Both the position numbers and the translations under genes were made by a program. The notes under the pieces were generated by a model. That model saw only the letters and a list, made by a program, of their open reading frames with translations, ran no database searches and was not told the origin of the DNA. From an uncultured Algibacter sp. (GTDB lineage: Bacteria > Bacteroidota > Bacteroidia > Flavobacteriales > Flavobacteriaceae), in contig NZ_CANKXG010000001.1 of assembly GCF_947487575.1 (NCBI RefSeq), positions 186,001-250,000 of the forward strand: a stretch of 64,000 bases of DNA. The letters run 5' to 3'. Of this stretch, positions 1-64,000 are shown piece after piece (position 1 is the stretch's first letter; every line of letters starts with the position of its first letter).

Positions 1-322
1 CTTCATGTGGTACATCTTTAAGTAAATGAGGAAGTTTAATTTTTACAAAACGTTTCAAAGCTTCTAACGAAACTTCTCTATCCAAAACCTGTCTAGGTTT
101 CTCTGGTTTTCTAAGTTTTAATTCTTCAATTCCACTTAATATAGGTTCTAAATCACAATTATTTGCAATTGCCTTTCTAATTCTTGCTTTTGGTAATTGA
201 TACCAAGCAACCATAAACTTATTTGGCTGTTTTTGTTGTTTAATGATTCTTCTTTTACCAGCTTCAGTTGCCTTAGAAAAAGCAGCTAATTGATTAATCG
301 ATATTACATAATTACTTTTCAT
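1..322 (-). CDS. Hypothetical protein, C-terminus cut by window edge
   Basis: The reading frame is open from an ATG at 320-322 to the window edge, giving about 107 residues of an N-terminal part. It begins MKSNYVISINQLAAFS and is rich in Lys and Arg, with a run AGKRRIIKQQKQP and later KLRKPEKPRQ. There is no signal peptide or membrane segment. I do not recognise the family. The basic character would suit a nucleic-acid-binding protein, but that is only inference. The upstream 60 bases contain a long AT-rich inverted repeat that could be its control region. Confidence 0.6.
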   Translation of the reverse strand, partial: MKSNYVISINQLAAFSKATEAGKRRIIKQQKQPNKFMVAWYQLPKARIRKAIANNCDLEPILSGIEELKLRKPEKPRQVLDREVSLEALKRFVKIKLPHLLKDVPHE

Positions 323-342
323 ATTAAATTAAATTATTTCAG

Positions 343-438
343 AGTTATAATAAACTCTAGTTATTAACATTTTAAGAAAATAGTTGATAAATTATAAGAG
401 TCATAAAGTCTTATGTTATAAGCTTTAACAACTATTTC
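343..438. promoter_or_regulatory. AT-rich nested inverted repeats upstream of the truncated gene
   Basis: GAGTT and AACTC arms lie at about 343-358. Further on, AAATAGTTG and CAACTATTT (9-bp perfect arms) enclose about 40 bases that themselves contain smaller inverted arms (TTATAAG/CTTAT). The position just upstream of the gene starting at 322 suits an operator or a structured 5' leader. The function is unproven. Confidence 0.3.
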
Positions 439-469
439 TTTATTTATGGAAATATTTAACTTGGCAGAA

Positions 470-608
470 ATAATCTAATTTCGTTTCTTTGAAGAAGAAA
501 TGGGAGATTGATAAGTCTCTTATTTTGCTATTAATCTATTAAAATTCGGTGGTCAGCCAATTTATAGAAAAAATTATCAAGAGGGATATTTCCAGTATCC
601 CTTTTTTT
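470..608 (+). ncRNA. Candidate small RNA ending in an intrinsic terminator
   Basis: No ORF fits here. A stem GGGAGA/TCTCTT occurs near 510-530, and a GC-rich patch TCGGTGGTCAGCC stands out from the AT-rich background near 546-560. The segment ends with a GGGATA/TATCCC hairpin at about 582-602 followed by seven T, which looks like a rho-independent terminator for a plus-strand transcript. The promoter is weak (a TAATTTCG near-match near 475). No known RNA family was recognised. Confidence 0.4.
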
Positions 609-712
609 GTGTTTTTTATTATCTCTTTTTTTTAAATTATTTTATTAATTCAACTCTTTTAATATAAGTATCTCAATACATTTAACTTGTTGTATTATAA
701 TAACTATTCCAT

Positions 713-758
713 AAATTTTTTAAAAACCACCTCTATAGAGGTGGTTTTTAAAAAATTT
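713..758. terminator. 46-bp perfect palindrome, bidirectional terminator
   Basis: The 46 bases are a perfect inverted repeat: a stem core ACCACCTCTA/TAGAGGTGGT flanked by T and A runs on both sides. On the minus strand it lies downstream of nrdA and has a U tract, so it can end nrdBA transcription. On the plus strand it can also terminate. It lies about 70 bases beyond the nrdA stop. Confidence 0.7.
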
Positions 759-761
759 GGG

Positions 762-781
762 GTTCCCCCTTGCGGGGGAAC
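762..781. repeat. GC-rich hairpin GTTCCCCC-TTGC-GGGGGAAC
   Basis: This is a perfect 8-bp stem with a 4-base loop, unusually G+C rich for this genome. It has no adjacent T tract on either strand, so it is not a classical terminator by itself. It lies between the nrdA stop and the palindromic terminator and resembles a short interspersed palindromic repeat. Confidence 0.5.
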
Positions 782-826
782 AAACCCAATGGTAATGCTA
801 ATTATAATTTGCAAAATATAAAATTT

Positions 827-2623
827 TTACCCTTCGCAACTTGTACACTCTTTCTTTTGCTTAAACTTCTGTGCTGCATTCATACTGTGTTGGTAATACA
901 ATGATTTAACACCTAATTTCCATGCGTTAACATAAATTTTATTAATGTCTTTAACTGGCATATCTGGGTGTACCATAATGTTTAAGGATTGCCCCTGGTC
1001 TATATGGTTTTGCCTGTTTGCTGCCTGATAAATAATGGTCATTTGATCAATTTCAGAATATGTTTTAAATACATCTTTCTCATGCTCTGTAAGTCCTTCT
1101 AAATGTTGAACAGAGCCATCGTAATCACGAATACTTCTCCATATTTCTGGCGTATTCATTCCTTTTTCTTCTAAAAGCTCTAATAAAAAAGGATTCTTAA
1201 TAGTCGTTTTAATTTTTGCGATGTCCTTTACATAACTATTTGACCAAATTGGCTCAATACCTTGTGATACCTGCCCTAAAATAAAAGCAGATGATGTTGT
1301 TGGAGCTACAGCATTTAAAGTTGTATTACGTCTTCCGTAACCTTTTAAAACTTCTGGCTCTCCAAATAATTTTGCTAATTCTACAGACGCTTTGTTTGAT
1401 TTTTCTTGAATGGTTTTAAATATTTCACTATTTAAATTAAAAGCTTCTTGACTATCAAAACCTAGCATTTTAGATTGTAATAATGAGTGCCAACCTAATG
1501 CTCCCATTCCTAAAGCTCTATTTTCTTTCGAAAAATTATAGGCTTTCTCCATAAACATGAATGTTTGTCTATCATCACGATCTGTTGAGTCTCTATACAC
1601 TTCTAGTTTAGTGATAAATTCTTCTAAAACTGCATCTAGAAAATATACCATGGTTTCAACAGCATCGGTATCTTTCCATTTATCATAATGCAATAGATTT
1701 ATTGAAGATAATACACATACAAAAGACCATTTTTCATTTGTAGGCAACATAATTTCTGAACATAAATTACTTGCGTAGATTTCATGTTTTTTATCTTGGT
1801 AACAATCTGGCGCAGCATTATTCGCATTATCTCTAAAGAAAATATAAGGGTAGCCTATTTCTCCCCTACGTTGTAAAACTTTTGCCCAAATCGCTCTTTT
1901 ATCAGTATCACCATCAATCATTTCTTGCATCCACTCATTACCAACTGTAACACCATGTGTTAACTCTTGAATTGGATTACCTTCTGTTCCTATTTCTAAA
2001 AACTCATTTATATCATTATGCTCAATAGGCAAATACGGGGAAAAACGACCTCTTCTAACAGAACCTTGACTTACAACGTCTACCATTTTTTCAAACAGTT
2101 GCATAATATGAACTGCTCCTGACGATTCTCCATTATTTTTTACTGGAGCTCCTCTATGACGAAGTTTACCAAAATAACCAGAAGTACCACCTCCTAACTT
2201 AGACATCATACCTACTTCTGATTGTGTATAAAGGATATCTCCCATATCATCAGAAATATGCGAACCAAAACAACTAATTGGTAAACCACGTTTTTTACCA
2301 AAGTTAGACCAGACAGGTGAAGCTAATGAATAGTAACCCTCTGCCATATAGCCATAAAACTTATCTGCAAATCCATCTATTTTTAAGATTTTCTCTGCAT
2401 TGTTAGCTATTTCCCTGATACGTTCTTCGGGTGTTGTATCTTCTGTAAGATAACCCGATGCCAAAAATTGACGACTATGCTCTGTTAACCATTTTATTTC
2501 TGGTTCTGACTTTGCTTCTTTTATAGTCTCTTTTCTGGCTTTAATTAATTCATCGTGGTTAGAGGTTTTTGTTGCTTCTTGACTCAATTTTTGTTCAAGG
2601 TCTGGATTAATGTGGTTGCTCAT
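827..2623 (-). CDS. nrdA: Ribonucleoside-diphosphate reductase, alpha (catalytic) subunit, class I
   Basis: This is the catalytic subunit that reduces ribonucleotides to deoxyribonucleotides in the cytoplasm. At 598 aa it is much shorter than E. coli NrdA (761 aa) because it lacks the N-terminal ATP-cone. Catalytic residues are visible: C118 in PISCFGS, the N286-x-C288-x-E290 set in SNLCSEIML, and C303 as the redox partner. The C-terminus has the radical-transfer pair YY (LYYQHS) and a swinging-arm CxxC (ECTSCEG). nrdB lies 3 bases upstream on the same strand, so the two are one operon. Loss of the cone here is matched by a cone on NrdB. Confidence 0.97.
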   Translation of the reverse strand: MSNHINPDLEQKLSQEATKTSNHDELIKARKETIKEAKSEPEIKWLTEHSRQFLASGYLTEDTTPEERIREIANNAEKILKIDGFADKFYGYMAEGYYSLASPVWSNFGKKRGLPISCFGSHISDDMGDILYTQSEVGMMSKLGGGTSGYFGKLRHRGAPVKNNGESSGAVHIMQLFEKMVDVVSQGSVRRGRFSPYLPIEHNDINEFLEIGTEGNPIQELTHGVTVGNEWMQEMIDGDTDKRAIWAKVLQRRGEIGYPYIFFRDNANNAAPDCYQDKKHEIYASNLCSEIMLPTNEKWSFVCVLSSINLLHYDKWKDTDAVETMVYFLDAVLEEFITKLEVYRDSTDRDDRQTFMFMEKAYNFSKENRALGMGALGWHSLLQSKMLGFDSQEAFNLNSEIFKTIQEKSNKASVELAKLFGEPEVLKGYGRRNTTLNAVAPTTSSAFILGQVSQGIEPIWSNSYVKDIAKIKTTIKNPFLLELLEEKGMNTPEIWRSIRDYDGSVQHLEGLTEHEKDVFKTYSEIDQMTIIYQAANRQNHIDQGQSLNIMVHPDMPVKDINKIYVNAWKLGVKSLYYQHSMNAAQKFKQKKECTSCEG

Positions 2624-2626
2624 AGT

Positions 2627-3901
2627 TTAAAATAGGTCGTCACTGGTTATACTTTTTGTTCTTTTACTATAGTTGATGGAACGTTTCACGAAAAAATCTC
2701 CATGTTTTGTTCCTATAATTTCATCATCGAACCATTCGGTTTGTGCTATTAATGATTCGTTAACTTCAAATACTTTTTCAATGCCAATACTTTCTAAAGA
2801 ATTATTAAATCTATTTTTCAAAAATTCATTAATAACCTCTTTTGGTAAGAAATCTAGTTCTCCTGCTTCAAAAATCCAATCGACAAGTTTGCTTTCAGAC
2901 TTAAAAGCTTCTCTACACAATTCTCTTACTACAATACTATGTTCTTCATCAAACCAAGTTGGGTTTTCATCCTTAATAATTCTAATAATATCAATTCCAA
3001 AATCTCCATGAATTTGCTCTTCTTTAGAAGTTGCCTCAACAACATTCGAAACACCTTTAAGCATGTTTTTATGCTTATTGAAAGCCATGATTATTAAAAA
3101 CTGAGAAAACAAAGACACATGTTCTATAAAAAGCGAAAACAATAAAATAGATTCTGAATACTCCTTATTATCCTCACTTTTAGCATTTTTCAAAGCTGTT
3201 TCTAAATAATGAACACGTCTCATTATTACAGGTTTTTTCTTTAAGTTTTTAAACTCATTATTAAGACCTAGTATTTCTAATAAGTGAGAATAGGCATCGT
3301 GGTGACGTACTTCACTTTCTGCAAATGTGGCACCTACAGATCCTATTTCTGGTTTTGGCATTTTATGATAAATGTCTCCCCAAAATGATTTAACGGCAAC
3401 TTCAATTTGCGAAATAGCAAGCATTGTATTTTTTATAGCATTTTGCTCGACTATAGTAAGTCTTGTTTTAAAATCTTGAATATCGCTCGTAAAATTAAAT
3501 TCTGAATGAATCCAATACGAATGTCTTATCGCATCTACATACTCATAAAGCGCAGGGTATTCGTAAGGTTTTAAATTTATACGTTTTTCAAAAATGTTTG
3601 TTTTTCTACTTCTTGCCTGCTCGTCTCTATATAAAATGTATGCTTTTGCTACACTAGGAAAAGAGCTTACCATTAGTTTTTCTTCTACAAGATCTTGCAC
3701 TTCTTCTACCGTAGGCAAATATTTATGATCTTGTCCTTTTCGTTCTAACAAGGTTTTCAAAACATCTACAGAAATTGTATTTGCATCTTCTTTTGTACCA
3801 TTCCCAACAGAAAGCATTGCTTTTTCAATGGCATTAGAAATTTTATTTAAAACAAACGGGCTTGTTTCATAATCTCTTTTTATAATCTGAGTGATTTCCA
3901 T
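2627..3901 (-). CDS. nrdB: Ribonucleotide reductase beta subunit with N-terminal ATP-cone
   Basis: This is the radical-generating dimetal subunit. Residues 1-95 are an ATP-cone (KRDYETSPF, NKISNAIEKAM, VEEVQDLVEEKL, AYILYRDEQ), a domain normally found on NrdA. The ferritin-like part follows. By alignment with E. coli NrdB the metal ligands are E167, E197, H200, E260, E295 and H298, with Y204 at the radical-tyrosine position. At 424 aa it exceeds the usual 340-375. The same architecture is established for the NrdB of Leeuwenhoekiella blandensis, where dATP binding to the beta-subunit cone causes inhibitory tetramerisation. It is the first gene of the nrdBA operon. Confidence 0.96.
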   Translation of the reverse strand: MEITQIIKRDYETSPFVLNKISNAIEKAMLSVGNGTKEDANTISVDVLKTLLERKGQDHKYLPTVEEVQDLVEEKLMVSSFPSVAKAYILYRDEQARSRKTNIFEKRINLKPYEYPALYEYVDAIRHSYWIHSEFNFTSDIQDFKTRLTIVEQNAIKNTMLAISQIEVAVKSFWGDIYHKMPKPEIGSVGATFAESEVRHHDAYSHLLEILGLNNEFKNLKKKPVIMRRVHYLETALKNAKSEDNKEYSESILLFSLFIEHVSLFSQFLIIMAFNKHKNMLKGVSNVVEATSKEEQIHGDFGIDIIRIIKDENPTWFDEEHSIVVRELCREAFKSESKLVDWIFEAGELDFLPKEVINEFLKNRFNNSLESIGIEKVFEVNESLIAQTEWFDDEIIGTKHGDFFVKRSINYSKRTKSITSDDLF

Positions 3902-4051
3902 AAAAATTTTAATTTAAAAGATTAAATATTCATTAGAATATTAGTGCTATTTCTAAATTTATTCAGTAATCTCCGTAAAACTGGTTATAATTCCCTTTGA
4001 AAAAAGGTAAAATGAAAAAAAAATTGATATTTTATTTTTCAGAATGAAAAA

Positions 4052-4080
4052 CAAAAATAGATTCTGTTTTTTGTTCTCAA
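4052..4080 (-). promoter_or_regulatory. Predicted nrdBA promoter (TTG-N18-TAnnTTTG)
   Basis: Read on the minus strand, TTG at 4080-4078 and TATTTTTG at 4059-4052 are separated by 18 bases, matching the Bacteroidota sigma-A consensus. Transcription would start near 4045, leaving a leader of about 140 bases before nrdB. The rest of 3902-4308 is AT-rich. I see no ORF, and no NrdR box. Confidence 0.5.
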
Positions 4081-4308
4081 CAAAGATTGCAAAATGATTA
4101 ACACGATTTAAGAAACTCAATGAAACCTTTTCAACAAGTTTTTAACAATGCAAAATCTTAAACAAAAAAAATGACTTACCAAAATACAAAACACATTGTA
4201 TTGATAATCAATTGTTTATGGTTAAAATACTAGAATCTCAAAAGGAATTCAAATAAAAGATTTACATGCCTCTCAAGCCTTATTTTTACAGCTAGTAAGC
4301 GTAGTTTT

Positions 4309-4872
4309 TTAAAAGTTTTTAGCAACTTTTTCTAGTTCCATATACCAATCTTCACCAAACTTTCTTATGAGCGCTTCTTTTACAAATTTGTAGATAGGAA
4401 TTTGTAATTCTTTTCCAAGAGCGCATGCATCATCACAAATTTGCCATTTGTGGTAGTTAACTGCAGAAAACTCACTATAATCTTGAACCCGAACTGGATA
4501 TAAATGACATGAAATTGGTTTTTTCCATGACACTTCGCCCTGATTATAAGCTTCTTCAATACCGCAAAGCGCCACTTTTTTATCATCAAAAATAACGTAG
4601 GCACAATCGGCTCCATTAATTAATGGTGTTTCTAATTCACCGTCATCAGTGGTAATAAATGTACCCTGAGATTCAATAACATCAATACCTTCTTGACGTA
4701 AAAAAGGCTTCACTTTAGGATAAATGGCTTTTAGAATTTCTGCTTCATCGGCATCAAGAGGAGCACCAGCATCTCCATCAATACAACACGCACCTTTGCA
4801 TGCCGATAGATTGCACATAAAATCCTTTTCAATAATGTCTTCAGACACTATAGTCTTACCTAACTGAAACAT
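4309..4872 (-). CDS. DUF3109 family cysteine-rich protein
   Basis: The product is 187 aa when started at the ATG at 4872 (MFQLGKTIVSED). A longer frame reaches 4908, but a TATTTTTG promoter element at 4903-4896 lies inside that extension, so the shorter start is preferred. The protein is cysteine-rich: LSACKGACCIDGDAGAP, ADCAY, ALCGIE, SCHLYPVRV and CDDACALG. This pattern is characteristic of DUF3109, which may bind metal or an Fe-S cluster. The biochemical role is unknown. It is transcribed alone. Confidence 0.85.
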   Translation of the reverse strand: MFQLGKTIVSEDIIEKDFMCNLSACKGACCIDGDAGAPLDADEAEILKAIYPKVKPFLRQEGIDVIESQGTFITTDDGELETPLINGADCAYVIFDDKKVALCGIEEAYNQGEVSWKKPISCHLYPVRVQDYSEFSAVNYHKWQICDDACALGKELQIPIYKFVKEALIRKFGEDWYMELEKVAKNF

Positions 4873-4895
4873 AACATTTCTATTAAAATAGTTTA

Positions 4896-4903
4896 CAAAA
4901 ATA
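4896..4903 (-). promoter_or_regulatory. Predicted -7 element for the DUF3109 gene
   Basis: The minus strand reads TATTTTTG, a match to TAnnTTTG, about 24 bases before the ATG at 4872. No clear -33 TTG at ideal spacing was found. Its position decides the start codon of the DUF3109 gene. Confidence 0.35.
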
Positions 4904-4999
4904 GACAAACTTTGCCTTTAATTTTTAAGATAATTAGTTATTAATACTATATTTTTGTGGAAAACCAAGGATTCCCTAAAACTGGATTTCTTAATTTTA

Positions 5000-5030
5000 G
5001 GTTTCCGTATTCACGAGAATGACAATTCAA
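5000..5030 (+). repeat. Short interspersed repeat (GGTTTCCG...GAGAATGACAATTC)
   Basis: This has the GGTTTCCGTATTCACGAGAA-TGACAATTCAA layout, a loose inverted structure. A diverged relative lies at 5976-6007. Both are intergenic. The type resembles short dispersed repeats that I recall from many flavobacterial genomes, but copy number cannot be measured here. Confidence 0.4.
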
Positions 5031-5082
5031 TAGGGGGTACAAAAATTTGCAAGACCTTTTTCTAATATAAAATGTTCTAATT

Positions 5083-5670
5083 ATGCAGTTCAATTTTAAA
5101 GAAATATTCACAGTTTTCATGGTATTGTTTGCAGTAATAGATATTGTTGGTAATATCCCAATTGTAATTGATTTAAGAAAAAAAGCTGGGCATATTCAAA
5201 GTGAAAAAGCCTCTTTAATAGCAGGAATTATTTTGATTATATTTCTATTTTTAGGCAAAAGCATATTGAATCTTATTGGTATTGATGTAAACTCATTTGC
5301 TGTAGCAGGTGCTTTTATTTTATTTTTTATAGCCTTAGAGATGATTTTAGGTATTACACTTTACAAACAGGACGAAAACACTTCCATGACAACTGCTGTT
5401 TTTCCTTTAGCATTTCCGCTTATTGCTGGACCAGGAAGTTTAACAACTTTATTATCTTTAAGAGCAGAGTTTAGCATAGAAAACATTATTGTTGCTGTTT
5501 TAATGAATGTAATTATTATTTACATAGTACTTAAAACATCTTCTAGAATTGAACGTTTTCTAGGTGCAAATGGTATTAACATTGTCCGAAAGGTATTCGG
5601 TGTTATTTTATTGGCTATTGCTGTAAAGTTATTTGCACACAATATAAAAGCATTGTTTGACATAGTATAA
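5083..5670 (+). CDS. MarC family integral membrane protein
   Basis: The 195-aa inner-membrane protein has about six hydrophobic segments. The MarC (UPF0056) signature is seen in FTVFMVLFAVIDIVGNIP near the N-terminus and AFPLIAGPGSLTTLL in the middle. Despite the name, MarC proteins are not proven antibiotic-resistance factors, and transport activity is unconfirmed for the family. A small membrane protein follows 51 bases downstream on the same strand and may be co-transcribed. Confidence 0.88.
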   Translation: MQFNFKEIFTVFMVLFAVIDIVGNIPIVIDLRKKAGHIQSEKASLIAGIILIIFLFLGKSILNLIGIDVNSFAVAGAFILFFIALEMILGITLYKQDENTSMTTAVFPLAFPLIAGPGSLTTLLSLRAEFSIENIIVAVLMNVIIIYIVLKTSSRIERFLGANGINIVRKVFGVILLAIAVKLFAHNIKALFDIV

Positions 5671-5721
5671 AGCCAATAATTGCATTTGGCAAAAAACACC
5701 ATCTAAAAACATTAAAAAAAT

Positions 5722-5925
5722 ATGAAAATTTTTACCATAATTCTTAGTGTAATTGCTTTAGGTTTAATCATTTTTAATTTTACTCAAGTTAATTTTGATG
5801 CTCCTTTTGAGGGCGATAGTATTATTGCTATAATTACCATTTTAGCTTCACTTTGTGTAATAGTTATGATGGCTATTTTAAGAACCTCAAAACGTATTGA
5901 GGAAAAAGTAAAAGGACGCAAATAA
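5722..5925 (+). CDS. Small membrane protein, 67 aa, unknown function
   Basis: Two hydrophobic stretches (residues about 3-22 and 34-53) flank a short acidic loop (DAPFEGDS), and the C-terminus is basic (RTSKRIEEKVKGRK). The arrangement suggests a two-helix membrane protein with a cytoplasmic tail. It follows the marC-like gene closely in the same direction. Short dispersed repeats follow. I recognise no named family. Confidence 0.65.
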   Translation: MKIFTIILSVIALGLIIFNFTQVNFDAPFEGDSIIAIITILASLCVIVMMAILRTSKRIEEKVKGRK

Positions 5926-5975
5926 AAAAATTGAAATTTTACTTAAAAAGGGTAACAGTAAAATTCTTTATTTTA

Positions 5976-6048
5976 GATTCTCGCTTTTAAGGGAATAATA
6001 ATTTCAATGATAACCCCGAGGCAAAACCTCGAAGAATACTTTTTTTTA
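5976..6048 (+). repeat. Diverged interspersed repeat plus CGAGG-CAAAA-CCTCG hairpin
   Basis: 5976-6007 resembles the repeat at 5000-5030. Directly after it, CGAGG (6017-6021) and CCTCG (6027-6031) form a hairpin, followed eight bases later by a run of T (6040-6047). The hairpin lies just upstream of the ATG at 6055. It may act as a leader or attenuator or be a repeat insertion. The 16 extra codons that could be read from 6007 are repeat-derived. Confidence 0.4.
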
Positions 6049-6054
6049 ATAATT

Positions 6055-6663
6055 ATGTATGATGCTTTAATTATTGGTGGTGGTGCAGCAGGTATGTCTT
6101 GCGCACTGGTTTTAGGTTCTGCTAAACCAAAAGCCTTTGCTACAAACAAAGTTATTGGTATTATTACGCATCAAAAAACATCTCATTTACAAACGGCTTT
6201 ATTCAATAATGTTTTAGGATTAGCTCCAGGAACTACTGGCACTTCTATTTTAGAAAACGGAAAAAAACAGCTTTCAAATTTATATCCTCATATTGAACAA
6301 ATTAAAAATGAAAAAGTTTTAGAGGTTTCAAAAAGTGATAATTATTTTGAAGTTAGAACAAACAAAAATACGTATCAATCTAAAATTGTGATAATTGCTG
6401 TTGGATACACCAATTTAATGACCATAAAAGGTTTAGAACAATACATTGAACCACACCCAAGAGCCGCTATTGAAAAGCATCGTATTTGGTTAAAAAACAC
6501 AGACCACCTTATTGAAAAAAATTTATATGTTACTGGTACTTTAGCTGGGTGGCGCAGTCAGTTTTCAATGGCCTCTGGTAGTGGTGCGCATGTGGCAACT
6601 GATATTTTAACGCTTTGGAATGGTGGAAAACATACTAAAGTGCATGATAAAATTGATATTTAG
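6055..6663 (+). CDS. Thioredoxin-reductase-like FAD/NAD(P) oxidoreductase, short form
   Basis: The start was placed at the ATG at 6055 (MYDALIIGGGAAGMSCALVL), because the dinucleotide-binding motif GGGAAG normally begins within ten residues of the N-terminus. The 16 codons before it come from a repeat. The product is 202 aa, shorter than thioredoxin reductase (about 310), and has no CxxC. The FAD-binding C-terminal motif is present (YVTGTLAGWRSQFSMASGSG). The substrate is unknown. The 3' end overlaps the convergent protease gene by 4 bases, so there is no separate terminator. Confidence 0.75.
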   Translation: MYDALIIGGGAAGMSCALVLGSAKPKAFATNKVIGIITHQKTSHLQTALFNNVLGLAPGTTGTSILENGKKQLSNLYPHIEQIKNEKVLEVSKSDNYFEVRTNKNTYQSKIVIIAVGYTNLMTIKGLEQYIEPHPRAAIEKHRIWLKNTDHLIEKNLYVTGTLAGWRSQFSMASGSGAHVATDILTLWNGGKHTKVHDKIDI

Positions 6664-8258
6664 TCTAATTCATTCCCATCACTCAACTTAATAACCTCAT
6701 CAATCATAATATCTCTCTGATTGAAAACTTCCTCAAAAGCGCCAATACCAAAAAGCTGATCGGCAAGCGTGGCTTTTATGTATTGTTTTACTTCATTATG
6801 ATAGGCCACAAAAGTAACTTTAGAATCTGTACGTAAGTTTAAATAATCTTGAAAAGCAAAAACTAAGTCGTCTCCTACTTCAAAGGAGTCTATAAAATCT
6901 TGTCTTGTTGTATTATCATAAAGATGTCGGTCTTTTTCTAACTCTTCAAATACAAAATTTCCAAAAAACCCTCGACGCTGTAAAAAGGATAAAGTTTCGT
7001 TTTGCATACTATTATCAATAGGCACAAAAACATCAGGAATTATACCGCCGCCGCCGTAAACAATTTTGCCCTTAGGCGTAGTAAATTTTAACGAGTCATC
7101 TACTTTTATTTTTTCTGGATCTAAAAGTTCTCCGCTATTTAACCTATCCAAATACTCATCGTAATAATCTTTATTACCGTTAGTATATGGGCGCTGAATT
7201 GAACGTCCTGTTGGGGTGTAATAACGAGATACCGTTAAGCGCACCGCACTACCATCGCCTAAATCCATTTCGCGCTGTACGAGTCCCTTCCCATAAGAAC
7301 GCCTTCCAACAATAGTCCCTTTATCGTTATCTTGTAATGCACCTGCAACAATCTCACTTGCCGATGCCGAGTTTTCATCAATAAGCACATATACTTTACC
7401 TTTTTCAAAATCACCTTTGCTTGTAGCAAAACTTTTTTCGACATCACCTCTTTTATTTTTTGTAAACAAAATAAGCTTGTCATCTTCAAGAAACTCATCT
7501 ACAATTTGTTCTGCAATACCTAAAAATCCACCAGGGTTATCTCGTAAATCTAAAGCAACTTCGGTAGCACCTAAAGCCTCTAACTTTTCAATACCTGCTT
7601 TAAATTCTTTGTACGTAGATTCTGCAAAACGGTTAATCTTTATATAACCTAATTTTTCCGTTAACATATAAGCTGCATCAACACTTTTAATAGGAATTTC
7701 TCCTCGCTTTACTGTAAAATCCAAAAGTTTAGGTTCACCTCTTCTATATACTTTTAACTTCACTTTAGAATTTATGGCGCCTTTTAATTTCTTAATAATT
7801 TCGCCATCTTTTAAATGGCTTCCATATAAAGAATCGCCATTGGCCATAATAATTCTATCACCACCTTTAATACCTGCTTTTGCACTTGGCCCGTTTTCTA
7901 TAGCACGAATAACCGCTATAGTATCTTTATAAGTGTAAAAACTCACGCCAATACCAACAAAATCACCTTTCATTTCTTCGGCAACACGAGCCATATCCTT
8001 TTTAGGAATGTAAACCGAGTGCGGATCTAGGTTTTCTAAAATACCATTTACGGTAACATCAACAATACTATCTGTATCAATATCATCAACATAATCATAC
8101 TCGATGTAATCTATTAGTCTGTTGAGTTTATCTTTTTTGCTATTTGTAGAAAATAATCGGTCTGATGAATCGTTAAAATCTAACTTTCCGCCAATAAAAA
8201 TACCGGCTGCGATAGCAACACCTAAAACTAATGGTAAATATTTTTTTTGATATGGCAT
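6660..8258 (-). CDS. S41 family carboxyl-terminal processing protease
   Basis: The 532-aa periplasmic protease has an N-terminal signal anchor (residues about 8-24) and a PDZ domain (about 90-175, with GIGVSF and AGIKGGDRI). The S41 catalytic domain follows, with S299 in NSASASEI and K324 in RSYGKG, 25 residues apart as in E. coli Prc (S430/K455). A C-terminal extension of about 150 residues follows. The family cleaves the C-termini of periplasmic proteins. Its start overlaps the stop of the dCMP deaminase gene by one base, so the two are translationally coupled. Confidence 0.95.
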   Translation of the reverse strand: MPYQKKYLPLVLGVAIAAGIFIGGKLDFNDSSDRLFSTNSKKDKLNRLIDYIEYDYVDDIDTDSIVDVTVNGILENLDPHSVYIPKKDMARVAEEMKGDFVGIGVSFYTYKDTIAVIRAIENGPSAKAGIKGGDRIIMANGDSLYGSHLKDGEIIKKLKGAINSKVKLKVYRRGEPKLLDFTVKRGEIPIKSVDAAYMLTEKLGYIKINRFAESTYKEFKAGIEKLEALGATEVALDLRDNPGGFLGIAEQIVDEFLEDDKLILFTKNKRGDVEKSFATSKGDFEKGKVYVLIDENSASASEIVAGALQDNDKGTIVGRRSYGKGLVQREMDLGDGSAVRLTVSRYYTPTGRSIQRPYTNGNKDYYDEYLDRLNSGELLDPEKIKVDDSLKFTTPKGKIVYGGGGIIPDVFVPIDNSMQNETLSFLQRRGFFGNFVFEELEKDRHLYDNTTRQDFIDSFEVGDDLVFAFQDYLNLRTDSKVTFVAYHNEVKQYIKATLADQLFGIGAFEEVFNQRDIMIDEVIKLSDGNELD

Positions 8259-8689
8259 TATGCTTTTAAATCTTCAATAAGTTCCAATTCTATTCCTGCT
8301 TTTTCTAGAAATTTCAATCCAGAATCATCTTTATATGCGTTATTATAAACCACTTTTACAATACCAGCTTGGTGAATTAATTTACTACACTCCTTACATG
8401 GCGACATGGTTATATAAAGCGTAGCACCTTTGCAGGATTGTGTAGATGCGGCTACTTTTAAAATAGCATTAGCCTCTGCATGCAAAACATACCATTTGGT
8501 GTAACCCTCTTCGTCTTCACAAAAATTCTCGAAACCCGAAGGTGTACCATTATAACCATCAGAAATTATCATCCTATCCTTAACGATAATGGCACCTACT
8601 TGCTTGCGTTTACAATACGAAAGCTTACCCCATTCTTGCGCTATACGCAGATACGCCTTATCATATTTTAACTGTTTGTTGTCTGGCAT
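8258..8689 (-). CDS. dCMP deaminase / ComEB-type cytidine deaminase
   Basis: The 143-aa cytoplasmic zinc enzyme should convert dCMP to dUMP, feeding dTMP synthesis. The zinc and catalytic signature is complete: H70-A-E72 and P97-C98-x-x-C101 (LHAEANAI, MSPCKECS). Substrate recognition is suggested by GYNGTPSGFEN. Length fits the family. It is the upstream gene of a two-gene unit with the S41 protease, with a one-base overlap. That pairing looks like operon economy rather than shared function. Confidence 0.93.
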   Translation of the reverse strand: MPDNKQLKYDKAYLRIAQEWGKLSYCKRKQVGAIIVKDRMIISDGYNGTPSGFENFCEDEEGYTKWYVLHAEANAILKVAASTQSCKGATLYITMSPCKECSKLIHQAGIVKVVYNNAYKDDSGLKFLEKAGIELELIEDLKA

Positions 8690-8701
8690 TAATTTTATTT
8701 A

Positions 8702-8822
8702 TTTGGGCGTTACCCTCATTTAAAATTCACGTAAGCTTTTAGCTTTATTACAATTCGGGTCAGGCTTTACGTTTCAATCTTTTGCAAAAAAGCAAAAGGA
8801 TTTTCTCTACAATCCTTAACGC
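8702..8822 (-). repeat. Structured interspersed repeat, copy A (minus orientation)
   Basis: Read on the minus strand it has box 1 (GTTAAGGATTGTAGAG), then a T/A hairpin (TTTTGC/GCAAAA), box 2 (GATTGAAACGTAAAGCC), a longer AT-rich spacer, and box 3 (GGTAACGCCCAAA). It faces copy B. The outer 13 bases of the two copies (TTTGGGCGTTACC and GGTAACGCCCAAA) are perfect reverse complements. Confidence 0.8.
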
Positions 8823-8914
8823 AAAAACTAAATAACGAATATACTGGGTTAGTATTTTAATTACAACGTGAATTCGTTAAAGTTTTACGAAAGTTTATTT
8901 GGTTGTTCGGGTGT

Positions 8915-9000
8915 GCGTTAGGGATAGCAGTGGATAGCCCACAGCGAGGCACGAGCGAGGACTTGCAACGTATAGCCCGACCCTTGTGGTAACGCCCAAA
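8915..9000 (+). repeat. Structured interspersed repeat, copy B (plus orientation)
   Basis: Box 1 is GTTAGGGATAGCAGTGG, box 2 is ACTTGCAACGTATAGCCC, and box 3 is GGTAACGCCCAAA at 8988-9000. The variable segment between boxes 1 and 2 is GC-rich (GCGAGGCACGAGCGAGG). Together with copy A it makes a 299-bp inverted arrangement that fills 8690-9043. I see no gene in that gap. Confidence 0.8.
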
Positions 9001-9043
9001 CACAGATTTTCTTCTTTTTAAAAGAAATTAAAAAACTAATACG

Positions 9044-9634
9044 TTAAGTTAAAAAATCGCTATTCAATATCATGGGTATAACCAAACCTACTACAATGGC
9101 TGATATTATCATAATCCAATCGCGTTTTGTAAATCTGAAAATAGTTTGCACAACATAGCCTAAAAATAGAACGACAAATACAATGATAACCTGAGCTATT
9201 TCTATACCTAAAGCGAATTCTAAAAGTAATATTAGTTTGTTATCTGTATCACCCAAAAGCATCTGGAATTCGCGGGCAAAGCCTAAGCCGTGTACTAAAC
9301 CAAAAAATAGTGTTGATAAAAACAGGATGCCTACTTTTTCGCGTTGTGCGCCTTTACCAGAAGTAAACACATTAAAAAGTGCAACAATTAAAATGGTAAT
9401 AGGTATTAAAAATTCTACTATGGTAGCGTTTACGCTTACTACATTGTAGGCTGCCAACACCAAAGAGAGTGTGTGCCCTAAAGTAAATAGAGACACTAGT
9501 AATAGTACGCGCTTCCAGTCTTTAAAAACATACGACACTGTTAAAACAATGAGAAATAAAACATGGTCGTAGGCATTAATATCTAGTACATGATTAATAC
9601 CATATTCTACATTAAACCAAAAATTTTCTAGCAT
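9044..9634 (-). CDS. HupE/UreJ-like integral membrane protein
   Basis: The 196-aa protein has about six membrane helices. The HupE/UreJ signatures are present: DHVLFLIVL (about residues 23-31), TLGHTLSLVLA and GLVHGLGFA, whose histidines are thought to bind nickel or other metals in this family. HupE and UreJ relatives are metal permeases, but no hydrogenase or urease genes lie nearby, so the substrate here is undefined. It lies 44 bases downstream of the threonine dehydrogenase gene on the same strand. Confidence 0.8.
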   Translation of the reverse strand: MLENFWFNVEYGINHVLDINAYDHVLFLIVLTVSYVFKDWKRVLLLVSLFTLGHTLSLVLAAYNVVSVNATIVEFLIPITILIVALFNVFTSGKGAQREKVGILFLSTLFFGLVHGLGFAREFQMLLGDTDNKLILLLEFALGIEIAQVIIVFVVLFLGYVVQTIFRFTKRDWIMIISAIVVGLVIPMILNSDFLT

Positions 9635-9678
9635 ACTAATTAATATTTAGGGTTAATCGGGGCTGACCAAATATACAA

Positions 9679-10650
9679 TTATTGAGACGTTTTTAAAATA
9701 GTGCTATATTTTTTACCTAACTGAAAAAGCATTTCCTCTGTAATGTCTTCTAATAAAAACGAATGTTTCCACTTCCAATCTTGCCTCGCATAAGAGTCGT
9801 TAATACTTTTTGGCCAGCTATTGGCAATATCCTGCCTGTAATCTGGCGCATAATTAATTTCAAACTCAGGGATGTGTTTTTTTATAGATTCTGCAACTTC
9901 TTTTGGTGTAAAACTTATAGCCGCCATATTGTATGACGACCTAATTTTTATATCTTTTGCTCTAGCCATCATAATATTTATGGTTGCTTTTATGGCATCG
10001 TCCATAAACATCATAGGCAACTCGGTGTCCTCTTTTAAGAAGCACTTATATTGTTTTGTTTTTACGGCTTCGTGGTATATTTCAACAGCATAATCTGTGG
10101 TACCTCCGCCTGGCATGGTTTTCCAGCTTATAATTCCTGGGTAACGAATACTCCTCACATCAACATTGTATTTATTAAAATAATATTCACACCAACGCTC
10201 TCCTACTTGTTTGGTAATACCATAAACAGTTGTAGGCTCCATTGTCGTGTATTGGGGTGTGTACTCTGTTGGTGTTGTTGGTCCAAAAACCGCAATACTT
10301 GATGGCCAAAATATTTTTTTAATAATCTTATCTTTTGCTAAATTCAAGACATGAAATAAAGAATCCATGTTTAAATTCCATGCTTCTTCTGGAAATTTCT
10401 CCCCAGTTGCACTTAACATGGCGGCCATTAAGTACACCGTATCAATATTGTACATTTCAACACATTTTTTTACGCCTTCATAATCTTTTGCATCTAAAGT
10501 TTTAAAAGTTCCAGAATTTACTAGGTCTGAATTATTTCGATTAATATCCGTAGCAATTACATTTTCCTCACCATACATCTGCCTTAGCTTATATGTTAAT
10601 TCTGAACCAATTTGCCCACCAGCACCAATTATTAATATTTTTGAGCTCAT
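9679..10650 (-). CDS. L-threonine 3-dehydrogenase, SDR (epimerase-like) type
   Basis: The 323-aa extended short-chain dehydrogenase has the NAD-binding motif GAGGQIGSE (residues 9-17) and catalytic Y143-x-x-x-K147 (YGITK) with a serine at S117/S118 (WPSSIAVFG). Overall it matches the UDP-galactose-epimerase-like threonine dehydrogenase characterised in Flavobacterium frigidimaris. That enzyme oxidises L-threonine to 2-amino-3-oxobutyrate with NAD+. The PGIISWKTMPGGGTTDYA stretch is typical of the group. A generic nucleotide-sugar epimerase is less likely. Confidence 0.88.
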   Translation of the reverse strand: MSSKILIIGAGGQIGSELTYKLRQMYGEENVIATDINRNNSDLVNSGTFKTLDAKDYEGVKKCVEMYNIDTVYLMAAMLSATGEKFPEEAWNLNMDSLFHVLNLAKDKIIKKIFWPSSIAVFGPTTPTEYTPQYTTMEPTTVYGITKQVGERWCEYYFNKYNVDVRSIRYPGIISWKTMPGGGTTDYAVEIYHEAVKTKQYKCFLKEDTELPMMFMDDAIKATINIMMARAKDIKIRSSYNMAAISFTPKEVAESIKKHIPEFEINYAPDYRQDIANSWPKSINDSYARQDWKWKHSFLLEDITEEMLFQLGKKYSTILKTSQ

Positions 10651-10773
10651 TAAACTGCTTTTTTATAGAGATAATTCAAAAATAATAAGTTCTTATTGAT
10701 AATACTTCATTTATAATGTAAAATATTATTAATTTCATTTTTTATTAATTGATTAAAAAATAAACAATTACTA

Positions 10774-10781
10774 TATATTTG
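10774..10781 (+). promoter_or_regulatory. Predicted -7 element (TATATTTG) for the lipoprotein gene
   Basis: An exact TAnnTTTG match lies 27 bases before the ATG at 10808. A TTG at 10749-10751 is 22 bases upstream, slightly longer than ideal spacing. Confidence 0.45.
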
Positions 10782-10807
10782 TACCACATTATTTTAAATG
10801 AATCATA

Positions 10808-11326
10808 ATGCATATTAAAATCTTAACACTTTTAAGTTTTCTAATTTTATTTTCGGCTTGTAAAAAAACTCAAGAAGACGTTTCCGAAAACCAAATTGAA
10901 CAAAATAAGAGTCATGAGATAGCTGAGACAGATATTTCTAATTTAAAGTATGTTGAATATATTTTAGATTTTAAAACTGAAGATATTATTGAAGATTGGC
11001 AAGAATACGTTCAATTAGAAGAGATTATTACTAATATAAAAAAGGGAGATTTAGTTTATTTTAAGGATAATGAGAAAGTTATTCAGTTACTTTTAAAAGA
11101 ATTAAAACAAAATATTCCTGCACCCTTAAAGTCGGAATCTATTAACTCTAGAATTTTAGTTTTAGAAACTAAGCTTCTTAAACTTGAAAGTTTATCAAAC
11201 TTAACGACAACTAGCAAAGAAGAACTTCTTGACAGTATAAAAGAATTTTTAGTAGCGTTCTCCAATTTAAGTTTTCAAATGAACAAAAAAGTTGAATTTG
11301 ATAACCGATCTATAGAAAAGCCTTAA
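10808..11326 (+). CDS. Predicted lipoprotein, unknown function
   Basis: The 172-aa protein has a type II signal peptide with a lipobox ending at C18 (LFSACKK). The mature part is acidic and helical, with heptad-like runs around residues 100-150 (RILVLETKLLKLESL), so it is probably a small helical bundle in the periplasm or on the outer membrane. No family was recognised. It has its own promoter and no operon partner. The sequence to the next gene (11327-11512) is AT-rich with no ORF. Confidence 0.7.
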   Translation: MHIKILTLLSFLILFSACKKTQEDVSENQIEQNKSHEIAETDISNLKYVEYILDFKTEDIIEDWQEYVQLEEIITNIKKGDLVYFKDNEKVIQLLLKELKQNIPAPLKSESINSRILVLETKLLKLESLSNLTTTSKEELLDSIKEFLVAFSNLSFQMNKKVEFDNRSIEKP

Positions 11327-11512
11327 TGAATAGTTCTAACTTCAATTATTTTTTTAGTTGAATTGTCTGCATTAACTTATGTTTCTGTGTCTCACTAATT
11401 TGAATTAAAAAAACCTAAATCAAATACATTTCTTTATTCATGTTAAATTTTTCTTTTTAGGAAATCTAAAAAATAATAAGTATATTTAAAATTACTTTAA
11501 AATTTAAAAACT

Positions 11513-11980
11513 ATGGGAATAAAGAGTTTTCAAGGGGCTAGGAGACAACAGGGAAATGATGAAGATGATACCCTTTTAACAGTTAATGATTATATGACAA
11601 GGGATTTAATAACGTTTACTCCGGAACAAACTATTGAGAATGTTATGCAATCATTAATTAAAAATCGAATTTCTGGAGGTCCAGTAATTAATAACCGAAG
11701 TGAATTAATTGGAATAATTTCTGAGAGTGATTGTATAAAACAAATTAGTGAAAGTCGTTATTATAATATGCCAATGCAAGATATGACCATTGAAAAATAC
11801 ATCACTAAAGATGTGGATACTATTGATGGTAATATGAATATTTTTGATGCTGCGAGTCTATTTGCTGAAAGTCCTAGACGCCGTTTTCCCATTGTTGAAA
11901 ACGGAAAATTAGTGGGGCAAATAAGCCAGATGGATATACTAAAAGCCGCTATGAAATTAAAAGGACAAAACTGGAAATAA
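11513..11980 (+). CDS. Tandem CBS-domain protein
   Basis: The 155-aa soluble protein has two CBS motifs, at about residues 22-80 (TVNDYMTRDLITFTPEQTI, GGPVINNRSELIGIISESD) and 88-150 (IEKYITKDVDTIDGNM, RRFPIVENGKLVGQISQMDIL). A CBS pair normally binds an adenine nucleotide and regulates another protein. No effector domain is attached, so the partner is unknown. It is monocistronic, followed at once by a strong terminator. Confidence 0.9.
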   Translation: MGIKSFQGARRQQGNDEDDTLLTVNDYMTRDLITFTPEQTIENVMQSLIKNRISGGPVINNRSELIGIISESDCIKQISESRYYNMPMQDMTIEKYITKDVDTIDGNMNIFDAASLFAESPRRRFPIVENGKLVGQISQMDILKAAMKLKGQNWK

Positions 11981-12005
11981 AATAAAGTCTATCATTAACT
12001 TATTA

Positions 12006-12047
12006 AAAAGCTTTTGATTCATTTGTAATCAAAAGCTTTTCTTTTTT
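12006..12047. terminator. Bidirectional intrinsic terminator
   Basis: A 14-bp perfect stem (AAAAGCTTTTGATT/AATCAAAAGCTTTT) with a 7-base loop is followed by a T-rich stretch. It lies between the convergent CBS and GIDE-like genes and can serve both. Confidence 0.85.
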
Positions 12048-12739
12048 TATACACGCCCATGTTTTGGTTTTAAAGCATCTGGGCTATCTGTTATCAATAT
12101 TTTATCTTTTCCTTTTGCGGTAACCGAAGCAATACTTGAATAATTATAATCCTTAACTGGGTTTTCTAACTTTACCCAGTTAACATACCCAGCAACTATA
12201 ATGCGTTCTCCAACTTCTACAATTGCCTCTTTATAACGTAGCTGTTTGTTAAAACCAAATAAATTATCAGTTTTAATATTATGTACTTTTAAAAGCGATG
12301 CAAATTCTGGAGTGAGTTCTTTAAACAAACTCGAACTTGCTTTTTTATCGGTTACTAAATAGTCATAATAGTCTTTAGGTGTTTTGATAGGTAGAACAAC
12401 AATACGCTCGCCTGTTTGTTCAATAAAAAAATCTTGAATACGTTCTTCACTAACAATTGTTTTCCATCTTGAGTTTTTACCAGAACTCACTTTTTTTTGA
12501 ATCTGCATTTTATAAAAAACACATTTGCGTTTACTTAAAGGTGCTATTAATGGATCTTCAATATTTAAGGCCTTACCTTCAATTTTAGAATACGTTTTGG
12601 TTTTTAAACTTCCTATGCGTTGACTTTGAAGATTCTTAAGTCGTCTTAAAATAATTGTTTTGGGGCTATAAAAATAAATCAGAAAAGCAATTATAGCAAA
12701 AACACTAATGGCTATAACAACAATAAATGGTGAACTCAT
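12047..12739 (-). CDS. Membrane-anchored protein with GIDE/BAM-like domain
   Basis: The 230-aa protein has one N-terminal helix (about residues 5-24) and a soluble domain. The stretch from about 60 to 215 (PLIAPLSKRKCVFYKMQIQK, SEERIQDFFIEQTG, YVNWVKL) resembles the GIDE domain of the mitochondrial ligase MUL1. Bacterial members lack the RING and so are not ubiquitin ligases. The role is unknown, with envelope association likely. Moderate confidence in the domain name. Confidence 0.6.
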   Translation of the reverse strand: MSSPFIVVIAISVFAIIAFLIYFYSPKTIILRRLKNLQSQRIGSLKTKTYSKIEGKALNIEDPLIAPLSKRKCVFYKMQIQKKVSSGKNSRWKTIVSEERIQDFFIEQTGERIVVLPIKTPKDYYDYLVTDKKASSSLFKELTPEFASLLKVHNIKTDNLFGFNKQLRYKEAIVEVGERIIVAGYVNWVKLENPVKDYNYSSIASVTAKGKDKILITDSPDALKPKHGRV

Positions 12740-12807
12740 TTTTTTAGTTTAAAAGTTTTTTGGTAACACTTATAAGTATAACGCTTAGCAAAAAAGTTAC
12801 AGTAAAA

Positions 12808-13155
12808 TTACTCCCTTTTTACAAGCGCATAAAAATCGTTCTCTAAAGGTAAATATCCCTGATCGTAAATAAAGTAATAAATAGTACCTGCTTTAGTGGT
12901 ATAAATACTTGTGAAATAATTAAAATCGAAACCGTTTTGAATAAGTTTTGTTCTTGTTGTTTTTGTTTTTTGTTTGGGGTTTAAAGTTTCTAAAATTCTC
13001 CAATTTTTTCTTAGCCTATTATTTATATTACGAATCAGGTTTTTAGAATCTTTATTAATGGTGTTATTATAAGCATTTCTGCAATAATCACTACAGAATT
13101 TTTTATCACTTCTGCCTACTAATTTCTCACTACATTCTAAACAAACTTTAGTCAT
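12808..13155 (-). CDS. Small Zn-ribbon protein, unknown function
   Basis: The product is 115 aa from the ATG at 13155. The N-terminus has a four-cysteine ribbon (CLEC ... FCSDYC), followed by a basic linker and a Tyr/Phe-rich C-terminal half. A longer frame with a GTG at 13173 starts inside the left terminus of a mobile element and is an artefact. The ATG at 13164 is also possible. The element inserted immediately upstream duplicated 18 bases that include this start codon, so the gene has lost its original promoter unless one lies in the element end. Confidence 0.65.
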   Translation of the reverse strand: MTKVCLECSEKLVGRSDKKFCSDYCRNAYNNTINKDSKNLIRNINNRLRKNWRILETLNPKQKTKTTRTKLIQNGFDFNYFTSIYTTKAGTIYYFIYDQGYLPLENDFYALVKRE

Positions 13156-13168
13156 AATTTTCATTTTT
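13151..13168. repeat. Left flanking 18-bp direct repeat of the mobile element
   Basis: GTCATAATTTTCATTTTT, directly outside the left inverted terminus. The identical 18 bases follow the right terminus at 15263-15280. It looks like a target duplication, though 18 bp is longer than the 8 bp usual for the IS1595 family. Confidence 0.85.
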
Positions 13169-13195
13169 GGCACTTATATACATTGAGGGACAAGC
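13169..13195 (+). repeat. Left terminal inverted repeat (27 bp)
   Basis: It shares GGCA, TATATACA and AGGGACAA with the right terminus at the same spacing (21 of 27 positions). Confidence 0.8.
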
Positions 13196-13254
13196 CCATT
13201 AATTTTAGATATTAAATTTAGTAAAAATTATCCGTTTACAAACGATTAAAACCT

Positions 13255-13495
13255 CCACCATAGACATATACTTTTTTATCTGTTCTGTTCATACAAAATA
13301 CTATTGAAAATTTTGGTGTGTTTTGAAACGTGATTTATACGGTGTTTACCACCAAGTAAGCGAAAAGCATTTAGAGCGTTTTTAGATGAATATAGTTCAC
13401 GTTTTAATACTAGAGACTTATCTAGTCAGGAGCGTTTCGAGAAGTTTTTGGTTGATAGTGAAAGTATATTAACTTATAAACGACTAACTACTTAA
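13255..13495 (+). pseudogene. IS1595/ISXO2 transposase remnant, C-terminal part
   Basis: Correcting small frameshifts gives H-T-N-T-I-E-N-F-W then CVLKRDLYGVYHQVSEKHLE and FLDEYSSRFNTRDLSS, ending at TAA 13493-13495. This is the C-terminal end of an ISXO2-like DDE transposase, including the catalytic glutamate in TIEN. At least three frameshifts are needed: an extra A near 13297, a missing T near 13314, and a missing T near 13380. The N-terminal two-thirds is absent, since only about 90 bases separate the remnant from the left terminus. Confidence 0.8.
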
Positions 13496-13632
13496 TAAAG
13501 TACAATGTATTTCGTCGATTGAATGTTTATAAAGTTGTTAGTAAATATGTTAAAAAAGTTAAATTTATGTATTTCAACTGATTTTTAATACATTTCATCA
13601 TTTTCTTGTTAGTTTTTTCGCCGAAATAGTTG

Positions 13633-13726
13633 TATATTTGTACTGTCAATACACAAAGTGTAAAGGACGTGGTTGCCCACAGAACCGTAAATGTGGACCT
13701 CATTCACCGAAATGGGGTTTTTTTTT
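13633..13726 (+). ncRNA. Candidate small RNA inside the mobile element
   Basis: A TATATTTG promoter element (13633-13640) predicts a start near 13647. About 75 bases later comes a strong terminator, with stem CCTCATT (13698-13704) and AATGGGG (13711-13717) followed by nine T. In between are hairpins ACAC-AAA-GTGT, GTGG-TTGC-CCAC and, as an alternative, CCACA/TGTGG. No ORF of useful length lies within. The transcript would converge on and slightly overlap the 3' end of the nuclease-like gene, so it could act as a 3' antisense. No Rfam family was recognised. Confidence 0.55.
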
Positions 13727-14225
13727 ACAATAAACTTTCATTATAAGTATTATAGTCCCATTCAAAATCTTTATTTTTTGTTTTACCTACATGAAATGCA
13801 GTAACTAAAAGTAAATCTTTACTAACTGGTTTTAAAATAACAACAAAGTTTTTTTCTTTAAACCAATAGTGTTTTTTTAAATATCCTTTATCTTTCTTCT
13901 CGAAATATAAAATCTTTTCACTATCCCTTTGTGCTAAAACGCACTTCGTCCAATGCATTTTATTAGCCCTATCCTTATCAAAAACTCTTGGCCTACCATA
14001 AGTTTGTTCTCTTGTTATTAGATGAACGAATGTTTCAGGCATACCTTCAAATCCTTTAACCCATGATTTTTGTGGCTTTAAAGTAATTTTGCGTCCATCA
14101 ACTTCAACATAATCATTCACAAAATCATCCCTATATATTTCATACATCTGGGCAATCTGTTTTTTTGTAGGTTTTGTTTCATCTAAATCATCAAATAGAT
14201 AATCCAAATCATCTAAATCAATCAT
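13725..14225 (-). CDS. Possible RelE/PBECR-like nuclease, transposon cargo
   Basis: The 166-aa protein has an acidic N-terminus (DLDDLDYLFDDLDE). The C-terminal part, about residues 80-160, has the layout of phage-type RelE/Barnase/ColicinD-fold nucleases: RPRVFDKDRANKMHWTK, then a hydrophobic ILYFEKK strand, YWFKEKNFVVILKP and LLLVTAFHV. The family assignment is by eye and uncertain. Its start overlaps the end of the DUF3800 gene by 8 bases, so the two form a coupled operon. A toxin or defence role is inference from the fold guess and cargo position. Confidence 0.45.
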   Translation of the reverse strand: MIDLDDLDYLFDDLDETKPTKKQIAQMYEIYRDDFVNDYVEVDGRKITLKPQKSWVKGFEGMPETFVHLITREQTYGRPRVFDKDRANKMHWTKCVLAQRDSEKILYFEKKDKGYLKKHYWFKEKNFVVILKPVSKDLLLVTAFHVGKTKNKDFEWDYNTYNESLL

Positions 14226-14934
14226 TTGAAATAGGTTTTATTTGAAAATCATGAATAAAAAACTTAGTATCCCAAGGCTCAGTGCCATCATCCAACAGAT
14301 ATCCAGAAACATCCTCTATATAATCAATAATCTTCTTTTTTACAGGAGAAGCATTGTCTTTTAAGTGTTCTTTTCTTGCTTTGTAGCATATTGCACCAAT
14401 AAAAAAATCTGTAAGTTGTAAAAACTCACTTTCATTTGAATGGATATGCTGAAAGTGCTTAAAAGGAGGATTGTTATTGTAAATTATATTTAATTCTTTT
14501 TCTAATAAATCAAGTCTCGTCTTCCCTCTTGTGTCTTTAACATCGAGATACACCCTGTAAATATCACTATCGTGAGATGACTTATCATTAAGTAAAATCT
14601 TTAGTGTTTTATAATAGTAACTGTTTTGGTCTTCTCTATTATATCTAGCACTACCTAAATTTTTCTTTTTCTTTATTAGAACGCTCCTAAATTCAATATC
14701 ACTTCTAAAAAAGAAATCTACCAATTCTTTGTATAAATCCCATCTTGACATAGAAAGTTTGTTCCACTTAAATTCCATAGGGTTTCTATGAGTAAACTTA
14801 ATGGATTTTAAAACCCTCTTCAAATCCTCGTAATTATCTTGTGAAACTTTTGTATACCCAATACACATTACTTCTGAATCGTCATTTTCTAAATGACAAC
14901 TTTCATCAATATATATATTATATGTTTTATCCAT
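14218..14934 (-). CDS. DUF3800 domain protein, transposon cargo
   Basis: The 238-aa protein has the DUF3800 signatures: NIYIDESCH at residues 6-14, YRVYLDVKDTRGKT in the middle and FLQLTDFFIGAICYKAR near 175-190. The family is thought to adopt an RNase H-like fold, with the acidic residues of YIDES, LDVKD and QLTD as the likely active centre. DUF3800 genes are common on mobile elements and next to defence genes. It is the first gene of a two-gene operon with its own promoter. Confidence 0.75.
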   Translation of the reverse strand: MDKTYNIYIDESCHLENDDSEVMCIGYTKVSQDNYEDLKRVLKSIKFTHRNPMEFKWNKLSMSRWDLYKELVDFFFRSDIEFRSVLIKKKKNLGSARYNREDQNSYYYKTLKILLNDKSSHDSDIYRVYLDVKDTRGKTRLDLLEKELNIIYNNNPPFKHFQHIHSNESEFLQLTDFFIGAICYKARKEHLKDNASPVKKKIIDYIEDVSGYLLDDGTEPWDTKFFIHDFQIKPISND

Positions 14935-14960
14935 ATATGAGTTTTGTGTAAATATAACTA

Positions 14961-14991
14961 CAAATTTACATTATATTTACATCATGAACAA
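14961..14991 (-). promoter_or_regulatory. Predicted promoter of the DUF3800 operon
   Basis: On the minus strand TTG (14991-14989) and TAAATTTG (14968-14961) are 20 bases apart, a good Bacteroidota promoter. Transcription would begin about 20 bases before the ATG at 14934. The -33 region overlaps the start codon of the divergent 35-aa ORF, so expression of the two may interfere. Confidence 0.55.
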
Positions 14992-15091
14992 AGAAGAAAA
15001 ACCAAAAGAGTACAACGATAAGTTAAAAATCAACACCTCTTTAGACGACGTATTAAAGGCTTCCGTTCCTAAGCCTAAAACAAAGGAATAA
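14984..15091 (+). CDS. 35-aa small protein, divergent from the DUF3800 operon
   Basis: The ATG at 14984 to the TAA at 15089 encodes MNKEEKPKEYNDKLKINTSL and then DDVLKASVPKPKTKE. It is charged and soluble, with no cysteine. The KLKINTSLDDVLKA core resembles tiny proteins I recall from other Bacteroidota genomes, but no function is known. A TATATTTA near-promoter lies only a few bases upstream. A regulator or antitoxin for the neighbouring operon is one possibility. Confidence 0.5.
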   Translation: MNKEEKPKEYNDKLKINTSLDDVLKASVPKPKTKE

Positions 15092-15262
15092 TACGCTCAT
15101 TGATAAGTGAGAGTTTATCTAGCAAGATGCTTGTTTCTGGGAATTACTGATTTAGCGGTGGTCAAAGGAAAGTTTTAAACGTCTTACATTCTTCAAAAAA
15201 AAGCACGTTTCTAAGTGCGAGATTCTATTTTATTTGTTTGTCCCTTGTTGTATATAGATGCC
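15092..15262. other. Right end of the mobile element, including 27-bp terminal inverted repeat (15236-15262)
   Basis: This is non-coding. A GCAC-GTTTCTAA-GTGC hairpin lies at about 15202-15217. The final 27 bases are the right inverted terminus. No transposase remnant is visible at this end. Confidence 0.6.
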
Positions 15263-15280
15263 GTCATAATTTTCATTTTT
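15263..15280. repeat. Right flanking 18-bp direct repeat of the mobile element
   Basis: Identical to 13151-13168 and directly abutting the right inverted terminus. Confidence 0.85.
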
Positions 15281-15335
15281 TATAAATATATGCATTTTAC
15301 ATGAATTAAACTTTTTAATTATAACTTACAATTAA

Positions 15336-15390
15336 AACGATTTAAACGACTACAATTATTTACAAACGAACACAAACGTTTACTAACCGA
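15336..15390. promoter_or_regulatory. Helically phased AACGA motifs upstream of ssb
   Basis: AACGA or close variants occur at 15336, 15345, 15365, 15375 (AACGT) and 15385 (AACCGA), with spacing of about 10 or 20 bases. This puts them on one face of the helix. The array lies about 90-140 bases before the ssb start and upstream of a CATATTTG near-promoter at 15411-15418. It looks like a protein-binding array. The binder is unknown. Confidence 0.4.
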
Positions 15391-15477
15391 TTAAAACTTT
15401 TAAAGTATCACATATTTGCAGTGTCGAAACATAAGAACTCGATAGTATTAACTGTTTAACAATTAAAATTTAAAATT

Positions 15478-15810
15478 ATGAACACACTTAGAAACAAAGT
15501 ACAGTTGATTGGTAACTTAGGAAACGATCCTGAAATCATCAATCTTGAATCAGGAAAAACATTAGCAAAGTTTAATATTGCTACAAACGAAAGCTACACC
15601 AATAATAAAGGTGAAAAAATAACAGATACACAATGGCATAATATCGTGGCATGGGGAAAGACAGCACAAATTATTGAAAAATATGTAACTAAAGGCAAAG
15701 AGATTGCTATTGAGGGTAAATTAACTTCAAGAAGTTATGACGATAAAGATGGGAATAAACGCTATATCACAGAAATTGTATGTGGTGAATTGTTGATGTT
15801 GGGTAAATAG
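15478..15810 (+). CDS. ssb: Single-stranded DNA-binding protein, short form
   Basis: The 110-aa protein is a single OB-fold (NKVQLIGNLGNDPEI, KFNIATNES, WHNIVAWGKTAQI, YVTKGKEIAIEGKLTSRSY). It stops right after the OB fold (GELLMLGK) and lacks the linker and acidic tip (usually DxxPF) that recruits repair and replication partners. It is therefore likely a second, specialised SSB rather than the main replicative one. It is monocistronic, ending at a terminator shared with nadB. The mobile element lies 200 bases upstream. Confidence 0.93.
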   Translation: MNTLRNKVQLIGNLGNDPEIINLESGKTLAKFNIATNESYTNNKGEKITDTQWHNIVAWGKTAQIIEKYVTKGKEIAIEGKLTSRSYDDKDGNKRYITEIVCGELLMLGK

Positions 15811-15836
15811 AATCTTTTTTGTCCAAAATGTTTTTT

Positions 15837-15865
15837 AAACGAGACTCTTTTTAAGAATCTCGTTT
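15837..15865. terminator. Bidirectional terminator between ssb and nadB
   Basis: The stem AAACGAGA/TCTCGTTT has additional inner pairing and flanking A/T runs. It lies between the two convergent genes. Confidence 0.75.
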
Positions 15866-15866
15866 A

Positions 15867-17423
15867 TTATTTTACATTATCAATATTAAAATAGCCACCC
15901 TTATTTTCTGTTCTAGCTAAAGATTGATTGATAATTAAATGCGCTACATTAATCATGTTTCTAAGTTCACAAAGCGATGTGGTTATTTTTGATTCTTTAT
16001 ATAAATCTTCTACTTCATTATATAGTAAATCTAAATGCTTTATAGCGCGTTTTAAACGTTTATTGCTTCTAACAATACCAACATAATCACGCATTAATGC
16101 TTGTAATTGCTTTAAATTGTGTTGAATTAATACGTACTCTTCAGGAATAACAGTTCCTTCATCATTCCAATCTGGAATATTAATATTTAAAGACTTATTA
16201 TCATTTTTAGAAAGCGACCTAAAAATATTGTGTGCGTATACCAACGCTTCTAATAAGGAATTTGAAGCTAATCTATTGGCACCATGCAGCCCCGTTCTAG
16301 AACACTCTCCACAGGCAAACAAATTATCGATAGTTGTATTTCCTTTTTTATCTACTACTACACCACCACATAAATAATGAGATGCAGGAATTACAGGAAT
16401 CCAATCGGTTTTTATATCAATATGATGTTCTAAACATTTTTTATAAATATTTGGAAAGTGCTTTTTAAAAGTATCGATATCTAAATGTGTGCAGTCTAAA
16501 TAAACATTAGGCTCACCAGATTTTTTCAATTCGCTATCAATGCTTTGAGATACAATATCGCGTGAAGCCAACTCTGCACGTTCATCATAATCAGGCATAA
16601 ATCGATATCCCTTCTTATTTCTTAAGTAGGCTCCAAAACCTCTTACAGCTTCAGATATTAAAAAAGAAGATTCTCCTTTTGCTTCATATAATGCAGAAGG
16701 ATGAAACTGTACAAACTCCATATCTTTAATACGTGCTTTGGCTCTATATGCCATAGCAATACCATCGCCAGTAGCTATTACCGGATTTGTAGTATGCCCA
16801 TAAACACAACCAATACCTCCAGAAGCCAACAATGTACTATTCGCTTTTACAGTAAATATTTCTCCTGTTTCTTGATTTAAAACATAAGCACCGTAGCAGG
16901 CATCTTTTTTAGGTTTTTGATGCTCTAAATGATGATTTGTTATTAAATCGATTGCAAAATGATATGGTAGTAAAGTGATATTTGATAACTGATGTGTCCT
17001 ATGTAATAAGGCTCTTTCAATTTCGTAACCTGTTATATCTTTATGATGTATTATTCTGTATTCCGAGTGCCCTCCTTCTTTACCTAAATCAAATTTACCA
17101 GAGTCGTTCACATCAAAATTTGCGCCCCAAAGCAATAATTCTTCTAATCGGTCTGGACCTTCTTTAACCACCATTTCAACAACAGCATCTTCACAAAGAC
17201 CATCTCCAGCTATTATAGTATCTTTTATATGTTTTTTAAAAGAATCTTCTTCTTTGTTTATAACAATTGCCACACCGCCTTGAGCGTATTTAGTATTTGA
17301 TTCGTCTTCGCTTGCTTTGGTAACGATTACTACGTTTCTATCAGGAAACTTTTCTGCTATTTTAACAGCAAATGTTAACCCTGCAACGCCTGAACCTATA
17401 ACTAAATAATCAGTTGTTACCAT
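15867..17423 (-). CDS. nadB: L-aspartate oxidase
   Basis: The 518-aa FAD enzyme makes iminoaspartate from aspartate as the first step of de novo NAD synthesis. Evidence: N-terminal FAD motif VIGSGVAGLTFAVKIAE, then KYAQGGVAIV, the active-site segment VQFHPSALY, SEAVRGFGAYLRN, and CGECSRTGLHGANRLASNSL. The C-terminal helical domain has the typical LQALMRDYVGIVRS. The nadA gene ends 1 base before its start, giving a nadA-nadB operon. Quinolinate phosphoribosyltransferase (nadC) is not in this window. Confidence 0.97.
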   Translation of the reverse strand: MVTTDYLVIGSGVAGLTFAVKIAEKFPDRNVVIVTKASEDESNTKYAQGGVAIVINKEEDSFKKHIKDTIIAGDGLCEDAVVEMVVKEGPDRLEELLLWGANFDVNDSGKFDLGKEGGHSEYRIIHHKDITGYEIERALLHRTHQLSNITLLPYHFAIDLITNHHLEHQKPKKDACYGAYVLNQETGEIFTVKANSTLLASGGIGCVYGHTTNPVIATGDGIAMAYRAKARIKDMEFVQFHPSALYEAKGESSFLISEAVRGFGAYLRNKKGYRFMPDYDERAELASRDIVSQSIDSELKKSGEPNVYLDCTHLDIDTFKKHFPNIYKKCLEHHIDIKTDWIPVIPASHYLCGGVVVDKKGNTTIDNLFACGECSRTGLHGANRLASNSLLEALVYAHNIFRSLSKNDNKSLNINIPDWNDEGTVIPEEYVLIQHNLKQLQALMRDYVGIVRSNKRLKRAIKHLDLLYNEVEDLYKESKITTSLCELRNMINVAHLIINQSLARTENKGGYFNIDNVK

Positions 17424-17424
17424 A

Positions 17425-18351
17425 TTATTTTGACAACTCTAACATACGTTCAATAGGTAATAAAGCGCGTTCTTGTATAGCTTCTTCAACATTAATTTGT
17501 GGCGACTCATTAAGTAAGCAATCATATAATTTTTGAAGCGTGTTCATTTTCATGAAATGACATTCACTACAAGCACATGTATTATCTTCTTTTGCGGGTG
17601 CTGGAACCAATTCTGTGTTAGGCATTTCTTGTTGCATTTTGTGCAAAATACCAGCTTCGGTTGCTACAATAAATTTTTGGTCTTGATGCTCTTTTACATA
17701 ATTTATCATTCCGGAAGTAGACCCAATATAAGTAGCGGTATCTAAAATATGTGTTTCTGATTCTGGGTGAGCTATAATTTTATAATCTGGATATTTTTTA
17801 TGAAGCTCTATCAATTTATCCATAGAGAATGCTTCATGAACAATACAACTACCATCCCAAAGCAACATGTCTCTGCCTGTTTCATTAATAATATATTTAC
17901 CTAAATTTCTGTCTGGCGCAAATATAATTGGTGTTTCCTTTGGAATAGATTCTACAATTTTTAAAGCATTTGAAGAGGTACAAACAATATCGCTTAAAGC
18001 TTTAATTTCTGCAGAACAATTTACATAAGTAATCACTACATGATTTGGATGTGCTTTAGTAAATTCTTCAAAAGCATCAGGAGGGCACGAATCTGCCAAT
18101 GAACACCCTGCTTCCAAATCTGGTAATACAACTGTTTTGGTTGGATTTAATATTTTAGCCGTTTCTGCCATAAAATGTACCCCTGCAAATACAATAATAT
18201 CGGCATCTGTTTCTGCTGCTTTTTGTGATAAACCTAAACTGTCTCCCACATAATCTGCGATATCTTGTATTTCTGGTACTTGATAATAATGTGCTAAAAT
18301 AACGGCGTTCTTTTCTTTTTTAAGGCGTTGTATTTCTTTTACTAAATCCAT
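17425..18351 (-). CDS. nadA: Quinolinate synthase A
   Basis: The 308-aa [4Fe-4S] enzyme condenses iminoaspartate with dihydroxyacetone phosphate to quinolinate. Motifs: [20 protein letters not shown] at the N-terminus and the cluster cysteines C83 (EAGCSLAD), C169 (DGSCIVHE) and one from the C259/C261/C264 group ([13 protein letters not shown]). Length is normal for the family. It precedes nadB in the same operon, so product channelling or co-regulation is expected. Confidence 0.97.
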
Positions 18352-18403
18352 TTTAAAAAATCTTCAGAATAATTGCTAAAACTATAACATTGAAACGACA
18401 ATA

Positions 18404-20212
18404 TTAAGCTTTAATAGCTAAATTCTGAATATCCATTTGAATTTGATTCAAAACTGTTTCGCTTTTTTCTAATTCATTTAAAACACTTATTTTAATATCT
18501 TCAAATGTATGCTTGAACCCATTAAATAAATTTTGATAGTACAAAACACCTATTTTCATATTCTGAGTAAAGGCTTTCAAATACTTTTCTTCTTTTTTGT
18601 TCATGGAAATTTTAGCATCCTCCAATTTATTTTTTAAGAAATCTATATAAATATGTAATTCTTTAACAAATAGGTTTGGACGGTCTGCATTTGACACCAT
18701 ATTTGCTCTTCCATAAATATGGTCTGTAATATTTTGAAGACTCATAATTTTAGAATAATAAGCCATATTAGGCCCTGGGCAAATGGAAACACCTTCGCCC
18801 TCAGTTTTTGTATCTAAATTATATTTTAATAAAGCAGATGTCCCAAGCCCCACACAGGTACAAGATTTTTCTGTGATCTTATCAACCGCTTTTTGGTACA
18901 AATCTGGGGGCAATCCTTTTTCATCTAGTTCTTTTATTTTTAGATATTGAAATTCTCTAGAGGCTGTACAAATACCTTTCTCTTTAAACTCTTTATTCAT
19001 GGCCACAAATTTTTTAGGACAAGAACTCCCTGGTCTATTTTTATCCATCAATCTTTGTTTTTCAACATCTTTAGTATTACCCTTTAAATTATTAAACGGC
19101 ACACCTAATGGAGAGATATCACTTAAATACAAATCTTCTTCTTTGGCTTTTGCTAATTTTTGTAATGTTTTATCATCAACTGTAGTGGCTTCAGGAACCA
19201 ATAAAAATGGACTTCCCCAACCTACTGAATCTAAATTATAATGTTCTAACAAAAAGCTATGTTCTTCTTGAGTTCCAACACCACCCTGAGCTGTAATTTC
19301 TATAGATAAAGGCTCTTTTGGTATAACCCTGTTTTGATTTTTAATTTCATGTTCAAAAACAGATTGTATTGTCTCTCGTAGCACTTCTCTATTTTCTTTA
19401 AACTCTTCCAGAACTGGGCCTAACAAAAAACCTTCTGTAGCAAAGGCATGCCCTCCACAATTTAGCCCAGATTCAATTCTATATTCTGAAACCCATAAAC
19501 CTTTTTTAGCTAAAAATCGCCCTTGAATTAAGGCCGACCTATAATCACTTACTTTTAAAATGATTCGCTTTTTGATGTACCCGTTTTCATCTGGATAAAA
19601 ATCATCAAATTGCCCCATATAACTATATAACCTTGGATTTAACCCTGCTGAAAGAACGACAGAAGAATTCAATTTGCTTTCTGCAAAACCTCGTAAAGCG
19701 GCATGAGCATCATTGTATTTAATAGCTAACTTTTCATCTTTCTTGTAATTATCTTTATCAACTTTGGTCATAATATTTACATCAATATTTCCCATTGTTA
19801 AGTTATTTACAGCCCATTCTTTAACATCAGAAAAATTAAAATCTTTTGATGTTAATTTCTTAAACTCTGCCTTTATTTTAGAATTAGAAGGAAGCATATT
19901 GATATATGCCCAAAGCTCATCGCTTTTCTCGGCAGTAATATTTTTTAATGACTCAAATTTTTTATCTGCTAAATCACTTATTAAATTTAAATAAGATGTT
20001 ATTCTTTTTGCTCTAAAATCATCAATTTTATCCGTAATTTCACTGTAGGGAACTTCAAATTTTTCACTATACATTTTTCTTAATTTCTCTAAAAGAATAT
20101 CATCAACTAAAGAAATTACTGAATCCATACCATATTGTGCCACTTTTAAAGGCGTATCGATTGTAAAACCAATACCCATTACTGGAATGTGAAACGAATG
20201 TGCTTTTTTCAT
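18404..20212 (-). CDS. Conserved 602-aa protein of unknown function, possible TIM-barrel oxidoreductase
   Basis: There is no signal peptide. The N-terminus IPVMGIGFTIDTPLKVAQYG and the middle ITAQGGVGTQEEHSFLLEHY followed by DSVGWGSPFLLVPEA recall FMN-binding TIM barrels such as nitronate monooxygenase or FabK. The match is loose. It is notable for cysteines in SGLNCGGH, GSSCPKKF, KGICTASREF, KSCTCVGLG and SICPGPN, which could bind a metal or cluster. The C-terminal 100 residues are helical. It is divergent from ppc and transcribed alone. I cannot assign a reaction. Confidence 0.7.
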   Translation of the reverse strand: MKKAHSFHIPVMGIGFTIDTPLKVAQYGMDSVISLVDDILLEKLRKMYSEKFEVPYSEITDKIDDFRAKRITSYLNLISDLADKKFESLKNITAEKSDELWAYINMLPSNSKIKAEFKKLTSKDFNFSDVKEWAVNNLTMGNIDVNIMTKVDKDNYKKDEKLAIKYNDAHAALRGFAESKLNSSVVLSAGLNPRLYSYMGQFDDFYPDENGYIKKRIILKVSDYRSALIQGRFLAKKGLWVSEYRIESGLNCGGHAFATEGFLLGPVLEEFKENREVLRETIQSVFEHEIKNQNRVIPKEPLSIEITAQGGVGTQEEHSFLLEHYNLDSVGWGSPFLLVPEATTVDDKTLQKLAKAKEEDLYLSDISPLGVPFNNLKGNTKDVEKQRLMDKNRPGSSCPKKFVAMNKEFKEKGICTASREFQYLKIKELDEKGLPPDLYQKAVDKITEKSCTCVGLGTSALLKYNLDTKTEGEGVSICPGPNMAYYSKIMSLQNITDHIYGRANMVSNADRPNLFVKELHIYIDFLKNKLEDAKISMNKKEEKYLKAFTQNMKIGVLYYQNLFNGFKHTFEDIKISVLNELEKSETVLNQIQMDIQNLAIKA

Positions 20213-20509
20213 ATTTATAATTTTACACCATTTAATTTTTGAACGGTATTAACCTACAAAGATATCATGGCCAGCAAGTTTAGAATATGATAAATATCAT
20301 ACTCTGAAGTATTGAATACTGCGATTAAAATAAAATAACACCTTTTTCACACTAAATTCATTAGAAAAATTCAGAGATAACTACTCTTTTTTTCATTATT
20401 CATAATAAGAGTTCGCTAAACAACAAAAATTGATAAAACTTTAATATGACTATGCTCCTTAATCAAAGCTTCACTATTTTTATCGTTAAATTCTTCAACA
20501 GAAAGATAT

Positions 20510-23101
20510 ATGTCCGTAGAGCCAAAATTAACTAGATTCAATCAAAGTGTTTTATCAAAATATCAGATATACAATAGTATATTTATGACATTACCTTTTG
20601 ATGCCGTAACCAAAACAGGTGTTTTACTGCCTTTATTTCATGAAACTTGTGAAAAAGGGTTTAAAAGAGGTGACAATCCAACAACAATAGTAGAAACATT
20701 TTTCTCAAAATACCAAGCGCGAAGGAATAAGGAAAGTCAAATAAACTTATTATTCAGATTTATTCAATACATAGAAAGACAAGTTGTTTTATTTGATGCT
20801 ATTGAAGATGCCGCTTTTCCTGTAGTAAATAACATGGAGGGTGTAGGTACTTTAAGAAACCTTAAAGGCACTTCAAGTTCTGAAGGAAAGTTAGAAGAAC
20901 TTAAAGAATTTCTTGAAGAATTTAAAGTACGTATTGTTTTAACTGCGCATCCAACACAATTTTACCCAGGTTCAGTTTTAGGTATTATTACAGATCTTAC
21001 CGATGCTATTAAAAGAAACGATTTAACAGAAATAAACAATCTTTTTGGTCAGTTAGGAAAAACGCCTTTTTTCAAACAAAAGAAACCAACTCCATACCAA
21101 GAGGCTAAAAGTTTAATGTGGTATCTTGAAAATGTATTTTATCAATCGTTTGGTGATATTTATAATTACATTCAAACTAATATTTATGATGATGGTAAAA
21201 AACACAACGACATTATAAATATTGGATTCTGGCCTGGTGGAGATCGTGATGGAAACCCATTTGTAAAACCAGAAACCACTTTAAAAGTTGCTAAAAAATT
21301 AAAAAAATCTATTCTTAAAAAGTATTATCAAGATTTAAAAAACTTAAGAAGAAAGTTAACATTTAAAGGTGTTGAAGAGCGTATTATTCGTCTTGAAACC
21401 ATTATGTACGATTACAGCATTAACTTAAAAACAAAAAAAGCAATTACCGCAAAAGAACTAAGAACAGAACTTTTAAGCATAAGAGATGTTATTGTTGATC
21501 AACACCAGTCCTTATACGTAAATGAGATTAATAACTTAATAAATAGAGTTCACCTTTTTGATTACAGATTTGCTTCTTTAGATATAAGACAAGACAGTAG
21601 AATACACCACAACGTATTTACAACAGTCATAGACCATTTAATTGAAACAGGACACTCATCTTTCCCAAATAATTATCATGATTTATCAGAAGCTGAACAA
21701 GTTGAAATACTATCTAAAGCCACTGATGATATTAGAGATTTAGATGTTTTTGAAGATGAAATGGTTAGAAATACCTTAAAAACCATAGCTATAATAAAAG
21801 ATATTCAAAAAAGTAATGGTGAACGCGGTGCTAACCGATATATCATTAGTAACAACCAAACAGCACTTAATGTAATGCAACTTTTTGCTATGTTAAAAAT
21901 GGTTGCTTTTAAAGATAATTTAACAGTTGATGTAGCACCACTATTTGAAACCATTCCTGATTTAGAAAATGCTCCAGGGGTTATGGAACAATTATACCTA
22001 AACCCAAAATATATGGCTCATTTAAGAGCTAGAGGCAATAAGCAACACATTATGCTAGGGTTCTCTGACGGAACAAAAGATGGTGGGTACTTAATGGCAA
22101 ACTGGGGGATTTATAAAGCTAAAGAATTACTAACTGAAATGTCTAGAAAATATGATATTACCGTTATATTCTTTGATGGCCGTGGTGGACCTCCTGCGCG
22201 TGGTGGTGGAAAAACACATAACTTCTACTCTTCTTTAGGACCAACTATCGAGGATAAAGAAGTACAGATAACTATCCAAGGACAAACGGTAAGTTCTAAT
22301 TTTGGAACAAATGATTCTTCACAATACAACTTAGAGCAATTAATCAGTTCTGGTATAAAGAATAGAATTGATGGAGAAAAGAATCGTTTATCAAATGAAG
22401 ACAGAAAGGTAATGAATAATCTTGCTGAAACAAGTTATGAAACCTATAAAGACTTTAAAAGCCATCCCATGTTTATTCCATATTTGGAGCGTATGAGTAC
22501 TTTAAAATATTACGCAAAAACCAATATTGGTAGTAGACCTTCTAAAAGAGGAACATCAGATAAATTAGTGTTTTCAGATTTAAGAGCCATTCCTTTTGTA
22601 GGCTCTTGGAGTCAGTTAAAACAAAACGTTCCTGGTTTTTATGGCGTTGGTACAGCATTAAAAGTATACGAAGATAAAGGTGAATGGAATAAGGTTGAAG
22701 ACCTTTACAAAAACTCTAAATTCTTTAAAACACTTTTAGAAAACAGTATGATGTCTTTAACTAAATCATTCTTCGATTTAACAAAATACATGTCTAAAGA
22801 CGAAGAGTTTGGAGATTTTTGGAACATCATTTTTGAAGAATACAAAATCACTAAAAGATTATTGTTGAAACTAACAGGTTACGCTGAATTAATGGAAAAC
22901 GAACCCTCTGGAAAAGCTTCAATTGAAGTTAGAGAATCTATAGTTTTACCATTATTAACCATTCAGCAATACGCACTTAAAAAAATACAAGAGCTAGAAA
23001 AGCAAGGAGTTCCGGCTGATAATCCTGATAAAGTAATTTACGAAAAAATTGTAACGCGTTCTTTATTTGGTAATATTAATGCTAGTAGAAACTCTGCATA
23101 A
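20510..23101 (+). CDS. ppc: Phosphoenolpyruvate carboxylase
   Basis: The 863-aa enzyme adds bicarbonate to PEP, making oxaloacetate. Conserved blocks: TAHPTQFYPGS (catalytic histidine), WPGGDRDGNPFV, FFDGRGGPPARGGGKTH and LRAIPFVGSWSQLKQNVPG. The glycine-rich block differs from the GRGGSxGRGG of E. coli, and the C-terminus ends RNSA rather than the usual RNTG. The start ATG at 20510 follows about 300 AT-rich bases that hold divergent promoters and no ORF. Confidence 0.95.
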   Translation: MSVEPKLTRFNQSVLSKYQIYNSIFMTLPFDAVTKTGVLLPLFHETCEKGFKRGDNPTTIVETFFSKYQARRNKESQINLLFRFIQYIERQVVLFDAIEDAAFPVVNNMEGVGTLRNLKGTSSSEGKLEELKEFLEEFKVRIVLTAHPTQFYPGSVLGIITDLTDAIKRNDLTEINNLFGQLGKTPFFKQKKPTPYQEAKSLMWYLENVFYQSFGDIYNYIQTNIYDDGKKHNDIINIGFWPGGDRDGNPFVKPETTLKVAKKLKKSILKKYYQDLKNLRRKLTFKGVEERIIRLETIMYDYSINLKTKKAITAKELRTELLSIRDVIVDQHQSLYVNEINNLINRVHLFDYRFASLDIRQDSRIHHNVFTTVIDHLIETGHSSFPNNYHDLSEAEQVEILSKATDDIRDLDVFEDEMVRNTLKTIAIIKDIQKSNGERGANRYIISNNQTALNVMQLFAMLKMVAFKDNLTVDVAPLFETIPDLENAPGVMEQLYLNPKYMAHLRARGNKQHIMLGFSDGTKDGGYLMANWGIYKAKELLTEMSRKYDITVIFFDGRGGPPARGGGKTHNFYSSLGPTIEDKEVQITIQGQTVSSNFGTNDSSQYNLEQLISSGIKNRIDGEKNRLSNEDRKVMNNLAETSYETYKDFKSHPMFIPYLERMSTLKYYAKTNIGSRPSKRGTSDKLVFSDLRAIPFVGSWSQLKQNVPGFYGVGTALKVYEDKGEWNKVEDLYKNSKFFKTLLENSMMSLTKSFFDLTKYMSKDEEFGDFWNIIFEEYKITKRLLLKLTGYAELMENEPSGKASIEVRESIVLPLLTIQQYALKKIQELEKQGVPADNPDKVIYEKIVTRSLFGNINASRNSA

Positions 23102-23125
23102 TTAGAGTATAAATATTTGAATCAT

Positions 23126-23168
23126 AAAAAAAACGCTTATTCTGCATTTATGGAATAAGCGTTTTTTT
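23126..23168 (+). terminator. Intrinsic terminator after ppc
   Basis: The stem AAAAACGCTTATTC/GAATAAGCGTTTTT has a 9-base loop and runs straight into a T tract. It also faces the end of the downstream PII gene. Confidence 0.85.
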
Positions 23169-23188
23169 ATGCCGTTAAAGCTCTATTT

Positions 23189-23527
23189 TTAATTTATAGC
23201 ATCTTGCCCTTTTTCTCCGGTTCGTATTCTGTAACATTCTTTAATGTCTGATACAAATATTTTACCATCTCCTACATCTCCTGTGCTTGCTGCTTCCAGA
23301 AGTGTTTTAACGGTTATATCTTCAAAACCGTCATTTACTACAATAGAGAGATACCTACGTTGAATATCACTGGTGCTATATGATACACCTCTATACACAT
23401 GCCCCTCCTTTTCGTTTCCTATTCCTGTAACATCCCAGTAGGAAAAAAAATTAACCCCAGCATTATGAAGGCTTTCTTTAACTTCTGTAAACTTTGACTT
23501 TCTAATAATAGCTTCTATTTTTTTCAT
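23189..23527 (-). CDS. Nitrogen regulatory PII protein (second copy)
   Basis: The 112-aa PII signal protein binds ATP/ADP and 2-oxoglutarate and typically blocks AmtB. It has the start MKKIEAIIRKSKF, a T-loop with Y45 and Y50 (GHVYRGVSYSTSD), where Y50 matches uridylylated Tyr51 of E. coli GlnB, and the nucleotide loops GDGKIFV and RIRTGEKG. It is very similar to the PII copy at 24937. A terminator lies between amtB and this gene, so it probably has its own promoter. Confidence 0.95.
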   Translation of the reverse strand: MKKIEAIIRKSKFTEVKESLHNAGVNFFSYWDVTGIGNEKEGHVYRGVSYSTSDIQRRYLSIVVNDGFEDITVKTLLEAASTGDVGDGKIFVSDIKECYRIRTGEKGQDAIN

Positions 23528-23616
23528 GATAATAAGGTTATTAATCTTTTATATAAAAGTAAAAAATATTTGCAACATTTTAAGTTATCGCCCTAAATAT
23601 ATCCAGATATCAAACA

Positions 23617-23652
23617 AAAAAGGATGCCCTACAAAATGTAAGACATCCTTTT
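23617..23652. terminator. Terminator between amtB and the second PII gene
   Basis: The stem AAAAGGATG/CATCCTTTT has an inner TACA/TGTA pairing and flanking A/T. It separates the amtB transcript from the second PII gene. Confidence 0.75.
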
Positions 23653-23684
23653 AACACTAATTAAACCAAACTATTTTTTAGTTA

Positions 23685-24914
23685 TTAATGCTCATTTAAC
23701 CTGAAATCTGGATATGCATCCATACCATGCTCATGTGCATCTAATCCTTCTAATTCTTCTCTTTCTGAAACTCTAATACCAATCGTTTTCTTAAGTGTGA
23801 AAATGATGATAAATGATGTTACAATACAAAATACTGCATAACAAGCTACACCCGTTAATTGTGCCATAAAATTGTGATCTGGATTAGTTGAAAATATTCC
23901 AACAGCTAAAGTTCCCCAAATACCACACGCTAAATGCACTGCAATAGCACCAACTGGATCATCTAATTTAATAGCATCAATAAAGCTAACTGCAAATACA
24001 ATAAGTGCACCGGCAATACCACCAATTATAATAGCGCTTTCAGGAGTCATAACATCAGCCCCAGCAGTAATTCCTACTAAACCACCTAAAATACCATTTA
24101 AGAACATGGTTAAATCTAAATTCTTATATTTTAGAAAAGATACTAGAGCCGCAATTACACCACCTGAAGCAGCAGCTAAACAAGTAGTAACTAAAGTTAA
24201 TGAAGTTAATTCTGGATCGGCAGAAAGAACAGACCCTCCATTAAATCCAAACCATCCTAACCATAAGATTAAAACACCTGCAGTTGCTAGCGGAATGCTA
24301 TGACCAGGTATAGCTTGTGGCTTTCCTTCTTTAAACTTACCAATTCTAGAACCTAATAAATAAACTGCTACTAAAGCGGCCCATCCTCCAACAGAGTGTA
24401 CTAGTGTAGAACCTGCAAAATCATAAAACCCTAGTTGATCTAAGAATCCACCACCCCATTTCCAAGAACCTGCTATTGGATAAACTAATCCAACATAAAG
24501 CACTGTAAATATCATAAACGCACCTATTTTCATACGCTCAGCAACGGCTCCAGAAACAATTGTTGCAGCAGTTGCAGCAAACATACCTTGAAATAAGAAA
24601 TCTGTCCACCATGTGTAACCGCCATCAGCGTAATCAGGCGTCATTCCATTTTCAGGAGGTGCTATACCAAATCCTGCAAAACCAAAAAATCCTGAAGAAT
24701 CTTCTGCAAAACCAGGGTACATCATGTTAAATCCTACCAAATAATAAAGTAGCAACCCAACAGTAATTATAAAAATATTTTTAAATAAAATATTGATTGT
24801 ATTTTTTTGTCTTGTTAACCCAATTTCTAAAAATGCAAATCCTGTATGCATAAAGAAAACGAGTGCAGTACAGATCATCATCCATACGTTATTAGCTGTA
24901 AATAATCCTTCCAT
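23685..24914 (-). CDS. amtB: Ammonium transporter, AmtB/MEP family
   Basis: The 409-aa inner-membrane protein has 11 predicted helices and conducts NH4+/NH3. Motifs: FAFLEIGLTRQKN, DFAGSTLVHSVGGWAALV with the first pore histidine, PLATAGVLILWLGWFGFNGGS, and HLACGIWGTLAVG with the second pore histidine. The cytoplasmic tail (EREELEGLDAHEHGMDAYP) is short. It lies 22 bases downstream of a PII gene on the same strand, the classical glnK-amtB pairing, and a second PII gene follows. Confidence 0.97.
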   Translation of the reverse strand: MEGLFTANNVWMMICTALVFFMHTGFAFLEIGLTRQKNTINILFKNIFIITVGLLLYYLVGFNMMYPGFAEDSSGFFGFAGFGIAPPENGMTPDYADGGYTWWTDFLFQGMFAATAATIVSGAVAERMKIGAFMIFTVLYVGLVYPIAGSWKWGGGFLDQLGFYDFAGSTLVHSVGGWAALVAVYLLGSRIGKFKEGKPQAIPGHSIPLATAGVLILWLGWFGFNGGSVLSADPELTSLTLVTTCLAAASGGVIAALVSFLKYKNLDLTMFLNGILGGLVGITAGADVMTPESAIIIGGIAGALIVFAVSFIDAIKLDDPVGAIAVHLACGIWGTLAVGIFSTNPDHNFMAQLTGVACYAVFCIVTSFIIIFTLKKTIGIRVSEREELEGLDAHEHGMDAYPDFRLNEH

Positions 24915-24936
24915 AATTTAAATTATTTTATTGTTA

Positions 24937-25275
24937 TTATTTTAAAGTGTCTCCACCCTTTTCTCCTGTTCTTATTCTATAAACTTCGTTAACATCTGAT
25001 ACGAATACTTTACCATCTCCAACTTCACCAGTACTAGCTGCTTCAAGAAGCGTTTTAATGGTAATTTCTTCAAAATCGTCGTTTACAACGATTGATAAAT
25101 GTCTACGTTGAATATCACTTGTACTATATGATACACCTCTATAAACATGACCTTCTTTTTCATTTCCTAAACCAGTTACATCCCAGTAAGAGAAAAAATT
25201 TACGCCAACATTATGTAGTGCATCTCTAACAGTGCTATACTTGGACTTTCTTATTATTGCTTCAATTTTTTTCAT
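24937..25275 (-). CDS. glnK: Nitrogen regulatory PII protein (GlnK-like, first copy)
   Basis: The 112-aa PII protein differs from the second copy mainly in conservative changes and at the C-terminus. It has the T-loop GHVYRGVSYSTSD, GDGKVFV and RIRTGEKGGD. It lies directly upstream of amtB, so it is the likely gatekeeper of that transporter. The GlnK name rests on this linkage. The two copies could assemble into mixed trimers. Confidence 0.95.
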   Translation of the reverse strand: MKKIEAIIRKSKYSTVRDALHNVGVNFFSYWDVTGLGNEKEGHVYRGVSYSTSDIQRRHLSIVVNDDFEEITIKTLLEAASTGEVGDGKVFVSDVNEVYRIRTGEKGGDTLK

Positions 25276-25311
25276 ATTATATATGTGTTAATTGATTAGT
25301 TATTAGAATTA

Positions 25312-25350
25312 AAACACCTCCATATTGCTATGGAGATGTTTATATTTTTT
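25312..25350 (-). terminator. Hairpin between the porin gene and glnK
   Basis: ACACCTCCATA/TATGGAGATGT forms a stem with one mismatch and a 4-base loop, with a T-rich stretch on the plus side and T residues on the minus side. It may partly terminate the porin message or process it away from glnK-amtB. Confidence 0.45.
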
Positions 25351-25352
25351 TA

Positions 25353-26378
25353 TTAGAATGAGTAGATAGCTGCTAAAGTAAATGCTGCTAAGCTTTCAGT
25401 TGCAGCTAAGTCAGAATCAAAGTAAGGCATAGCATTACTCCAAGAATCTAATCTTACCTCAGGCTTAATAGTTAAGTTCTCTAAAGAATAACTACCTGTT
25501 AATGTTGCAGCAAATACGCTAGGTAAATCGCTACCATCTTTAGCATGGCGTCCAAAAAGCTCTCCTCTTAATCCTAAAGAAAAAGAATCACAAGTTGCTA
25601 GTTGAGGGTATAATGCTACACCGTAAAACCCAGCATCATCACTAGTTTGGTAAGCACCATTAATTCCTAAAAAGAAATCTTCAGACAAATCAAATCCACC
25701 AGTATAATCTATCTCAAAACCCAATACCTCATTATCATCAAAGTAGAAATTTAAGAATTGACCTGCATAACCTAATTGGGCTCCTAGAGCATAACCTCCA
25801 ACTAAGTTATTATTAACATCTGTAGGATTCATAACAGCTAACATTAAACTAAAATCTTCACCCAAAGTAAAATCAGCTTTTAAACCAACATGAGAAAATG
25901 GTCCGTTAGAGAATAAATAAGAAGTGCTGTAGTTAAAATTACCTGTTGGAGAAATCACTTCATACCCTAAATACGTATTAAAACGACCCATTGTTAAAGT
26001 TGTTCCTTCAGAAACATTCCAGTAAGCATACAATTGATTAAGGTTGTAGCCCCCTATTGCATCATCTCCTCTTGGCCCAAAAACCACATCAGCAACAACT
26101 CCAGATTTTTCTCCTTCATAAGAAAGAATAATATTTGCCATACCTAAAGCAAATCCTGTTTCGTTAGCAAAAGACGTTCCGAAAGATTGAGGAACAAACT
26201 CTCCAGTTGGAACATCGTTGTCATCCAATACAGGTACAATAGCCTTATCGGTAGACGATAAATTAGTTTGGTAATAAGCGTCAACGCTACCACTAATTGT
26301 TAATTTTTTAGCTTCTTCTTGTGCAAACAAAGCCGTTGCTACAAAAAACATTGAAAGTGTAATAATTTTTTTCATCAT
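25353..26378 (-). CDS. Outer-membrane beta-barrel porin, nitrogen-linked
   Basis: The 341-aa protein has a signal peptide cut after ALFAQ. The mature protein opens with KKLTISGSVDAYYQTNLS and is built of alternating amphipathic strands, ending in the C-terminal AAIYSF with a terminal Phe as in outer-membrane barrels. It precedes glnK-amtB on the same strand, suggesting it admits nitrogen compounds under nitrogen limitation. That is inference from position. The start could also be the second Met. Confidence 0.8.
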   Translation of the reverse strand: MMKKIITLSMFFVATALFAQEEAKKLTISGSVDAYYQTNLSSTDKAIVPVLDDNDVPTGEFVPQSFGTSFANETGFALGMANIILSYEGEKSGVVADVVFGPRGDDAIGGYNLNQLYAYWNVSEGTTLTMGRFNTYLGYEVISPTGNFNYSTSYLFSNGPFSHVGLKADFTLGEDFSLMLAVMNPTDVNNNLVGGYALGAQLGYAGQFLNFYFDDNEVLGFEIDYTGGFDLSEDFFLGINGAYQTSDDAGFYGVALYPQLATCDSFSLGLRGELFGRHAKDGSDLPSVFAATLTGSYSLENLTIKPEVRLDSWSNAMPYFDSDLAATESLAAFTLAAIYSF

Positions 26379-26497
26379 TGTTAATTTTTAAGTTATTTAA
26401 TTTCTTAGATCTTTTTGAGTTAGTTTTTATTTTGATTTTTAAAATTCTAGATCTAATTTTCCTTAAGAACAGGGCTAAACTATGGTAAATATTTTTA

Positions 26498-26518
26498 ACC
26501 CCTAAAAAAAACAGGGGT
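26498..26518. promoter_or_regulatory. Operator-like dyad ACCCCT-N9-AGGGGT
   Basis: The G/C arms are separated by an A tract in an otherwise very AT-rich region. A second copy with related arms lies 54 bases away. It is a candidate binding site for a nitrogen regulator controlling either or both divergent units. Confidence 0.45.
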
Positions 26519-26551
26519 ATTTGAGTTATTTTTATTGATATTTTAATTTTA

Positions 26552-26570
26552 ACCCTATTTTTTTGAGGGT
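26552..26570. promoter_or_regulatory. Operator-like dyad ACCCT-N9-AGGGT
   Basis: It shares arm sequence and spacing with the dyad at 26498-26518, with a T tract in the centre. Confidence 0.45.
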
Positions 26571-26887
26571 ATTAAGTTTATAAATTGAAATTATGAAAAA
26601 TTACTAACAAGATTAATTGAATAATTGTCAGTTTTTTCTAGGTTTTTACGCTATAATTCTCATTTACCTCATAAATCCCTACAATAAATTCAGATATATG
26701 TATTTATTAATAAAAATTTACAGTTTGAATATTTATTAATACAAGGAGTGTAATATTGATATATAAATATTTTTATAACCTATTGACTTCTAAAATCGAA
26801 ATAATGAAAAGCACCCTATTGTAATTCAAACCTTAGCACGTATCTTAGCTTTTCAACTCAAGTTTTTAAATTAATTTATTGTTGATT

Positions 26888-29800
26888 ATGATTAAGAAAC
26901 AAGGACTTTATTTACCAGAATTCGAACATGAAAACTGTGGTGCAGGTTTTATTTGTAATCTCAAAGGAGAGAAAACAAATCAAATTATACACGATGCCTT
27001 AGAAATTCTAGTAAAATTAGAGCACCGTGGTGGGGTAAGTGCTGATGGAAAAACAGGTGATGGCGCTGGTTTATTGATTGATATTCCTCATGATTATTTT
27101 AAACGCGTTTGCGAATTTAATATCCCTACACAAAGAGAATATGCTGTAGGTATGGTTTTTTTACCTAAAGTTGAAAACCAATATCAGTTCTGCAAAGATA
27201 TTTTCGAAAAAGAAATTAAAGCACAGGGACTTTCTATTTTAGGATGGAGAGAAGTTCCAGTAGACTCATCACAATTAGGAGAAATAGCTTTAGCATCTGA
27301 ACCAAATATTGAACAAATATTTATTGGAAAAACAGACGCTATTGATGAAGCTACTTTTAAAGCTAAATTGTATGCCGCTCGTAAAATTACAGAGCATACT
27401 ATTAGAACGTCTAAAATGTCGCAAAGCGATTATTTCTACTTACCAAGTTTATCAAACACAACCTTAATATATAAAGGTATAATTATGCCCGAAGATATTG
27501 GGCCTTACTTTACAGATTTACAGCAAGAAGATTTAGTAACACGTTTAGCCTTAGTACACCAACGTTTCTCAACAAACACAATGCCTGCATGGGAATTGGC
27601 TCAGCCATTCCGTTTTATGTGTCAAAATGGAGAGATTAACACTTTGCGTGGAAACGTAAGTAGAATGCGTGTTCGTGAAGAGATTATGAAAAGTGATGTC
27701 TTTGGCCCTCAAATAGATAAATTATTCCCAATCATTTTACCAGGAAAATCAGATTCTGCATCAATGGATATGGTTGTGGAATTACTAACACATACAGGAC
27801 GTTCATTACCTGAAGTGATGATGATGATGATTCCTGAAGCATGGGAAAAACACAAAACCATGTCTAAAGAGCGTAAAGCATTCTACGAATATAATGCTTG
27901 CCTTATGGAACCATGGGATGGTCCAGCTTCTGTACCGTTTACAGATGGCGATTATATTGGAGCATTATTAGACCGTAACGGTTTACGCCCTTCAAGATAC
28001 ACCGTTACAAAAAGTGGCAAATTAATTATGTCTTCAGAAATAGGTGTAGTAGAAGTTGCTCCTGAGGATGTTGAAAGTCATGGTCGTTTAGAGCCAGGAA
28101 GAATGTTTCTTGTGGACATGAACCAAGGACGCATTATTGAAGATGAAGAAATTAAAAGTAAAATTGTTTCAGAAAGACCATATCAAGAATGGTTAGATAA
28201 AACAAGATTGCATTTAAAAGACATTCCTTATAACAATGAAACTTGTCCTATCGAAACTATCGATATAAAAACAAGACAACGTTTATTTAATTATACTTTT
28301 GAAGATATTCAAGAAGTAATTACTCCAATGGCTATTGTTGGCAAAGAAGCTTTAGGCTCTATGGGAATAGATACGCCTTTGGCTGTTTTATCAGATAGAC
28401 CACAATTAATTTCAAATTACTTTAAACAATTGTTCGCTCAAGTTACCAATCCGCCTTTAGATGGTATTCGTGAGGAAATTGTAACCGATATTAGTTTATC
28501 ATTAGGAAAAGACAGGAATATTTTTAGCATTACTGAAAGACAGTGTAGAAAATTAAAAATTCAAAACCCTGTTATCTCTAATGCCGATTTAGAAAAAATC
28601 AGAAGTATTTCAGTAGAAAGTTTTAAAGCCGAAACTATTGAAATGTTATATCCTAAAGAAAAAGGTCTTAACGGACTTGAAGATGCTTTAGAAGATATTA
28701 TAGTACAAATAGAAAAAGCTTTATTAAGAGGCACCAACATCATTATCTTATCAGATAGAGGTGTAAATAAAGAATTTGCTCCTATTCCATCTTTATTAGC
28801 TTGTTCTTATGTAAACCACCAAATGAATCGTTTACGTAAGCGTTCTTATTTCGATATTATTATCGAATCAGCAGAACCTCGTGAACCTCATCATTTTGCT
28901 ACCTTATTTGGCTATGGTGCAAGTGCTATTAATCCTTATATGGTAAACGAAATTATCAGAATGCAAGTTAAAGATGGCTTCATTACTGGTATAGATGAGC
29001 AAAAAGCGGTTGACAACTTCAATAAAGCTATCGGAAAAGGTATATTAAAAGTCATGAACAAAATAGGAATCTCAACGTTACACTCGTACAGAGGTTCTCA
29101 AATATTTGAAATTGTAGGTTTCAACTCGCAATTTGTAGAAAAATATTTTCCATATACAGCTTCAAGAATTGAAGGTATTGGCTTATATGAAATTGAAAAA
29201 GAAATTACAGAACGTTATAAATATGCATATCCAGATACGTACATAGATAAACGTTTAGGTTTAAATATTGGCGGAGATTATAGATGGAGACGTAATGGTG
29301 AACGTCACTTGTTTAACCCAACTACAGTTTCTAAATTACAGCAAGCTGTTAGATTGAGTGATCAAGACAGTTATAACGTTTACGCAAAAGCAGTTAATGA
29401 CCAAGCTGAAAACTTAATGACTATTCGTGGTTTATTTGAATTTGATAATTTAGACCCGATTCCTTTAGATGAAGTAGAACCTTGGACCGATATCGTAAAA
29501 CGATTTAAAACTGGAGCCATGTCTTATGGCTCTATTTCAAGAGAAGCACATGAAAACTTAGCCATTGCCATGAATCGAATTGGAGGAAAATCTAATTCTG
29601 GTGAAGGTGGAGAAGACAGAAAGCGTTTTATTCCAGATGCAAACGGAGATAGTCGAAACTCTGCTATTAAACAAGTTGCTTCTGGTCGTTTTGGAGTAAC
29701 ATCTCACTATCTAACAAATGCTAGAGAGATTCAAATAAAAATGGCTCAAGGAGCAAAACCTGGAGAAGGTGGCCAATTACCTGGCGAAAAAGTATTGCCA

Positions 29801-31402
29801 TGGATTGCCGCAGCGCGTAATTCAACACCTTTTGTAGGATTGATTTCGCCACCACCACATCACGATATTTATTCTATTGAAGATTTAGCTCAGTTAATTT
29901 ACGATTTAAAGAATGCAAATCGCGAAGCTAGAGTTAATGTAAAATTAGTTTCAGAAGTTGGTGTTGGCACTATTGCTGCAGGTGTATCAAAAGCAAAAGC
30001 AGATGTTGTACTTATTGCTGGTTACGACGGCGGTACAGGAGCTTCTCCATTAACATCTTTAAAACATGCTGGTCTTCCTTGGGAACTTGGTTTAGCCGAA
30101 GCACAACAAACATTAGTATTGAATGATTTACGTTCTCGTATTGTTGTTGAATGTGATGGCCAATTAAAAACAGGTCGCGATGTTGCTATAGCTTGCCTTT
30201 TAGGAGCAGAAGAATTCGGGTTTGCAACCGCACCTTTAGTAGCTTCAGGATGCATCATGATGCGTAAGTGTCATTTAAATACTTGTCCAGTTGGTATTGC
30301 AACACAAGATAAAGAGTTACGTAAAAACTTTAAAGGCACACCAGAACACGTTATTAATTTTTTCTATTATATAGCTGAAGAATTAAGAGGTATCATGGCA
30401 CAGTTAGGGTTTAGAACCATGGCTGAAATGATTGGGCAAACTCATAAAATAAATGCCAATAAAGCAATCAAGCATTATAAAGCAAAAGGATTAGATTTAT
30501 CTTCAATCTTACACAGACCAGCAGCTTATAATGAAATGACCGTTAAAAATACAGGAAAGCAAGATCACAATTTAGATAATGTATTAGATTTTACAATCCT
30601 AAAACATGCAAAAACAGCAATTGCAAATAAAGTACCTACTACTTTAGAATTTCCTATTAATAATATTGACCGTTCTGTCGGTGCCATTATTAGTAACGAA
30701 ATTTCTAAAGCACATGGTCACTTAGGCCTACCAGAAAACACATTGAATATTAATTTTACAGGTTCCGCAGGACAAAGTTTTGGGGCATTTGGTGCTCACG
30801 GATTAACGTTCAACCTTGAAGGAAACACTAATGATTATTTAGGTAAAGGTTTATCAGGAGCAAAACTAATTATTAAAAAACCAGCTAAAGCCGATTTCGT
30901 AGCAGAGGACAACATTATTGTTGGTAATGTATGTTTATTTGGTGCAGTTGAAGGTGAAGCATACATCAATGGTATTGCAGGTGAACGTTTTGCAGTACGA
31001 AACTCTGGAGCTACAACAGTTGTTGAAGGTGTAGGAGATCATTGTTGTGAATACATGACTGGAGGAAAAGTAATTGTCCTGGGAAGCACAGGTAGAAATT
31101 TCGCTGCAGGTATGAGTGGTGGTATTGCTTATGTTTACGATCCAGAAAATAAATTTGTAAACGGTTTATGTAATACAGAAACCATCGATTTTGAAGATAT
31201 TTTAGCTGAAGATGCTATTGATTTAAAAGAATGGGTTGAAAAACATGTGTCATACACCGATAGTGAATTAGGTAAAAAATTATTAGCCGATTGGGACAAC
31301 AGCTTACAGAACTTTGTTCGAGTAATGCCAACTGAATATAAGAAAGCATTAGAGCGTTTAGCAAAAGGAGAAGTAATGGTTGAAGAATTAGAAATAGTAT
31401 AA
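26888..31402 (+). CDS. gltB: Glutamate synthase, large subunit
   Basis: The 1504-aa protein makes glutamate from glutamine and 2-oxoglutarate. The start is the ATG at 26888 ([20 protein letters not shown]). The frame extends to a TTG at 26879 but that is less likely. Cys17 of ENCGAGF would become the N-terminal nucleophile of the glutaminase domain after removal of the propeptide. The central and FMN domains follow ([42 protein letters not shown]). The 3Fe-4S cysteines are in [19 protein letters not shown]. The C-terminal GXGXG beta-helix ends it. It forms an operon with gltD. Confidence 0.97.
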
Positions 31403-31405
31403 AAC

Positions 31406-32869
31406 ATGGGAAAAGTAACAGGTTTTAAAGAATTCGAAAGAAAAGATGAAACATACACACCTGTAGAGGATCGTGTAAAACATTATAAAGAATTTACTGT
31501 TGAGTTAAGTGAACCAGAACTAACCAAACAAGGTTCGCGTTGTATGGATTGTGGTATTCCGTTTTGCCATAGTGGTTGCCCACTTGGTAATTTAATTCCA
31601 GATTTCAATCACATGGTACATCAAGGAGAATGGCAAAAAGCCTCATGGATTTTGCATTCAACAAATAATTTTCCTGAATTTACAGGTCGATTATGTCCTG
31701 CTCCTTGTGAGCAAGCTTGTGTTTTAGGAATTATAGAAGATCCTGTTTCTATTGAAAATATTGAAAAAAATATTGTAGAGCGTGCCTTTAAAGAAGGTTG
31801 GATTAAACCTCAACCACCAAAAAATAGAACGGGTAAGACCATTGCTATTGTAGGTTCTGGACCTGCTGGTTTAGCCACTGCCCAACAATTAAATAGAGCT
31901 GGGCATACCGTTACCGTTTTTGAAAGAGATGATGCCATTGGAGGACTATTACGCTACGGAATTCCTAATTTTAAAATGGAAAAAGGCATTATAGATCGTC
32001 GCGTTGCTATTTTAGAGGCTGAGGGCATTTCGTTTAAAGTAAATGCAAACGTAGGTGTTAATGTTTCCGTTGAGGAATTAAAGGTATTTGATGCCATTGT
32101 ACTTTGTGGCGGAGCTACAGAAAGAAGAAGTTTACCAACTCCAGGTATTGACGCTAATGGGGTTGTACAAGCTATGGACTTTTTAACCCAACAAACTAAA
32201 GTTGTTTTTGGTCAAGACATAAAAAATCAAGTAAAAGCAACCAATAAAAATGTTATTGTAATTGGTGGTGGAGATACAGGTTCAGATTGTATTGGAACAT
32301 CAAACCGTCATGGCGCAAAATCGGTAGTTAATTTCGAAATTATGCCAAAACCTCCTGGGCATCGTTCTCCAACTACACCTTGGCCTTTCTGGCCATTACA
32401 GTTAAAAACATCATCATCTCATAAAGAAGGTGTTGAACGAAACTGGCTAATAAACACTAAAGAGTTTGTAACTGACAAAGATGGAAAACTTACTGCTTTA
32501 AAAACAGTTAATGTCGAGTGGGAAATGATTCCTGGTGAACGTCCAAAACTTATAGAAATTAAAGGTACCGAAAAAACTTGGCCTTGCGATTTAGCTTTAC
32601 TAGCACTAGGTTTTACAGGACCCGAAGGTACTTTAGCTGATAAATTAGGACTTGAAAAAGATGCTCGTTCTAACTACAAAGCGGAATATGGCAAATACCA
32701 AACAAACATACCTAATATATTTACTGCAGGTGATATGCGTAGAGGACAATCCTTAATTGTATGGGCCATCTCAGAAGGTAGAGAAGCGGCACGTCAAGTA
32801 GATATTTATTTAATGGGTAAATCTGATTTGCCCTCCAAAAATGTTGCTGGAGATTTAGTTGCTATGTAA
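31406..32869 (+). CDS. gltD: Glutamate synthase, small (beta) subunit
   Basis: The 487-aa FAD and Fe-S NADPH-oxidising subunit delivers electrons to GltB. The N-terminal adrenodoxin-type cysteines are in RCMDCGIPFCHSGCPLGN and RLCPAPCEQACVLG. FAD-binding GSGPAGLATAQQL and NAD(P)-binding GGGDTGSDC follow. It starts 3 bases after the gltB stop, so it is translationally linked. A terminator follows. Confidence 0.97.
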   Translation: MGKVTGFKEFERKDETYTPVEDRVKHYKEFTVELSEPELTKQGSRCMDCGIPFCHSGCPLGNLIPDFNHMVHQGEWQKASWILHSTNNFPEFTGRLCPAPCEQACVLGIIEDPVSIENIEKNIVERAFKEGWIKPQPPKNRTGKTIAIVGSGPAGLATAQQLNRAGHTVTVFERDDAIGGLLRYGIPNFKMEKGIIDRRVAILEAEGISFKVNANVGVNVSVEELKVFDAIVLCGGATERRSLPTPGIDANGVVQAMDFLTQQTKVVFGQDIKNQVKATNKNVIVIGGGDTGSDCIGTSNRHGAKSVVNFEIMPKPPGHRSPTTPWPFWPLQLKTSSSHKEGVERNWLINTKEFVTDKDGKLTALKTVNVEWEMIPGERPKLIEIKGTEKTWPCDLALLALGFTGPEGTLADKLGLEKDARSNYKAEYGKYQTNIPNIFTAGDMRRGQSLIVWAISEGREAARQVDIYLMGKSDLPSKNVAGDLVAM

Positions 32870-32904
32870 CTAATTTTGAGCTTCATAGATTTAAGTTACC
32901 CATA

Positions 32905-32942
32905 AAACCTCTGTAAGCAAAAACTTATAGAGGTTTTTTTTA
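32905..32942 (+). terminator. Intrinsic terminator after gltD
   Basis: The stem AACCTCTGTAAG/CTTATAGAGGTT has one G-T pair or mismatch and is followed by eight T. The remaining sequence to 33224 is AT-rich and shows no ORF or other structure. Confidence 0.8.
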
Positions 32943-33224
32943 AACTACCTTCATCCAGAAAAAACACACTTTGTCAAATAAAATAACTTAAATCCTTAAA
33001 ATTAAAAAATGTAAGATTTTTTTCCTTAAGTTTATCCTGCTATTAACAATTTAAATTTAATCCTAATGAATCTTTTTAATAAGTGTATAGTGTTATTCCT
33101 AAGACACTCCTGTATTTTTAATTGCAATTAAATTTATAAAAGTAAAACAAACCTTTAAAAAAGATTATTATTAACTTATCTCGAAAACTATAACAATCAA
33201 TCAACCATAATTTTAAAATAAATA

Positions 33225-33743
33225 ATGAAAAAAATCTATTTACTATCCCTTGCTTTAATAGCTTTATTATTTTCATCATCAATTAATGCTCAAGGTATGT
33301 CAGAAGCTGGCTCCTTAGGAGCAGGATTAGCCTCTTCTTTTCCTGCTTATGGATTAAGTGCAAAGTACAATTTTACAGAAACTCATACAGGACAAATTAC
33401 TGTAGGAGGAGCATCATATGGCTTTGGTACCAGTTCTTTTGCTTTAACAGGAAGATATCTGTATAATTTTGAAGAAAATGGTTCTGGTTTTATATATAAA
33501 CCTTATGCGTATGGTCAATTAGGATATTTCTCGGTTGAATCAAGTTTTCTAGGCGCTAATTCTAATGCTTCAACTATATCATTTGGTATAGGTGGCGGAA
33601 TTGAATTTACCTTTGAAAATTTTGTTGACGGTCTTGCTTTTAGTGCAGATTTAGGATATGTTGGTGGTTCTTTTGATAACGGCTTTGGAAGCTATGCTGG
33701 TTTTGCCTGGGGTGGAGGTATTCACTACTATTTTAACCTATAA
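33225..33743 (+). CDS. Small outer-membrane beta-barrel protein
   Basis: The 172-aa protein has a signal peptide ending INAQG. The mature part is glycine- and aromatic-rich with alternating strands (GLSAKYNFTETHTGQITVGG, YAYGQLGYFSVES, GGGIEFTFENF) and ends GGGIHYYFNL, typical of an eight-stranded outer-membrane barrel. No specific function. It lies at the start of a run of secreted-protein genes on the plus strand. Confidence 0.75.
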   Translation: MKKIYLLSLALIALLFSSSINAQGMSEAGSLGAGLASSFPAYGLSAKYNFTETHTGQITVGGASYGFGTSSFALTGRYLYNFEENGSGFIYKPYAYGQLGYFSVESSFLGANSNASTISFGIGGGIEFTFENFVDGLAFSADLGYVGGSFDNGFGSYAGFAWGGGIHYYFNL

Positions 33744-33811
33744 ATATTCTATTAAATAAATCGGGCCTAACTAAAAGCTAAGCCTATGACAATACTAAAC
33801 AAAAAATTAAA

Positions 33812-35515
33812 ATGGAAAAGCTAATTTTATTAAAAAAACATGTAATTATATATATTATAGCGTGTATACTAATGGTTCCAACATCTACTTGTGGGCAAGC
33901 ATTAGATAGCCATATTGAAACCATTTCATCTGCCTTGGAAACGGTTGAAGCTTCAAAACTTGAATACTCTCAAAACTTAAAACTATCGACTACAAACTAT
34001 GTTACTTACACAGTAACTTCTGTTGACTCAAAAGGAAAAACAGAAGTAATTGATTATAATTTTAGTTTTGCCGATATAGATATTAATACAATAAGATCGA
34101 TTACTAAAAAAGATGTAATCGTAGTGCAATTACTAATAAAAGGTAAACAAAAACTAATAAAAAAAATATCCAATAGTGGCGAAAAAGTTAGTTATGTCGA
34201 CAATACATTTTTTTACGCTAAAAACATAGATAATGGTCGAGATTTGGTAGGAGCTATTAAAGATATTATTCCAATCAATGAAACTCTTGAAAAAAACAAA
34301 CTTGCCTTAAATTCTTATATAGACCATCAAAATTGGATAATAGATAATGTGCAAGATGTTGAATATACTAAAACGCAATTCGTACAAAAAATCGACCCAA
34401 GCGACACCAATAATGGGCATTTAAAAGTCAATACAACCATTAATTCTAAAAGCAAAACAACAACTTATGAATACGAATTTAATCTAGCCACTTTAAATCC
34501 TAACAGTCTTATATTTAAAATAAATAGTGATGAATTTTATATTGAAGCAAACAGCAGAAGAAATATAAAGACCATTAAAGTATTCAAGAATGGTGTTCAA
34601 GAAAGTTTTACCAATAAAGTACGCTTTTATAGCGGTAGTATTGAAAACGGAAAAGACATTTATAAAGTTCTAAAACAAATTATACCAATAGCAGAAGAAG
34701 CTTTTTCTAACTCAAAACCTAATATTTCATCAACAGCAAGTGCTTATCAATATTTAAATGGAATTATTAAAAATATTTCAACCAACGATAATACTATAGT
34801 ACAAAGTATAGATGGCGATTGTGTTACAAAAATTATTGTTCAAGAAACCAATCCTAAAGAAACTATTAATAACGAGTACAACTTTAATTTTAATGATATT
34901 AATTTAGATAATATTGATTTCAATACAAATAAAACACGGTTATACATAGAAGTAAATACACGAAAAAAAGCTGATTTTATACGTCATGTAAAAAATGACG
35001 AACTTCAAAATTACACTAATGATTTTAAACTTTATGTAAACAGTATTGAAGATGCTATGTTAGCTAAAGAGGCTTTACAAAATATTACAAAGAATTGCGA
35101 GCTTTCAAAAGTGAAAACCGATTTTAACAGTATAACTAGTGGTTTGGAAGCTTTGAAAAACGAGGTTACCTTAGTTAAGATTGGAGATGATAATTATGAC
35201 CAATCTCTTGAAACGGTTAATACATCACCTTATGTCTTAAAAATAACAAGTGTTTTTTCTAATTTAAAAAGCAGTAAAGAAACTATTTACGAATTTGGTT
35301 TGGGAGACATAAACTCAAAAAATATATCTATAGCAACGTCAGGAAAGAAAGTTATGGTAGAAATCAATACTAAACATCTAGAAAAAATAATTAAAACCTA
35401 TCAAGATGGAAGTATAAAAAGTTATGCGTATAAAATTGCAATACAAGCTACAGATATTGAAAATGCAAGGCGTATTGTAAACATATTAAAAAATATAACT
35501 CTAAAACTTGAATAG
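33812..35515 (+). CDS. Secreted protein with four tandem repeats, unknown function
   Basis: The 567-aa protein has an N-terminal signal sequence or anchor (about residues 10-30, IIYIIACILMVPTSTCG). The rest is four copies of a domain of about 130 residues (about 31-165, 166-300, 305-435, 436-567). Each has a YEF or YNF strand, a D-I-[ND] turn, a block like VEINTxxxxxxI, and a closing ENGKD/ENAR helix with LKxI. The repeats are diverged, implying old duplication. No named family recognised, and there is no T9SS sorting domain. Confidence 0.65.
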   Translation: MEKLILLKKHVIIYIIACILMVPTSTCGQALDSHIETISSALETVEASKLEYSQNLKLSTTNYVTYTVTSVDSKGKTEVIDYNFSFADIDINTIRSITKKDVIVVQLLIKGKQKLIKKISNSGEKVSYVDNTFFYAKNIDNGRDLVGAIKDIIPINETLEKNKLALNSYIDHQNWIIDNVQDVEYTKTQFVQKIDPSDTNNGHLKVNTTINSKSKTTTYEYEFNLATLNPNSLIFKINSDEFYIEANSRRNIKTIKVFKNGVQESFTNKVRFYSGSIENGKDIYKVLKQIIPIAEEAFSNSKPNISSTASAYQYLNGIIKNISTNDNTIVQSIDGDCVTKIIVQETNPKETINNEYNFNFNDINLDNIDFNTNKTRLYIEVNTRKKADFIRHVKNDELQNYTNDFKLYVNSIEDAMLAKEALQNITKNCELSKVKTDFNSITSGLEALKNEVTLVKIGDDNYDQSLETVNTSPYVLKITSVFSNLKSSKETIYEFGLGDINSKNISIATSGKKVMVEINTKHLEKIIKTYQDGSIKSYAYKIAIQATDIENARRIVNILKNITLKLE

Positions 35516-35532
35516 CTTAAAAACTAATAATA

Positions 35533-36081
35533 ATGAAAACCATATTAAAAATATCCTTTCTTTTTTTATGTATTACCTTAAGTTGCTCAAGTAACAACGA
35601 TATTGTAGATGAAATTATTGATGACTCAAAAATAAATACCGATAATTCCTTCTTCGCAAAAGTTAATGGAATAGATTTTAATTCTAGTGAGAAATTTGTT
35701 GGAGCAAGTATAGCATATTCACCTGGCGCAAGTGGACTAGCAATTATAGCTACACAAGTTGAAAATATTAGTTCGAGTAAAGCCATAGGAATTACGCTTT
35801 CTGTTGTTGAAGACAATTTCGAATTTAAAAACGGGATGGTGTTTACACCAACTGATTCAAACATTTTTCTTATAGGCGTTTATAGAGAACTTGCAAACGA
35901 GGATTACGAGTTTGTAGAAAATGTTTCCATACGATTAGAGATAACTAATATTGATAAGGTTAATAAATTAATTTCTGGCAAATTCAATTTTATTGAAATT
36001 TCTAAAGACGAAATTGGAAATGAAAAAACTTATACTGTTACAGATGGCATATTTAAGGGCATCTCATATACAGATGATTAA
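35533..36081 (+). CDS. Predicted lipoprotein, DUF6252-like
   Basis: The 182-aa protein has a type II signal with lipobox Cys18 (ITLSCSSN). The mature part begins with an acidic linker, then FFAKVNGIDFNSSEKF and strands resembling small beta-sandwich lipoproteins of Bacteroidota (DUF6252 is my best guess). It lies 17 bases after the four-repeat protein on the same strand and is probably co-transcribed with it. Surface exposure is likely but unproven. Confidence 0.6.
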   Translation: MKTILKISFLFLCITLSCSSNNDIVDEIIDDSKINTDNSFFAKVNGIDFNSSEKFVGASIAYSPGASGLAIIATQVENISSSKAIGITLSVVEDNFEFKNGMVFTPTDSNIFLIGVYRELANEDYEFVENVSIRLEITNIDKVNKLISGKFNFIEISKDEIGNEKTYTVTDGIFKGISYTDD

Positions 36082-36282
36082 ATAAACACTTCCTCTATCC
36101 ATTAATAAAAAAGGAAGAACATGTATGTGCTTTTAAGTTCATCTTATTTTTAATTCTCCTTCATTTTAAAATTAAAGCCCGTTAATCTAGTATTTAGCCT
36201 TTACATCAATAAAATTATGGCTCGGAGGGTTTATCCCTTAATTTTACTACGCTATTAATCAATAACTTAAATCCAACAAAAA

Positions 36283-37212
36283 ATGAAAAAAACAATCTCG
36301 TATTTAATTGTATTTACTTCTTTATTCTTTTTAACCAATTGTTCTGAAGATACCCCAATAGAGCTATCTCAACCCGAAGCATTAACTGTATCATCAGAAT
36401 TTGCTCTAAAAATTGAACTTTCTTGGGATGAAGTAAAAAGTGCATTAGGATATAATATTTATCGTGCTGATTATGATTTCGTATTAGAAGATGCCATTTT
36501 TACTTTAATAGATAAAGTTGAAGGCTTGGAAACTTATACTGATATTTCTGTTAATTCAAGTTCACAATACTATTACAGAATTGAAGCTTTTAATGGCAAT
36601 GTAGTCAGCGAATTATCTGTTGAAAGCATAGGCGAAACTAGAGTTATAACTGCCGAAGAAGCCTTTGATATTTTAGCTGAATATACTGGTGGATCAGTTT
36701 ACGATGCTAATAATGCTTCAGAGGTGCCAGATGCAATAATCGAAATTATAAATGATAATGCAGTAGCTAATACAGACTTGGTATTCTTAATTGATAATAC
36801 GCTTAGTATGTCTGATGATATTGCCCAAGTAAAAAGCTCTATCAATAATATCATTGCAGAGTTACCTTCTGGAGTTAGGTTGGGCATGGCTACTTATAAT
36901 GATGCCAATACTACAACTGATTGGTATAACAGTATAGGTTTAGATACAGATTTTACTAATACCATAAATTTTTTGAACAGTATTTCTGTTTTTGGAGGCG
37001 GTGATTATCCAGAGTCAGTTTATGATGGTCTTTATTTGACACTAAACCAAATGTCGTGGTCTTCAACTTCTGAAAGAATAGTAATAGTAATTGGTGATGC
37101 CCCACCATTAGAAGGGTCTTTAACAAATTATTCTTTAAAAGATGTTGTTGATGAAGCTAATAGACTTGATATAGATGTAAACCTATATCCAATCTTAATT
37201 GATGGTTTTTAA
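36283..37212 (+). CDS. Lipoprotein with fibronectin type III and von Willebrand A domains
   Basis: The 309-aa protein has lipobox Cys20 (FLTNCSED). Residues about 30-120 form an FN3 fold (KIELSWDEVKSALGYNIYRA, YYYRIEAFNG). Residues about 160-309 form a VWA domain with a MIDAS-like motif (VFLIDNTLSMSDD), a GGGDYPESVYDGL loop and VIVIGDAPP. MIDAS sites bind a divalent cation and protein ligands, so an adhesive or chaperone role at the cell surface is plausible. It is followed by a strong terminator. Confidence 0.8.
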   Translation: MKKTISYLIVFTSLFFLTNCSEDTPIELSQPEALTVSSEFALKIELSWDEVKSALGYNIYRADYDFVLEDAIFTLIDKVEGLETYTDISVNSSSQYYYRIEAFNGNVVSELSVESIGETRVITAEEAFDILAEYTGGSVYDANNASEVPDAIIEIINDNAVANTDLVFLIDNTLSMSDDIAQVKSSINNIIAELPSGVRLGMATYNDANTTTDWYNSIGLDTDFTNTINFLNSISVFGGGDYPESVYDGLYLTLNQMSWSSTSERIVIVIGDAPPLEGSLTNYSLKDVVDEANRLDIDVNLYPILIDGF

Positions 37213-37280
37213 TAAAATTTAGGTAATAATAACCTTTCGAATTAATCTATTATTTAATTTGAAAAAGGTTTTTAACTTCA

Positions 37281-37314
37281 AAAAAAATGCGAACTTTTTA
37301 GTTCGCATTTTTTT
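37281..37314. terminator. Bidirectional terminator between the VWA lipoprotein and fbp
   Basis: The stem AAATGCGAAC/GTTCGCATTT has a 6-base loop and long A and T runs on either side, between two convergent genes. Confidence 0.88.
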
Positions 37315-37326
37315 GTATTCATTTTA

Positions 37327-38334
37327 CTAATATACATTCCTCATAAACTCTTCTGCCTTTTCAACCATATTTCTACTACCACAAATAAACGGTACACGCT
37401 GGTGTAATTCAGTTGGTTCAACATCCAAAGTTCTAGTAAAACCATCACTAGACTTTCCATTGGCTTGTTCTGCTAAAAAAGCCATAGGATTACATTCGTA
37501 TAGTAAACGTAACTTCCCATCAGGATTTTTAGAACTTTGCGGATATAAATAAATACCTCCTTTAATCATATTTCTATGAAAATCGGACACTAAAGAACCT
37601 ATATACCTTGAAGTATAAGGTCTATCGTCCTCTTCTTGTTGGCAATACTTTATATAATTTTTAACGCCTTGCGGGAAATGAATATAGTTTCCTTCGTTAA
37701 CAGAGTAAATATGACCATCTTCAGGGAATTTCATTGAAGGATGTGATAAATAAAAAGATCCAATGGCTGGGTTAAGTGTAAATCCATTAACACCATCTCC
37801 AGTAGTGTAAACTAGCATCGTTGACGTTCCATAGACGACATAACCTGCAGCAACTTGCTCACTTCCTTTTTGTAAAAAATCTTCTAATGTAACTGGCGTT
37901 CCTACTGGAGTAACTCGTCTATAAATAGAAAAAATAGTTCCAACCGAAACATTCACATCAATATTTGAAGACCCATCTAAAGGGTCAATCAATACAACAT
38001 ATTTGTTTTGATGATTTTCATCTTGGCTATTAATAGCTATAAAATCATCTTCTTCCTCACTAGCAATACCACAAACAATATTTCTTTTCGTTAACGTTTG
38101 GATAAATTTTTCATTAGCATAAACATCTAATTTCTGCTGATCTTCACCTTGAATGTTAGTATCACCAGCTGCACCAAGAATATCGACTAACCCTGCTTTA
38201 TTAACCTCATGATTTACCACTTTTGCCGCTAATCGAATAGAATTTATAAGACTAGACAATTCTCCTGAGGAGTACTGAAATGATGATTGATTTTCAATAA
38301 TAAACTCCCCTAATGTTTGCTTTTTTTGAGACAT
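37327..38334 (-). CDS. fbp: Fructose-1,6-bisphosphatase, class I
   Basis: The 335-aa cytoplasmic gluconeogenic enzyme removes the 1-phosphate of fructose 1,6-bisphosphate. The metal-binding and catalytic motif is [18 protein letters not shown]. Other family blocks: [48 protein letters not shown] and [18 protein letters not shown]. Length is normal. It is monocistronic and divergent from the acetyltransferase-aspartokinase pair. With ppc it supports growth on non-sugar carbon. Confidence 0.97.
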
Positions 38335-38455
38335 AAATGTTGGTATTGTTTACCACAAATATCTATAAATTTTAACAAATTACAGTGTTTTCGTTATAAA
38401 TTAATACTATTAACTAATCTACTTTCAACTATATTTGACATATTAACTTGTATGT

Positions 38456-38935
38456 ATGGAATTCAAAATTAGAAACGCAAAAAAAAATGATATGCCTCAG
38501 GTACATCATTTAATAAATGAATTAGCTGTTTTTGAAAACGAACCTAGGGCTGTTGAAGTAACTGTTGAAGATTTGCAAAATGATGGTTTTGGTGAGCATC
38601 CAGCATTTCAATGTTTCGTAGCAGAAGTCAATTCTAAAATTGAAGGTATTGCTTTAATTTACAACCGCTATTCGTCTTGGAAAGGAAAAATTATTCACCT
38701 TGAAGATTTAATTGTAAGTAAATCCATGCGCGGATTTGGTTTGGGTACTGCCCTTTTAAATCAAGTTGTAAAACACGGACATCAATTAGGCGTTAAACGC
38801 ATCAATTGGGAAGTTATAGATTGGAACGAAAAAGCTATTAACTTTTATGAAAAAAAAGGAGCAAAAGTACTGCGCGATTGGGATGTAGTTTGGCTAGATG
38901 AAACAGGAATTAACAATTATGTAGCAAATTTATAA
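38456..38935 (+). CDS. GNAT acetyltransferase, spermidine/thialysine N-acetyltransferase-like
   Basis: The 159-aa GNAT enzyme uses acetyl-CoA. It resembles eukaryotic SSAT proteins: NELAVFENEPRAVEVTVEDL, DGFGEHPAFQCFVAE, the acetyl-CoA loop SKSMRGFGLGTALL, and VIDWNEKAINFYEKKGA. The substrate is probably an amine such as a polyamine or thialysine, inferred from similarity. Its TAA overlaps the ATG of the aspartokinase gene by one base, so the two are coupled. A metabolic link between them is not obvious. Confidence 0.85.
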   Translation: MEFKIRNAKKNDMPQVHHLINELAVFENEPRAVEVTVEDLQNDGFGEHPAFQCFVAEVNSKIEGIALIYNRYSSWKGKIIHLEDLIVSKSMRGFGLGTALLNQVVKHGHQLGVKRINWEVIDWNEKAINFYEKKGAKVLRDWDVVWLDETGINNYVANL

Positions 38936-40185
38936 TGCAAGTATTTAAGTTTGGTGGTGCTTCAGTAAAGGATGCAATAGGTGTAAAAAATTTAGCATCA
39001 GTCCTAAAAAAGGTTGGTTATAATAATACACTTATTGTGGTTTCTGCAATGGGAAAAACCACTAACGCTCTAGAACTTGTTATAAAAAACTATTTTGATA
39101 ATAAAGCAGAGTTTCAAAGTTCTCTTCAAGAAGTAAAAAAATATCACAATGAAATTTTACTTGATTTATTTGAAAATGTTAACCACTTAGCTTTTAAAAA
39201 AGTAACCCATTTATTTGATGAATTAGACAGTTTTTTAAAAACTAATAAATCTCCAGATTATAATTTTGTTTACGACCAAACTATAGGTTTTGGCGAATTA
39301 GTATCCACAACAATAATTAGCGAATATTTAAATTTAATTGGATTAAAAAACAACTGGATAGACGCTAGAACTCAAATTAAAACAGATAATTATTACAGGC
39401 GTGCAAATGTAAATTGGAAAGACACACAGCAATTAGTTTCTTCGAATTTTAACACCTCTATCTTAAATATAACTCAAGGTTTTTTAGGTAGTGATTCAAA
39501 TAATTTCACCACCACGCTTGGTAGAGAAGGTAGTGATTATACCGCTGCAATTTATGCCTATTGTTTAAATGCAAATAACGTAACTATTTGGAAAGATGTT
39601 CCTGGAGTATTAAACGCAGACCCCCGTTATTTTGAAAACGCTCAACTTCTAAATAAAATATCTTATCGAGAAGCAATAGAATTAGCGTTTTATGGCGCTT
39701 CAGTCATTCACCCAAAAACATTACAACCTATGCAAGGCAAAGAAATCCCTTTGTTTGTCAAATCATTTTTAAACCCCGAAGCCTCAGGAACTCAAATAGG
39801 CAAAAATACAACTCTAGAACCTATGATTCCTTGTTTTATAGTGAAGAAAAATCAGGTTTTAATTTCATTATCATCCTTAGATTTTTCATATATAGTTGAA
39901 GAAAACATAAGTGAAATATTTAATCTATTACATGAATGCAAAATGAAGGTAGATGTTATTCAAAATTCAGCAATTAGTTTTTCTGTATGTGTTGATAATA
40001 TTTATAACAATCTTAATAAACTATTGCAGCATTTAAAAGCAAAATTCAAGGTTACTTGTAATGAAAATGTATCACTCTATACCATTCGCCATTATAATAA
40101 TACAGCAATAAACCAAATTGAAACTGGTAAAACGGTGCTACTAAAACAATTAACACAAGAAACCGTTCAAATAATAACTAAATAG
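38935..40185 (+). CDS. Aspartate kinase
   Basis: The 416-aa enzyme phosphorylates aspartate, starting the lysine, threonine and methionine pathways. The N-terminal motif is VFKFGGASVKD. The catalytic core has TLGREGSDYTAAIYA, IWKDVPGVLNADPRY and YGASVIHPKTLQP. The C-terminal 120 residues carry ACT-like regulatory repeats (LISLSSLDFSYIVEE, KMKVDVIQNSAISFSVCVD), so feedback control is expected. It is a monofunctional form without homoserine dehydrogenase. Confidence 0.92.
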   Translation: MQVFKFGGASVKDAIGVKNLASVLKKVGYNNTLIVVSAMGKTTNALELVIKNYFDNKAEFQSSLQEVKKYHNEILLDLFENVNHLAFKKVTHLFDELDSFLKTNKSPDYNFVYDQTIGFGELVSTTIISEYLNLIGLKNNWIDARTQIKTDNYYRRANVNWKDTQQLVSSNFNTSILNITQGFLGSDSNNFTTTLGREGSDYTAAIYAYCLNANNVTIWKDVPGVLNADPRYFENAQLLNKISYREAIELAFYGASVIHPKTLQPMQGKEIPLFVKSFLNPEASGTQIGKNTTLEPMIPCFIVKKNQVLISLSSLDFSYIVEENISEIFNLLHECKMKVDVIQNSAISFSVCVDNIYNNLNKLLQHLKAKFKVTCNENVSLYTIRHYNNTAINQIETGKTVLLKQLTQETVQIITK

Positions 40186-40207
40186 TTTATTTAGTACTTT
40201 TACACTC

Positions 40208-42043
40208 ATGAGCAAACCGCAAAATTTAGGATTGGTAACCGCAAAAGAAGTTGCAAAAGCCATTCAACTTGATAAATATGGATTTATTGGAACTTTTGTA
40301 GGTTGGCTTTTAATGAAAGTACTTAAAATATCCACATTAAATAAAATATACAAACGTAACAAACACCTCAATGAACTCCCTTTTTTAGATGCTATTTTAA
40401 ATGATTTTCAAATTAAGTTTGAAATTCCTGAAGAAGATTTAAAACGCTTACCAAAAGATGGTGCCTATATTACTATCTCTAACCATCCACTTGGAGGAAT
40501 TGACGGTATTTTGCTTTTAAAATTAATGTTAGAACAACGCAAAGATTTTAAAATAATAGCAAATTTTTTATTACATAGAATAGAACCTTTGAAACCCTAC
40601 ATTATGCCTGTTAACCCATTTGAAGACAGGAAAGATGTAAAATCTAGTATTTCAGGGTTTAAGAATGCCATATTACATTTAAGAAACGGACATCCTTTAG
40701 GTATTTTCCCTGCTGGAGAAGTATCAACCTACCGAGATGGAAAATTAGTTATAGATAGACCATGGGAAGAAGCTGCTATGAAATTGATTAAAAAAGCTGA
40801 AGTTCCAGTAATTCCAATTTATTTTCATGCTAAAAACAGTAGGCTGTTTTATAAACTTTCTAAAATTAGTGATACGTTTAGAACAGCCAAATTACCATCA
40901 GAATTACTAACTCAAAAACACCGTACCATTAAAGTTAGAATTGGGAAATCTATTTCGGTAACCGACCAAAAAGAGTATGGAACACTTGAAGAATTTTCAG
41001 AATTTTTACGACGAAAAACATATATGCTCTCTAATGCTTTTGAAGACAAATCGAAAATATTAGACAATATATCATCCACATTAAAAGTTCCTAAGGCTCC
41101 AAAAAACATTGTTACCCCTGTTGATAATGGGCTAATGATTGCTGAAGTTGATGCTCTTCGAGAAAATGATTCTAGGCTTTTACAAAGTAAAAATTATGAA
41201 GTGTTTTTGGCTCAATCCGAAAATATGCCTAACATGCTTCGTGAAATTGGGCGGTTAAGAGAAATTACATTTAGAGAAGTAGGAGAAGGCACTAATGAGG
41301 CCATAGATTTAGATACTTTCGATAATTATTACCACCATATGTTTTTGTGGGATAATGAAAAGAATGTACTTGCTGGTGCCTATAGAATGGGTCTTGGTTC
41401 GCAGATTTTTAAACGCTATGGTATTGATGGGTTTTACTTGCAAGACTTATTCAGGTTTGAACCAGAACTTTACAAAATGATGAGCCAATCCATTGAAATG
41501 GGGCGTGCTTTTATTATCAAAGAATATCAACAAAAACCAATGCCTTTATTTTTACTTTGGAAAGGTATTGTGCATACTACGTTACGCCATCCAGAACATA
41601 AATATTTAATAGGAGGTGTAAGCATAAGTAATCAGTTTTCAAATTTCTCGAAATCGTTGATGGTTGAGTTTATGAAATCGCATTACTACGACCCTTATAT
41701 TGCACAATATGTACATCCTAAAAAAGAATTTAAAGTAAAGCTGAAAGACGCTGACAAGGATTTTGTATTTGATGAAGCCGAAGCCGATTTAAATAAATTT
41801 GATAAGTTTATTGACGAAATTGAACCAGGTGCATTACGCTTACCTGTTCTACTTAAAAAATACATTAAACAAAATGCACGTTTAGTTGCCTTTAATGTAG
41901 ATCCTTTATTTAATAACTCGGTTGATGGCTTAATGTACATCCGAATTGCAGATTTACCTGAAAGTACTGTAAAACCAGTTATGGAAGAGTTTCAAGCAGA
42001 ATTAGAACAGAAAATTTTTGGTAATAATGATACAAAAGAATAA
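40208..42043 (+). CDS. olsF: Bifunctional acyltransferase, OlsF-like (amino-acid lipid synthesis)
   Basis: The 611-aa fusion has an N-terminal PlsC-type O-acyltransferase (about 60-280, NHPLGGIDG with H93 and D99, FPAGEVSTYRDG) and a C-terminal GNAT-type N-acyltransferase (about 330-590, LREIGRLREITFREVGEGTN, GAYRMGLGSQI). This matches OlsF, shown in Flavobacterium johnsoniae and Serratia to make ornithine lipids alone. Glycine or related amino-acid lipids are possible alternatives. H and D are separated by five residues instead of the four of HX4D. It acts at the inner membrane. Confidence 0.88.
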   Translation: MSKPQNLGLVTAKEVAKAIQLDKYGFIGTFVGWLLMKVLKISTLNKIYKRNKHLNELPFLDAILNDFQIKFEIPEEDLKRLPKDGAYITISNHPLGGIDGILLLKLMLEQRKDFKIIANFLLHRIEPLKPYIMPVNPFEDRKDVKSSISGFKNAILHLRNGHPLGIFPAGEVSTYRDGKLVIDRPWEEAAMKLIKKAEVPVIPIYFHAKNSRLFYKLSKISDTFRTAKLPSELLTQKHRTIKVRIGKSISVTDQKEYGTLEEFSEFLRRKTYMLSNAFEDKSKILDNISSTLKVPKAPKNIVTPVDNGLMIAEVDALRENDSRLLQSKNYEVFLAQSENMPNMLREIGRLREITFREVGEGTNEAIDLDTFDNYYHHMFLWDNEKNVLAGAYRMGLGSQIFKRYGIDGFYLQDLFRFEPELYKMMSQSIEMGRAFIIKEYQQKPMPLFLLWKGIVHTTLRHPEHKYLIGGVSISNQFSNFSKSLMVEFMKSHYYDPYIAQYVHPKKEFKVKLKDADKDFVFDEAEADLNKFDKFIDEIEPGALRLPVLLKKYIKQNARLVAFNVDPLFNNSVDGLMYIRIADLPESTVKPVMEEFQAELEQKIFGNNDTKE

Positions 42044-42070
42044 GAGGCTTTTTTTAAGAGCCTCTTATTC
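42038..42070. terminator. Terminator overlapping the olsF stop codon
   Basis: The stem GAATAAGAGGCT/AGCCTCTTATTC has a loop of about 9 bases. The first arm contains the TAA stop. T tracts lie in the loop and beyond. Confidence 0.7.
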
Positions 42071-42091
42071 TAGTTCTTAAAAATATATTAT

Positions 42092-42715
42092 CTATCTTAA
42101 ATTAGAAAAAACATACTTCATTTCAGTAGCTATTTGCAAACTTCTATTAAAATAGGTTTCGGTTTGTTGCGGTGTTCCATCAGATTTTTTTGGGTCTTCA
42201 TAAGTAATTGTTATACGTTTATCACTTCCAAAAACCATAGGACACCCTTTATCTGCCGAAGAGCAAGTCATAATTGCAGCAAACTCTGAAGCCGGGTTGA
42301 ATTCATCACTAAACTGTTTTGAGAACGCTATAATAGCAGGTTCATTTCCTGAAAACTTAATGCTATAAACAGGATTACTTTCCTCAGAAAGCTTGCTGAT
42401 TTTAAACCCTTGATTATTTAAAATTTCTCCAACTTTTGGAAACATGGCTGTGGCTTCTGTTCCTCCAGAATAACAAGATACGTTACTAACATCATAATAG
42501 GCCGCCATAGTTTGTGCCCAAATTTGTGACAAATGACTACGACGAGAATTGTGTGTGCAAATAAAATTTAAACGAATAGATTTATTTGTTTTTATCTTAT
42601 CATTCAAATAGTCTATTAAAGGCTTAAGAATTGCTTTTCTGTCTTCTGAAATTTCAGTTATCTCTAATGCTCTTATGGTATTAGAAATGGCTTCAAATAA
42701 AATGGTGTTATTCAT
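42092..42715 (-). CDS. Low-molecular-weight phosphatase / arsenate reductase-like protein
   Basis: The 207-aa protein has an LMW phosphatase fold. The phosphate loop is C53-THNSRR (CX5R, FICTHNSRRSHLSQIWA), and the NSRRS form is typical of thioredoxin-coupled ArsC relatives. Further cysteines lie in VSCYSGGTEA and AIMTCSSADKGCP. It is the last gene of an ArsR-DUF6428-phosphatase operon, which supports an arsenic-related role. Activity on phosphotyrosine cannot be excluded. It lies 12 bases after the DUF6428 gene. Confidence 0.85.
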   Translation of the reverse strand: MNNTILFEAISNTIRALEITEISEDRKAILKPLIDYLNDKIKTNKSIRLNFICTHNSRRSHLSQIWAQTMAAYYDVSNVSCYSGGTEATAMFPKVGEILNNQGFKISKLSEESNPVYSIKFSGNEPAIIAFSKQFSDEFNPASEFAAIMTCSSADKGCPMVFGSDKRITITYEDPKKSDGTPQQTETYFNRSLQIATEMKYVFSNLR

Positions 42716-42727
42716 ATATTTTTTTAA

Positions 42728-43237
42728 TTAACAACAACCTGAACTAGGTGAGCAACAAGCTTCAGCTTTTTCTGTAATCTTCTCAGCAATTTCAACTACT
42801 TTTTCAGGTACTCCGCAAAGTTCTTTCGCTTTACAATCTGTTTTTTCGATGGCTAATTTAACTATTAAATTGCTTCCTTGTATTTCAAAATCATTAACAA
42901 ATAATTGTGCTGTATGAAAGTTTGCATTACTATATTCAAATTTCACCTCAGAATCTAAATCATAAGGTTTTATAGAACCCACTTTTTTTAAAATAGCTAT
43001 GGCTTTGTAAACAGTCATATATTCTGTTTTATCTAGCTCTTTTGGACTTTCCCAAAGTTGCACAATAGTTTCTTTCCAAGCATCAGTTTGAGCTCCGCAG
43101 TCTACAGAATCTACAGTAATGTGTTTTACTTCAGTAATGTGATAATTAGCACCAACTAACAAACCTGGTACATATTCAAATATTAATGATTTGTCTTTGT
43201 TTTGTTCTAATACATTAAATAATTCTTGTGTTTTCAT
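42728..43237 (-). CDS. DUF6428 family protein, cysteine-rich tail
   Basis: The product is 169 aa from the ATG at 43237 (MKTQELFNVLEQN). An in-frame ATG at 43258 gives 7 more residues. The body has VPGLLVGANYHITEVKHITV, typical of DUF6428. The tail contains DCKAKELCGVP and ends CCSPSSGCC, suitable for binding arsenite or another soft metal. It sits between arsR and the arsenate-reductase-like gene. The function is not established. A metallochaperone is inference. Confidence 0.75.
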   Translation of the reverse strand: MKTQELFNVLEQNKDKSLIFEYVPGLLVGANYHITEVKHITVDSVDCGAQTDAWKETIVQLWESPKELDKTEYMTVYKAIAILKKVGSIKPYDLDSEVKFEYSNANFHTAQLFVNDFEIQGSNLIVKLAIEKTDCKAKELCGVPEKVVEIAEKITEKAEACCSPSSGCC

Positions 43238-43289
43238 AAGTTTAAAATTTTTATTCACCTGAGTGAGATAATAAAATGCCCTTTAAGGG

Positions 43290-43613
43290 CTAGCAACAAT
43301 TATATTTAGTGTTATTAAAAAAGGCGTTCAATTGGTTTTGAATGGCCGTCCAGCGTTCCACATTTATACAGTAACACATACTCTTTCCTTCAACTTCCCC
43401 ATTAAGCAAGCCAATGCTTTTAAGTTCTTTTAAATGTTGAGATATTGTGGCTTGAGCTAACCCAATTTCTTCAACCAAATCGTTGCAAATGCATGCATTT
43501 TGTTTACTAATATACTCTAGTATAGCTAAACGCGCTGGATGACCAAGAACTTTAAAAAACTGCGCCAAATCATTTTGCTTTTCTGTAAATATTTGTGTTT
43601 TTGTAACTCCCAC
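43290..43613 (-). CDS. arsR: ArsR/SmtB family transcriptional repressor
   Basis: The product is 107 aa from a GTG at 43613 (VGVTKTQIFTEKQ). A longer ATG frame (43667) would run through the operator and so is rejected. It has a winged helix (FFKVLGHPARLAILEYI, LAQATISQHLKELKSIGL). The metalloid site is CIC in NACICNDL, as in the ArsR alpha-3 helix, with more cysteines in MCYCIN and the C-terminal NCC. It probably represses its own operon until arsenite binds. Confidence 0.88.
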   Translation of the reverse strand: MGVTKTQIFTEKQNDLAQFFKVLGHPARLAILEYISKQNACICNDLVEEIGLAQATISQHLKELKSIGLLNGEVEGKSMCYCINVERWTAIQNQLNAFFNNTKYNCC

Positions 43614-43627
43614 TATTCTATTTATAT

Positions 43628-43643
43628 ATTGCAATATTACGAT
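43628..43643. promoter_or_regulatory. Predicted ArsR operator
   Basis: ATTGCAATATTACGAT is an imperfect 16-bp dyad 15 bases upstream of the arsR GTG. It contains the perfect inner dyad ATATTGCAATAT overlapping its edge. The position supports autoregulation. Confidence 0.55.
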
Positions 43644-43694
43644 GTTGGTTTTAAATAAAAAAGCCAAAACGAAATTTTTTGACTTTTTTAACTT

Positions 43695-44171
43695 TTATAG
43701 TGCTTTAAACCAATTCTGGAAATGTTCTCCTAATACAGGTGTAAGCTTTTTTTCGCCACTTAATGCACCTACTAAACTCATTATCCAAAGAATTATCATT
43801 ACTAAAATTAAAATCCATCCTACAACAGGAATAAACCATAAAACAAATGATAATATTAAAAGACCCAACATTTGTCTAATATAAAAAGACCCTAGGTCAG
43901 TTTTATCACTATTATTCATTACTAAGGCAATAACCCAACCTATAATAGTAATATGTGCTATTATTGCAACATTTTTACCATCACTTAAAACTTCCTTAGC
44001 ATCTTGGGCAAACTCAGAAGCAGATTCTTTGGCTTCACTCGCAAACTCTTTTGCTTTTTCTTTAGCGTCGTCAGCAATTTCACTTGCTTTATCAGCTGCT
44101 TTTTTAGCCCTATCTTTAGCATCACCTAACATATCATTTAGGTCATCACTTAAATTTTTTTCATCAGACAT
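43695..44171 (-). CDS. Membrane protein with Ala/Lys-rich helical head and DUF4870-like core
   Basis: In the 158-aa protein, residues 1-65 form a charged helix of repeating AKDxAKKAADKASE-type units, like LEA or YtxH stress proteins. Residues 68-140 contain three hydrophobic segments (AIIAHITIIGWVIALVM, MLGLLILSFVLWFIPVVG, LILVMIILWIMSLVGAL), resembling DUF4870/Tic20-like proteins. A stress-related envelope role is a guess. It stands alone, with its own spacing from arsR and from the TauE-like gene. Confidence 0.7.
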   Translation of the reverse strand: MSDEKNLSDDLNDMLGDAKDRAKKAADKASEIADDAKEKAKEFASEAKESASEFAQDAKEVLSDGKNVAIIAHITIIGWVIALVMNNSDKTDLGSFYIRQMLGLLILSFVLWFIPVVGWILILVMIILWIMSLVGALSGEKKLTPVLGEHFQNWFKAL

Positions 44172-44272
44172 TTTAATATTATTTTTTAGGTTAGATTGTA
44201 AAGCTAATAAAAAATAAGTTGCTTTCTAATTAGTATGTCACTTAAATTGCTCACTACAAAACAATTAATATT

Positions 44273-45037
44273 TTATTTAAATAACATTATAATACCACCA
44301 ATAGCTGTTACAATTAAAATAAAACGCCTGTAGTTTACATTTGAAATGAGTTTAACAATATATGCTCCTAAGAAGAATCCTATAATAACAGTTGGAACCA
44401 AAACCGAATTTAAAATAAGTGTTTCTTTTGTAACCGTTTTCCAAACAAAAATATGAAAGGGTAGTTTAAACACGTTAATTATAAAAAACAACCATGCGGC
44501 AGTACCTATAAATTCATTTTTAGGGAAACGCATAGCTAGAAAGTAAATATTTGAAATTGGCCCAGCGAGATTACCAATCATAGTTGTAAAACCTGCCAAA
44601 AAACCAGTAGTTATGCCAAATAATTTATTGGTTGGAACTTTATTAGATTTTCTAGTTTCGGTATAAAACATAATACCTACTGAGACTATAATGATTATGG
44701 CCATAAGTCTTTTAAAAATCATTTCCGAAATATCATTTCCGACCCATACACCAACTAATACGCCAACTATCATCCAAGGAATTAGTTTTTTAATGATGTG
44801 CCATTGCGCATGTCTGTTATAATAAATAACGGCAAAAACATCTGCACAAATTAACATGGGAAGTAAAATACCTGTTGATGCTTTTTCGCCAAAAACAAAA
44901 GCAAGAATTACAACTATAATAATACCAATACCTTTTATTCCAGACTTAGATAAGCCTAATAAAAAAACTGCAAACCCAATAGCTACCCATTGCACTGCAG
45001 TTAAATTATAGGATTGGAGTATATCTAGATAAGTCAA
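44273..45037 (-). CDS. TauE/SafE family membrane transporter (TSUP)
   Basis: The 254-aa protein has seven to eight hydrophobic helices. TSUP features: FAVFLLGLSKSGIKGIGIIIV near the N-terminus, LLPMLICADVFAVIYYN, GFLAGFTTMIGNLAGPISNIYFL and FFLGAYIVKLIS. The family exports sulfite, sulfoacetate or other small organic anions. The substrate here is unknown. It is the last gene of a possible minus-strand run from 46424. Confidence 0.85.
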   Translation of the reverse strand: MTYLDILQSYNLTAVQWVAIGFAVFLLGLSKSGIKGIGIIIVVILAFVFGEKASTGILLPMLICADVFAVIYYNRHAQWHIIKKLIPWMIVGVLVGVWVGNDISEMIFKRLMAIIIIVSVGIMFYTETRKSNKVPTNKLFGITTGFLAGFTTMIGNLAGPISNIYFLAMRFPKNEFIGTAAWLFFIINVFKLPFHIFVWKTVTKETLILNSVLVPTVIIGFFLGAYIVKLISNVNYRRFILIVTAIGGIIMLFK

Positions 45038-45061
45038 TAGTTATTACTTATAATAACGAAT

Positions 45062-45448
45062 TTACAAAAAAGCAGAATCTATAGGTTCCCAAAGTTCAAT
45101 TTTATTGCCGTCATTATCTAAAATCCAACCAAATTTTCCGTATTCATATTCTTCAACTTTACCAACAATAGTAACGCCTTCTTCCTTTAAAACTTTAAGT
45201 AATTCGTGTAGATTTTCAACACGATAATTAAACATAAAATCTTTTTTTGAAGGCTCGTAATATTTTGCGTCTTGTGCAAATGGACTCCATTGTGTTGAAC
45301 AGTCTTTACCTTCTTTATCTTTCCACCAAAATGTACAACCATAATCATCGGTATTAAAACCTAAATGTTTTTTATACCAATCTTTTGATGCTTTTGGATC
45401 TTTAGTTTTAAAAAAAAGCCCGCCTATTCCTGTTACTCGATTCTTCAT
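45062..45448 (-). CDS. VOC (glyoxalase) family protein
   Basis: The 128-aa protein has paired beta-alpha-beta-beta-beta modules: VTGIGGLFFKTKDPKASKDW then YKKHLGFNTDDYGCTFWWK, and the second half YRVENLHELLKVLKEEGVTI with FGWILDNDGNKIELWEP. The closing E of KIELWEP is the usual metal ligand. Members include glyoxalases, dioxygenases and resistance proteins. No substrate can be assigned. It is 3 bases from the DUF1801 gene, so likely co-transcribed. Confidence 0.88.
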   Translation of the reverse strand: MKNRVTGIGGLFFKTKDPKASKDWYKKHLGFNTDDYGCTFWWKDKEGKDCSTQWSPFAQDAKYYEPSKKDFMFNYRVENLHELLKVLKEEGVTIVGKVEEYEYGKFGWILDNDGNKIELWEPIDSAFL

Positions 45449-45451
45449 ATT

Positions 45452-45910
45452 CTATTTCTTTTTAATTGTCGATTGATAAATATCTATCCATTCTTCTGTA
45501 CTTACTTTTGCTGTTAATTCTCCAATTAAATCAAAAGGGATATCATCCATTCTTTTAAAACGAATACAGCTCTTACCCATATCTAGTTTATACTTACAAC
45601 GTTTTTTGTATTCTAATATAAACCAGTCCATCAATTCTTTTTTCGAATAAAGCACCATGCTATAAACAGCTACGAAGTTTTTTTGAGATGCCAAATTCAT
45701 AAATGGCAATGGCAATTTTGTATTACAATGGTAACCGTCTGGATATACTGAATGTGGAATTACATACCCTAACATACCATAACTCATGGTCTCTTCAATA
45801 CCTTTTGGAAGATTATCTAAAATTTGTTTTCTCAATTTAGACATTAGGGCTTTTCTTTCTTCAGGTAATCCATCTAGGTATTGTTTTGGAGATGTTGCTT
45901 TAGATTGCAT
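45452..45910 (-). CDS. DUF1801 family protein
   Basis: The 152-aa protein has the DUF1801/YdhG layout: YLDGLPEERKALMSKLRKQI, EETMSYGMLGYVI, FMNLASQKNFVAVYSMVLYS and the conserved MGKSCIRFKRMDDIPFDLIG. Related to the fold of frataxin-like and iron chaperone-type proteins. The function is unknown in bacteria. It lies between DUF4199 and VOC genes with short spacers, forming a probable operon of small accessory genes. Confidence 0.88.
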   Translation of the reverse strand: MQSKATSPKQYLDGLPEERKALMSKLRKQILDNLPKGIEETMSYGMLGYVIPHSVYPDGYHCNTKLPLPFMNLASQKNFVAVYSMVLYSKKELMDWFILEYKKRCKYKLDMGKSCIRFKRMDDIPFDLIGELTAKVSTEEWIDIYQSTIKKK

Positions 45911-45917
45911 AATAAAT

Positions 45918-46424
45918 TTATTTACGTTGTAGAATTAATCCTGAAATTAAAGAAATTATAAAACCAAGAATCATTACAGAAGCAAACATCATGAAAGCCA
46001 TAAAACTAGGGCTACCATAGTCTTTCATTTGCTTTGTTAATTCAGCAGCTTTAACCTTTACTTCATCAGCAGATAGTGTCTCACCCATTTTTTTAATTGA
46101 ATACTCTAAATATTCATTTGCAAATTCTGGGTTTATATAGCTTGTATAAATATAATCGAAAACAGCTACTCCTAAAGCGGAAAATAAGGCTATAAGCATA
46201 CCTATTCCTATAGCTTTTCCTAAAGAGACTTTACCGTTATTTACTTTATCGCGGTAATGTTTAATTCCAAAATAAACAAACAACAATGAAAGTATCATGG
46301 AGGTGTAACCAATAAGTTCTCCATAGTCAAAATCAACACCCATTCCTAAAAGGAAAGGCAAACCAAATAATACAAATCCACTTATTAATGCATAAAGTCC
46401 AAACTTAATTACCGTATTTTTCAT
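45918..46424 (-). CDS. DUF4199 family membrane protein
   Basis: The 168-aa protein has four membrane helices (FGLYALISGFVLFGLPFLLG, LIGYTSMILSLLFVYFGI, LGKAIGIGMLIALFSALGVAV, ASVMILGFIISLISGLIL). The loop between helices 3 and 4 has the family motif YINPEFANEYLEYSIKKM. It is restricted mostly to Bacteroidota. In this phylum it often sits next to a LuxR-type regulator gene. Here the neighbour upstream is such a gene but frameshifted. Function unknown. Confidence 0.87.
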   Translation of the reverse strand: MKNTVIKFGLYALISGFVLFGLPFLLGMGVDFDYGELIGYTSMILSLLFVYFGIKHYRDKVNNGKVSLGKAIGIGMLIALFSALGVAVFDYIYTSYINPEFANEYLEYSIKKMGETLSADEVKVKAAELTKQMKDYGSPSFMAFMMFASVMILGFIISLISGLILQRK

Positions 46425-46529
46425 TATAAATTATGTATTTATTAGTAAACCAAAAGTAGGGTGATAGGAAGATAAGAAGCTCATACTAAAGTACTAAATT
46501 GATAGTACTTTGGAAATAAAACTCATAAT

Positions 46530-46939
46530 TTAAATAATATTGAGGCTTTTTGAAATTTGAATGGCTTGCGTACGTCGTTTGGCATCTAACTTAATAAGTA
46601 AGTTTGAAACGTGTGTTTTTATAGTACTTTCTGAAACAAATAGTTTTTCTGCTATTTCTTGATTGGATAAGCCTAAAGCCACTTCTTTTAAAACTTCGTA
46701 CTCACGCTTACTTAGTCCTAACTCTTCAATTTTTTGAAAATCTATTTCTGCATTAGAAGCAGGTTTTTTCTTTTGGGCCTTCTTATTAATAAATATCCCA
46801 ATACCTAAAAAACAATGGCAATTATTGCCATAAGATATTCCATTTTTAAATCGCCACTAATTAAGGTGTACTTACTAAATTGAAATAAAAGTAATAATGC
46901 TAAAATAAGTAGTGAAAAAACAAGAACGGTTTTCTTCAT
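46530..46939 (-). pseudogene. LuxR-type HTH regulator with frameshift
   Basis: The ATG at 46939 gives MKKTVLVFSLLILALLLLFQ, a membrane segment and MEYLMAIIAIVF, then a stop. Adding one base to the six-T run (46807-46812, A on the plus strand) restores LGIGIFINKKAQKKKP and a LuxR helix-turn-helix (LSKREYEVLKEVALGLSNQE, IAEKLFVSESTIKTHVSNLL, IKLDAKRRTQAIQIS) ending at 46530. The intact protein would be about 136 aa: two membrane helices plus HTH. It may be a true pseudogene, a sequencing error in a homopolymer, or slippage-controlled. Confidence 0.75.
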
Positions 46940-46942
46940 GCT

Positions 46943-47923
46943 TTAAAACTTTGCTTTAATCTTATCTACAATGGTTTGGGCTAATTTTTCTTTGCTTTCA
47001 ATGGTCCAACCTGCTACATGCGGAGATAATAATACGTTTTCTGAGTTTATTAAATATTGAAAGGCTTCTGGTAAATTTTCAATAGAACTTCGACTGCGCT
47101 CAGTTTGACATTCGTTATTCTCTGAAGATTTAAACAAGTTTTCAAAGGATGCTTTTTCGTACTCTAAAACATCTAAACCTGCTCCTAGAATTTTACCCGA
47201 TTTTAGTGCCGAAACCAAGTCTTTTGTTACCACACTTTTACCTCGTGCCGTATTAAAAAACCAAAATGATTTTTTAAATTTATTAATGAACCCGGTGTTA
47301 ATCATATTTAATGTCAATGGTGTTTGAGGTGTGTGTAAACTTAACACATCAACTTTTTCTTGGAATTCTGCTAGTGTTACTTGTTTTGCATCGGCATTGC
47401 CAACATTATCTTTTATATCGTAACACAATACCTCAACATCAAAACCTCTAAGTTTTTTTGCAAAGGCTTTTCCCATATTGCCGTAACCAATAAGGCCTAC
47501 TGTTTTACCATCTAACTCAATACCCCTATTATCTTCTCTCAGCCATTTTCCTTGTCTAACCTCAGCATCTGCTTTTTTAAATTTGTTGAATAATGATAGT
47601 AACATACCCAGAGTATGTTCGCCAACTGCATTTCTATTGCCTTCTGGTGCTGAGATTAAATACACGCCTTTTTGTTGGGCGTAATCACAATCAATATTTT
47701 CTAATCCTGCACCTACGCGACCTATAAATTTTAGGTTTTTTGCTACATCAAGAAATTGTTTATCTATGGTGAAACGACTTCTTAAAACGATACCATCGTA
47801 TTCATTAATTTTTGCTTCAATGCCTTCTTTTGAAGATGAATAATCTTCATGATTTGTGAAACCTAAATTGTTTAATTGATTAATTAGTAAATCGTGGTTG
47901 GTATCGAGGTGAAGGATTTTCAT
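46943..47923 (-). CDS. D-2-hydroxyacid dehydrogenase (phosphoglycerate dehydrogenase-like)
   Basis: In the 326-aa NAD-dependent enzyme, the Rossmann motif is VGLIGYGNMGKAFAKKLRG, the substrate arginine is in FFNTARGKS, and the catalytic acid/base histidine is in LLSPHVAGWT. Other signatures: RVGAGLENIDCDYA and LGAGLDVLEYE. It could act on 3-phosphoglycerate in serine synthesis, but hydroxypyruvate or another acid is possible. An interspersed repeat (47088-47104) is inserted in frame near residue 275, adding about TERSRSSIE. Confidence 0.85.
   Translation of the reverse strand: MKILHLDTNHDLLINQLNNLGFTNHEDYSSSKEGIEAKINEYDGIVLRSRFTIDKQFLDVAKNLKFIGRVGAGLENIDCDYAQQKGVYLISAPEGNRNAVGEHTLGMLLSLFNKFKKADAEVRQGKWLREDNRGIELDGKTVGLIGYGNMGKAFAKKLRGFDVEVLCYDIKDNVGNADAKQVTLAEFQEKVDVLSLHTPQTPLTLNMINTGFINKFKKSFWFFNTARGKSVVTKDLVSALKSGKILGAGLDVLEYEKASFENLFKSSENNECQTERSRSSIENLPEAFQYLINSENVLLSPHVAGWTIESKEKLAQTIVDKIKAKF
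47088..47104. repeat. Interspersed repeat CTTCGACTGCGCTCAGT inside a gene
   Basis: These 17 bases are identical to 49443-49459. This copy lies in frame in the hydroxyacid dehydrogenase gene and encodes TERSRS-type residues in a surface loop between the NAD domain and the SPHVAGWT motif. Confidence 0.8.
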
Positions 47924-47961
47924 TTAAAATTAATTAGGTTACAAAAATACGATGTTTTTGT

Positions 47962-48060
47962 GTTAGGGATTGCAGAGGAAATCCTTTTTGTGAGGCACGA
48001 GTAAAAAGATTGAAACGGAAAGTCCTCCCGATAGCTATCGGGATTATGGTAACGGCCAAA
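47962..48060 (+). repeat. Structured interspersed repeat, copy C
   Basis: Box 1 is GTTAGGGATTGCAGAGG. A hairpin with CTTTTT/AAAAAG arms follows, then box 2 GATTGAAACGGAAAGTCC, the perfect palindrome CCCGATAGCTATCGGG (48027-48042), and box 3 GGTAACGGCCAAA. It lies between the hydroxyacid dehydrogenase and mgtE genes and ends 2 bases before the mgtE stop codon. Confidence 0.8.
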
Positions 48061-48062
48061 TA

Positions 48063-49433
48063 CTATATCCCTAAAATCATTTTAGCAATCCAGAAATAGA
48101 GTAAAATTCCTAAAATATCGTTACTTGTTGTAATAAACGGTCCGGTTGCTATGGCTGGATCAATACCGCGTTTGTTTAAAAATAATGGTACAAACGTACC
48201 GATGAGTCCTGCAACAATAATAACGGCAACAAGCGATACTGAAATGGCTAAAGCAGTATTTAATTCTCCTTTAAATGCCCATACAAATAAGAATAAAAAC
48301 AGGGCTAATATTACTCCATTAAGGGCGGCTAAAAGCATTTCTTTAATTAAACGACTATTGACACTTCCACGTACATCATCATTGGCTAAGCCTTGCACAA
48401 TAATGGCGCTAGATTGCACACCTACATTACCAGCCATGGCTGCAATTAAGGGGGTGAAAAAGAATAATATTACGGCTTTTCCTGTAAAAAGTCCCTCGAA
48501 ACCTTCCATGATTAAAAACGCGCCAATACCACCAACTAAACCGAGGAATAGCCATGGTAAACGTGCTCTGGTAAGTTCTAGAATGGTATCATCTGAATCT
48601 ACATCGCCAGTTATACCTGCTGCCATTTGGTAATCTTTTTCAGCTTCTTCTTTTAGGACATCTACAATATCATCGATGGTAATTCTGCCTAAAAGAGTTT
48701 TGTTTTCATCTACAACTGGAATGGCTTCTAAATCGTACTTTGCCATGATTTTAGCAACTTCCTCTACGTTTTCTTCTACATTTACAGAATCTACATTTAC
48801 TTTTACTAATTCTGATATTTTTCGCTCATTTTTGGCAACAATCAAATCTTTTAAAGATAACCGACCGATGAGCTTTTCTTCTTTATTTACAACATAAATA
48901 GAATGTACACGAGTTACTTCTTCAGCCTGACCGCGAATTCTACGCATACAACCAGCAACCGTCCAGGTTTCATAGACTTTTACAAGCTCTTTTGCCATAA
49001 GGCTACCTGCAGTATTTTCATCATAGGTAAGGAGCTCTTTAATTTCTTCCTTATGCTCTTCGTCTTCAATTTGGGCTATAACCGCCTGCTGACGTGCTTC
49101 AGGCAATTCTGCAATAATATCAGCAGCATCATCGGTATCTAACTCTTCAATTTCTTCAGCAATTTCTTTGGCAGAAAGGCTTTTTAAAACCTTTTCTCGA
49201 TTGTCTTCATCTAACTCTGTTAAAATATCTGAAGTTGTATCAGAATCTAGAAGTTTTATAACATACACAGCCTGTTCTAGATTTAACTCATCTAAAATTT
49301 CGGCAATATCAGCATAATGAAACTCATCTAATAACGCTTTGAGTTCTTTATCGTTTTCTTGTTCGATAAATAATTCAACTTGCTCAATGAGTACATCTGT
49401 TAATTGAAATTGTATGTTTTCGCTTTCTTCCAA
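48063..49433 (-). CDS. mgtE: Magnesium transporter MgtE
   Basis: The 456-aa protein has an N-terminal superhelical domain (about 10-130, with LLDEFHYADIAEILDELNLE and LPEARQQAVIAQI), two CBS domains (about 140-265), then five membrane helices (about 290-456). The family channel motif is in MAGNVGVQSSAIIVQGLA. In MgtE the cytoplasmic domains sense Mg2+ and close the pore. It lies about 40 bases downstream of rsmA on the same strand, separated by a short repeat. Confidence 0.96.
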   Translation of the reverse strand: MEESENIQFQLTDVLIEQVELFIEQENDKELKALLDEFHYADIAEILDELNLEQAVYVIKLLDSDTTSDILTELDEDNREKVLKSLSAKEIAEEIEELDTDDAADIIAELPEARQQAVIAQIEDEEHKEEIKELLTYDENTAGSLMAKELVKVYETWTVAGCMRRIRGQAEEVTRVHSIYVVNKEEKLIGRLSLKDLIVAKNERKISELVKVNVDSVNVEENVEEVAKIMAKYDLEAIPVVDENKTLLGRITIDDIVDVLKEEAEKDYQMAAGITGDVDSDDTILELTRARLPWLFLGLVGGIGAFLIMEGFEGLFTGKAVILFFFTPLIAAMAGNVGVQSSAIIVQGLANDDVRGSVNSRLIKEMLLAALNGVILALFLFLFVWAFKGELNTALAISVSLVAVIIVAGLIGTFVPLFLNKRGIDPAIATGPFITTSNDILGILLYFWIAKMILGI

Positions 49434-49442
49434 AAAAAGACA

Positions 49443-49459
49443 CTTCGACTGCGCTCAGT
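49443..49459. repeat. Interspersed repeat CTTCGACTGCGCTCAGT, intergenic copy
   Basis: Identical over 17 bases to the copy at 47088-47104. It lies just upstream of the mgtE start and so may affect its leader. Confidence 0.8.
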
Positions 49460-49475
49460 GTGATATTAAATATTA

Positions 49476-50270
49476 TTAACTATCTGCTTCGATTAATTGC
49501 GTAAGCTCAATAAAGGCTTGAACACTTAATTGTTCTGGTCGTTTGCCAAATATACTATTTGCTTTTAAATTATCAGATAAATTGAATGTTTTTAAACTGT
49601 TACGAAGTGTTTTTCTACGTTGTTGAAAAGCTGCCTTTACAACTTTAAAAAAGAATTTATCATCGCATGGCAATGTGTAATTTTCTTTTCGAGTAAGCCT
49701 TAAAACACCCGAATCTACTTTTGGTGGTGGATTAAAAACATTTGGTGGTACCGTAAATAAATATTCGGCATCATAAAAAGCCTGAGTTAACACTGAAAGA
49801 ATACCATATACTTTACTACCTTCTTTTGAGCAAATACGTTGTGCAACTTCTTTTTGAAACATGCCTGAAAATTCAGGAATTTGATCTCGCATTGCTAAAG
49901 TTTTAAAAACAATTTGAGTAGAAATATTATACGGAAAGTTACCAATAATAGCAAATGGCTCTTGATTGAACACATCGTTTAAATCGTATTTTAAAAAATC
50001 TTTTTCTATAATTCTGGGAGCTAGGTTTAAGTAGTTAGCTTGTAAATACGCTACTGATTCTGAATCAATTTCGATAACATAAGTTGTAATATCTTTTTTG
50101 AGTAAATACTTAGTAAGTACACCCATACCTGGCCCAATTTCTAAAACATTTTTGTAGTTCTTTAAAATGAGGGTGTCTGCAATTTTTTTAGCCACAGTTT
50201 CATCATTTAGAAAATGTTGCCCTAAATATTTTTTTGCTTTTACTTGATGTTGATTGGGTTTGTATGCCAC
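49476..50270 (-). CDS. rsmA: 16S rRNA (adenine1518/1519-N6)-dimethyltransferase
   Basis: The 264-aa SAM-dependent RNA methyltransferase (KsgA) modifies two adenines near the 3' end of 16S rRNA during 30S maturation. Motifs: [20 protein letters not shown], the SAM loop [15 protein letters not shown], the catalytic IGNFPYNIS and [18 protein letters not shown]. Length is normal. It is 35 bases downstream of the DUF4286 gene in a conserved flavobacterial gene order. Confidence 0.97.
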
Positions 50271-50305
50271 AAATTTATGGTTGTTTTTATGTTTAACTAA
50301 ATAAA

Positions 50306-50626
50306 CTATTTAAAATTCACGGTATATTCATCTACTATCTGTAGCTCGGTTCTAAAAGCTAACATTTTATCTGCAAATTTTTTCATACCATCACTTCTTA
50401 ATTTTTCAGCATCTTCTTTATAATAAGCGTCTAAAGCTTCTCGTGAGTATGAACGGTATTGAATGGAATAGGTAACTCCCATATCCTCTTCTACTAAAAC
50501 CTGAGACAAAGTTGCTTTTTCAAATTTCCCTGTACCTAAAACTTTTGGAATATGTTCTTTTATCCAAGTGAGCCATTCGTCGTGAATAGATTCGTCGATG
50601 TTTACTGTTACGTTATATATGATCAT
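50306..50626 (-). CDS. DUF4286 family protein
   Basis: The 106-aa soluble protein has the family start [20 protein letters not shown] and core [20 protein letters not shown]. It resembles ferredoxin-like small folds (dimeric alpha+beta barrel type). The function is unknown. It sits between rsmA and a decayed acetyltransferase gene on the same strand, as commonly seen in Flavobacteriaceae. Confidence 0.9.
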
Positions 50627-50632
50627 TTTTAT

Positions 50633-50867
50633 TTATAATTTTTTTGCAAATAACAGAAGTTCTTCATTATCATCTAAACGTTTAATCTTTTTTTATTTAT
50701 AAAACCCAAAACCTTGTGTTTTATATAAGCTACTGCATCTTTATCTGTTTAATACTTCTATCTCCAATATATTTTAACCAATGTAGTGAGTTTACCAATG
50801 TTTTAAAAAATAGTGCATCGGTAAGCTAGAATTTTTCAATTATTAAGCGATCAGTTTCTGCAATCAT
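50633..50867 (-). pseudogene. Decayed GNAT (RimJ/RimL-type) acetyltransferase
   Basis: From the ATG at 50867: MIAETDRLIIEKF, a TAG stop, LTDALFFKTLVNSLHWLKYI then GDRSIK, a frameshift, DKDAVAYIKHKVLGF. After a deletion of the central acetyl-CoA-binding part, the family-type end RLDDNEELLLFAKKL and TAA at 50633 follow. An intact gene would encode about 170 aa; about 78 codons remain. It starts 2 bases after the TPR gene stop, so it was once part of the same operon. Confidence 0.75.
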
Positions 50868-50869
50868 AA

Positions 50870-52642
50870 TTAATTTATAGCATCGCCCCTTAAGGTTCTA
50901 TAGCGCTTTCTGGCATCCACGAAATAAATGCTATCGGCATGATTAAAAATAATTTTTTCGTACAAAGCTTTTGCTTTTTCAGAACCATTTAGTTGTTTCT
51001 CATATATTTCTGCCAAATGATAAAGAGCATCGTCAATTAATATTCCATCTCTATAATTATCGATAATAGCTTGGTAATTAACAATGGCTTTTTCAAATTG
51101 AGATTTTAATTCAAATAACTGGGCTTGTTTATATAAAGCTTGAGCAATTATAGGTTCAGTTTTATGTTCTTCAAGAATTTTGTTAAGTAAAATAATAGCT
51201 TCATCATTTCTGTTTTGAAACGCCAATAAATCTGCTTTTGCATAACGTTTTAATGCTGTTTGTAATGAATCTTCATATTTATTATCAGATATAAGGAGCT
51301 TTAAATCTAAAGCATCATTAGCTATAAGTTGAGATGTTGAAGCTTTTAATATTTTAAGCTGAGATTCAGCCCATTTAAAATCGCCTTTATAGTAACTTGC
51401 CTTTGCCACTTTAAAACGAGCCTCTTGAGAAATGGTACTGTTTTTAAGATTACGTTGAATTTGTGTATAATAAATTAATGCTTTGTTGAATTTTTCTTGC
51501 AGTATTAAAATATCACCTAATTCCAGCTTTACTTTAGCTTTTTCCAGTGTTGTTAATGGCATTTTTAAACTTGTTTCTAAGAATTTTGAGGCTTCTTGTG
51601 TTTCATTTAAATAGAAAGCTAAAAAATGTGCATATGAAATTTGCAATTCTAAAGTTTCAGGTTGTTCTCCAAAGGTTTTTAATAGCTCTAAATATCTACT
51701 TTTAATAACGCCATAATTGGATTTCGAGCTCTCTTTAATATTTATCTTAATTAAATTTTGATGTGCCTTTAACTTTGTTTGGGTATCTTGGGTTGTTTCT
51801 ATAATATAATTGAAAATATCTTGGGCTATTTTTTGGTTCTCGTTTGAAGCCATTAAAGCTATCTCTTCTATTCTACTTAAGCTTTCTGGTTGCCTTTTAT
51901 AAATTGCCTTTTCTTGAGTAAATGCCTTTTTAAAATCTTTTTGTTGAATAAACAGCCAACTTAGCAACTCGTTCCAAAGTATATCTGGCTCCAGTTGCAT
52001 TCTTTTTATAAGTAATTTTCGAAACAAAACATTATTTTCATTGGCACTATCTTCACTTATAAAGTCATTAATAGCACGTTTTACGTCTCTAACAACTATA
52101 GGGTTAGAATCTGCAAAATTCAAATAACTATTAAACATTTTTTCAATATTGCCTTGCTCGCCATAAATCTGAGCCAGCTGAACGTTAAAATTAAAATCGG
52201 GGTTTAAAGTTGTTGCTTTTTCATAAGATATTACGGCTTGGTCTAAAAGCGAATGGTTTTGAAAACTTCTAGCTATACCAAATACATGACTTGGCTTAAC
52301 ATCAATAAATGAAATTGCTTTTTGATAGTTTTCATTTGCTCTTTGGAAATCGTTTTTAAGCTGATAATTATATCCTAACTCAACCAAAAAAGCTGGGTAT
52401 TTAACACGTTCCATTAGTTTTACTAAAAACAATTCGGCTTCATCATATTGCTCTAATTGTTGATGCGTGCTTATAATTTGATTAATATAATTAATATTTG
52501 AGGATGATTCAGCATACAATTTTTTATACTCAATCAATGCCTTTTCATATTCCCCTTTTTGAAAATAGTCTTTAGCAAGCATAGCATTTTGTGAATACAA
52601 AACACTAGTTATAAATAAGCATAAAATTAAAATATAGCGCAT
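50870..52642 (-). CDS. TPR-repeat protein with signal peptide
   Basis: The 590-aa protein has a signal peptide at residues 1-17 (ILILCLFITSVLYSQ). The mature protein is a solenoid of at least ten tetratricopeptide repeats, for example AKDYFQKGEYEKALIEYKKL, ATTLNPDFNFNVQLAQIYGE and YKQAQLFELKSQFEKAIVNY. The last repeat is like those of YbgF/CpoB-type proteins (YHLAEIYEKQLNGSEKAKAL). It is a periplasmic protein-protein scaffold, partner unknown, preceding the decayed GNAT gene and DUF4286. Confidence 0.88.
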   Translation of the reverse strand: MRYILILCLFITSVLYSQNAMLAKDYFQKGEYEKALIEYKKLYAESSSNINYINQIISTHQQLEQYDEAELFLVKLMERVKYPAFLVELGYNYQLKNDFQRANENYQKAISFIDVKPSHVFGIARSFQNHSLLDQAVISYEKATTLNPDFNFNVQLAQIYGEQGNIEKMFNSYLNFADSNPIVVRDVKRAINDFISEDSANENNVLFRKLLIKRMQLEPDILWNELLSWLFIQQKDFKKAFTQEKAIYKRQPESLSRIEEIALMASNENQKIAQDIFNYIIETTQDTQTKLKAHQNLIKINIKESSKSNYGVIKSRYLELLKTFGEQPETLELQISYAHFLAFYLNETQEASKFLETSLKMPLTTLEKAKVKLELGDILILQEKFNKALIYYTQIQRNLKNSTISQEARFKVAKASYYKGDFKWAESQLKILKASTSQLIANDALDLKLLISDNKYEDSLQTALKRYAKADLLAFQNRNDEAIILLNKILEEHKTEPIIAQALYKQAQLFELKSQFEKAIVNYQAIIDNYRDGILIDDALYHLAEIYEKQLNGSEKAKALYEKIIFNHADSIYFVDARKRYRTLRGDAIN

Positions 52643-52712
52643 ACGGTAAATATAACAAATGTAGGGTGTTGATATTGCAAAAGTTATTATAAAAAGTGGA
52701 TTTGATTATGAG

Positions 52713-52732
52713 ATTCCGATAGTTATCGGAAT
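52713..52732. repeat. Palindrome ATTCCGATA-GT-TATCGGAAT
   Basis: The 9-bp perfect arms are related to the CCCGATAGCTATCGGG palindromes of repeat copies C and D. There is no adjacent T tract. Confidence 0.55.
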
Positions 52733-52791
52733 TAATTCAACTAATTAATTTACTATGGTCAAAAAAGACCTTTACAAATTAAGGTTTCATT

Positions 52792-52821
52792 AAAAAAAAG
52801 TGCCCGATAAAAATCGGGCAC
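52792..52821 (-). terminator. Intrinsic terminator downstream of the 40-aa peptide
   Basis: The perfect 9-bp stem GTGCCCGAT/ATCGGGCAC has a 4-base loop, followed on the minus strand by eight T. It marks the end of a minus-strand transcript that includes the small peptide gene (and possibly serS). Confidence 0.85.
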
Positions 52822-52967
52822 TTACCAACCAAAAATAATTTTCTATTAACTACTTGTTAATTAAATACTCGATTGGGGACAGTCTTTGAATTCTTAAACT
52901 AAATTAAGAACGACTATTTTCAAAAAATGTTATTGGATTGCAACAAGACTTTTAAATGAAAAAATCC

Positions 52968-53090
52968 CTATTTACTCGCAATGGTTGTTGTGTTATCTTC
53001 GGATTTAAACAATTCGAAATCTGAAGATAAAACTTTAGTTGCGAAAAAAATCAAAGTAATTAATAAGACAATACGCTTAAAATTCTTCAT
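52968..53090 (-). CDS. 40-aa secreted peptide, unannotated-size gene
   Basis: The ATG at 53090 to the TAG at 52968 encodes MKNFKRIVLLITLIFFATKV followed by LSSDFELFKSEDNTTTIASK. The N-terminus is a textbook signal peptide (basic start, hydrophobic core, LSS cleavage region), leaving an acidic, Thr/Ser-rich mature peptide of about 18 residues. It has a dedicated downstream terminator. The flanking 52822-52967 and 53091-53241 show no ORF. The function is unknown. A signalling or envelope-associated peptide is possible. Confidence 0.55.
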   Translation of the reverse strand: MKNFKRIVLLITLIFFATKVLSSDFELFKSEDNTTTIASK

Positions 53091-53241
53091 AATCAAGTAG
53101 GTTAAAAGATTTGGTTAAGCGAACTTGTGAAATATATATTAAAAAATCAAGGAATTTATTTTAAATTCGTTAAACAACATGATTAACTTGCATTTCGTCG
53201 TTAAAAAAGAAACAAACCAAGCTATTATGTAAGTTTTTGCT

Positions 53242-54513
53242 TTAATTTATGATTTTGAAACCTGTATAAGATTGAAGCACTTCAGGGACTAAAATACCCT
53301 CTTCAGTCTGATAGTTTTCAAGGATTCCAGCCAATACTCTCGGTAATGCCAAAGAGCTTCCGTTTAGAGTATGCGCCAATTCATTTTTACCTTCACTATT
53401 TTTAAATCGAAGTTTTAAACGATTGGCTTGAAAGGTTTCAAAATTTGAAACTGAAGAAACTTCTAACCACCTGTCTTGAGCTGTTGAAAACACTTCAAAA
53501 TCATAAGTTAATGCAGATGCAAATGTGACATCTGCCCCACATAAACGTAAAATTCTATATGGCAATTTTAATTCTTTTAAAATATCTTTTACATGGTCAA
53601 CCATCCTCTCCAAAGCTTTATAAGATTTACTAGGATGTTCCACTCGAATAATTTCAACCTTATCAAATTGATGTAGTCTATTTAAACCTCTTACATGTGC
53701 ACCATAACTTCCTGCTTCTCGACGAAAACACGGCGTGTAACCTGTAATACTTACTGGAAGTTCACTTTCACTTAAAACCACATCTCTAAAAATATTAGTC
53801 CCAGGAACTTCAGCAGTTGGTATTAAATACAAATTATCTTCAGTAACATGATACATTTGCCCTTCCTTATCGGGTAACTGCCCCGTGCCCAAAGCTGAAG
53901 CTTCATTTACCATAAGTGGCAATTGATATTCGGTATAACCAGCCGCTGTATTTTTGTCTAAAAAATAAGCTATTAAAGCACGTTGTAATCTGGCACCTTT
54001 TCCTTTATAAACAGGAAATCCAGCTCCTGTAATTTTGTTTCCTAATTCAAAATCTATTATATCGTATTTTTTAGCTAATTCCCAATGCGGTAAGGCACCA
54101 CCATATAATTTTGGAATGTCGCCTTCTTTAAAAATTTCTTCATTATCTGCCTCAGAATTTCCTCTTGGCACAGAATCATGAGGGACATTTGGAATTTTAT
54201 AAAGTAACTCATTTAAAGCTTCTGTTTTGCTGCTTAATGCTTCAGCTAATTCCTTTGAAGCCTCTTTTAATTGACTTGTTTTTTCTTTAAGAAGATTAGC
54301 CTTTTCAACTTCACCAGATTTATATAAATTCCCAATTTCTTTTGATAAGGTATTAGATTCAGCCAAAGTATTATCTAACTCTGTTTGAAGTCGTCTTCTC
54401 TCTTCGTCAAAATTAATAACATTATTAATCATTTGTGTAGCATCAATATTTCGTTTTGCTAATCGCTCAATAACTAATGCTTTGTTTTCTCTAATAAAAG
54501 GAACTTGTAACAT
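53242..54513 (-). CDS. serS: Seryl-tRNA synthetase
   Basis: The 423-aa class II synthetase charges tRNA-Ser. The N-terminal coiled coil (about residues 30-105, with alternating charged heptads) binds the tRNA long arm. The catalytic domain has motif 2 TPCFRREAGSYGAHVRGLNR with LHQFDKVE following, and motif 3 NGSSLALPRVLAGILENYQ. Length is normal. It is transcribed alone or together with the small secreted peptide gene downstream. Confidence 0.98.
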   Translation of the reverse strand: MLQVPFIRENKALVIERLAKRNIDATQMINNVINFDEERRRLQTELDNTLAESNTLSKEIGNLYKSGEVEKANLLKEKTSQLKEASKELAEALSSKTEALNELLYKIPNVPHDSVPRGNSEADNEEIFKEGDIPKLYGGALPHWELAKKYDIIDFELGNKITGAGFPVYKGKGARLQRALIAYFLDKNTAAGYTEYQLPLMVNEASALGTGQLPDKEGQMYHVTEDNLYLIPTAEVPGTNIFRDVVLSESELPVSITGYTPCFRREAGSYGAHVRGLNRLHQFDKVEIIRVEHPSKSYKALERMVDHVKDILKELKLPYRILRLCGADVTFASALTYDFEVFSTAQDRWLEVSSVSNFETFQANRLKLRFKNSEGKNELAHTLNGSSLALPRVLAGILENYQTEEGILVPEVLQSYTGFKIIN

Positions 54514-54617
54514 GACTTGAAAATTTAAGGGACAAATTTAAGGAATTGAATAGAGAGTAAAGACATATTTTTGAACTAACTATACCGAAATTAATATATA
54601 GATAATTGTCTTTTAAA

Positions 54618-55934
54618 TCACTCTTTTATTGAGGGTAAAATCCAATGGCTATGTTTAAAAACTTCCCACTCAACATTTGCAATATTAATATCTGGATTGA
54701 TTAAGGTTTTATAAGGCTTTCCATTAATACTAACTTTACTATTTATATAAACAGCAACATCTTGCCCTTTACTTTTAAAATCTTGTTTTAAACGTTGCGC
54801 AAATTGCCACATCACATCTGGCTTTGTACTTGCAGAATTTTTTTGTTTTGCACTTAAATATTTGTTTAAATTAATATAAGTGCGTTTTCCTGTATCCTTA
54901 TTTTCAACGTAATATGAGGTTTGCCCACTTTTTACGCGTAGCATCATTCGCCACGATAGTCTATGCCCTTCTTCTGTCCAAAGCACATTATCTTCAATAA
55001 AATAATGTCTTAATGGTAAGCCTATTTGAATGATAAAATAAACTGAAAAAATTATAATTAGCGGTATTTTTAATGGCGAAACGAGAACTTGAGTTTCACT
55101 ATAAAACGGCTTCTTTTTTAAAAACAACTTTTGAATAACTTCTGGTTGAAAAAAGAATAATGAAAATGCCAAAGACATGTAAGGAAAAATACCTATTTGA
55201 AATATAAATGAATTGAATAAATGAAAGAAAATAGAAACTACAAAAGCATACTTTCTTGTTCGTTTTAATAATAGTAAAGGAACTATTAAGCCATCAAATA
55301 AAATGCCTCCATAAGCCAACACATAATGCAGCCACTTTTGCTGAAGAAAATCGCCAACAAAAACATAATCTTTTTTACCCTTCATCATTAACTCAATAAC
55401 TGATGTATCTAACCAATCTGGGTATAATTTTGCAATAGAGGCATAAGAATAAACAATAAAAAGCTGAAGTATAATTACCCATCGACACCATTGTGGCATG
55501 GAATAACTTTTAATTTCTGGGTTTAATTTGGCATCTACAGAAGCATATTTATGCGCTGGAAGAAACGCCATAATTCCACTTAAAAGCATCAACAAATAAT
55601 AATGGTTATTATATGAAGATTTTTGCATTAGGTATGTCGTGGACCACATAATTGCAAATGCTAATGTGCTAAATCGGTATTTATAACCCACTATAATTAG
55701 CAAACCAAAAATGCCCATAATAGCATAGTAATAGTACATGCCATTTCCTGGTAGTGGTTGTAAAAACTCAAAACCAATAAAATTAAAAGTGAAATCTGGC
55801 TCAACCAAGGTGCGTTTTACCCACCCCGTAAAAATTGCACCAACCGATTCCAAAAAACAGAGTAATCCAAAAATAATCCTGAAAACTACTAAAGCCGAAT
55901 TATCAATATGTTTAAAAAGTTGATTATTTAACAT
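54618..55934 (-). CDS. HTTM domain membrane protein (vitamin K-dependent carboxylase-like)
   Basis: The 438-aa protein has about eight hydrophobic segments in residues 15-310, with SSYNNHYYLLMLLSGIMAFL and YSYASIAKLYPDWL typical of the HTTM/VKGC fold. Residues 320-438 are a soluble domain (NVLWTEEGHRLSWRMMLRVK). The human relative gamma-carboxylates glutamates. In bacteria activity is mostly untested. It overlaps the 3' end of ribF by 11 bases, suggesting co-expression. Confidence 0.8.
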   Translation of the reverse strand: MLNNQLFKHIDNSALVVFRIIFGLLCFLESVGAIFTGWVKRTLVEPDFTFNFIGFEFLQPLPGNGMYYYYAIMGIFGLLIIVGYKYRFSTLAFAIMWSTTYLMQKSSYNNHYYLLMLLSGIMAFLPAHKYASVDAKLNPEIKSYSMPQWCRWVIILQLFIVYSYASIAKLYPDWLDTSVIELMMKGKKDYVFVGDFLQQKWLHYVLAYGGILFDGLIVPLLLLKRTRKYAFVVSIFFHLFNSFIFQIGIFPYMSLAFSLFFFQPEVIQKLFLKKKPFYSETQVLVSPLKIPLIIIFSVYFIIQIGLPLRHYFIEDNVLWTEEGHRLSWRMMLRVKSGQTSYYVENKDTGKRTYINLNKYLSAKQKNSASTKPDVMWQFAQRLKQDFKSKGQDVAVYINSKVSINGKPYKTLINPDINIANVEWEVFKHSHWILPSIKE

Positions 55935-56859
55935 TTTGGTTTGAAACGTATTCTAAAACCGTGTTTTTGTCTTTTACTAATTGAAGTTTTAGTGCTTCAA
56001 CCGATTCAAACTTCTGTTCATCACGAATTCTATTTAACAAATCTATTTTAATGGTTTCTCCATAAATATCATCATTAAAATTTAAAAAATGAACCTCAAT
56101 AGTTTGTTTGCTGCCATTTACGGTAGGGTTCATACCTATATTCATCATGCCATAAATAAGTTTATTTTTAATTATAGCATTTACAATAAATGAACCTTGT
56201 TTAGGTATAATTTTATAATCCTCTTCTATTTCAATATTAGCGGTTGGAAACCCTAATTGTTTACCTAAACCTTTACCCTTTGACACTTTACCTGTAAGCA
56301 TAAATGGATACCCCAAATAAGTATTAGCTCTTTCTATATCGCCTTCAATTAAAGCATTTCTAATTTTTGTTGAACTTACTGCAACATCATCAATATCTTG
56401 TGACGAAATTTCTTCTACTTCAAAACCATGAGTTTCACCAAATATTTTTAAATCATTAATATCTGCATTTCTATTTCTACCAAATCTATGATCATAACCA
56501 ATTATAACTTTTTTTGCCTTTAGTTTGTAAACTAAAATTTGCTTAACAAAATCTTCGGCTGAAAGTCTTGAAAACTCATGTGTAAACTTTTTTATGACTA
56601 AACATTCTAATCCTAATTCAGCTAAAATATCATGACGTTCATCAATAGTGTTAATAAGTTTAATATTTGAATCTTTTTGCAATACCATTCGAGGATGCGG
56701 AAAAAATGTAAGAATTACAGATTGTAAACCTTCCGATTTTCCAGTATTAATCATGTGTTTGATTATTTTTTGATGTCCAATATGAACGCCATCAAAAGTG
56801 CCAATAGTAACAACAGTTTGCTTATCTGGTAAGGTATTTAAACTACGCTTCGTTTTCAA
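55924..56859 (-). CDS. ribF: Bifunctional riboflavin kinase / FAD synthetase
   Basis: The 311-aa enzyme makes FMN and then FAD. The N-terminal nucleotidyltransferase has VVTIGTFDGVHIGHQKII and VIIGYDHRFGRNRNAD with SSTKIRNALIEGDI. The C-terminal kinase has VSKGKGLGKQLGFPTANI and the PTVNGSKQTIEVHFLNF block. Length is normal. FAD made here would serve nadB, gltD and the short oxidoreductase in this window. Confidence 0.97.
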   Translation of the reverse strand: MKTKRSLNTLPDKQTVVTIGTFDGVHIGHQKIIKHMINTGKSEGLQSVILTFFPHPRMVLQKDSNIKLINTIDERHDILAELGLECLVIKKFTHEFSRLSAEDFVKQILVYKLKAKKVIIGYDHRFGRNRNADINDLKIFGETHGFEVEEISSQDIDDVAVSSTKIRNALIEGDIERANTYLGYPFMLTGKVSKGKGLGKQLGFPTANIEIEEDYKIIPKQGSFIVNAIIKNKLIYGMMNIGMNPTVNGSKQTIEVHFLNFNDDIYGETIKIDLLNRIRDEQKFESVEALKLQLVKDKNTVLEYVSNQNVK

Positions 56860-56917
56860 GCTTTTACATTTTACACAAAACTAGTTATAATGTCCCTTAA
56901 AACAAATTTATAAGAGT

Positions 56918-57442
56918 CTATTGTAAGCTAAAAGTATGTTTTATTTCATTTATAATTTGTGGAACTTCGTCTACCTTAAAACCTAAGTGAAGTTGAAAAT
57001 TTTTATCATCTATCTTAGTTATTGATAGTTTACCATGACGTATTTTATAATACCCCGTTTGGCCTTTGCAATAACACCATCTTGCAAAAACAAGTTTTTC
57101 ATTTTTTAAATCTGTGGTTTCAAATAGAAATTTATTTTTATCTAATTCAATAAAAATTTCTTCTCTATAGTCATTATCCTGATAACTGGCGTCTCCTTGT
57201 TTTTTATATTCAAACTTTAATACAACATGATTCCCATTTATTATCTCTGGATACATGCCTTGCAATTCATCGGTTTTAATTTGAAGTACTTTGTTTTCAA
57301 TTATTTCAAACGAACAAGTGCCATTTTCTGGGCATGCAATTTTATCAACTTCCTTTGATATAGTAGGTTTTGAATCAACTTTAGCCTTACATGAAACCAA
57401 ACCAACCACTAAAAAAAACATATATAAATACCTCATAAACAA
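56918..57442 (-). CDS. Predicted lipoprotein, unknown function
   Basis: The 174-aa protein has a type II signal peptide with lipobox LVSCKA. The start could be Met1 or Met3. The mature region contains cysteine pairs (IACPENGTCSFEI, FARWCYCKGQTG) that may form disulfides in the periplasm, within a beta-rich domain. Homologs in Flavobacteriaceae are, as far as I recall, uncharacterised. It is divergent from the secreted metalloprotease gene with only about 95 bases between start codons. Confidence 0.7.
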   Translation of the reverse strand: MFMRYLYMFFLVVGLVSCKAKVDSKPTISKEVDKIACPENGTCSFEIIENKVLQIKTDELQGMYPEIINGNHVVLKFEYKKQGDASYQDNDYREEIFIELDKNKFLFETTDLKNEKLVFARWCYCKGQTGYYKIRHGKLSITKIDDKNFQLHLGFKVDEVPQIINEIKHTFSLQ

Positions 57443-57537
57443 ATATATGTTATTTTAAAATGATAGCTTAATTTTTGCAATTAACACTTCAACATCCTAC
57501 TTTTAGCCTGATTAAGAAAAATCTAATATACATTGTT

Positions 57538-60500
57538 ATGAAACTTTCTCCCATTAAAAACAATTTATTAATGCTCTTGTTTTCCTTTTTTTTAACAAGT
57601 CTTTATGCTCAAACTAATCAAGAAATTTGGTCTAAGATTTCTAAACAAGAAGCTTCATTTGGAAAAAAAATGTTGAGAAAGACCGAACCTTCAAAATCAA
57701 TTTTCTACCAATTAGATATAAACAAATTAAAAAGTACTTTAAGCCAAGTTTCAAAAAATTCGACTACAAAAGAAACGACTTATCAAACTATTCAATTCCC
57801 AAATAGCCAAGGTAGTTTTGATGAATTTAAGGTGAAAGAATCCTCAATTTTAGAGCCTTCATATCAAAAAAAACATCCTGAAATACGAACTTACATTGGC
57901 CAAAATATTAAAAACCCATCGTCAACAATTAGTTTTAGTATTACTCCGCAAGGACTGCATGGCATGACTATGTCTTCAAAAACAGGAACACAATTTATTG
58001 ACCCATACACACAAAACAATACATATATAGTATACGATAAGGGAAATTTACCCGATTTAAAAAAGGAGTTTCAATGTTTTGTACCAGATGAGATGACTAT
58101 AGCTAGAGAAACGAGCAAAAATTCAAAATTGCAAAGAAATGCTGCTGACAGTAAGTTAAGAACATTCAACTTAGCATTGGCTTCAACTATTGAGTATTCT
58201 CAATTCCATTGGGAAGCGGCTGGACTGAATGGTTTTAATACCGTTGAAGAAAGAAAAGCAGCAGTGCTAGCTGCTATGGTTGTAACTATGAATCGCGTTA
58301 ACACTATTTTTCAAAGAGATTTAGCTTTGAAAATGATTTTAGTCGATAATAGTAATATTATTTTTATTCTTTCAGATAATTTTTCAAATGACGATGCAAA
58401 TGCATTGATTGGAGAGAGTCAAACTGAAATTGATGCTGCTGCTATTGCTACACCTTTTAGCTATGACATAGGTCATACTTTTAGTACCGGTGGTGGCGGA
58501 TTGGCATCTTTAAACTCACCTTGCGTAGCTGCCAGAAAAGCTCAAGGTGTTACTGGGTCTTCAAACCCAGTTGGAGATGCTTACGATATTGATTTTGTAG
58601 CTCATGAAATGGGGCATCAGTTTGGTGCGCCTCATACTTTTAATGGAGATGCTGGCAATTGTGCTGGTGATAATAGAACAGCGGATAATGCTTATGAACC
58701 AGGTAGTGGAACAACTATTATGGCGTATGCAGGAATTTGTGCCCCACAGAATGTCCAAAATAGTAGTGATACCTATTTTCATCAAAAAAGTATTCAAATG
58801 ATATGGGATAACATCACCACAGGGTTAAGTACATGTGGTGCAGAAACTACGTTAACAAATAGTGCTCCTGTAGCTATTGCAGGACCAGATTATACCATTC
58901 CAATTTCTACAGCCTATAAACTAGTTGGAAATTCAACAGATCCAGACGGAACTGCTGGACACACCTATACATGGGAACAATATGATTTAGGATTAGCGGG
59001 TCTTCCTTTAGAAGCAAACACTACTGGTCCATTAGTACGTTCGTTTGAAGGTACTTCAAACCCTGTTAGAAATATTCCTAGGTTTGCAGATTATATATCC
59101 TCAGGAGGATCAACAACTTGGGAAAAACTACCATCAGTTAACAGAACCATAACTTTTGCTTTAACTGTAAGAGATAATGATGTTATTGGCGCTAATGGAG
59201 GTGGACAAACTGCTGTTGATTTTATGGATGTTATAGTAAATAGTACTGACCCCTTTGCTGTAGTAAATCCTTTTTCTTGGGCGCAAGGTTCTACTCAAAA
59301 TATTGAATGGATTGTTGGACAATCAGCAGATGTAGGTACAATTAATTGTCAAACTGTAAGTATAAAACTATCAACAGATGGCGGAATAACATTTCCAACA
59401 ACAATTACTTCAAGTACTCCAAATGATGGTTCGTTTTCGTATACAGTGCCTGCTATGACTGACAGTGCAAATGCTAGGATATTAATTGAAGCAACAGATA
59501 ATATTTTTTACGATATTTCAGACTTCGATTTCTCTATTTCTGCTGACCCAGATTTTTTTATGGCTAATGAGGTTTTAACACCTATTAATTGTGATGAAAC
59601 AACAGTTGTTTACAATTTTGACTATGTAGCAGTAAATGGTTTTTCTGATACTACAACATTTAGTGCTTTGGGGTTACCCGGAAGTGCCACAGCAATATTT
59701 TCACCAACAAGTAGAACTGTTTCTGGACCTGTAAGTATGACTATTAGTAATTTAGATGGGCTTTCTCAAGGCAATTATAATATAACTATAAGAGGTACAA
59801 CTCCTGAACCCAAAAACAAATCTATAACTTTTAATTTCCCTTTCTTTAATAGTGTTTGCACATCTGTAGCTAATATTGATTACAATACAAGTACAACTTT
59901 AGTACAATTTAACACTATTAATAATTCGACAGGGAAAGGTGATGATGATCCAAATCCTCTTAGTGATGGATATAGTGATTACAAAACTATCTCTACTAAT
60001 GTAAATAGAGACAGTTCCTATGATTTAAGCGTTAACGTAAATACGGATGGAGCATTTATAACTAATACTAAAGCTTGGATTGATTGGAACCAAAATTGTG
60101 AATTTGATGTTGGGGAAGAATATAATTTAGGAGATGCATCTAATGTAACAGATGGATTAACAGGTAATTCACCTCTTTCAATTGTTATTCCGAATGATGC
60201 TGTTTTAGGTTCTACCGTAATGCGTATTTCTACAAAATTTAAAGATGATGGCCTACCAGGCTCTTGTGAAAATGGTTTTGATGGCGAAGTTGAAGATTAC
60301 ACCCTTAATATTATGCCAACACTTTCAATTGAAGAATTTGGTTTTGAAAATTTTGTGGTTTATCCTAATCCTAATAAAGGCGAGTTTACTATTAAATTAA
60401 ATGCATCGTTATCAAGCCAATTAAATATACAAATGGTTGATTTAAGAGGTCGAGTTATTTATAAAAATATTTATAAAGATGGCGGTGATTTTGAAGAAAC

Positions 60501-60591
60501 ATTGAATTTAGTAAACGTACAATCTGGTATGTACATTTTAAACATTAGTGACGGTTTGCGACGATCAACCAAAAAAATTATTATAGAATAA
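57538..60591 (+). CDS. Secreted reprolysin-like metalloprotease with T9SS sorting domain
   Basis: The product is 1017 aa from the ATG at 57538 (MKLSPIKNNLLMLLFSFFLT, signal cut after LYAQ). An upstream TTG frame start lies in the promoter region. The propeptide is followed by a zinc protease with HEMGHQFGAPH at about residues 356-366 (HExxHxxGxxH, M12-type). Ig-like or PKD-type beta domains (about 470-800) and a GEVED domain (WIDWNQNCEFDVGEEYNLG, GEVEDYTL) follow. The C-terminus is a type A T9SS sorting domain (FVVYPNPNKGEFTIKL), so it is exported across the outer membrane. Confidence 0.92.
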   Translation: MKLSPIKNNLLMLLFSFFLTSLYAQTNQEIWSKISKQEASFGKKMLRKTEPSKSIFYQLDINKLKSTLSQVSKNSTTKETTYQTIQFPNSQGSFDEFKVKESSILEPSYQKKHPEIRTYIGQNIKNPSSTISFSITPQGLHGMTMSSKTGTQFIDPYTQNNTYIVYDKGNLPDLKKEFQCFVPDEMTIARETSKNSKLQRNAADSKLRTFNLALASTIEYSQFHWEAAGLNGFNTVEERKAAVLAAMVVTMNRVNTIFQRDLALKMILVDNSNIIFILSDNFSNDDANALIGESQTEIDAAAIATPFSYDIGHTFSTGGGGLASLNSPCVAARKAQGVTGSSNPVGDAYDIDFVAHEMGHQFGAPHTFNGDAGNCAGDNRTADNAYEPGSGTTIMAYAGICAPQNVQNSSDTYFHQKSIQMIWDNITTGLSTCGAETTLTNSAPVAIAGPDYTIPISTAYKLVGNSTDPDGTAGHTYTWEQYDLGLAGLPLEANTTGPLVRSFEGTSNPVRNIPRFADYISSGGSTTWEKLPSVNRTITFALTVRDNDVIGANGGGQTAVDFMDVIVNSTDPFAVVNPFSWAQGSTQNIEWIVGQSADVGTINCQTVSIKLSTDGGITFPTTITSSTPNDGSFSYTVPAMTDSANARILIEATDNIFYDISDFDFSISADPDFFMANEVLTPINCDETTVVYNFDYVAVNGFSDTTTFSALGLPGSATAIFSPTSRTVSGPVSMTISNLDGLSQGNYNITIRGTTPEPKNKSITFNFPFFNSVCTSVANIDYNTSTTLVQFNTINNSTGKGDDDPNPLSDGYSDYKTISTNVNRDSSYDLSVNVNTDGAFITNTKAWIDWNQNCEFDVGEEYNLGDASNVTDGLTGNSPLSIVIPNDAVLGSTVMRISTKFKDDGLPGSCENGFDGEVEDYTLNIMPTLSIEEFGFENFVVYPNPNKGEFTIKLNASLSSQLNIQMVDLRGRVIYKNIYKDGGDFEETLNLVNVQSGMYILNISDGLRRSTKKIIIE

Positions 60592-60596
60592 GATAA

Positions 60597-60627
60597 AAAA
60601 AGGGAAAGTTTTAAACTTTCCTTTTTT
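60597..60627. terminator. Bidirectional terminator between the protease gene and pth
   Basis: The stem AAAGGGAAAGTTT/AAACTTTCCTTT has A and T runs on either side, between convergent genes. Confidence 0.8.
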
Positions 60628-61246
60628 ATTTACCATTAAAAGTATTCATGGTATTATTTATTCCAGCCAAGGCAAAAGATTTTATCAATTCAATTGATCT
60701 TTCCAGACGCTCTTTAAGCTTTGTGTTTTCTTCGGTTGTCCATTCTCCTAATACATAATCTACTTGCCTCCCCTTACTGAAAGCATCGCTTATACCAAAC
60801 CTAAAACGGTTGTATTTTGTGGTGTTTAATTTATCTTGAATATCTTTTAATCCATTATGTCCACCATCACTTCCTTTTGTTTTTAGACGGATACTGCCAA
60901 AAGGTAAGTTTAAATCGTCTGTTATTACTAAGAGGTTCTCTAATGGAATTTTTTCTTTTGTTAACCAATACTGCACCGATTTTCCACTAAGATTCATATA
61001 GGTACTTGGTTTTAAAAATATATAGGTGCGCCCTTTTAATTTGTAGGATACAACGTCTCCTAGTTTTTGGGTTTCAAAAGTTAGGTCTTCTTGGTTTGCA
61101 AAATAATCTAAAATTTTAAAGCCTATATTATGGCGGGTGTTATGGTATTTTGCACCAATATTCCCTAAACCTACTATTAAGAACTTTTTCATTGAGTCTT
61201 GTGCTTCTGTTTTCTTTTTAAATATGTTTGACAAAAATTGCCACAT
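60626..61246 (-). CDS. pth: Peptidyl-tRNA hydrolase
   Basis: The 206-aa enzyme releases peptides from stalled peptidyl-tRNA. Motifs: FLIVGLGNIGAKYHNTRHNI with the catalytic His in NTRHNIGF, KPSTYMNLSGKSV, DDLNLPFGSIRLK and GSDGGHNGLKDI. An N-terminal extension of 18 residues (MWQFLSNIFKKKTEAQ) precedes the usual start MKKFLIVGLGN at 61192, which is an alternative start. It lies downstream of rplY across a repeat-filled gap, so is probably independently transcribed. Confidence 0.96.
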   Translation of the reverse strand: MWQFLSNIFKKKTEAQDSMKKFLIVGLGNIGAKYHNTRHNIGFKILDYFANQEDLTFETQKLGDVVSYKLKGRTYIFLKPSTYMNLSGKSVQYWLTKEKIPLENLLVITDDLNLPFGSIRLKTKGSDGGHNGLKDIQDKLNTTKYNRFRFGISDAFSKGRQVDYVLGEWTTEENTKLKERLERSIELIKSFALAGINNTMNTFNGK

Positions 61247-61617
61247 GTTATAATTTTTCAGCTAAAATACACTAAACATGCCAAAAATTTAGTGGTTACT
61301 CTGTTTCTAGTTGGTTTAGGCATATTTCATATAAAAAATAAATGAATTTTGGTTTCCTCATTTTGTCTTGATACAAAACGAACCAAAAAATCAAATTCAA
61401 TCCGAGATTTTTTTTTTATCCCGATGAAAATCGGAATGAAAACCGATTTGAAAACTCCCGCGTCGAACTTTCGTCCTACTGTTCTCGAAGCTATTCTGAG
61501 CTTTGACATTCAATTCTATGAATTAACTAAGGGTGTTTGTTTTACCTTTACTAATTATTGGTTTATTTTAAGCGACACTGACCATCGACTATGCAATAAA
61601 AATAATGATTTGCCCAT

Positions 61618-61676
61618 ATTAGGGATAGTAGTGGATAGCCCTCCCGATAGCTATCGGGATTGTGGTAATGCCCAAA
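61618..61676 (+). repeat. Structured interspersed repeat, copy D (internally deleted)
   Basis: Box 1 is ATTAGGGATAGTAGTGG, then ATAGCCCT runs directly into the palindrome CCCGATAGCTATCGGG and box 3 GGTAATGCCCAAA. The first hairpin and box 2 are missing compared with copies B and C, consistent with deletion between the similar ends of box 1 and box 2. Confidence 0.75.
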
Positions 61677-61683
61677 TTTTTAT

Positions 61684-61720
61684 TATAAAAAAAAGCACCT
61701 TGAAAAAATCAAGATGCTTT
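61684..61720 (-). terminator. Intrinsic terminator after rplY
   Basis: On the minus strand, AAAGCATCTTGA/TCAAGGTGCTTT (one mismatch) is followed by eight T. Confidence 0.75.
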
Positions 61721-61744
61721 GTTTTATATAATCGAGAATATGTT

Positions 61745-62386
61745 TTATTCTTGAGCTGGTGCTTCTGCTGCTGGTGCTTCTACTCCTTCTGCTGCTTCTG
61801 CTCCTTCTTCTAATTCTTCATCTTCTTCATCTTCAACTGCTACTCTAGATGTACTTACTCTACATACTACGGTGTTGTCGTTGTGTAAGAATGTGTAATC
61901 GCCATCTGGTAAATCACCTACGGCAACTTTATCTCCAATTTTAAGTGGCGTAATATCTACCTCTATAAAATCTGGTAAGTTTACTGGTAATGCTTTAATA
62001 CGTAACTTTCTATTAGTTTTTCTTAAAACTCCACCATTTTTAACACCTCTAGAGTTACCTACTAAGTGTACAGGGATGTTTAATGCAATTTCTTTGTCTT
62101 CGAATAACTGATAGAAATCTATGTGTAAGATTCTGTCTGTTACTGGGTGAAATTGAATGTCTTGAAGTACGGCGTTTAAAGTTTCGCCGTTGTCTAACTC
62201 AATCACAACTGTATGCGCATTAGGCGTGTATACTAGTTTTGAGAAAGCTAATTCTGGTGCTGAGAAATGCACTGGCTTGTCTCCTCCGTATAATACGCAA
62301 GGAACCTGACCAGCATTACGTAAGGCTTTTGTTGCTTTTTTGCCTACGCTTTCTCTTTGAGATCCGTTGATTGAAATTGATTTCAT
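61745..62386 (-). CDS. rplY: 50S ribosomal protein L25, Ctc (long) form
   Basis: The 213-aa protein binds 5S rRNA. The N-terminal L25 domain (about 1-95) has [20 protein letters not shown] and [18 protein letters not shown]. The C-terminal TL5/Ctc domain (about 96-185) has [20 protein letters not shown]. An acidic and Ala-rich tail ([16 protein letters not shown] onward) ends the protein. It lies 61 bases downstream of prs on the same strand, a common prs-rplY pairing in many bacteria. Confidence 0.97.
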
Positions 62387-62447
62387 AATTGTTATTTATA
62401 TAATAATTTTAATTAATATTCTTTTTTATATCGCCTTCGCGAAATGG

Positions 62448-63389
62448 TTACATCACAAATTTTGAACTTATAGATTTGTTGTTGTGTACTTTATCCATAA
62501 CCTCGGCAAATAAATTTGCGCAACTTAATACCTTAATTTTATCACTTAAAGGTTTAACGGGTATGGTGTCTGTTACTATTAATTCTTGTAATTTAGAATT
62601 GTTTATATTATCATAAGCCTTACCAGATAATATTGGGTGTGTACATATAGCCCTTACGCTTAATGCACCACGCTCCATCATTAAATCTGCTGCTTTTGTT
62701 AATGTTCCTGCAGTGTCTACCATATCATCTACCAATACCACATTTTTGCCTTCTACATTTCCTATTAGTTCCATGTGTGAAATAACATTGGCTTTTGCAC
62801 GTTGCTTGTAGCAAATTACAACATCACTTTCTAAAGCTTTTGAATATGCATAGGCTCTTTTAGAACCTCCCATATCTGGTGATGCAATAGTTAAATTTGG
62901 TAAATTTAAACTCTGCAAGTATGGTAAGAATATAATAGATGCATATAAATGATCTACTGGTTTTTCGAAAAATCCTTGAATTTGATCTGCATGCAAATCC
63001 ATAGTAATAATACGTGTTGCACCTGCCGCTTCTAGCATTTTTGCTACTAATTTTGCAGCTATTGGTACACGAGGTTTATCTTTTCTATCTTGTCTTGCCC
63101 ATCCAAAATATGGCATTACTGCTGTAATATGCCTTGCTGATGCACGTTTTGCAGCATCAATCATTAACAACATTTCCATTAAATTTCTTGGTTCTGGATT
63201 GGTAGAACCAATAATAAAAATTCGGGTTCCTCGAATGGACTCTTCATAAGATGGTTGAAATTCACCATCACTATAGGTTGATGTGATAACGTTACCTAGT
63301 TTTACACCAAAAGCTTTGGCTATTTTTTCGCCTAAAACTTTACTTTGAGTACATGCAAAAATTTTAGCTTCTGGTATAACAATTGGCAT
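62448..63389 (-). CDS. prs: Ribose-phosphate pyrophosphokinase
   Basis: The 313-aa enzyme makes PRPP from ribose 5-phosphate and ATP, feeding nucleotide, NAD, His and Trp synthesis. Motifs: TSTYSDGEFQPSYEESIRGT, PYFGWARQDRKDKPR, the metal site TMDLHADQIQGFF and the PRPP loop VVLVDDMVDTAGTL. Length is normal. It is the first gene of a prs-rplY unit. Confidence 0.97.
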   Translation of the reverse strand: MPIVIPEAKIFACTQSKVLGEKIAKAFGVKLGNVITSTYSDGEFQPSYEESIRGTRIFIIGSTNPEPRNLMEMLLMIDAAKRASARHITAVMPYFGWARQDRKDKPRVPIAAKLVAKMLEAAGATRIITMDLHADQIQGFFEKPVDHLYASIIFLPYLQSLNLPNLTIASPDMGGSKRAYAYSKALESDVVICYKQRAKANVISHMELIGNVEGKNVVLVDDMVDTAGTLTKAADLMMERGALSVRAICTHPILSGKAYDNINNSKLQELIVTDTIPVKPLSDKIKVLSCANLFAEVMDKVHNNKSISSKFVM

Positions 63390-63536
63390 AGTTAACTTAT
63401 TGTTTTAGAGTGCGCAAACACCACATAATTTTTAACAAGGTGCAAATTTATGCATTTATTTTAACCTAAAAAGTATATTGACTAGTATTTTTATGCGTAA
63501 TACCGAAAAAAACTATATTTTTACAGTCCGAAAATT

Positions 63537-63618
63537 GCTCAAGTGGCGGAATTGGTAGACGCGCTGGATTCAAAATCCAGTTTCTTCGGAAGTGTGGGTT
63601 CGATTCCCACCTTGAGTA
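63537..63618 (+). tRNA. tRNA-Leu (anticodon CAA)
   Basis: This is an 82-base type II tRNA. The acceptor arms are GCTCAAG and CTTGAGT (first pair G-U) with discriminator A618. The anticodon stem CTGGA/TCCAG encloses TTCAAAA, giving anticodon CAA at 63571-63573. A variable arm (CTTCGG region) and a T-arm GTGGG-TTCGATT-CCCAC follow. CCA is not encoded. It reads UUG codons. A terminator lies directly downstream. Confidence 0.95.
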
Positions 63619-63620
63619 CT

Positions 63621-63654
63621 AAAGGCTTTAACAAAAATGTTGAAGCCTTTTTTA
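63621..63654 (+). terminator. Terminator after tRNA-Leu
   Basis: The stem AAAGGCTT/AAGCCTTT has inner AACA/TGTT pairing, followed by six T. It also faces the end of the formylglycine-generating-enzyme gene. Confidence 0.8.
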
Positions 63655-63662
63655 TTCAAAAA

Positions 63663-64000
63663 TTATTCTATCAACATATCAGGCGTAGCAACTGTTCTAA
63701 ATCCAATATGCTCTGAAGAAGAATCTGTACTTGTTCCCATTCTAGAAGATACTCTATAACTCGCACAATAAGAATCACTGCATAAAAAAGAACCCCCTTT
63801 AATTACTTTTTCTTGCAGATAAGGTTGGCTAGGGTTATATGCTTTATCTGATCCCTGCGGATTTACAATCTCTGTATTAGCAGCGACTAATTCTTCATAA
63901 TATTTAATGTTATACCAGTCTGATACAAATTCCCAAACGTTTCCTGCCATATCATATAATCCAAAATCGTTGGGTATATACGATTTTACAGGTGCTGTTC
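63663..64000 (-). CDS. Formylglycine-generating enzyme (SUMF1-like), N-terminus beyond window
   Basis: The frame stays open past the window edge; 112 C-terminal residues are visible. Typical FGE-sulfatase motifs are present: PNDFGLYDMAGNVWEFVSDW, VIKGGSFLCSDSYCASYRVS and SSEHIGFRTV. The two cysteines of FLCSDSYC occupy the places of the copper-binding catalytic pair in human SUMF1 (C336/C341), so this is likely an active sulfatase-activating oxidase rather than a structural relative such as GldJ/GldK. A sulfatase gene may lie outside the window. Confidence 0.82.
   Translation of the reverse strand, partial: TAPVKSYIPNDFGLYDMAGNVWEFVSDWYNIKYYEELVAANTEIVNPQGSDKAYNPSQPYLQEKVIKGGSFLCSDSYCASYRVSSRMGTSTDSSSEHIGFRTVATPDMLIE

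Follow-up and report, generated by a model that had tools for sequence, protein, structure and literature searches.

A transposon remnant carrying an RlfA-RlfB (PDC-M04) gene pair with a convergent structured RNA

Introduction

The DUF3800-associated RNAs, held in Rfam as DUF3800-I, -VIII and -IX, were reportedly described by Weinberg and colleagues in 2017. In type III toxin-antitoxin systems the RNA forms tandem repeats upstream of the toxin within one operon, and the gene of PrrC is placed between hsdS and hsdR. Transposons of the IS1595 family usually duplicate 8 bp of their target. In phage P1, the genes rlfA and rlfB are listed as non-essential and are annotated as 'possibly associated with lytic replication'. 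DUF3800 proteins have a predicted RNase H fold and are linked to ncRNAs (PMC10910872), and PrrC/RloC-type nucleases are linked to type I restriction systems (PMC2610378).

The locus that we compare with these systems lies in a 64-kb stretch of DNA from an uncultured Algibacter sp., called the window hereafter. We regard it as a transposon remnant with an RlfAB/PDC-M04-RNA module, most likely an RNA-controlled nuclease-type effector, a reading in which we place slightly better than even confidence.

The gene pair and its RNA

The cargo of the element has the following features.

14218..14934, minus strand: gene A, 238 aa, DUF3800 / PADLOC PDC-M04A, homologue of P1 RlfA (PF12686, E 2.7e-14; PDC-M04A, E 1.2e-71)
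13725..14225, minus strand: gene B, 166 aa, PADLOC PDC-M04B, homologue of P1 RlfB (PDC-M04B, E 2e-60)
13645..13725, plus strand: structured small RNA gene, convergent with gene B (exactly this stretch is found by covariance model R3, built without the window)
13633..13640, plus strand: promoter-like box TATATTTG just upstream of the RNA (supported by the box count upstream of RNA loci)
14984..15091, plus strand: 35-aa ORF, divergent from A (without a family; its one weak relative comes from another genus)

Judged from the profile matches of its predicted proteins, the cargo is PDC-M04, a candidate pair for phage defence that is already known (PDC-M04A, a DUF3800 protein, with PDC-M04B) and has its homologue in P1 rlfA-rlfB, and the two proteins are adjacent in the window as PDC-M04 prescribes. 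The first-pass annotation had seen intact genes and a candidate RNA here. The genes are indeed open, the frames of 238 and 166 aa overlapping by 8 nt with the 35-aa ORF in addition, and the RNA stood as well; what had been missed was the PDC-M04/RlfAB identity with its conserved RNA partner. Residues D10, E11, D131 and D176 of A are conserved, E54 nearly so in the A4 alignment, and in B the same holds for H68, R86 and T142. Protein B matched no Pfam or PDB family, and A had only two weak matches in PDB (E 0.07 and 0.54). A peptide-pattern search of genome contigs for relatives of B returned none. Viral contigs gave no relatives when searched with the single protein A, and at least 48 loci when searched with alignment A4.

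The RNA consists of a bulged 5' hairpin (13645-13668) followed by a terminator-like hairpin and a T-tract. The box upstream is of the Bacteroidota TAnnTTTG type. Of 24 RNA loci, 14 had a box of this type in the 20 nt before the RNA, compared to 0.36 expected, and the other 10 had none. Against the whole window, R3 gave a single match (45.6 bits, E 2.7e-8). In 45 of 51 A+B loci, covariance models placed an RNA on the strand opposite to B and at its 3' end; the remaining six had no match at E<=1e-3, and among held-out A+B loci 26 of 32 were matched. The bulged hairpin showed two-sided changes at all eight of its pairs, with 96.4% of its cells paired and a double change in 38 of them, where shuffled alignments had 70.1% and 10.5 (0 of 500 shuffles as high), and its bulge geometry was constant across very different A and B sequences. 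The covariation and the model matches across A+B loci confirm the candidate RNA of the first-pass annotation, and together they show, by comparison, a compact module of three parts: A, B and a short structured RNA whose gene is directed at the 3' end of B. The 3' half of the window RNA is shorter than, and unlike, that of its nearest relatives, and model R2 did not match the window RNA.

Model R1 had four matches in 247 relatives, three of them training loci and one in G083 (E 6.8e-4) with neither A nor B nearby. Model R2 had 31 matches in 27 of 296 genomes. Twenty-two of these were strong (E<=1.4e-9), 21 of them with a locus: seven with A+B (five training loci and two previously known loci), nine with B or a fragment of B and no detected A, and five with neither. 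Contig ends may account for some of the RNA loci lacking A or B. None of the nine weak matches (E 1.4e-4 to 7e-4) had A or B, and these may be chance matches. A plain DNA similarity search with the RNA matched 102 of 198 genomes at E<=0.1, the matches being short and mostly in T-rich or AT-rich parts; the lead that proved useful came from G023, where the 3' end of B was weakly matched.

RNA-guided targeting through a variable guide was also considered. By eye it appeared unlikely, because P1-type RNAs consist mostly of two paired hairpins and have no long free variable segment. RNAs of the window type have a longer middle part, so the argument is weaker for them.

Comparison with Rfam

As with the DUF3800-associated RNAs, a structured RNA stands beside a DUF3800 gene in the window. 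Rfam gave only chance-level matches in the window. No curated Rfam DUF3800 family matched at the RNA in the window, in six loci including P1 or in 18 loci, and at the gathering threshold none did so in 20 of the at least 48 viral loci. DUF3800-VIII matches occurred beside two of the 18 loci, elsewhere than at the RNA or behind another DUF3800 gene; in L103 such a match directly followed the DUF3800 gene and lay on the other strand. An SraB match overlapping the RNA in L084 (26.8 bits, cut-off 130) was far below threshold and was taken as chance. Rfam has no family that covers this RNA.

The element and its insertion site

The boundaries of the element and its transposase are as follows.

13151..13168, unstranded: left 18-bp target duplication (perfect repeat, containing the Zn-ribbon start codon; one counterpart in each of 5 empty sites)
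13169..13195, plus strand: left terminal inverted repeat (21/27 against the right terminus)
13323..13492, plus strand: frameshifted C-terminal remnant of an IS1595/ISXO2-like transposase (partial profile matches and reading frames)
15236..15262, minus strand: right terminal inverted repeat (pairs with the left terminus, 21/27)
15263..15280, unstranded: right 18-bp target duplication (perfect repeat; one counterpart in each of 5 empty sites)

The inverted termini (21 of 27 positions identical), the 2094-bp unit (13169-15262) and the perfect 18-bp direct repeats described in the first-pass annotation were all found again. In an automatic scan for termini with duplications, the window unit scored 48.3 and the best scores of 18 other A+B loci were 19.1-26.9, and nothing similar appeared in those loci within 1400 bases. 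A shorter duplication does not fit these ends, because the close of the left flank and the opening of the right flank, compared over L bases, are identical at L=18 only. The Zn-ribbon start codon, which the annotation had named as the insertion point, was located by comparison with relatives at 13155-13153 on the minus strand; it lies within the 18-mer and was retained.

The transposase stub comprises two overlapping frames (13323-13385 and 13364-13492), which agrees with the decay noted earlier, only the C-terminal part being left. With the two frames read as one, it matched only positions 125-153 of the 153 of PF12762 (23.4 bits, cut-off 27), and it matched NF033547 at E 4.3e-6 (26.8 bits, cut-off 75). 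The termini resemble those of IS1595-family relatives, and by manual count 20 of 26 positions are identical between the right end of the window element and the left end of the one in L225. Termini and partial transposase match agree on the proposed IS1595-type origin, and the unit fits a remnant of an IS1595/ISXO2-like cargo transposon, its family being assigned by partial match. The transposase has decayed since the insertion, and the element is probably dead.

The 8 bp expected of the IS1595 family were not found. The 18-bp duplication is unusual, as the annotation had remarked, because of four related elements (L054, L055, L056 and L225) three duplicate 8 bp and one duplicates 8 or 10. These four were counted, out of 14 duplication-length scans including that of the window, because their ends are like those of the window element or like each other's; L055 scored only 29.4 and was included on the strength of its ends. 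Not counted were L230 (score 41.2, ends 19/20, a 6-bp repeat, ends of another kind), L227 (32.8, with its 13-bp repeat in simple-repeat sequence), L233 (31.1, with A-rich ends and 9 bp) and a further six scans that scored 20.9-26.7.

The empty site that the annotation proposed to look for, with one 18-mer between the Zn-ribbon gene and ssb, was found in five of nine other same-genus genomes (L008-L012). In these five ssb adjoins the Zn-ribbon gene; in the other four the gene order differs and ssb is not beside it. When the window flanks were joined with one 18-mer kept, they aligned across the insertion point with all five empty sites, each having a single counterpart of the 18-mer. At the level of these alignments, this shows a single insertion between ssb and the Zn-ribbon gene with an 18-bp duplication. 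It is improbable that the repeat arose otherwise, as a pre-existing repeat or by later rearrangement: the related elements duplicate 8 bp, or 8 or 10 in one, and 18 bp is known from one case, but the repeat is flush with both termini and has one counterpart in five of five aligned empty sites.

No second copy was found in the window's own genome, in which the unit is single-copy. A search of 296 genomes from the order, 49 of them from the same family and none besides the window's own from the same genus, matched the terminus pattern with at most 2 mismatches at the two ends of the window element and nowhere else. With at most 3 mismatches it gave 15 further matches in 14 of 124 closer relatives (9 same-genus), compared to 28 for a reversed control, so these are chance matches. 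Neither another copy, nor an autonomous partner with the same termini, nor a second element with these termini and different cargo, all envisaged in the first-pass annotation, came to light in these 296 and 124 genomes, and that the element is maintained for its cargo is a conjecture. A search of 84 locus records with two transposases as queries for other IS1595-type carriage of the A-B pair matched only L095, the window's own stub.

Genomic contexts

The gene-gene-RNA trio also occurs in phages, P1 among them, and in bacterial operons for DNA defence. A restriction specificity or methylase gene adjoins A-B in five of seven bacterial loci tested. In L053 the pair lies between hsdS and hsdR, a PrrC-like placement inside a type I restriction operon that was not seen for the window copy.

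Discussion

In the most likely reading, which infers the biochemistry, a small transposon acquired a nuclease module that serves defence or addiction under the control of an RNA. A and B would form a nuclease-type effector that is bound and controlled by the RNA, the bulged hairpin being the proposed protein-binding part. The effector would normally be silent and would be released when a phage infects or when a restriction system next to it is put out of action, analogous to PrrC guarding a type I system. The transposon would let the trio exist alone, apart from restriction operons and phages. More tentatively, and with somewhat less than an even chance in our estimation, RlfA-RlfB-RNA may be a distinct class of ribonucleoprotein module for immunity or addiction that is widespread, occurring in restriction operons, in phages and in a small transposon. 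In such modules an RNase H-like protein and another, uncharacterised nuclease would depend on the covarying bulged-hairpin RNA as their obligate partner, and the enigmatic rlf genes of P1 would be one case.

Two small proteins with a short structured RNA could also be a type III-like toxin-antitoxin system, in which B (or A) is an endoribonuclease toxin, the RNA is its direct antitoxin and defence is a by-product of addiction. The strong RNA loci without A (9/21) or without both genes (5/21) would fit an antitoxin that outlives its toxin. However, the RNA is convergent and downstream, and neither tandem repeats upstream in the operon nor a ToxN match in Pfam was found; conservation is also higher in A than in B (mean column identity 47% versus 31%), which a one-toxin model does not predict. 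We consider this unlikely, though worth keeping in view. In all 45 matched loci the 3' end of the RNA overlaps the end of B or is no more than about 60 nt away, as would suit a regulator that acts on the A-B mRNA by antisense pairing or at the transcript end, namely a convergent sRNA with a shared bidirectional terminator. Yet the covarying part that was tested is the 5' hairpin, and one bulge geometry kept across very different A and B sequences is as expected of a bound structure, which makes such a regulator very unlikely. Finally, the P1 annotation and a PHROG name suggesting a replication-like function would have A and B serve replication, with the RNA as an origin or primer element; this appears highly improbable, because rlfA and rlfB are recorded as non-essential in P1 and restriction specificity or methylase genes are neighbours in most of the bacterial loci tested.

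On these findings a two-gene candidate defence system becomes a three-part module with a testable RNA, the unexplained rlfAB genes of the model phage P1 gain a probable RNA partner, and the trio appears as cargo of a 2-kb transposon. Its placement beside restriction genes makes the guard hypothesis directly testable.

Among known systems, PDC-M04 is matched by both window proteins (E 1.2e-71 and 2e-60), but its PADLOC models cover two proteins and no RNA, and the window pair is cargo of a transposon remnant. P1 rlfA-rlfB are homologues in unchanged gene order, and the RNA convergent with them is of the same kind and bears a bulged hairpin, although they lie in a phage genome whose record annotates no RNA there. 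The DUF3800-I, -VIII and -IX RNAs are likewise small RNAs adjoining a DUF3800 gene, whereas the window-type RNA falls below every Rfam threshold and has an architecture unlike that of DUF3800-VIII. The L053 placement resembles that of PrrC; no homology to PrrC/RloC-type nucleases was detected, however, the RNA belongs to the A-B module and the window element has no restriction genes. Finally, the termini resemble those of IS1595 (ISXO2-like) cargo transposons, to which the transposase remnant is tied by its partial match and of which L054-L056 likewise carry cargo genes, while the window element differs in its 18-bp duplication, its dead transposase and its other cargo.

Insertion unit and target site

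The unit that carries the cargo is a real insertion with a target duplication of 18 bp. The locus is laid out as follows (window coordinates):

12808-13155: Zn-ribbon gene
13169-15262: inserted unit, 2094 bp
13645-13725, plus strand: candidate structured small RNA gene (the RNA), convergent with B
13725-14225, minus strand: B, PDC-M04B protein, 166 aa
14218-14934, minus strand: A, DUF3800/PDC-M04A protein, 238 aa
15478-15810: ssb

The inverted-repeat ends of the unit agree at 21 of 27 positions and a perfect 18-bp direct repeat lies on both sides, flush with both termini; 18 is the sole length at which the left flank ends as the right flank begins. The size of the unit, the agreement of its ends and the 18-bp repeat reproduce the first-pass annotation, which had proposed a cargo transposon. 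In five of nine other genomes of the genus (L008-L012) ssb adjoins the Zn-ribbon gene, the remaining four being arranged otherwise, and all five show an empty site between the two genes, with a single sequence corresponding to the 18-mer. When the window flanks were joined with one 18-mer, they aligned through the insertion point with L008-L012. Because the repeat is flush and the empty sites hold a single counterpart, we regard the insertion and its duplication as real. It occurred, as had been claimed, at the start codon of the Zn-ribbon gene, which lies inside the 18-mer and was retained. The Zn-ribbon gene and ssb, neighbours in those five genomes, are now separated in the window. The unit is present once in its own genome.

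The sole trace of a transposase in the unit is the frameshift-broken C-terminal remnant noted earlier, which matches the last 29 positions of PF12762 with 23.4 bits, under the cut-off of 27. Four elements with full-length relatives of this transposase were delimited in comparison loci.

Elements with a full-length transposase relative
L054: 1583-4722, 3140 bp, with cargo genes, IS1595-type
L055: 1907-5655, 3749 bp, with cargo genes, IS1595-type
L056: 1661-4668, 3008 bp, with cargo genes, IS1595-type
L225: 3736 bp

The left end of the L225 element and the right end of the window unit agree at 20 of 26 positions, counted by hand. Target duplications in the four are 8 bp in three cases and 8 or 10 bp in one, so that the 18 bp, a single case, is out of line, as the first-pass annotation had suspected. 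Nine other terminus scans were set aside for ends that were of another kind or unclear; among them, L230 had a good inverted repeat and a 6-bp duplication. Pattern searches of related genomes found no further copies of the window's termini, including none in the sister elements that the first-pass annotation had proposed to look for. We class the transposon as a decayed element that belongs to a known family or is closely related to one; its duplication is odd. The cargo of the L054 and L055 elements includes a putatively RhuM-like protein.

Cargo proteins and their neighbours

The two minus-strand cargo genes overlap. A matches PF12686 (E 2.7e-14), while no Pfam family matched B; against the PADLOC models PDC-M04A and PDC-M04B, A and B gave E-values of 1.2e-71 and 2e-60, respectively. 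These are candidate phage-defence proteins, PDC presumably standing for phage-defence candidate; the literature searched had no mention of the term PDC-M04. A match to A's model was found in 34 of 395 genomes of the phylum, some of them weak. Among distant members, A keeps D10, E11, D131 and D176, and nearly so E54; B keeps H68, R86 and T142. Searched by sequence against the PDB, B had no match and A two weak ones. Phage P1 has homologues of A and B, rlfA and rlfB, in identical order, and a table lists both as non-essential (PMC10695390). Published work predicts an RNase H fold for DUF3800 and notes that it is associated with ncRNAs (PMC10910872). In another genus, a 73-aa ORF between two larger ORFs (L062:1399-1620) matches the window's 35-aa ORF at 56% over 32 aa.

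The neighbours of A-B were tested by Pfam in seven bacterial loci:

L053: hsdM, hsdS, A, B and hsdR, in this order
L038, L085, L086: hsdS precedes A
L039: a DNA methylase gene precedes A
L040: hsdR some kilobases off
L089: a helicase domain only

Among the other loci, which were viewed by eye, adjacency to restriction genes was not universal.

A small RNA gene behind B

At or past the stop codon of B, on the opposite strand, lies a short gene with two hairpins, one bulged and one terminator-like. The bulged hairpin has three outer pairs, one unpaired base, five inner pairs, a loop, and two unpaired bases on the 3' side. Of 24 RNA loci, 14 have a TAnnTTTG box no more than 20 nt upstream, compared to 0.36 expected from neighbouring sequence. 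We listed 38 hairpin cores and aligned the 21 of length 24 without gaps, excluding 17 of other lengths. In these 21, 96.4% of cells were paired, compared to 70.1% in shuffles, but the cores were selected visually at a set position, a choice that favours pairing, and the model tests below serve as a safeguard. Each of the eight pairs showed at least one two-sided change; double-change cells numbered 38 against 10.5 in shuffles, and none of 500 shuffles attained any of these three values. The covariation score was 0.709, and at most 0.277 when the pairing partners were slid.

Two covariance models were built, R1 for the window type (6 training sequences, searched over 26 sources) and R2 for the P1 type (13 sequences, 57 sources). 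We counted 51 searched loci in which A and B were detected with room behind B, and at E<=1e-3 an RNA match was found at B's 3' end, on the opposite strand, in 45 of them. Held-out loci matched in 26 of 32 cases, some being near-duplicates of one another or of P1. L039, L091, L092, L096, L097 and L099 gave no match at this threshold; L114 and L138, whose sequence stops at B, were set aside, and 13 further viral loci (mostly near-duplicates) and L101 and L102 (short B) lay outside the search. At E<=1e-3 a single match fell away from the expected place: L154 has two copies, at 4311-4370 and 4530-4596, roughly 160 nt apart and both behind one B gene. R2 did not find the window's RNA. R1 found it with the window copy in its training set, and R3 was therefore built from the other five window-type sequences; it found 13645-13725, plus strand, at E 2.7e-8 (E-values are rough), and nothing else in the 64 kb of the window with hits of up to E=1 admitted. 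The candidate RNA of the first-pass annotation is thus real: it is conserved at B's 3' end, has a covarying hairpin and is found by covariance models. Phage P1 carries it too, on the strand opposite rlfB and at the 3' end of that gene (L060:4155-4226), and AF234172.1 has no annotation for it.

No Rfam match above family threshold was found at the RNA in the window, in six loci including P1, in 18 loci, or in 20 of at least 48 viral loci. L091 has a DUF3800-VIII match about 260 nt behind B, on the opposite strand. L103, where B was not detected, has such a match (2347-2410) immediately past a DUF3800 gene, again on the opposite strand, and convergent placement may hence be more general. The RNA is of a known kind, an RNA that travels with DUF3800, in an architecture absent from Rfam; a list of DUF3800 RNA motifs reportedly exists from 2017 and may include it.

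Starting from the RNA, R2 gave 22 strong matches in 296 genomes of the phylum, 21 of them with a locus. Seven loci had A and B (five from training, two already known), nine had B or a fragment of it, and five had neither within the fetched stretch. The last two groups indicate that the RNA also occurs where the proteins are broken or undetected. The nine, in which A was not detected in the fetched stretch, are L167, L169, L173, L174, L176, L179, L180, L182 and L193. Among the five, the L171 match is 130 bases away from the end of a contig, so that its B may have been cut off.

Meaning of the module

A, B and the RNA travel together, and this three-part module as cargo is of more interest than the transposon. 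We infer nucleic acid as the target of A and B. The simplest view of the constant bulged hairpin is that it binds protein. The strongest rival explanation is that the RNA is an antitoxin. Our best reading is an effector that would be held or activated by the RNA and would stand guard beside restriction systems, as PrrC is described to do (PMC2610378).
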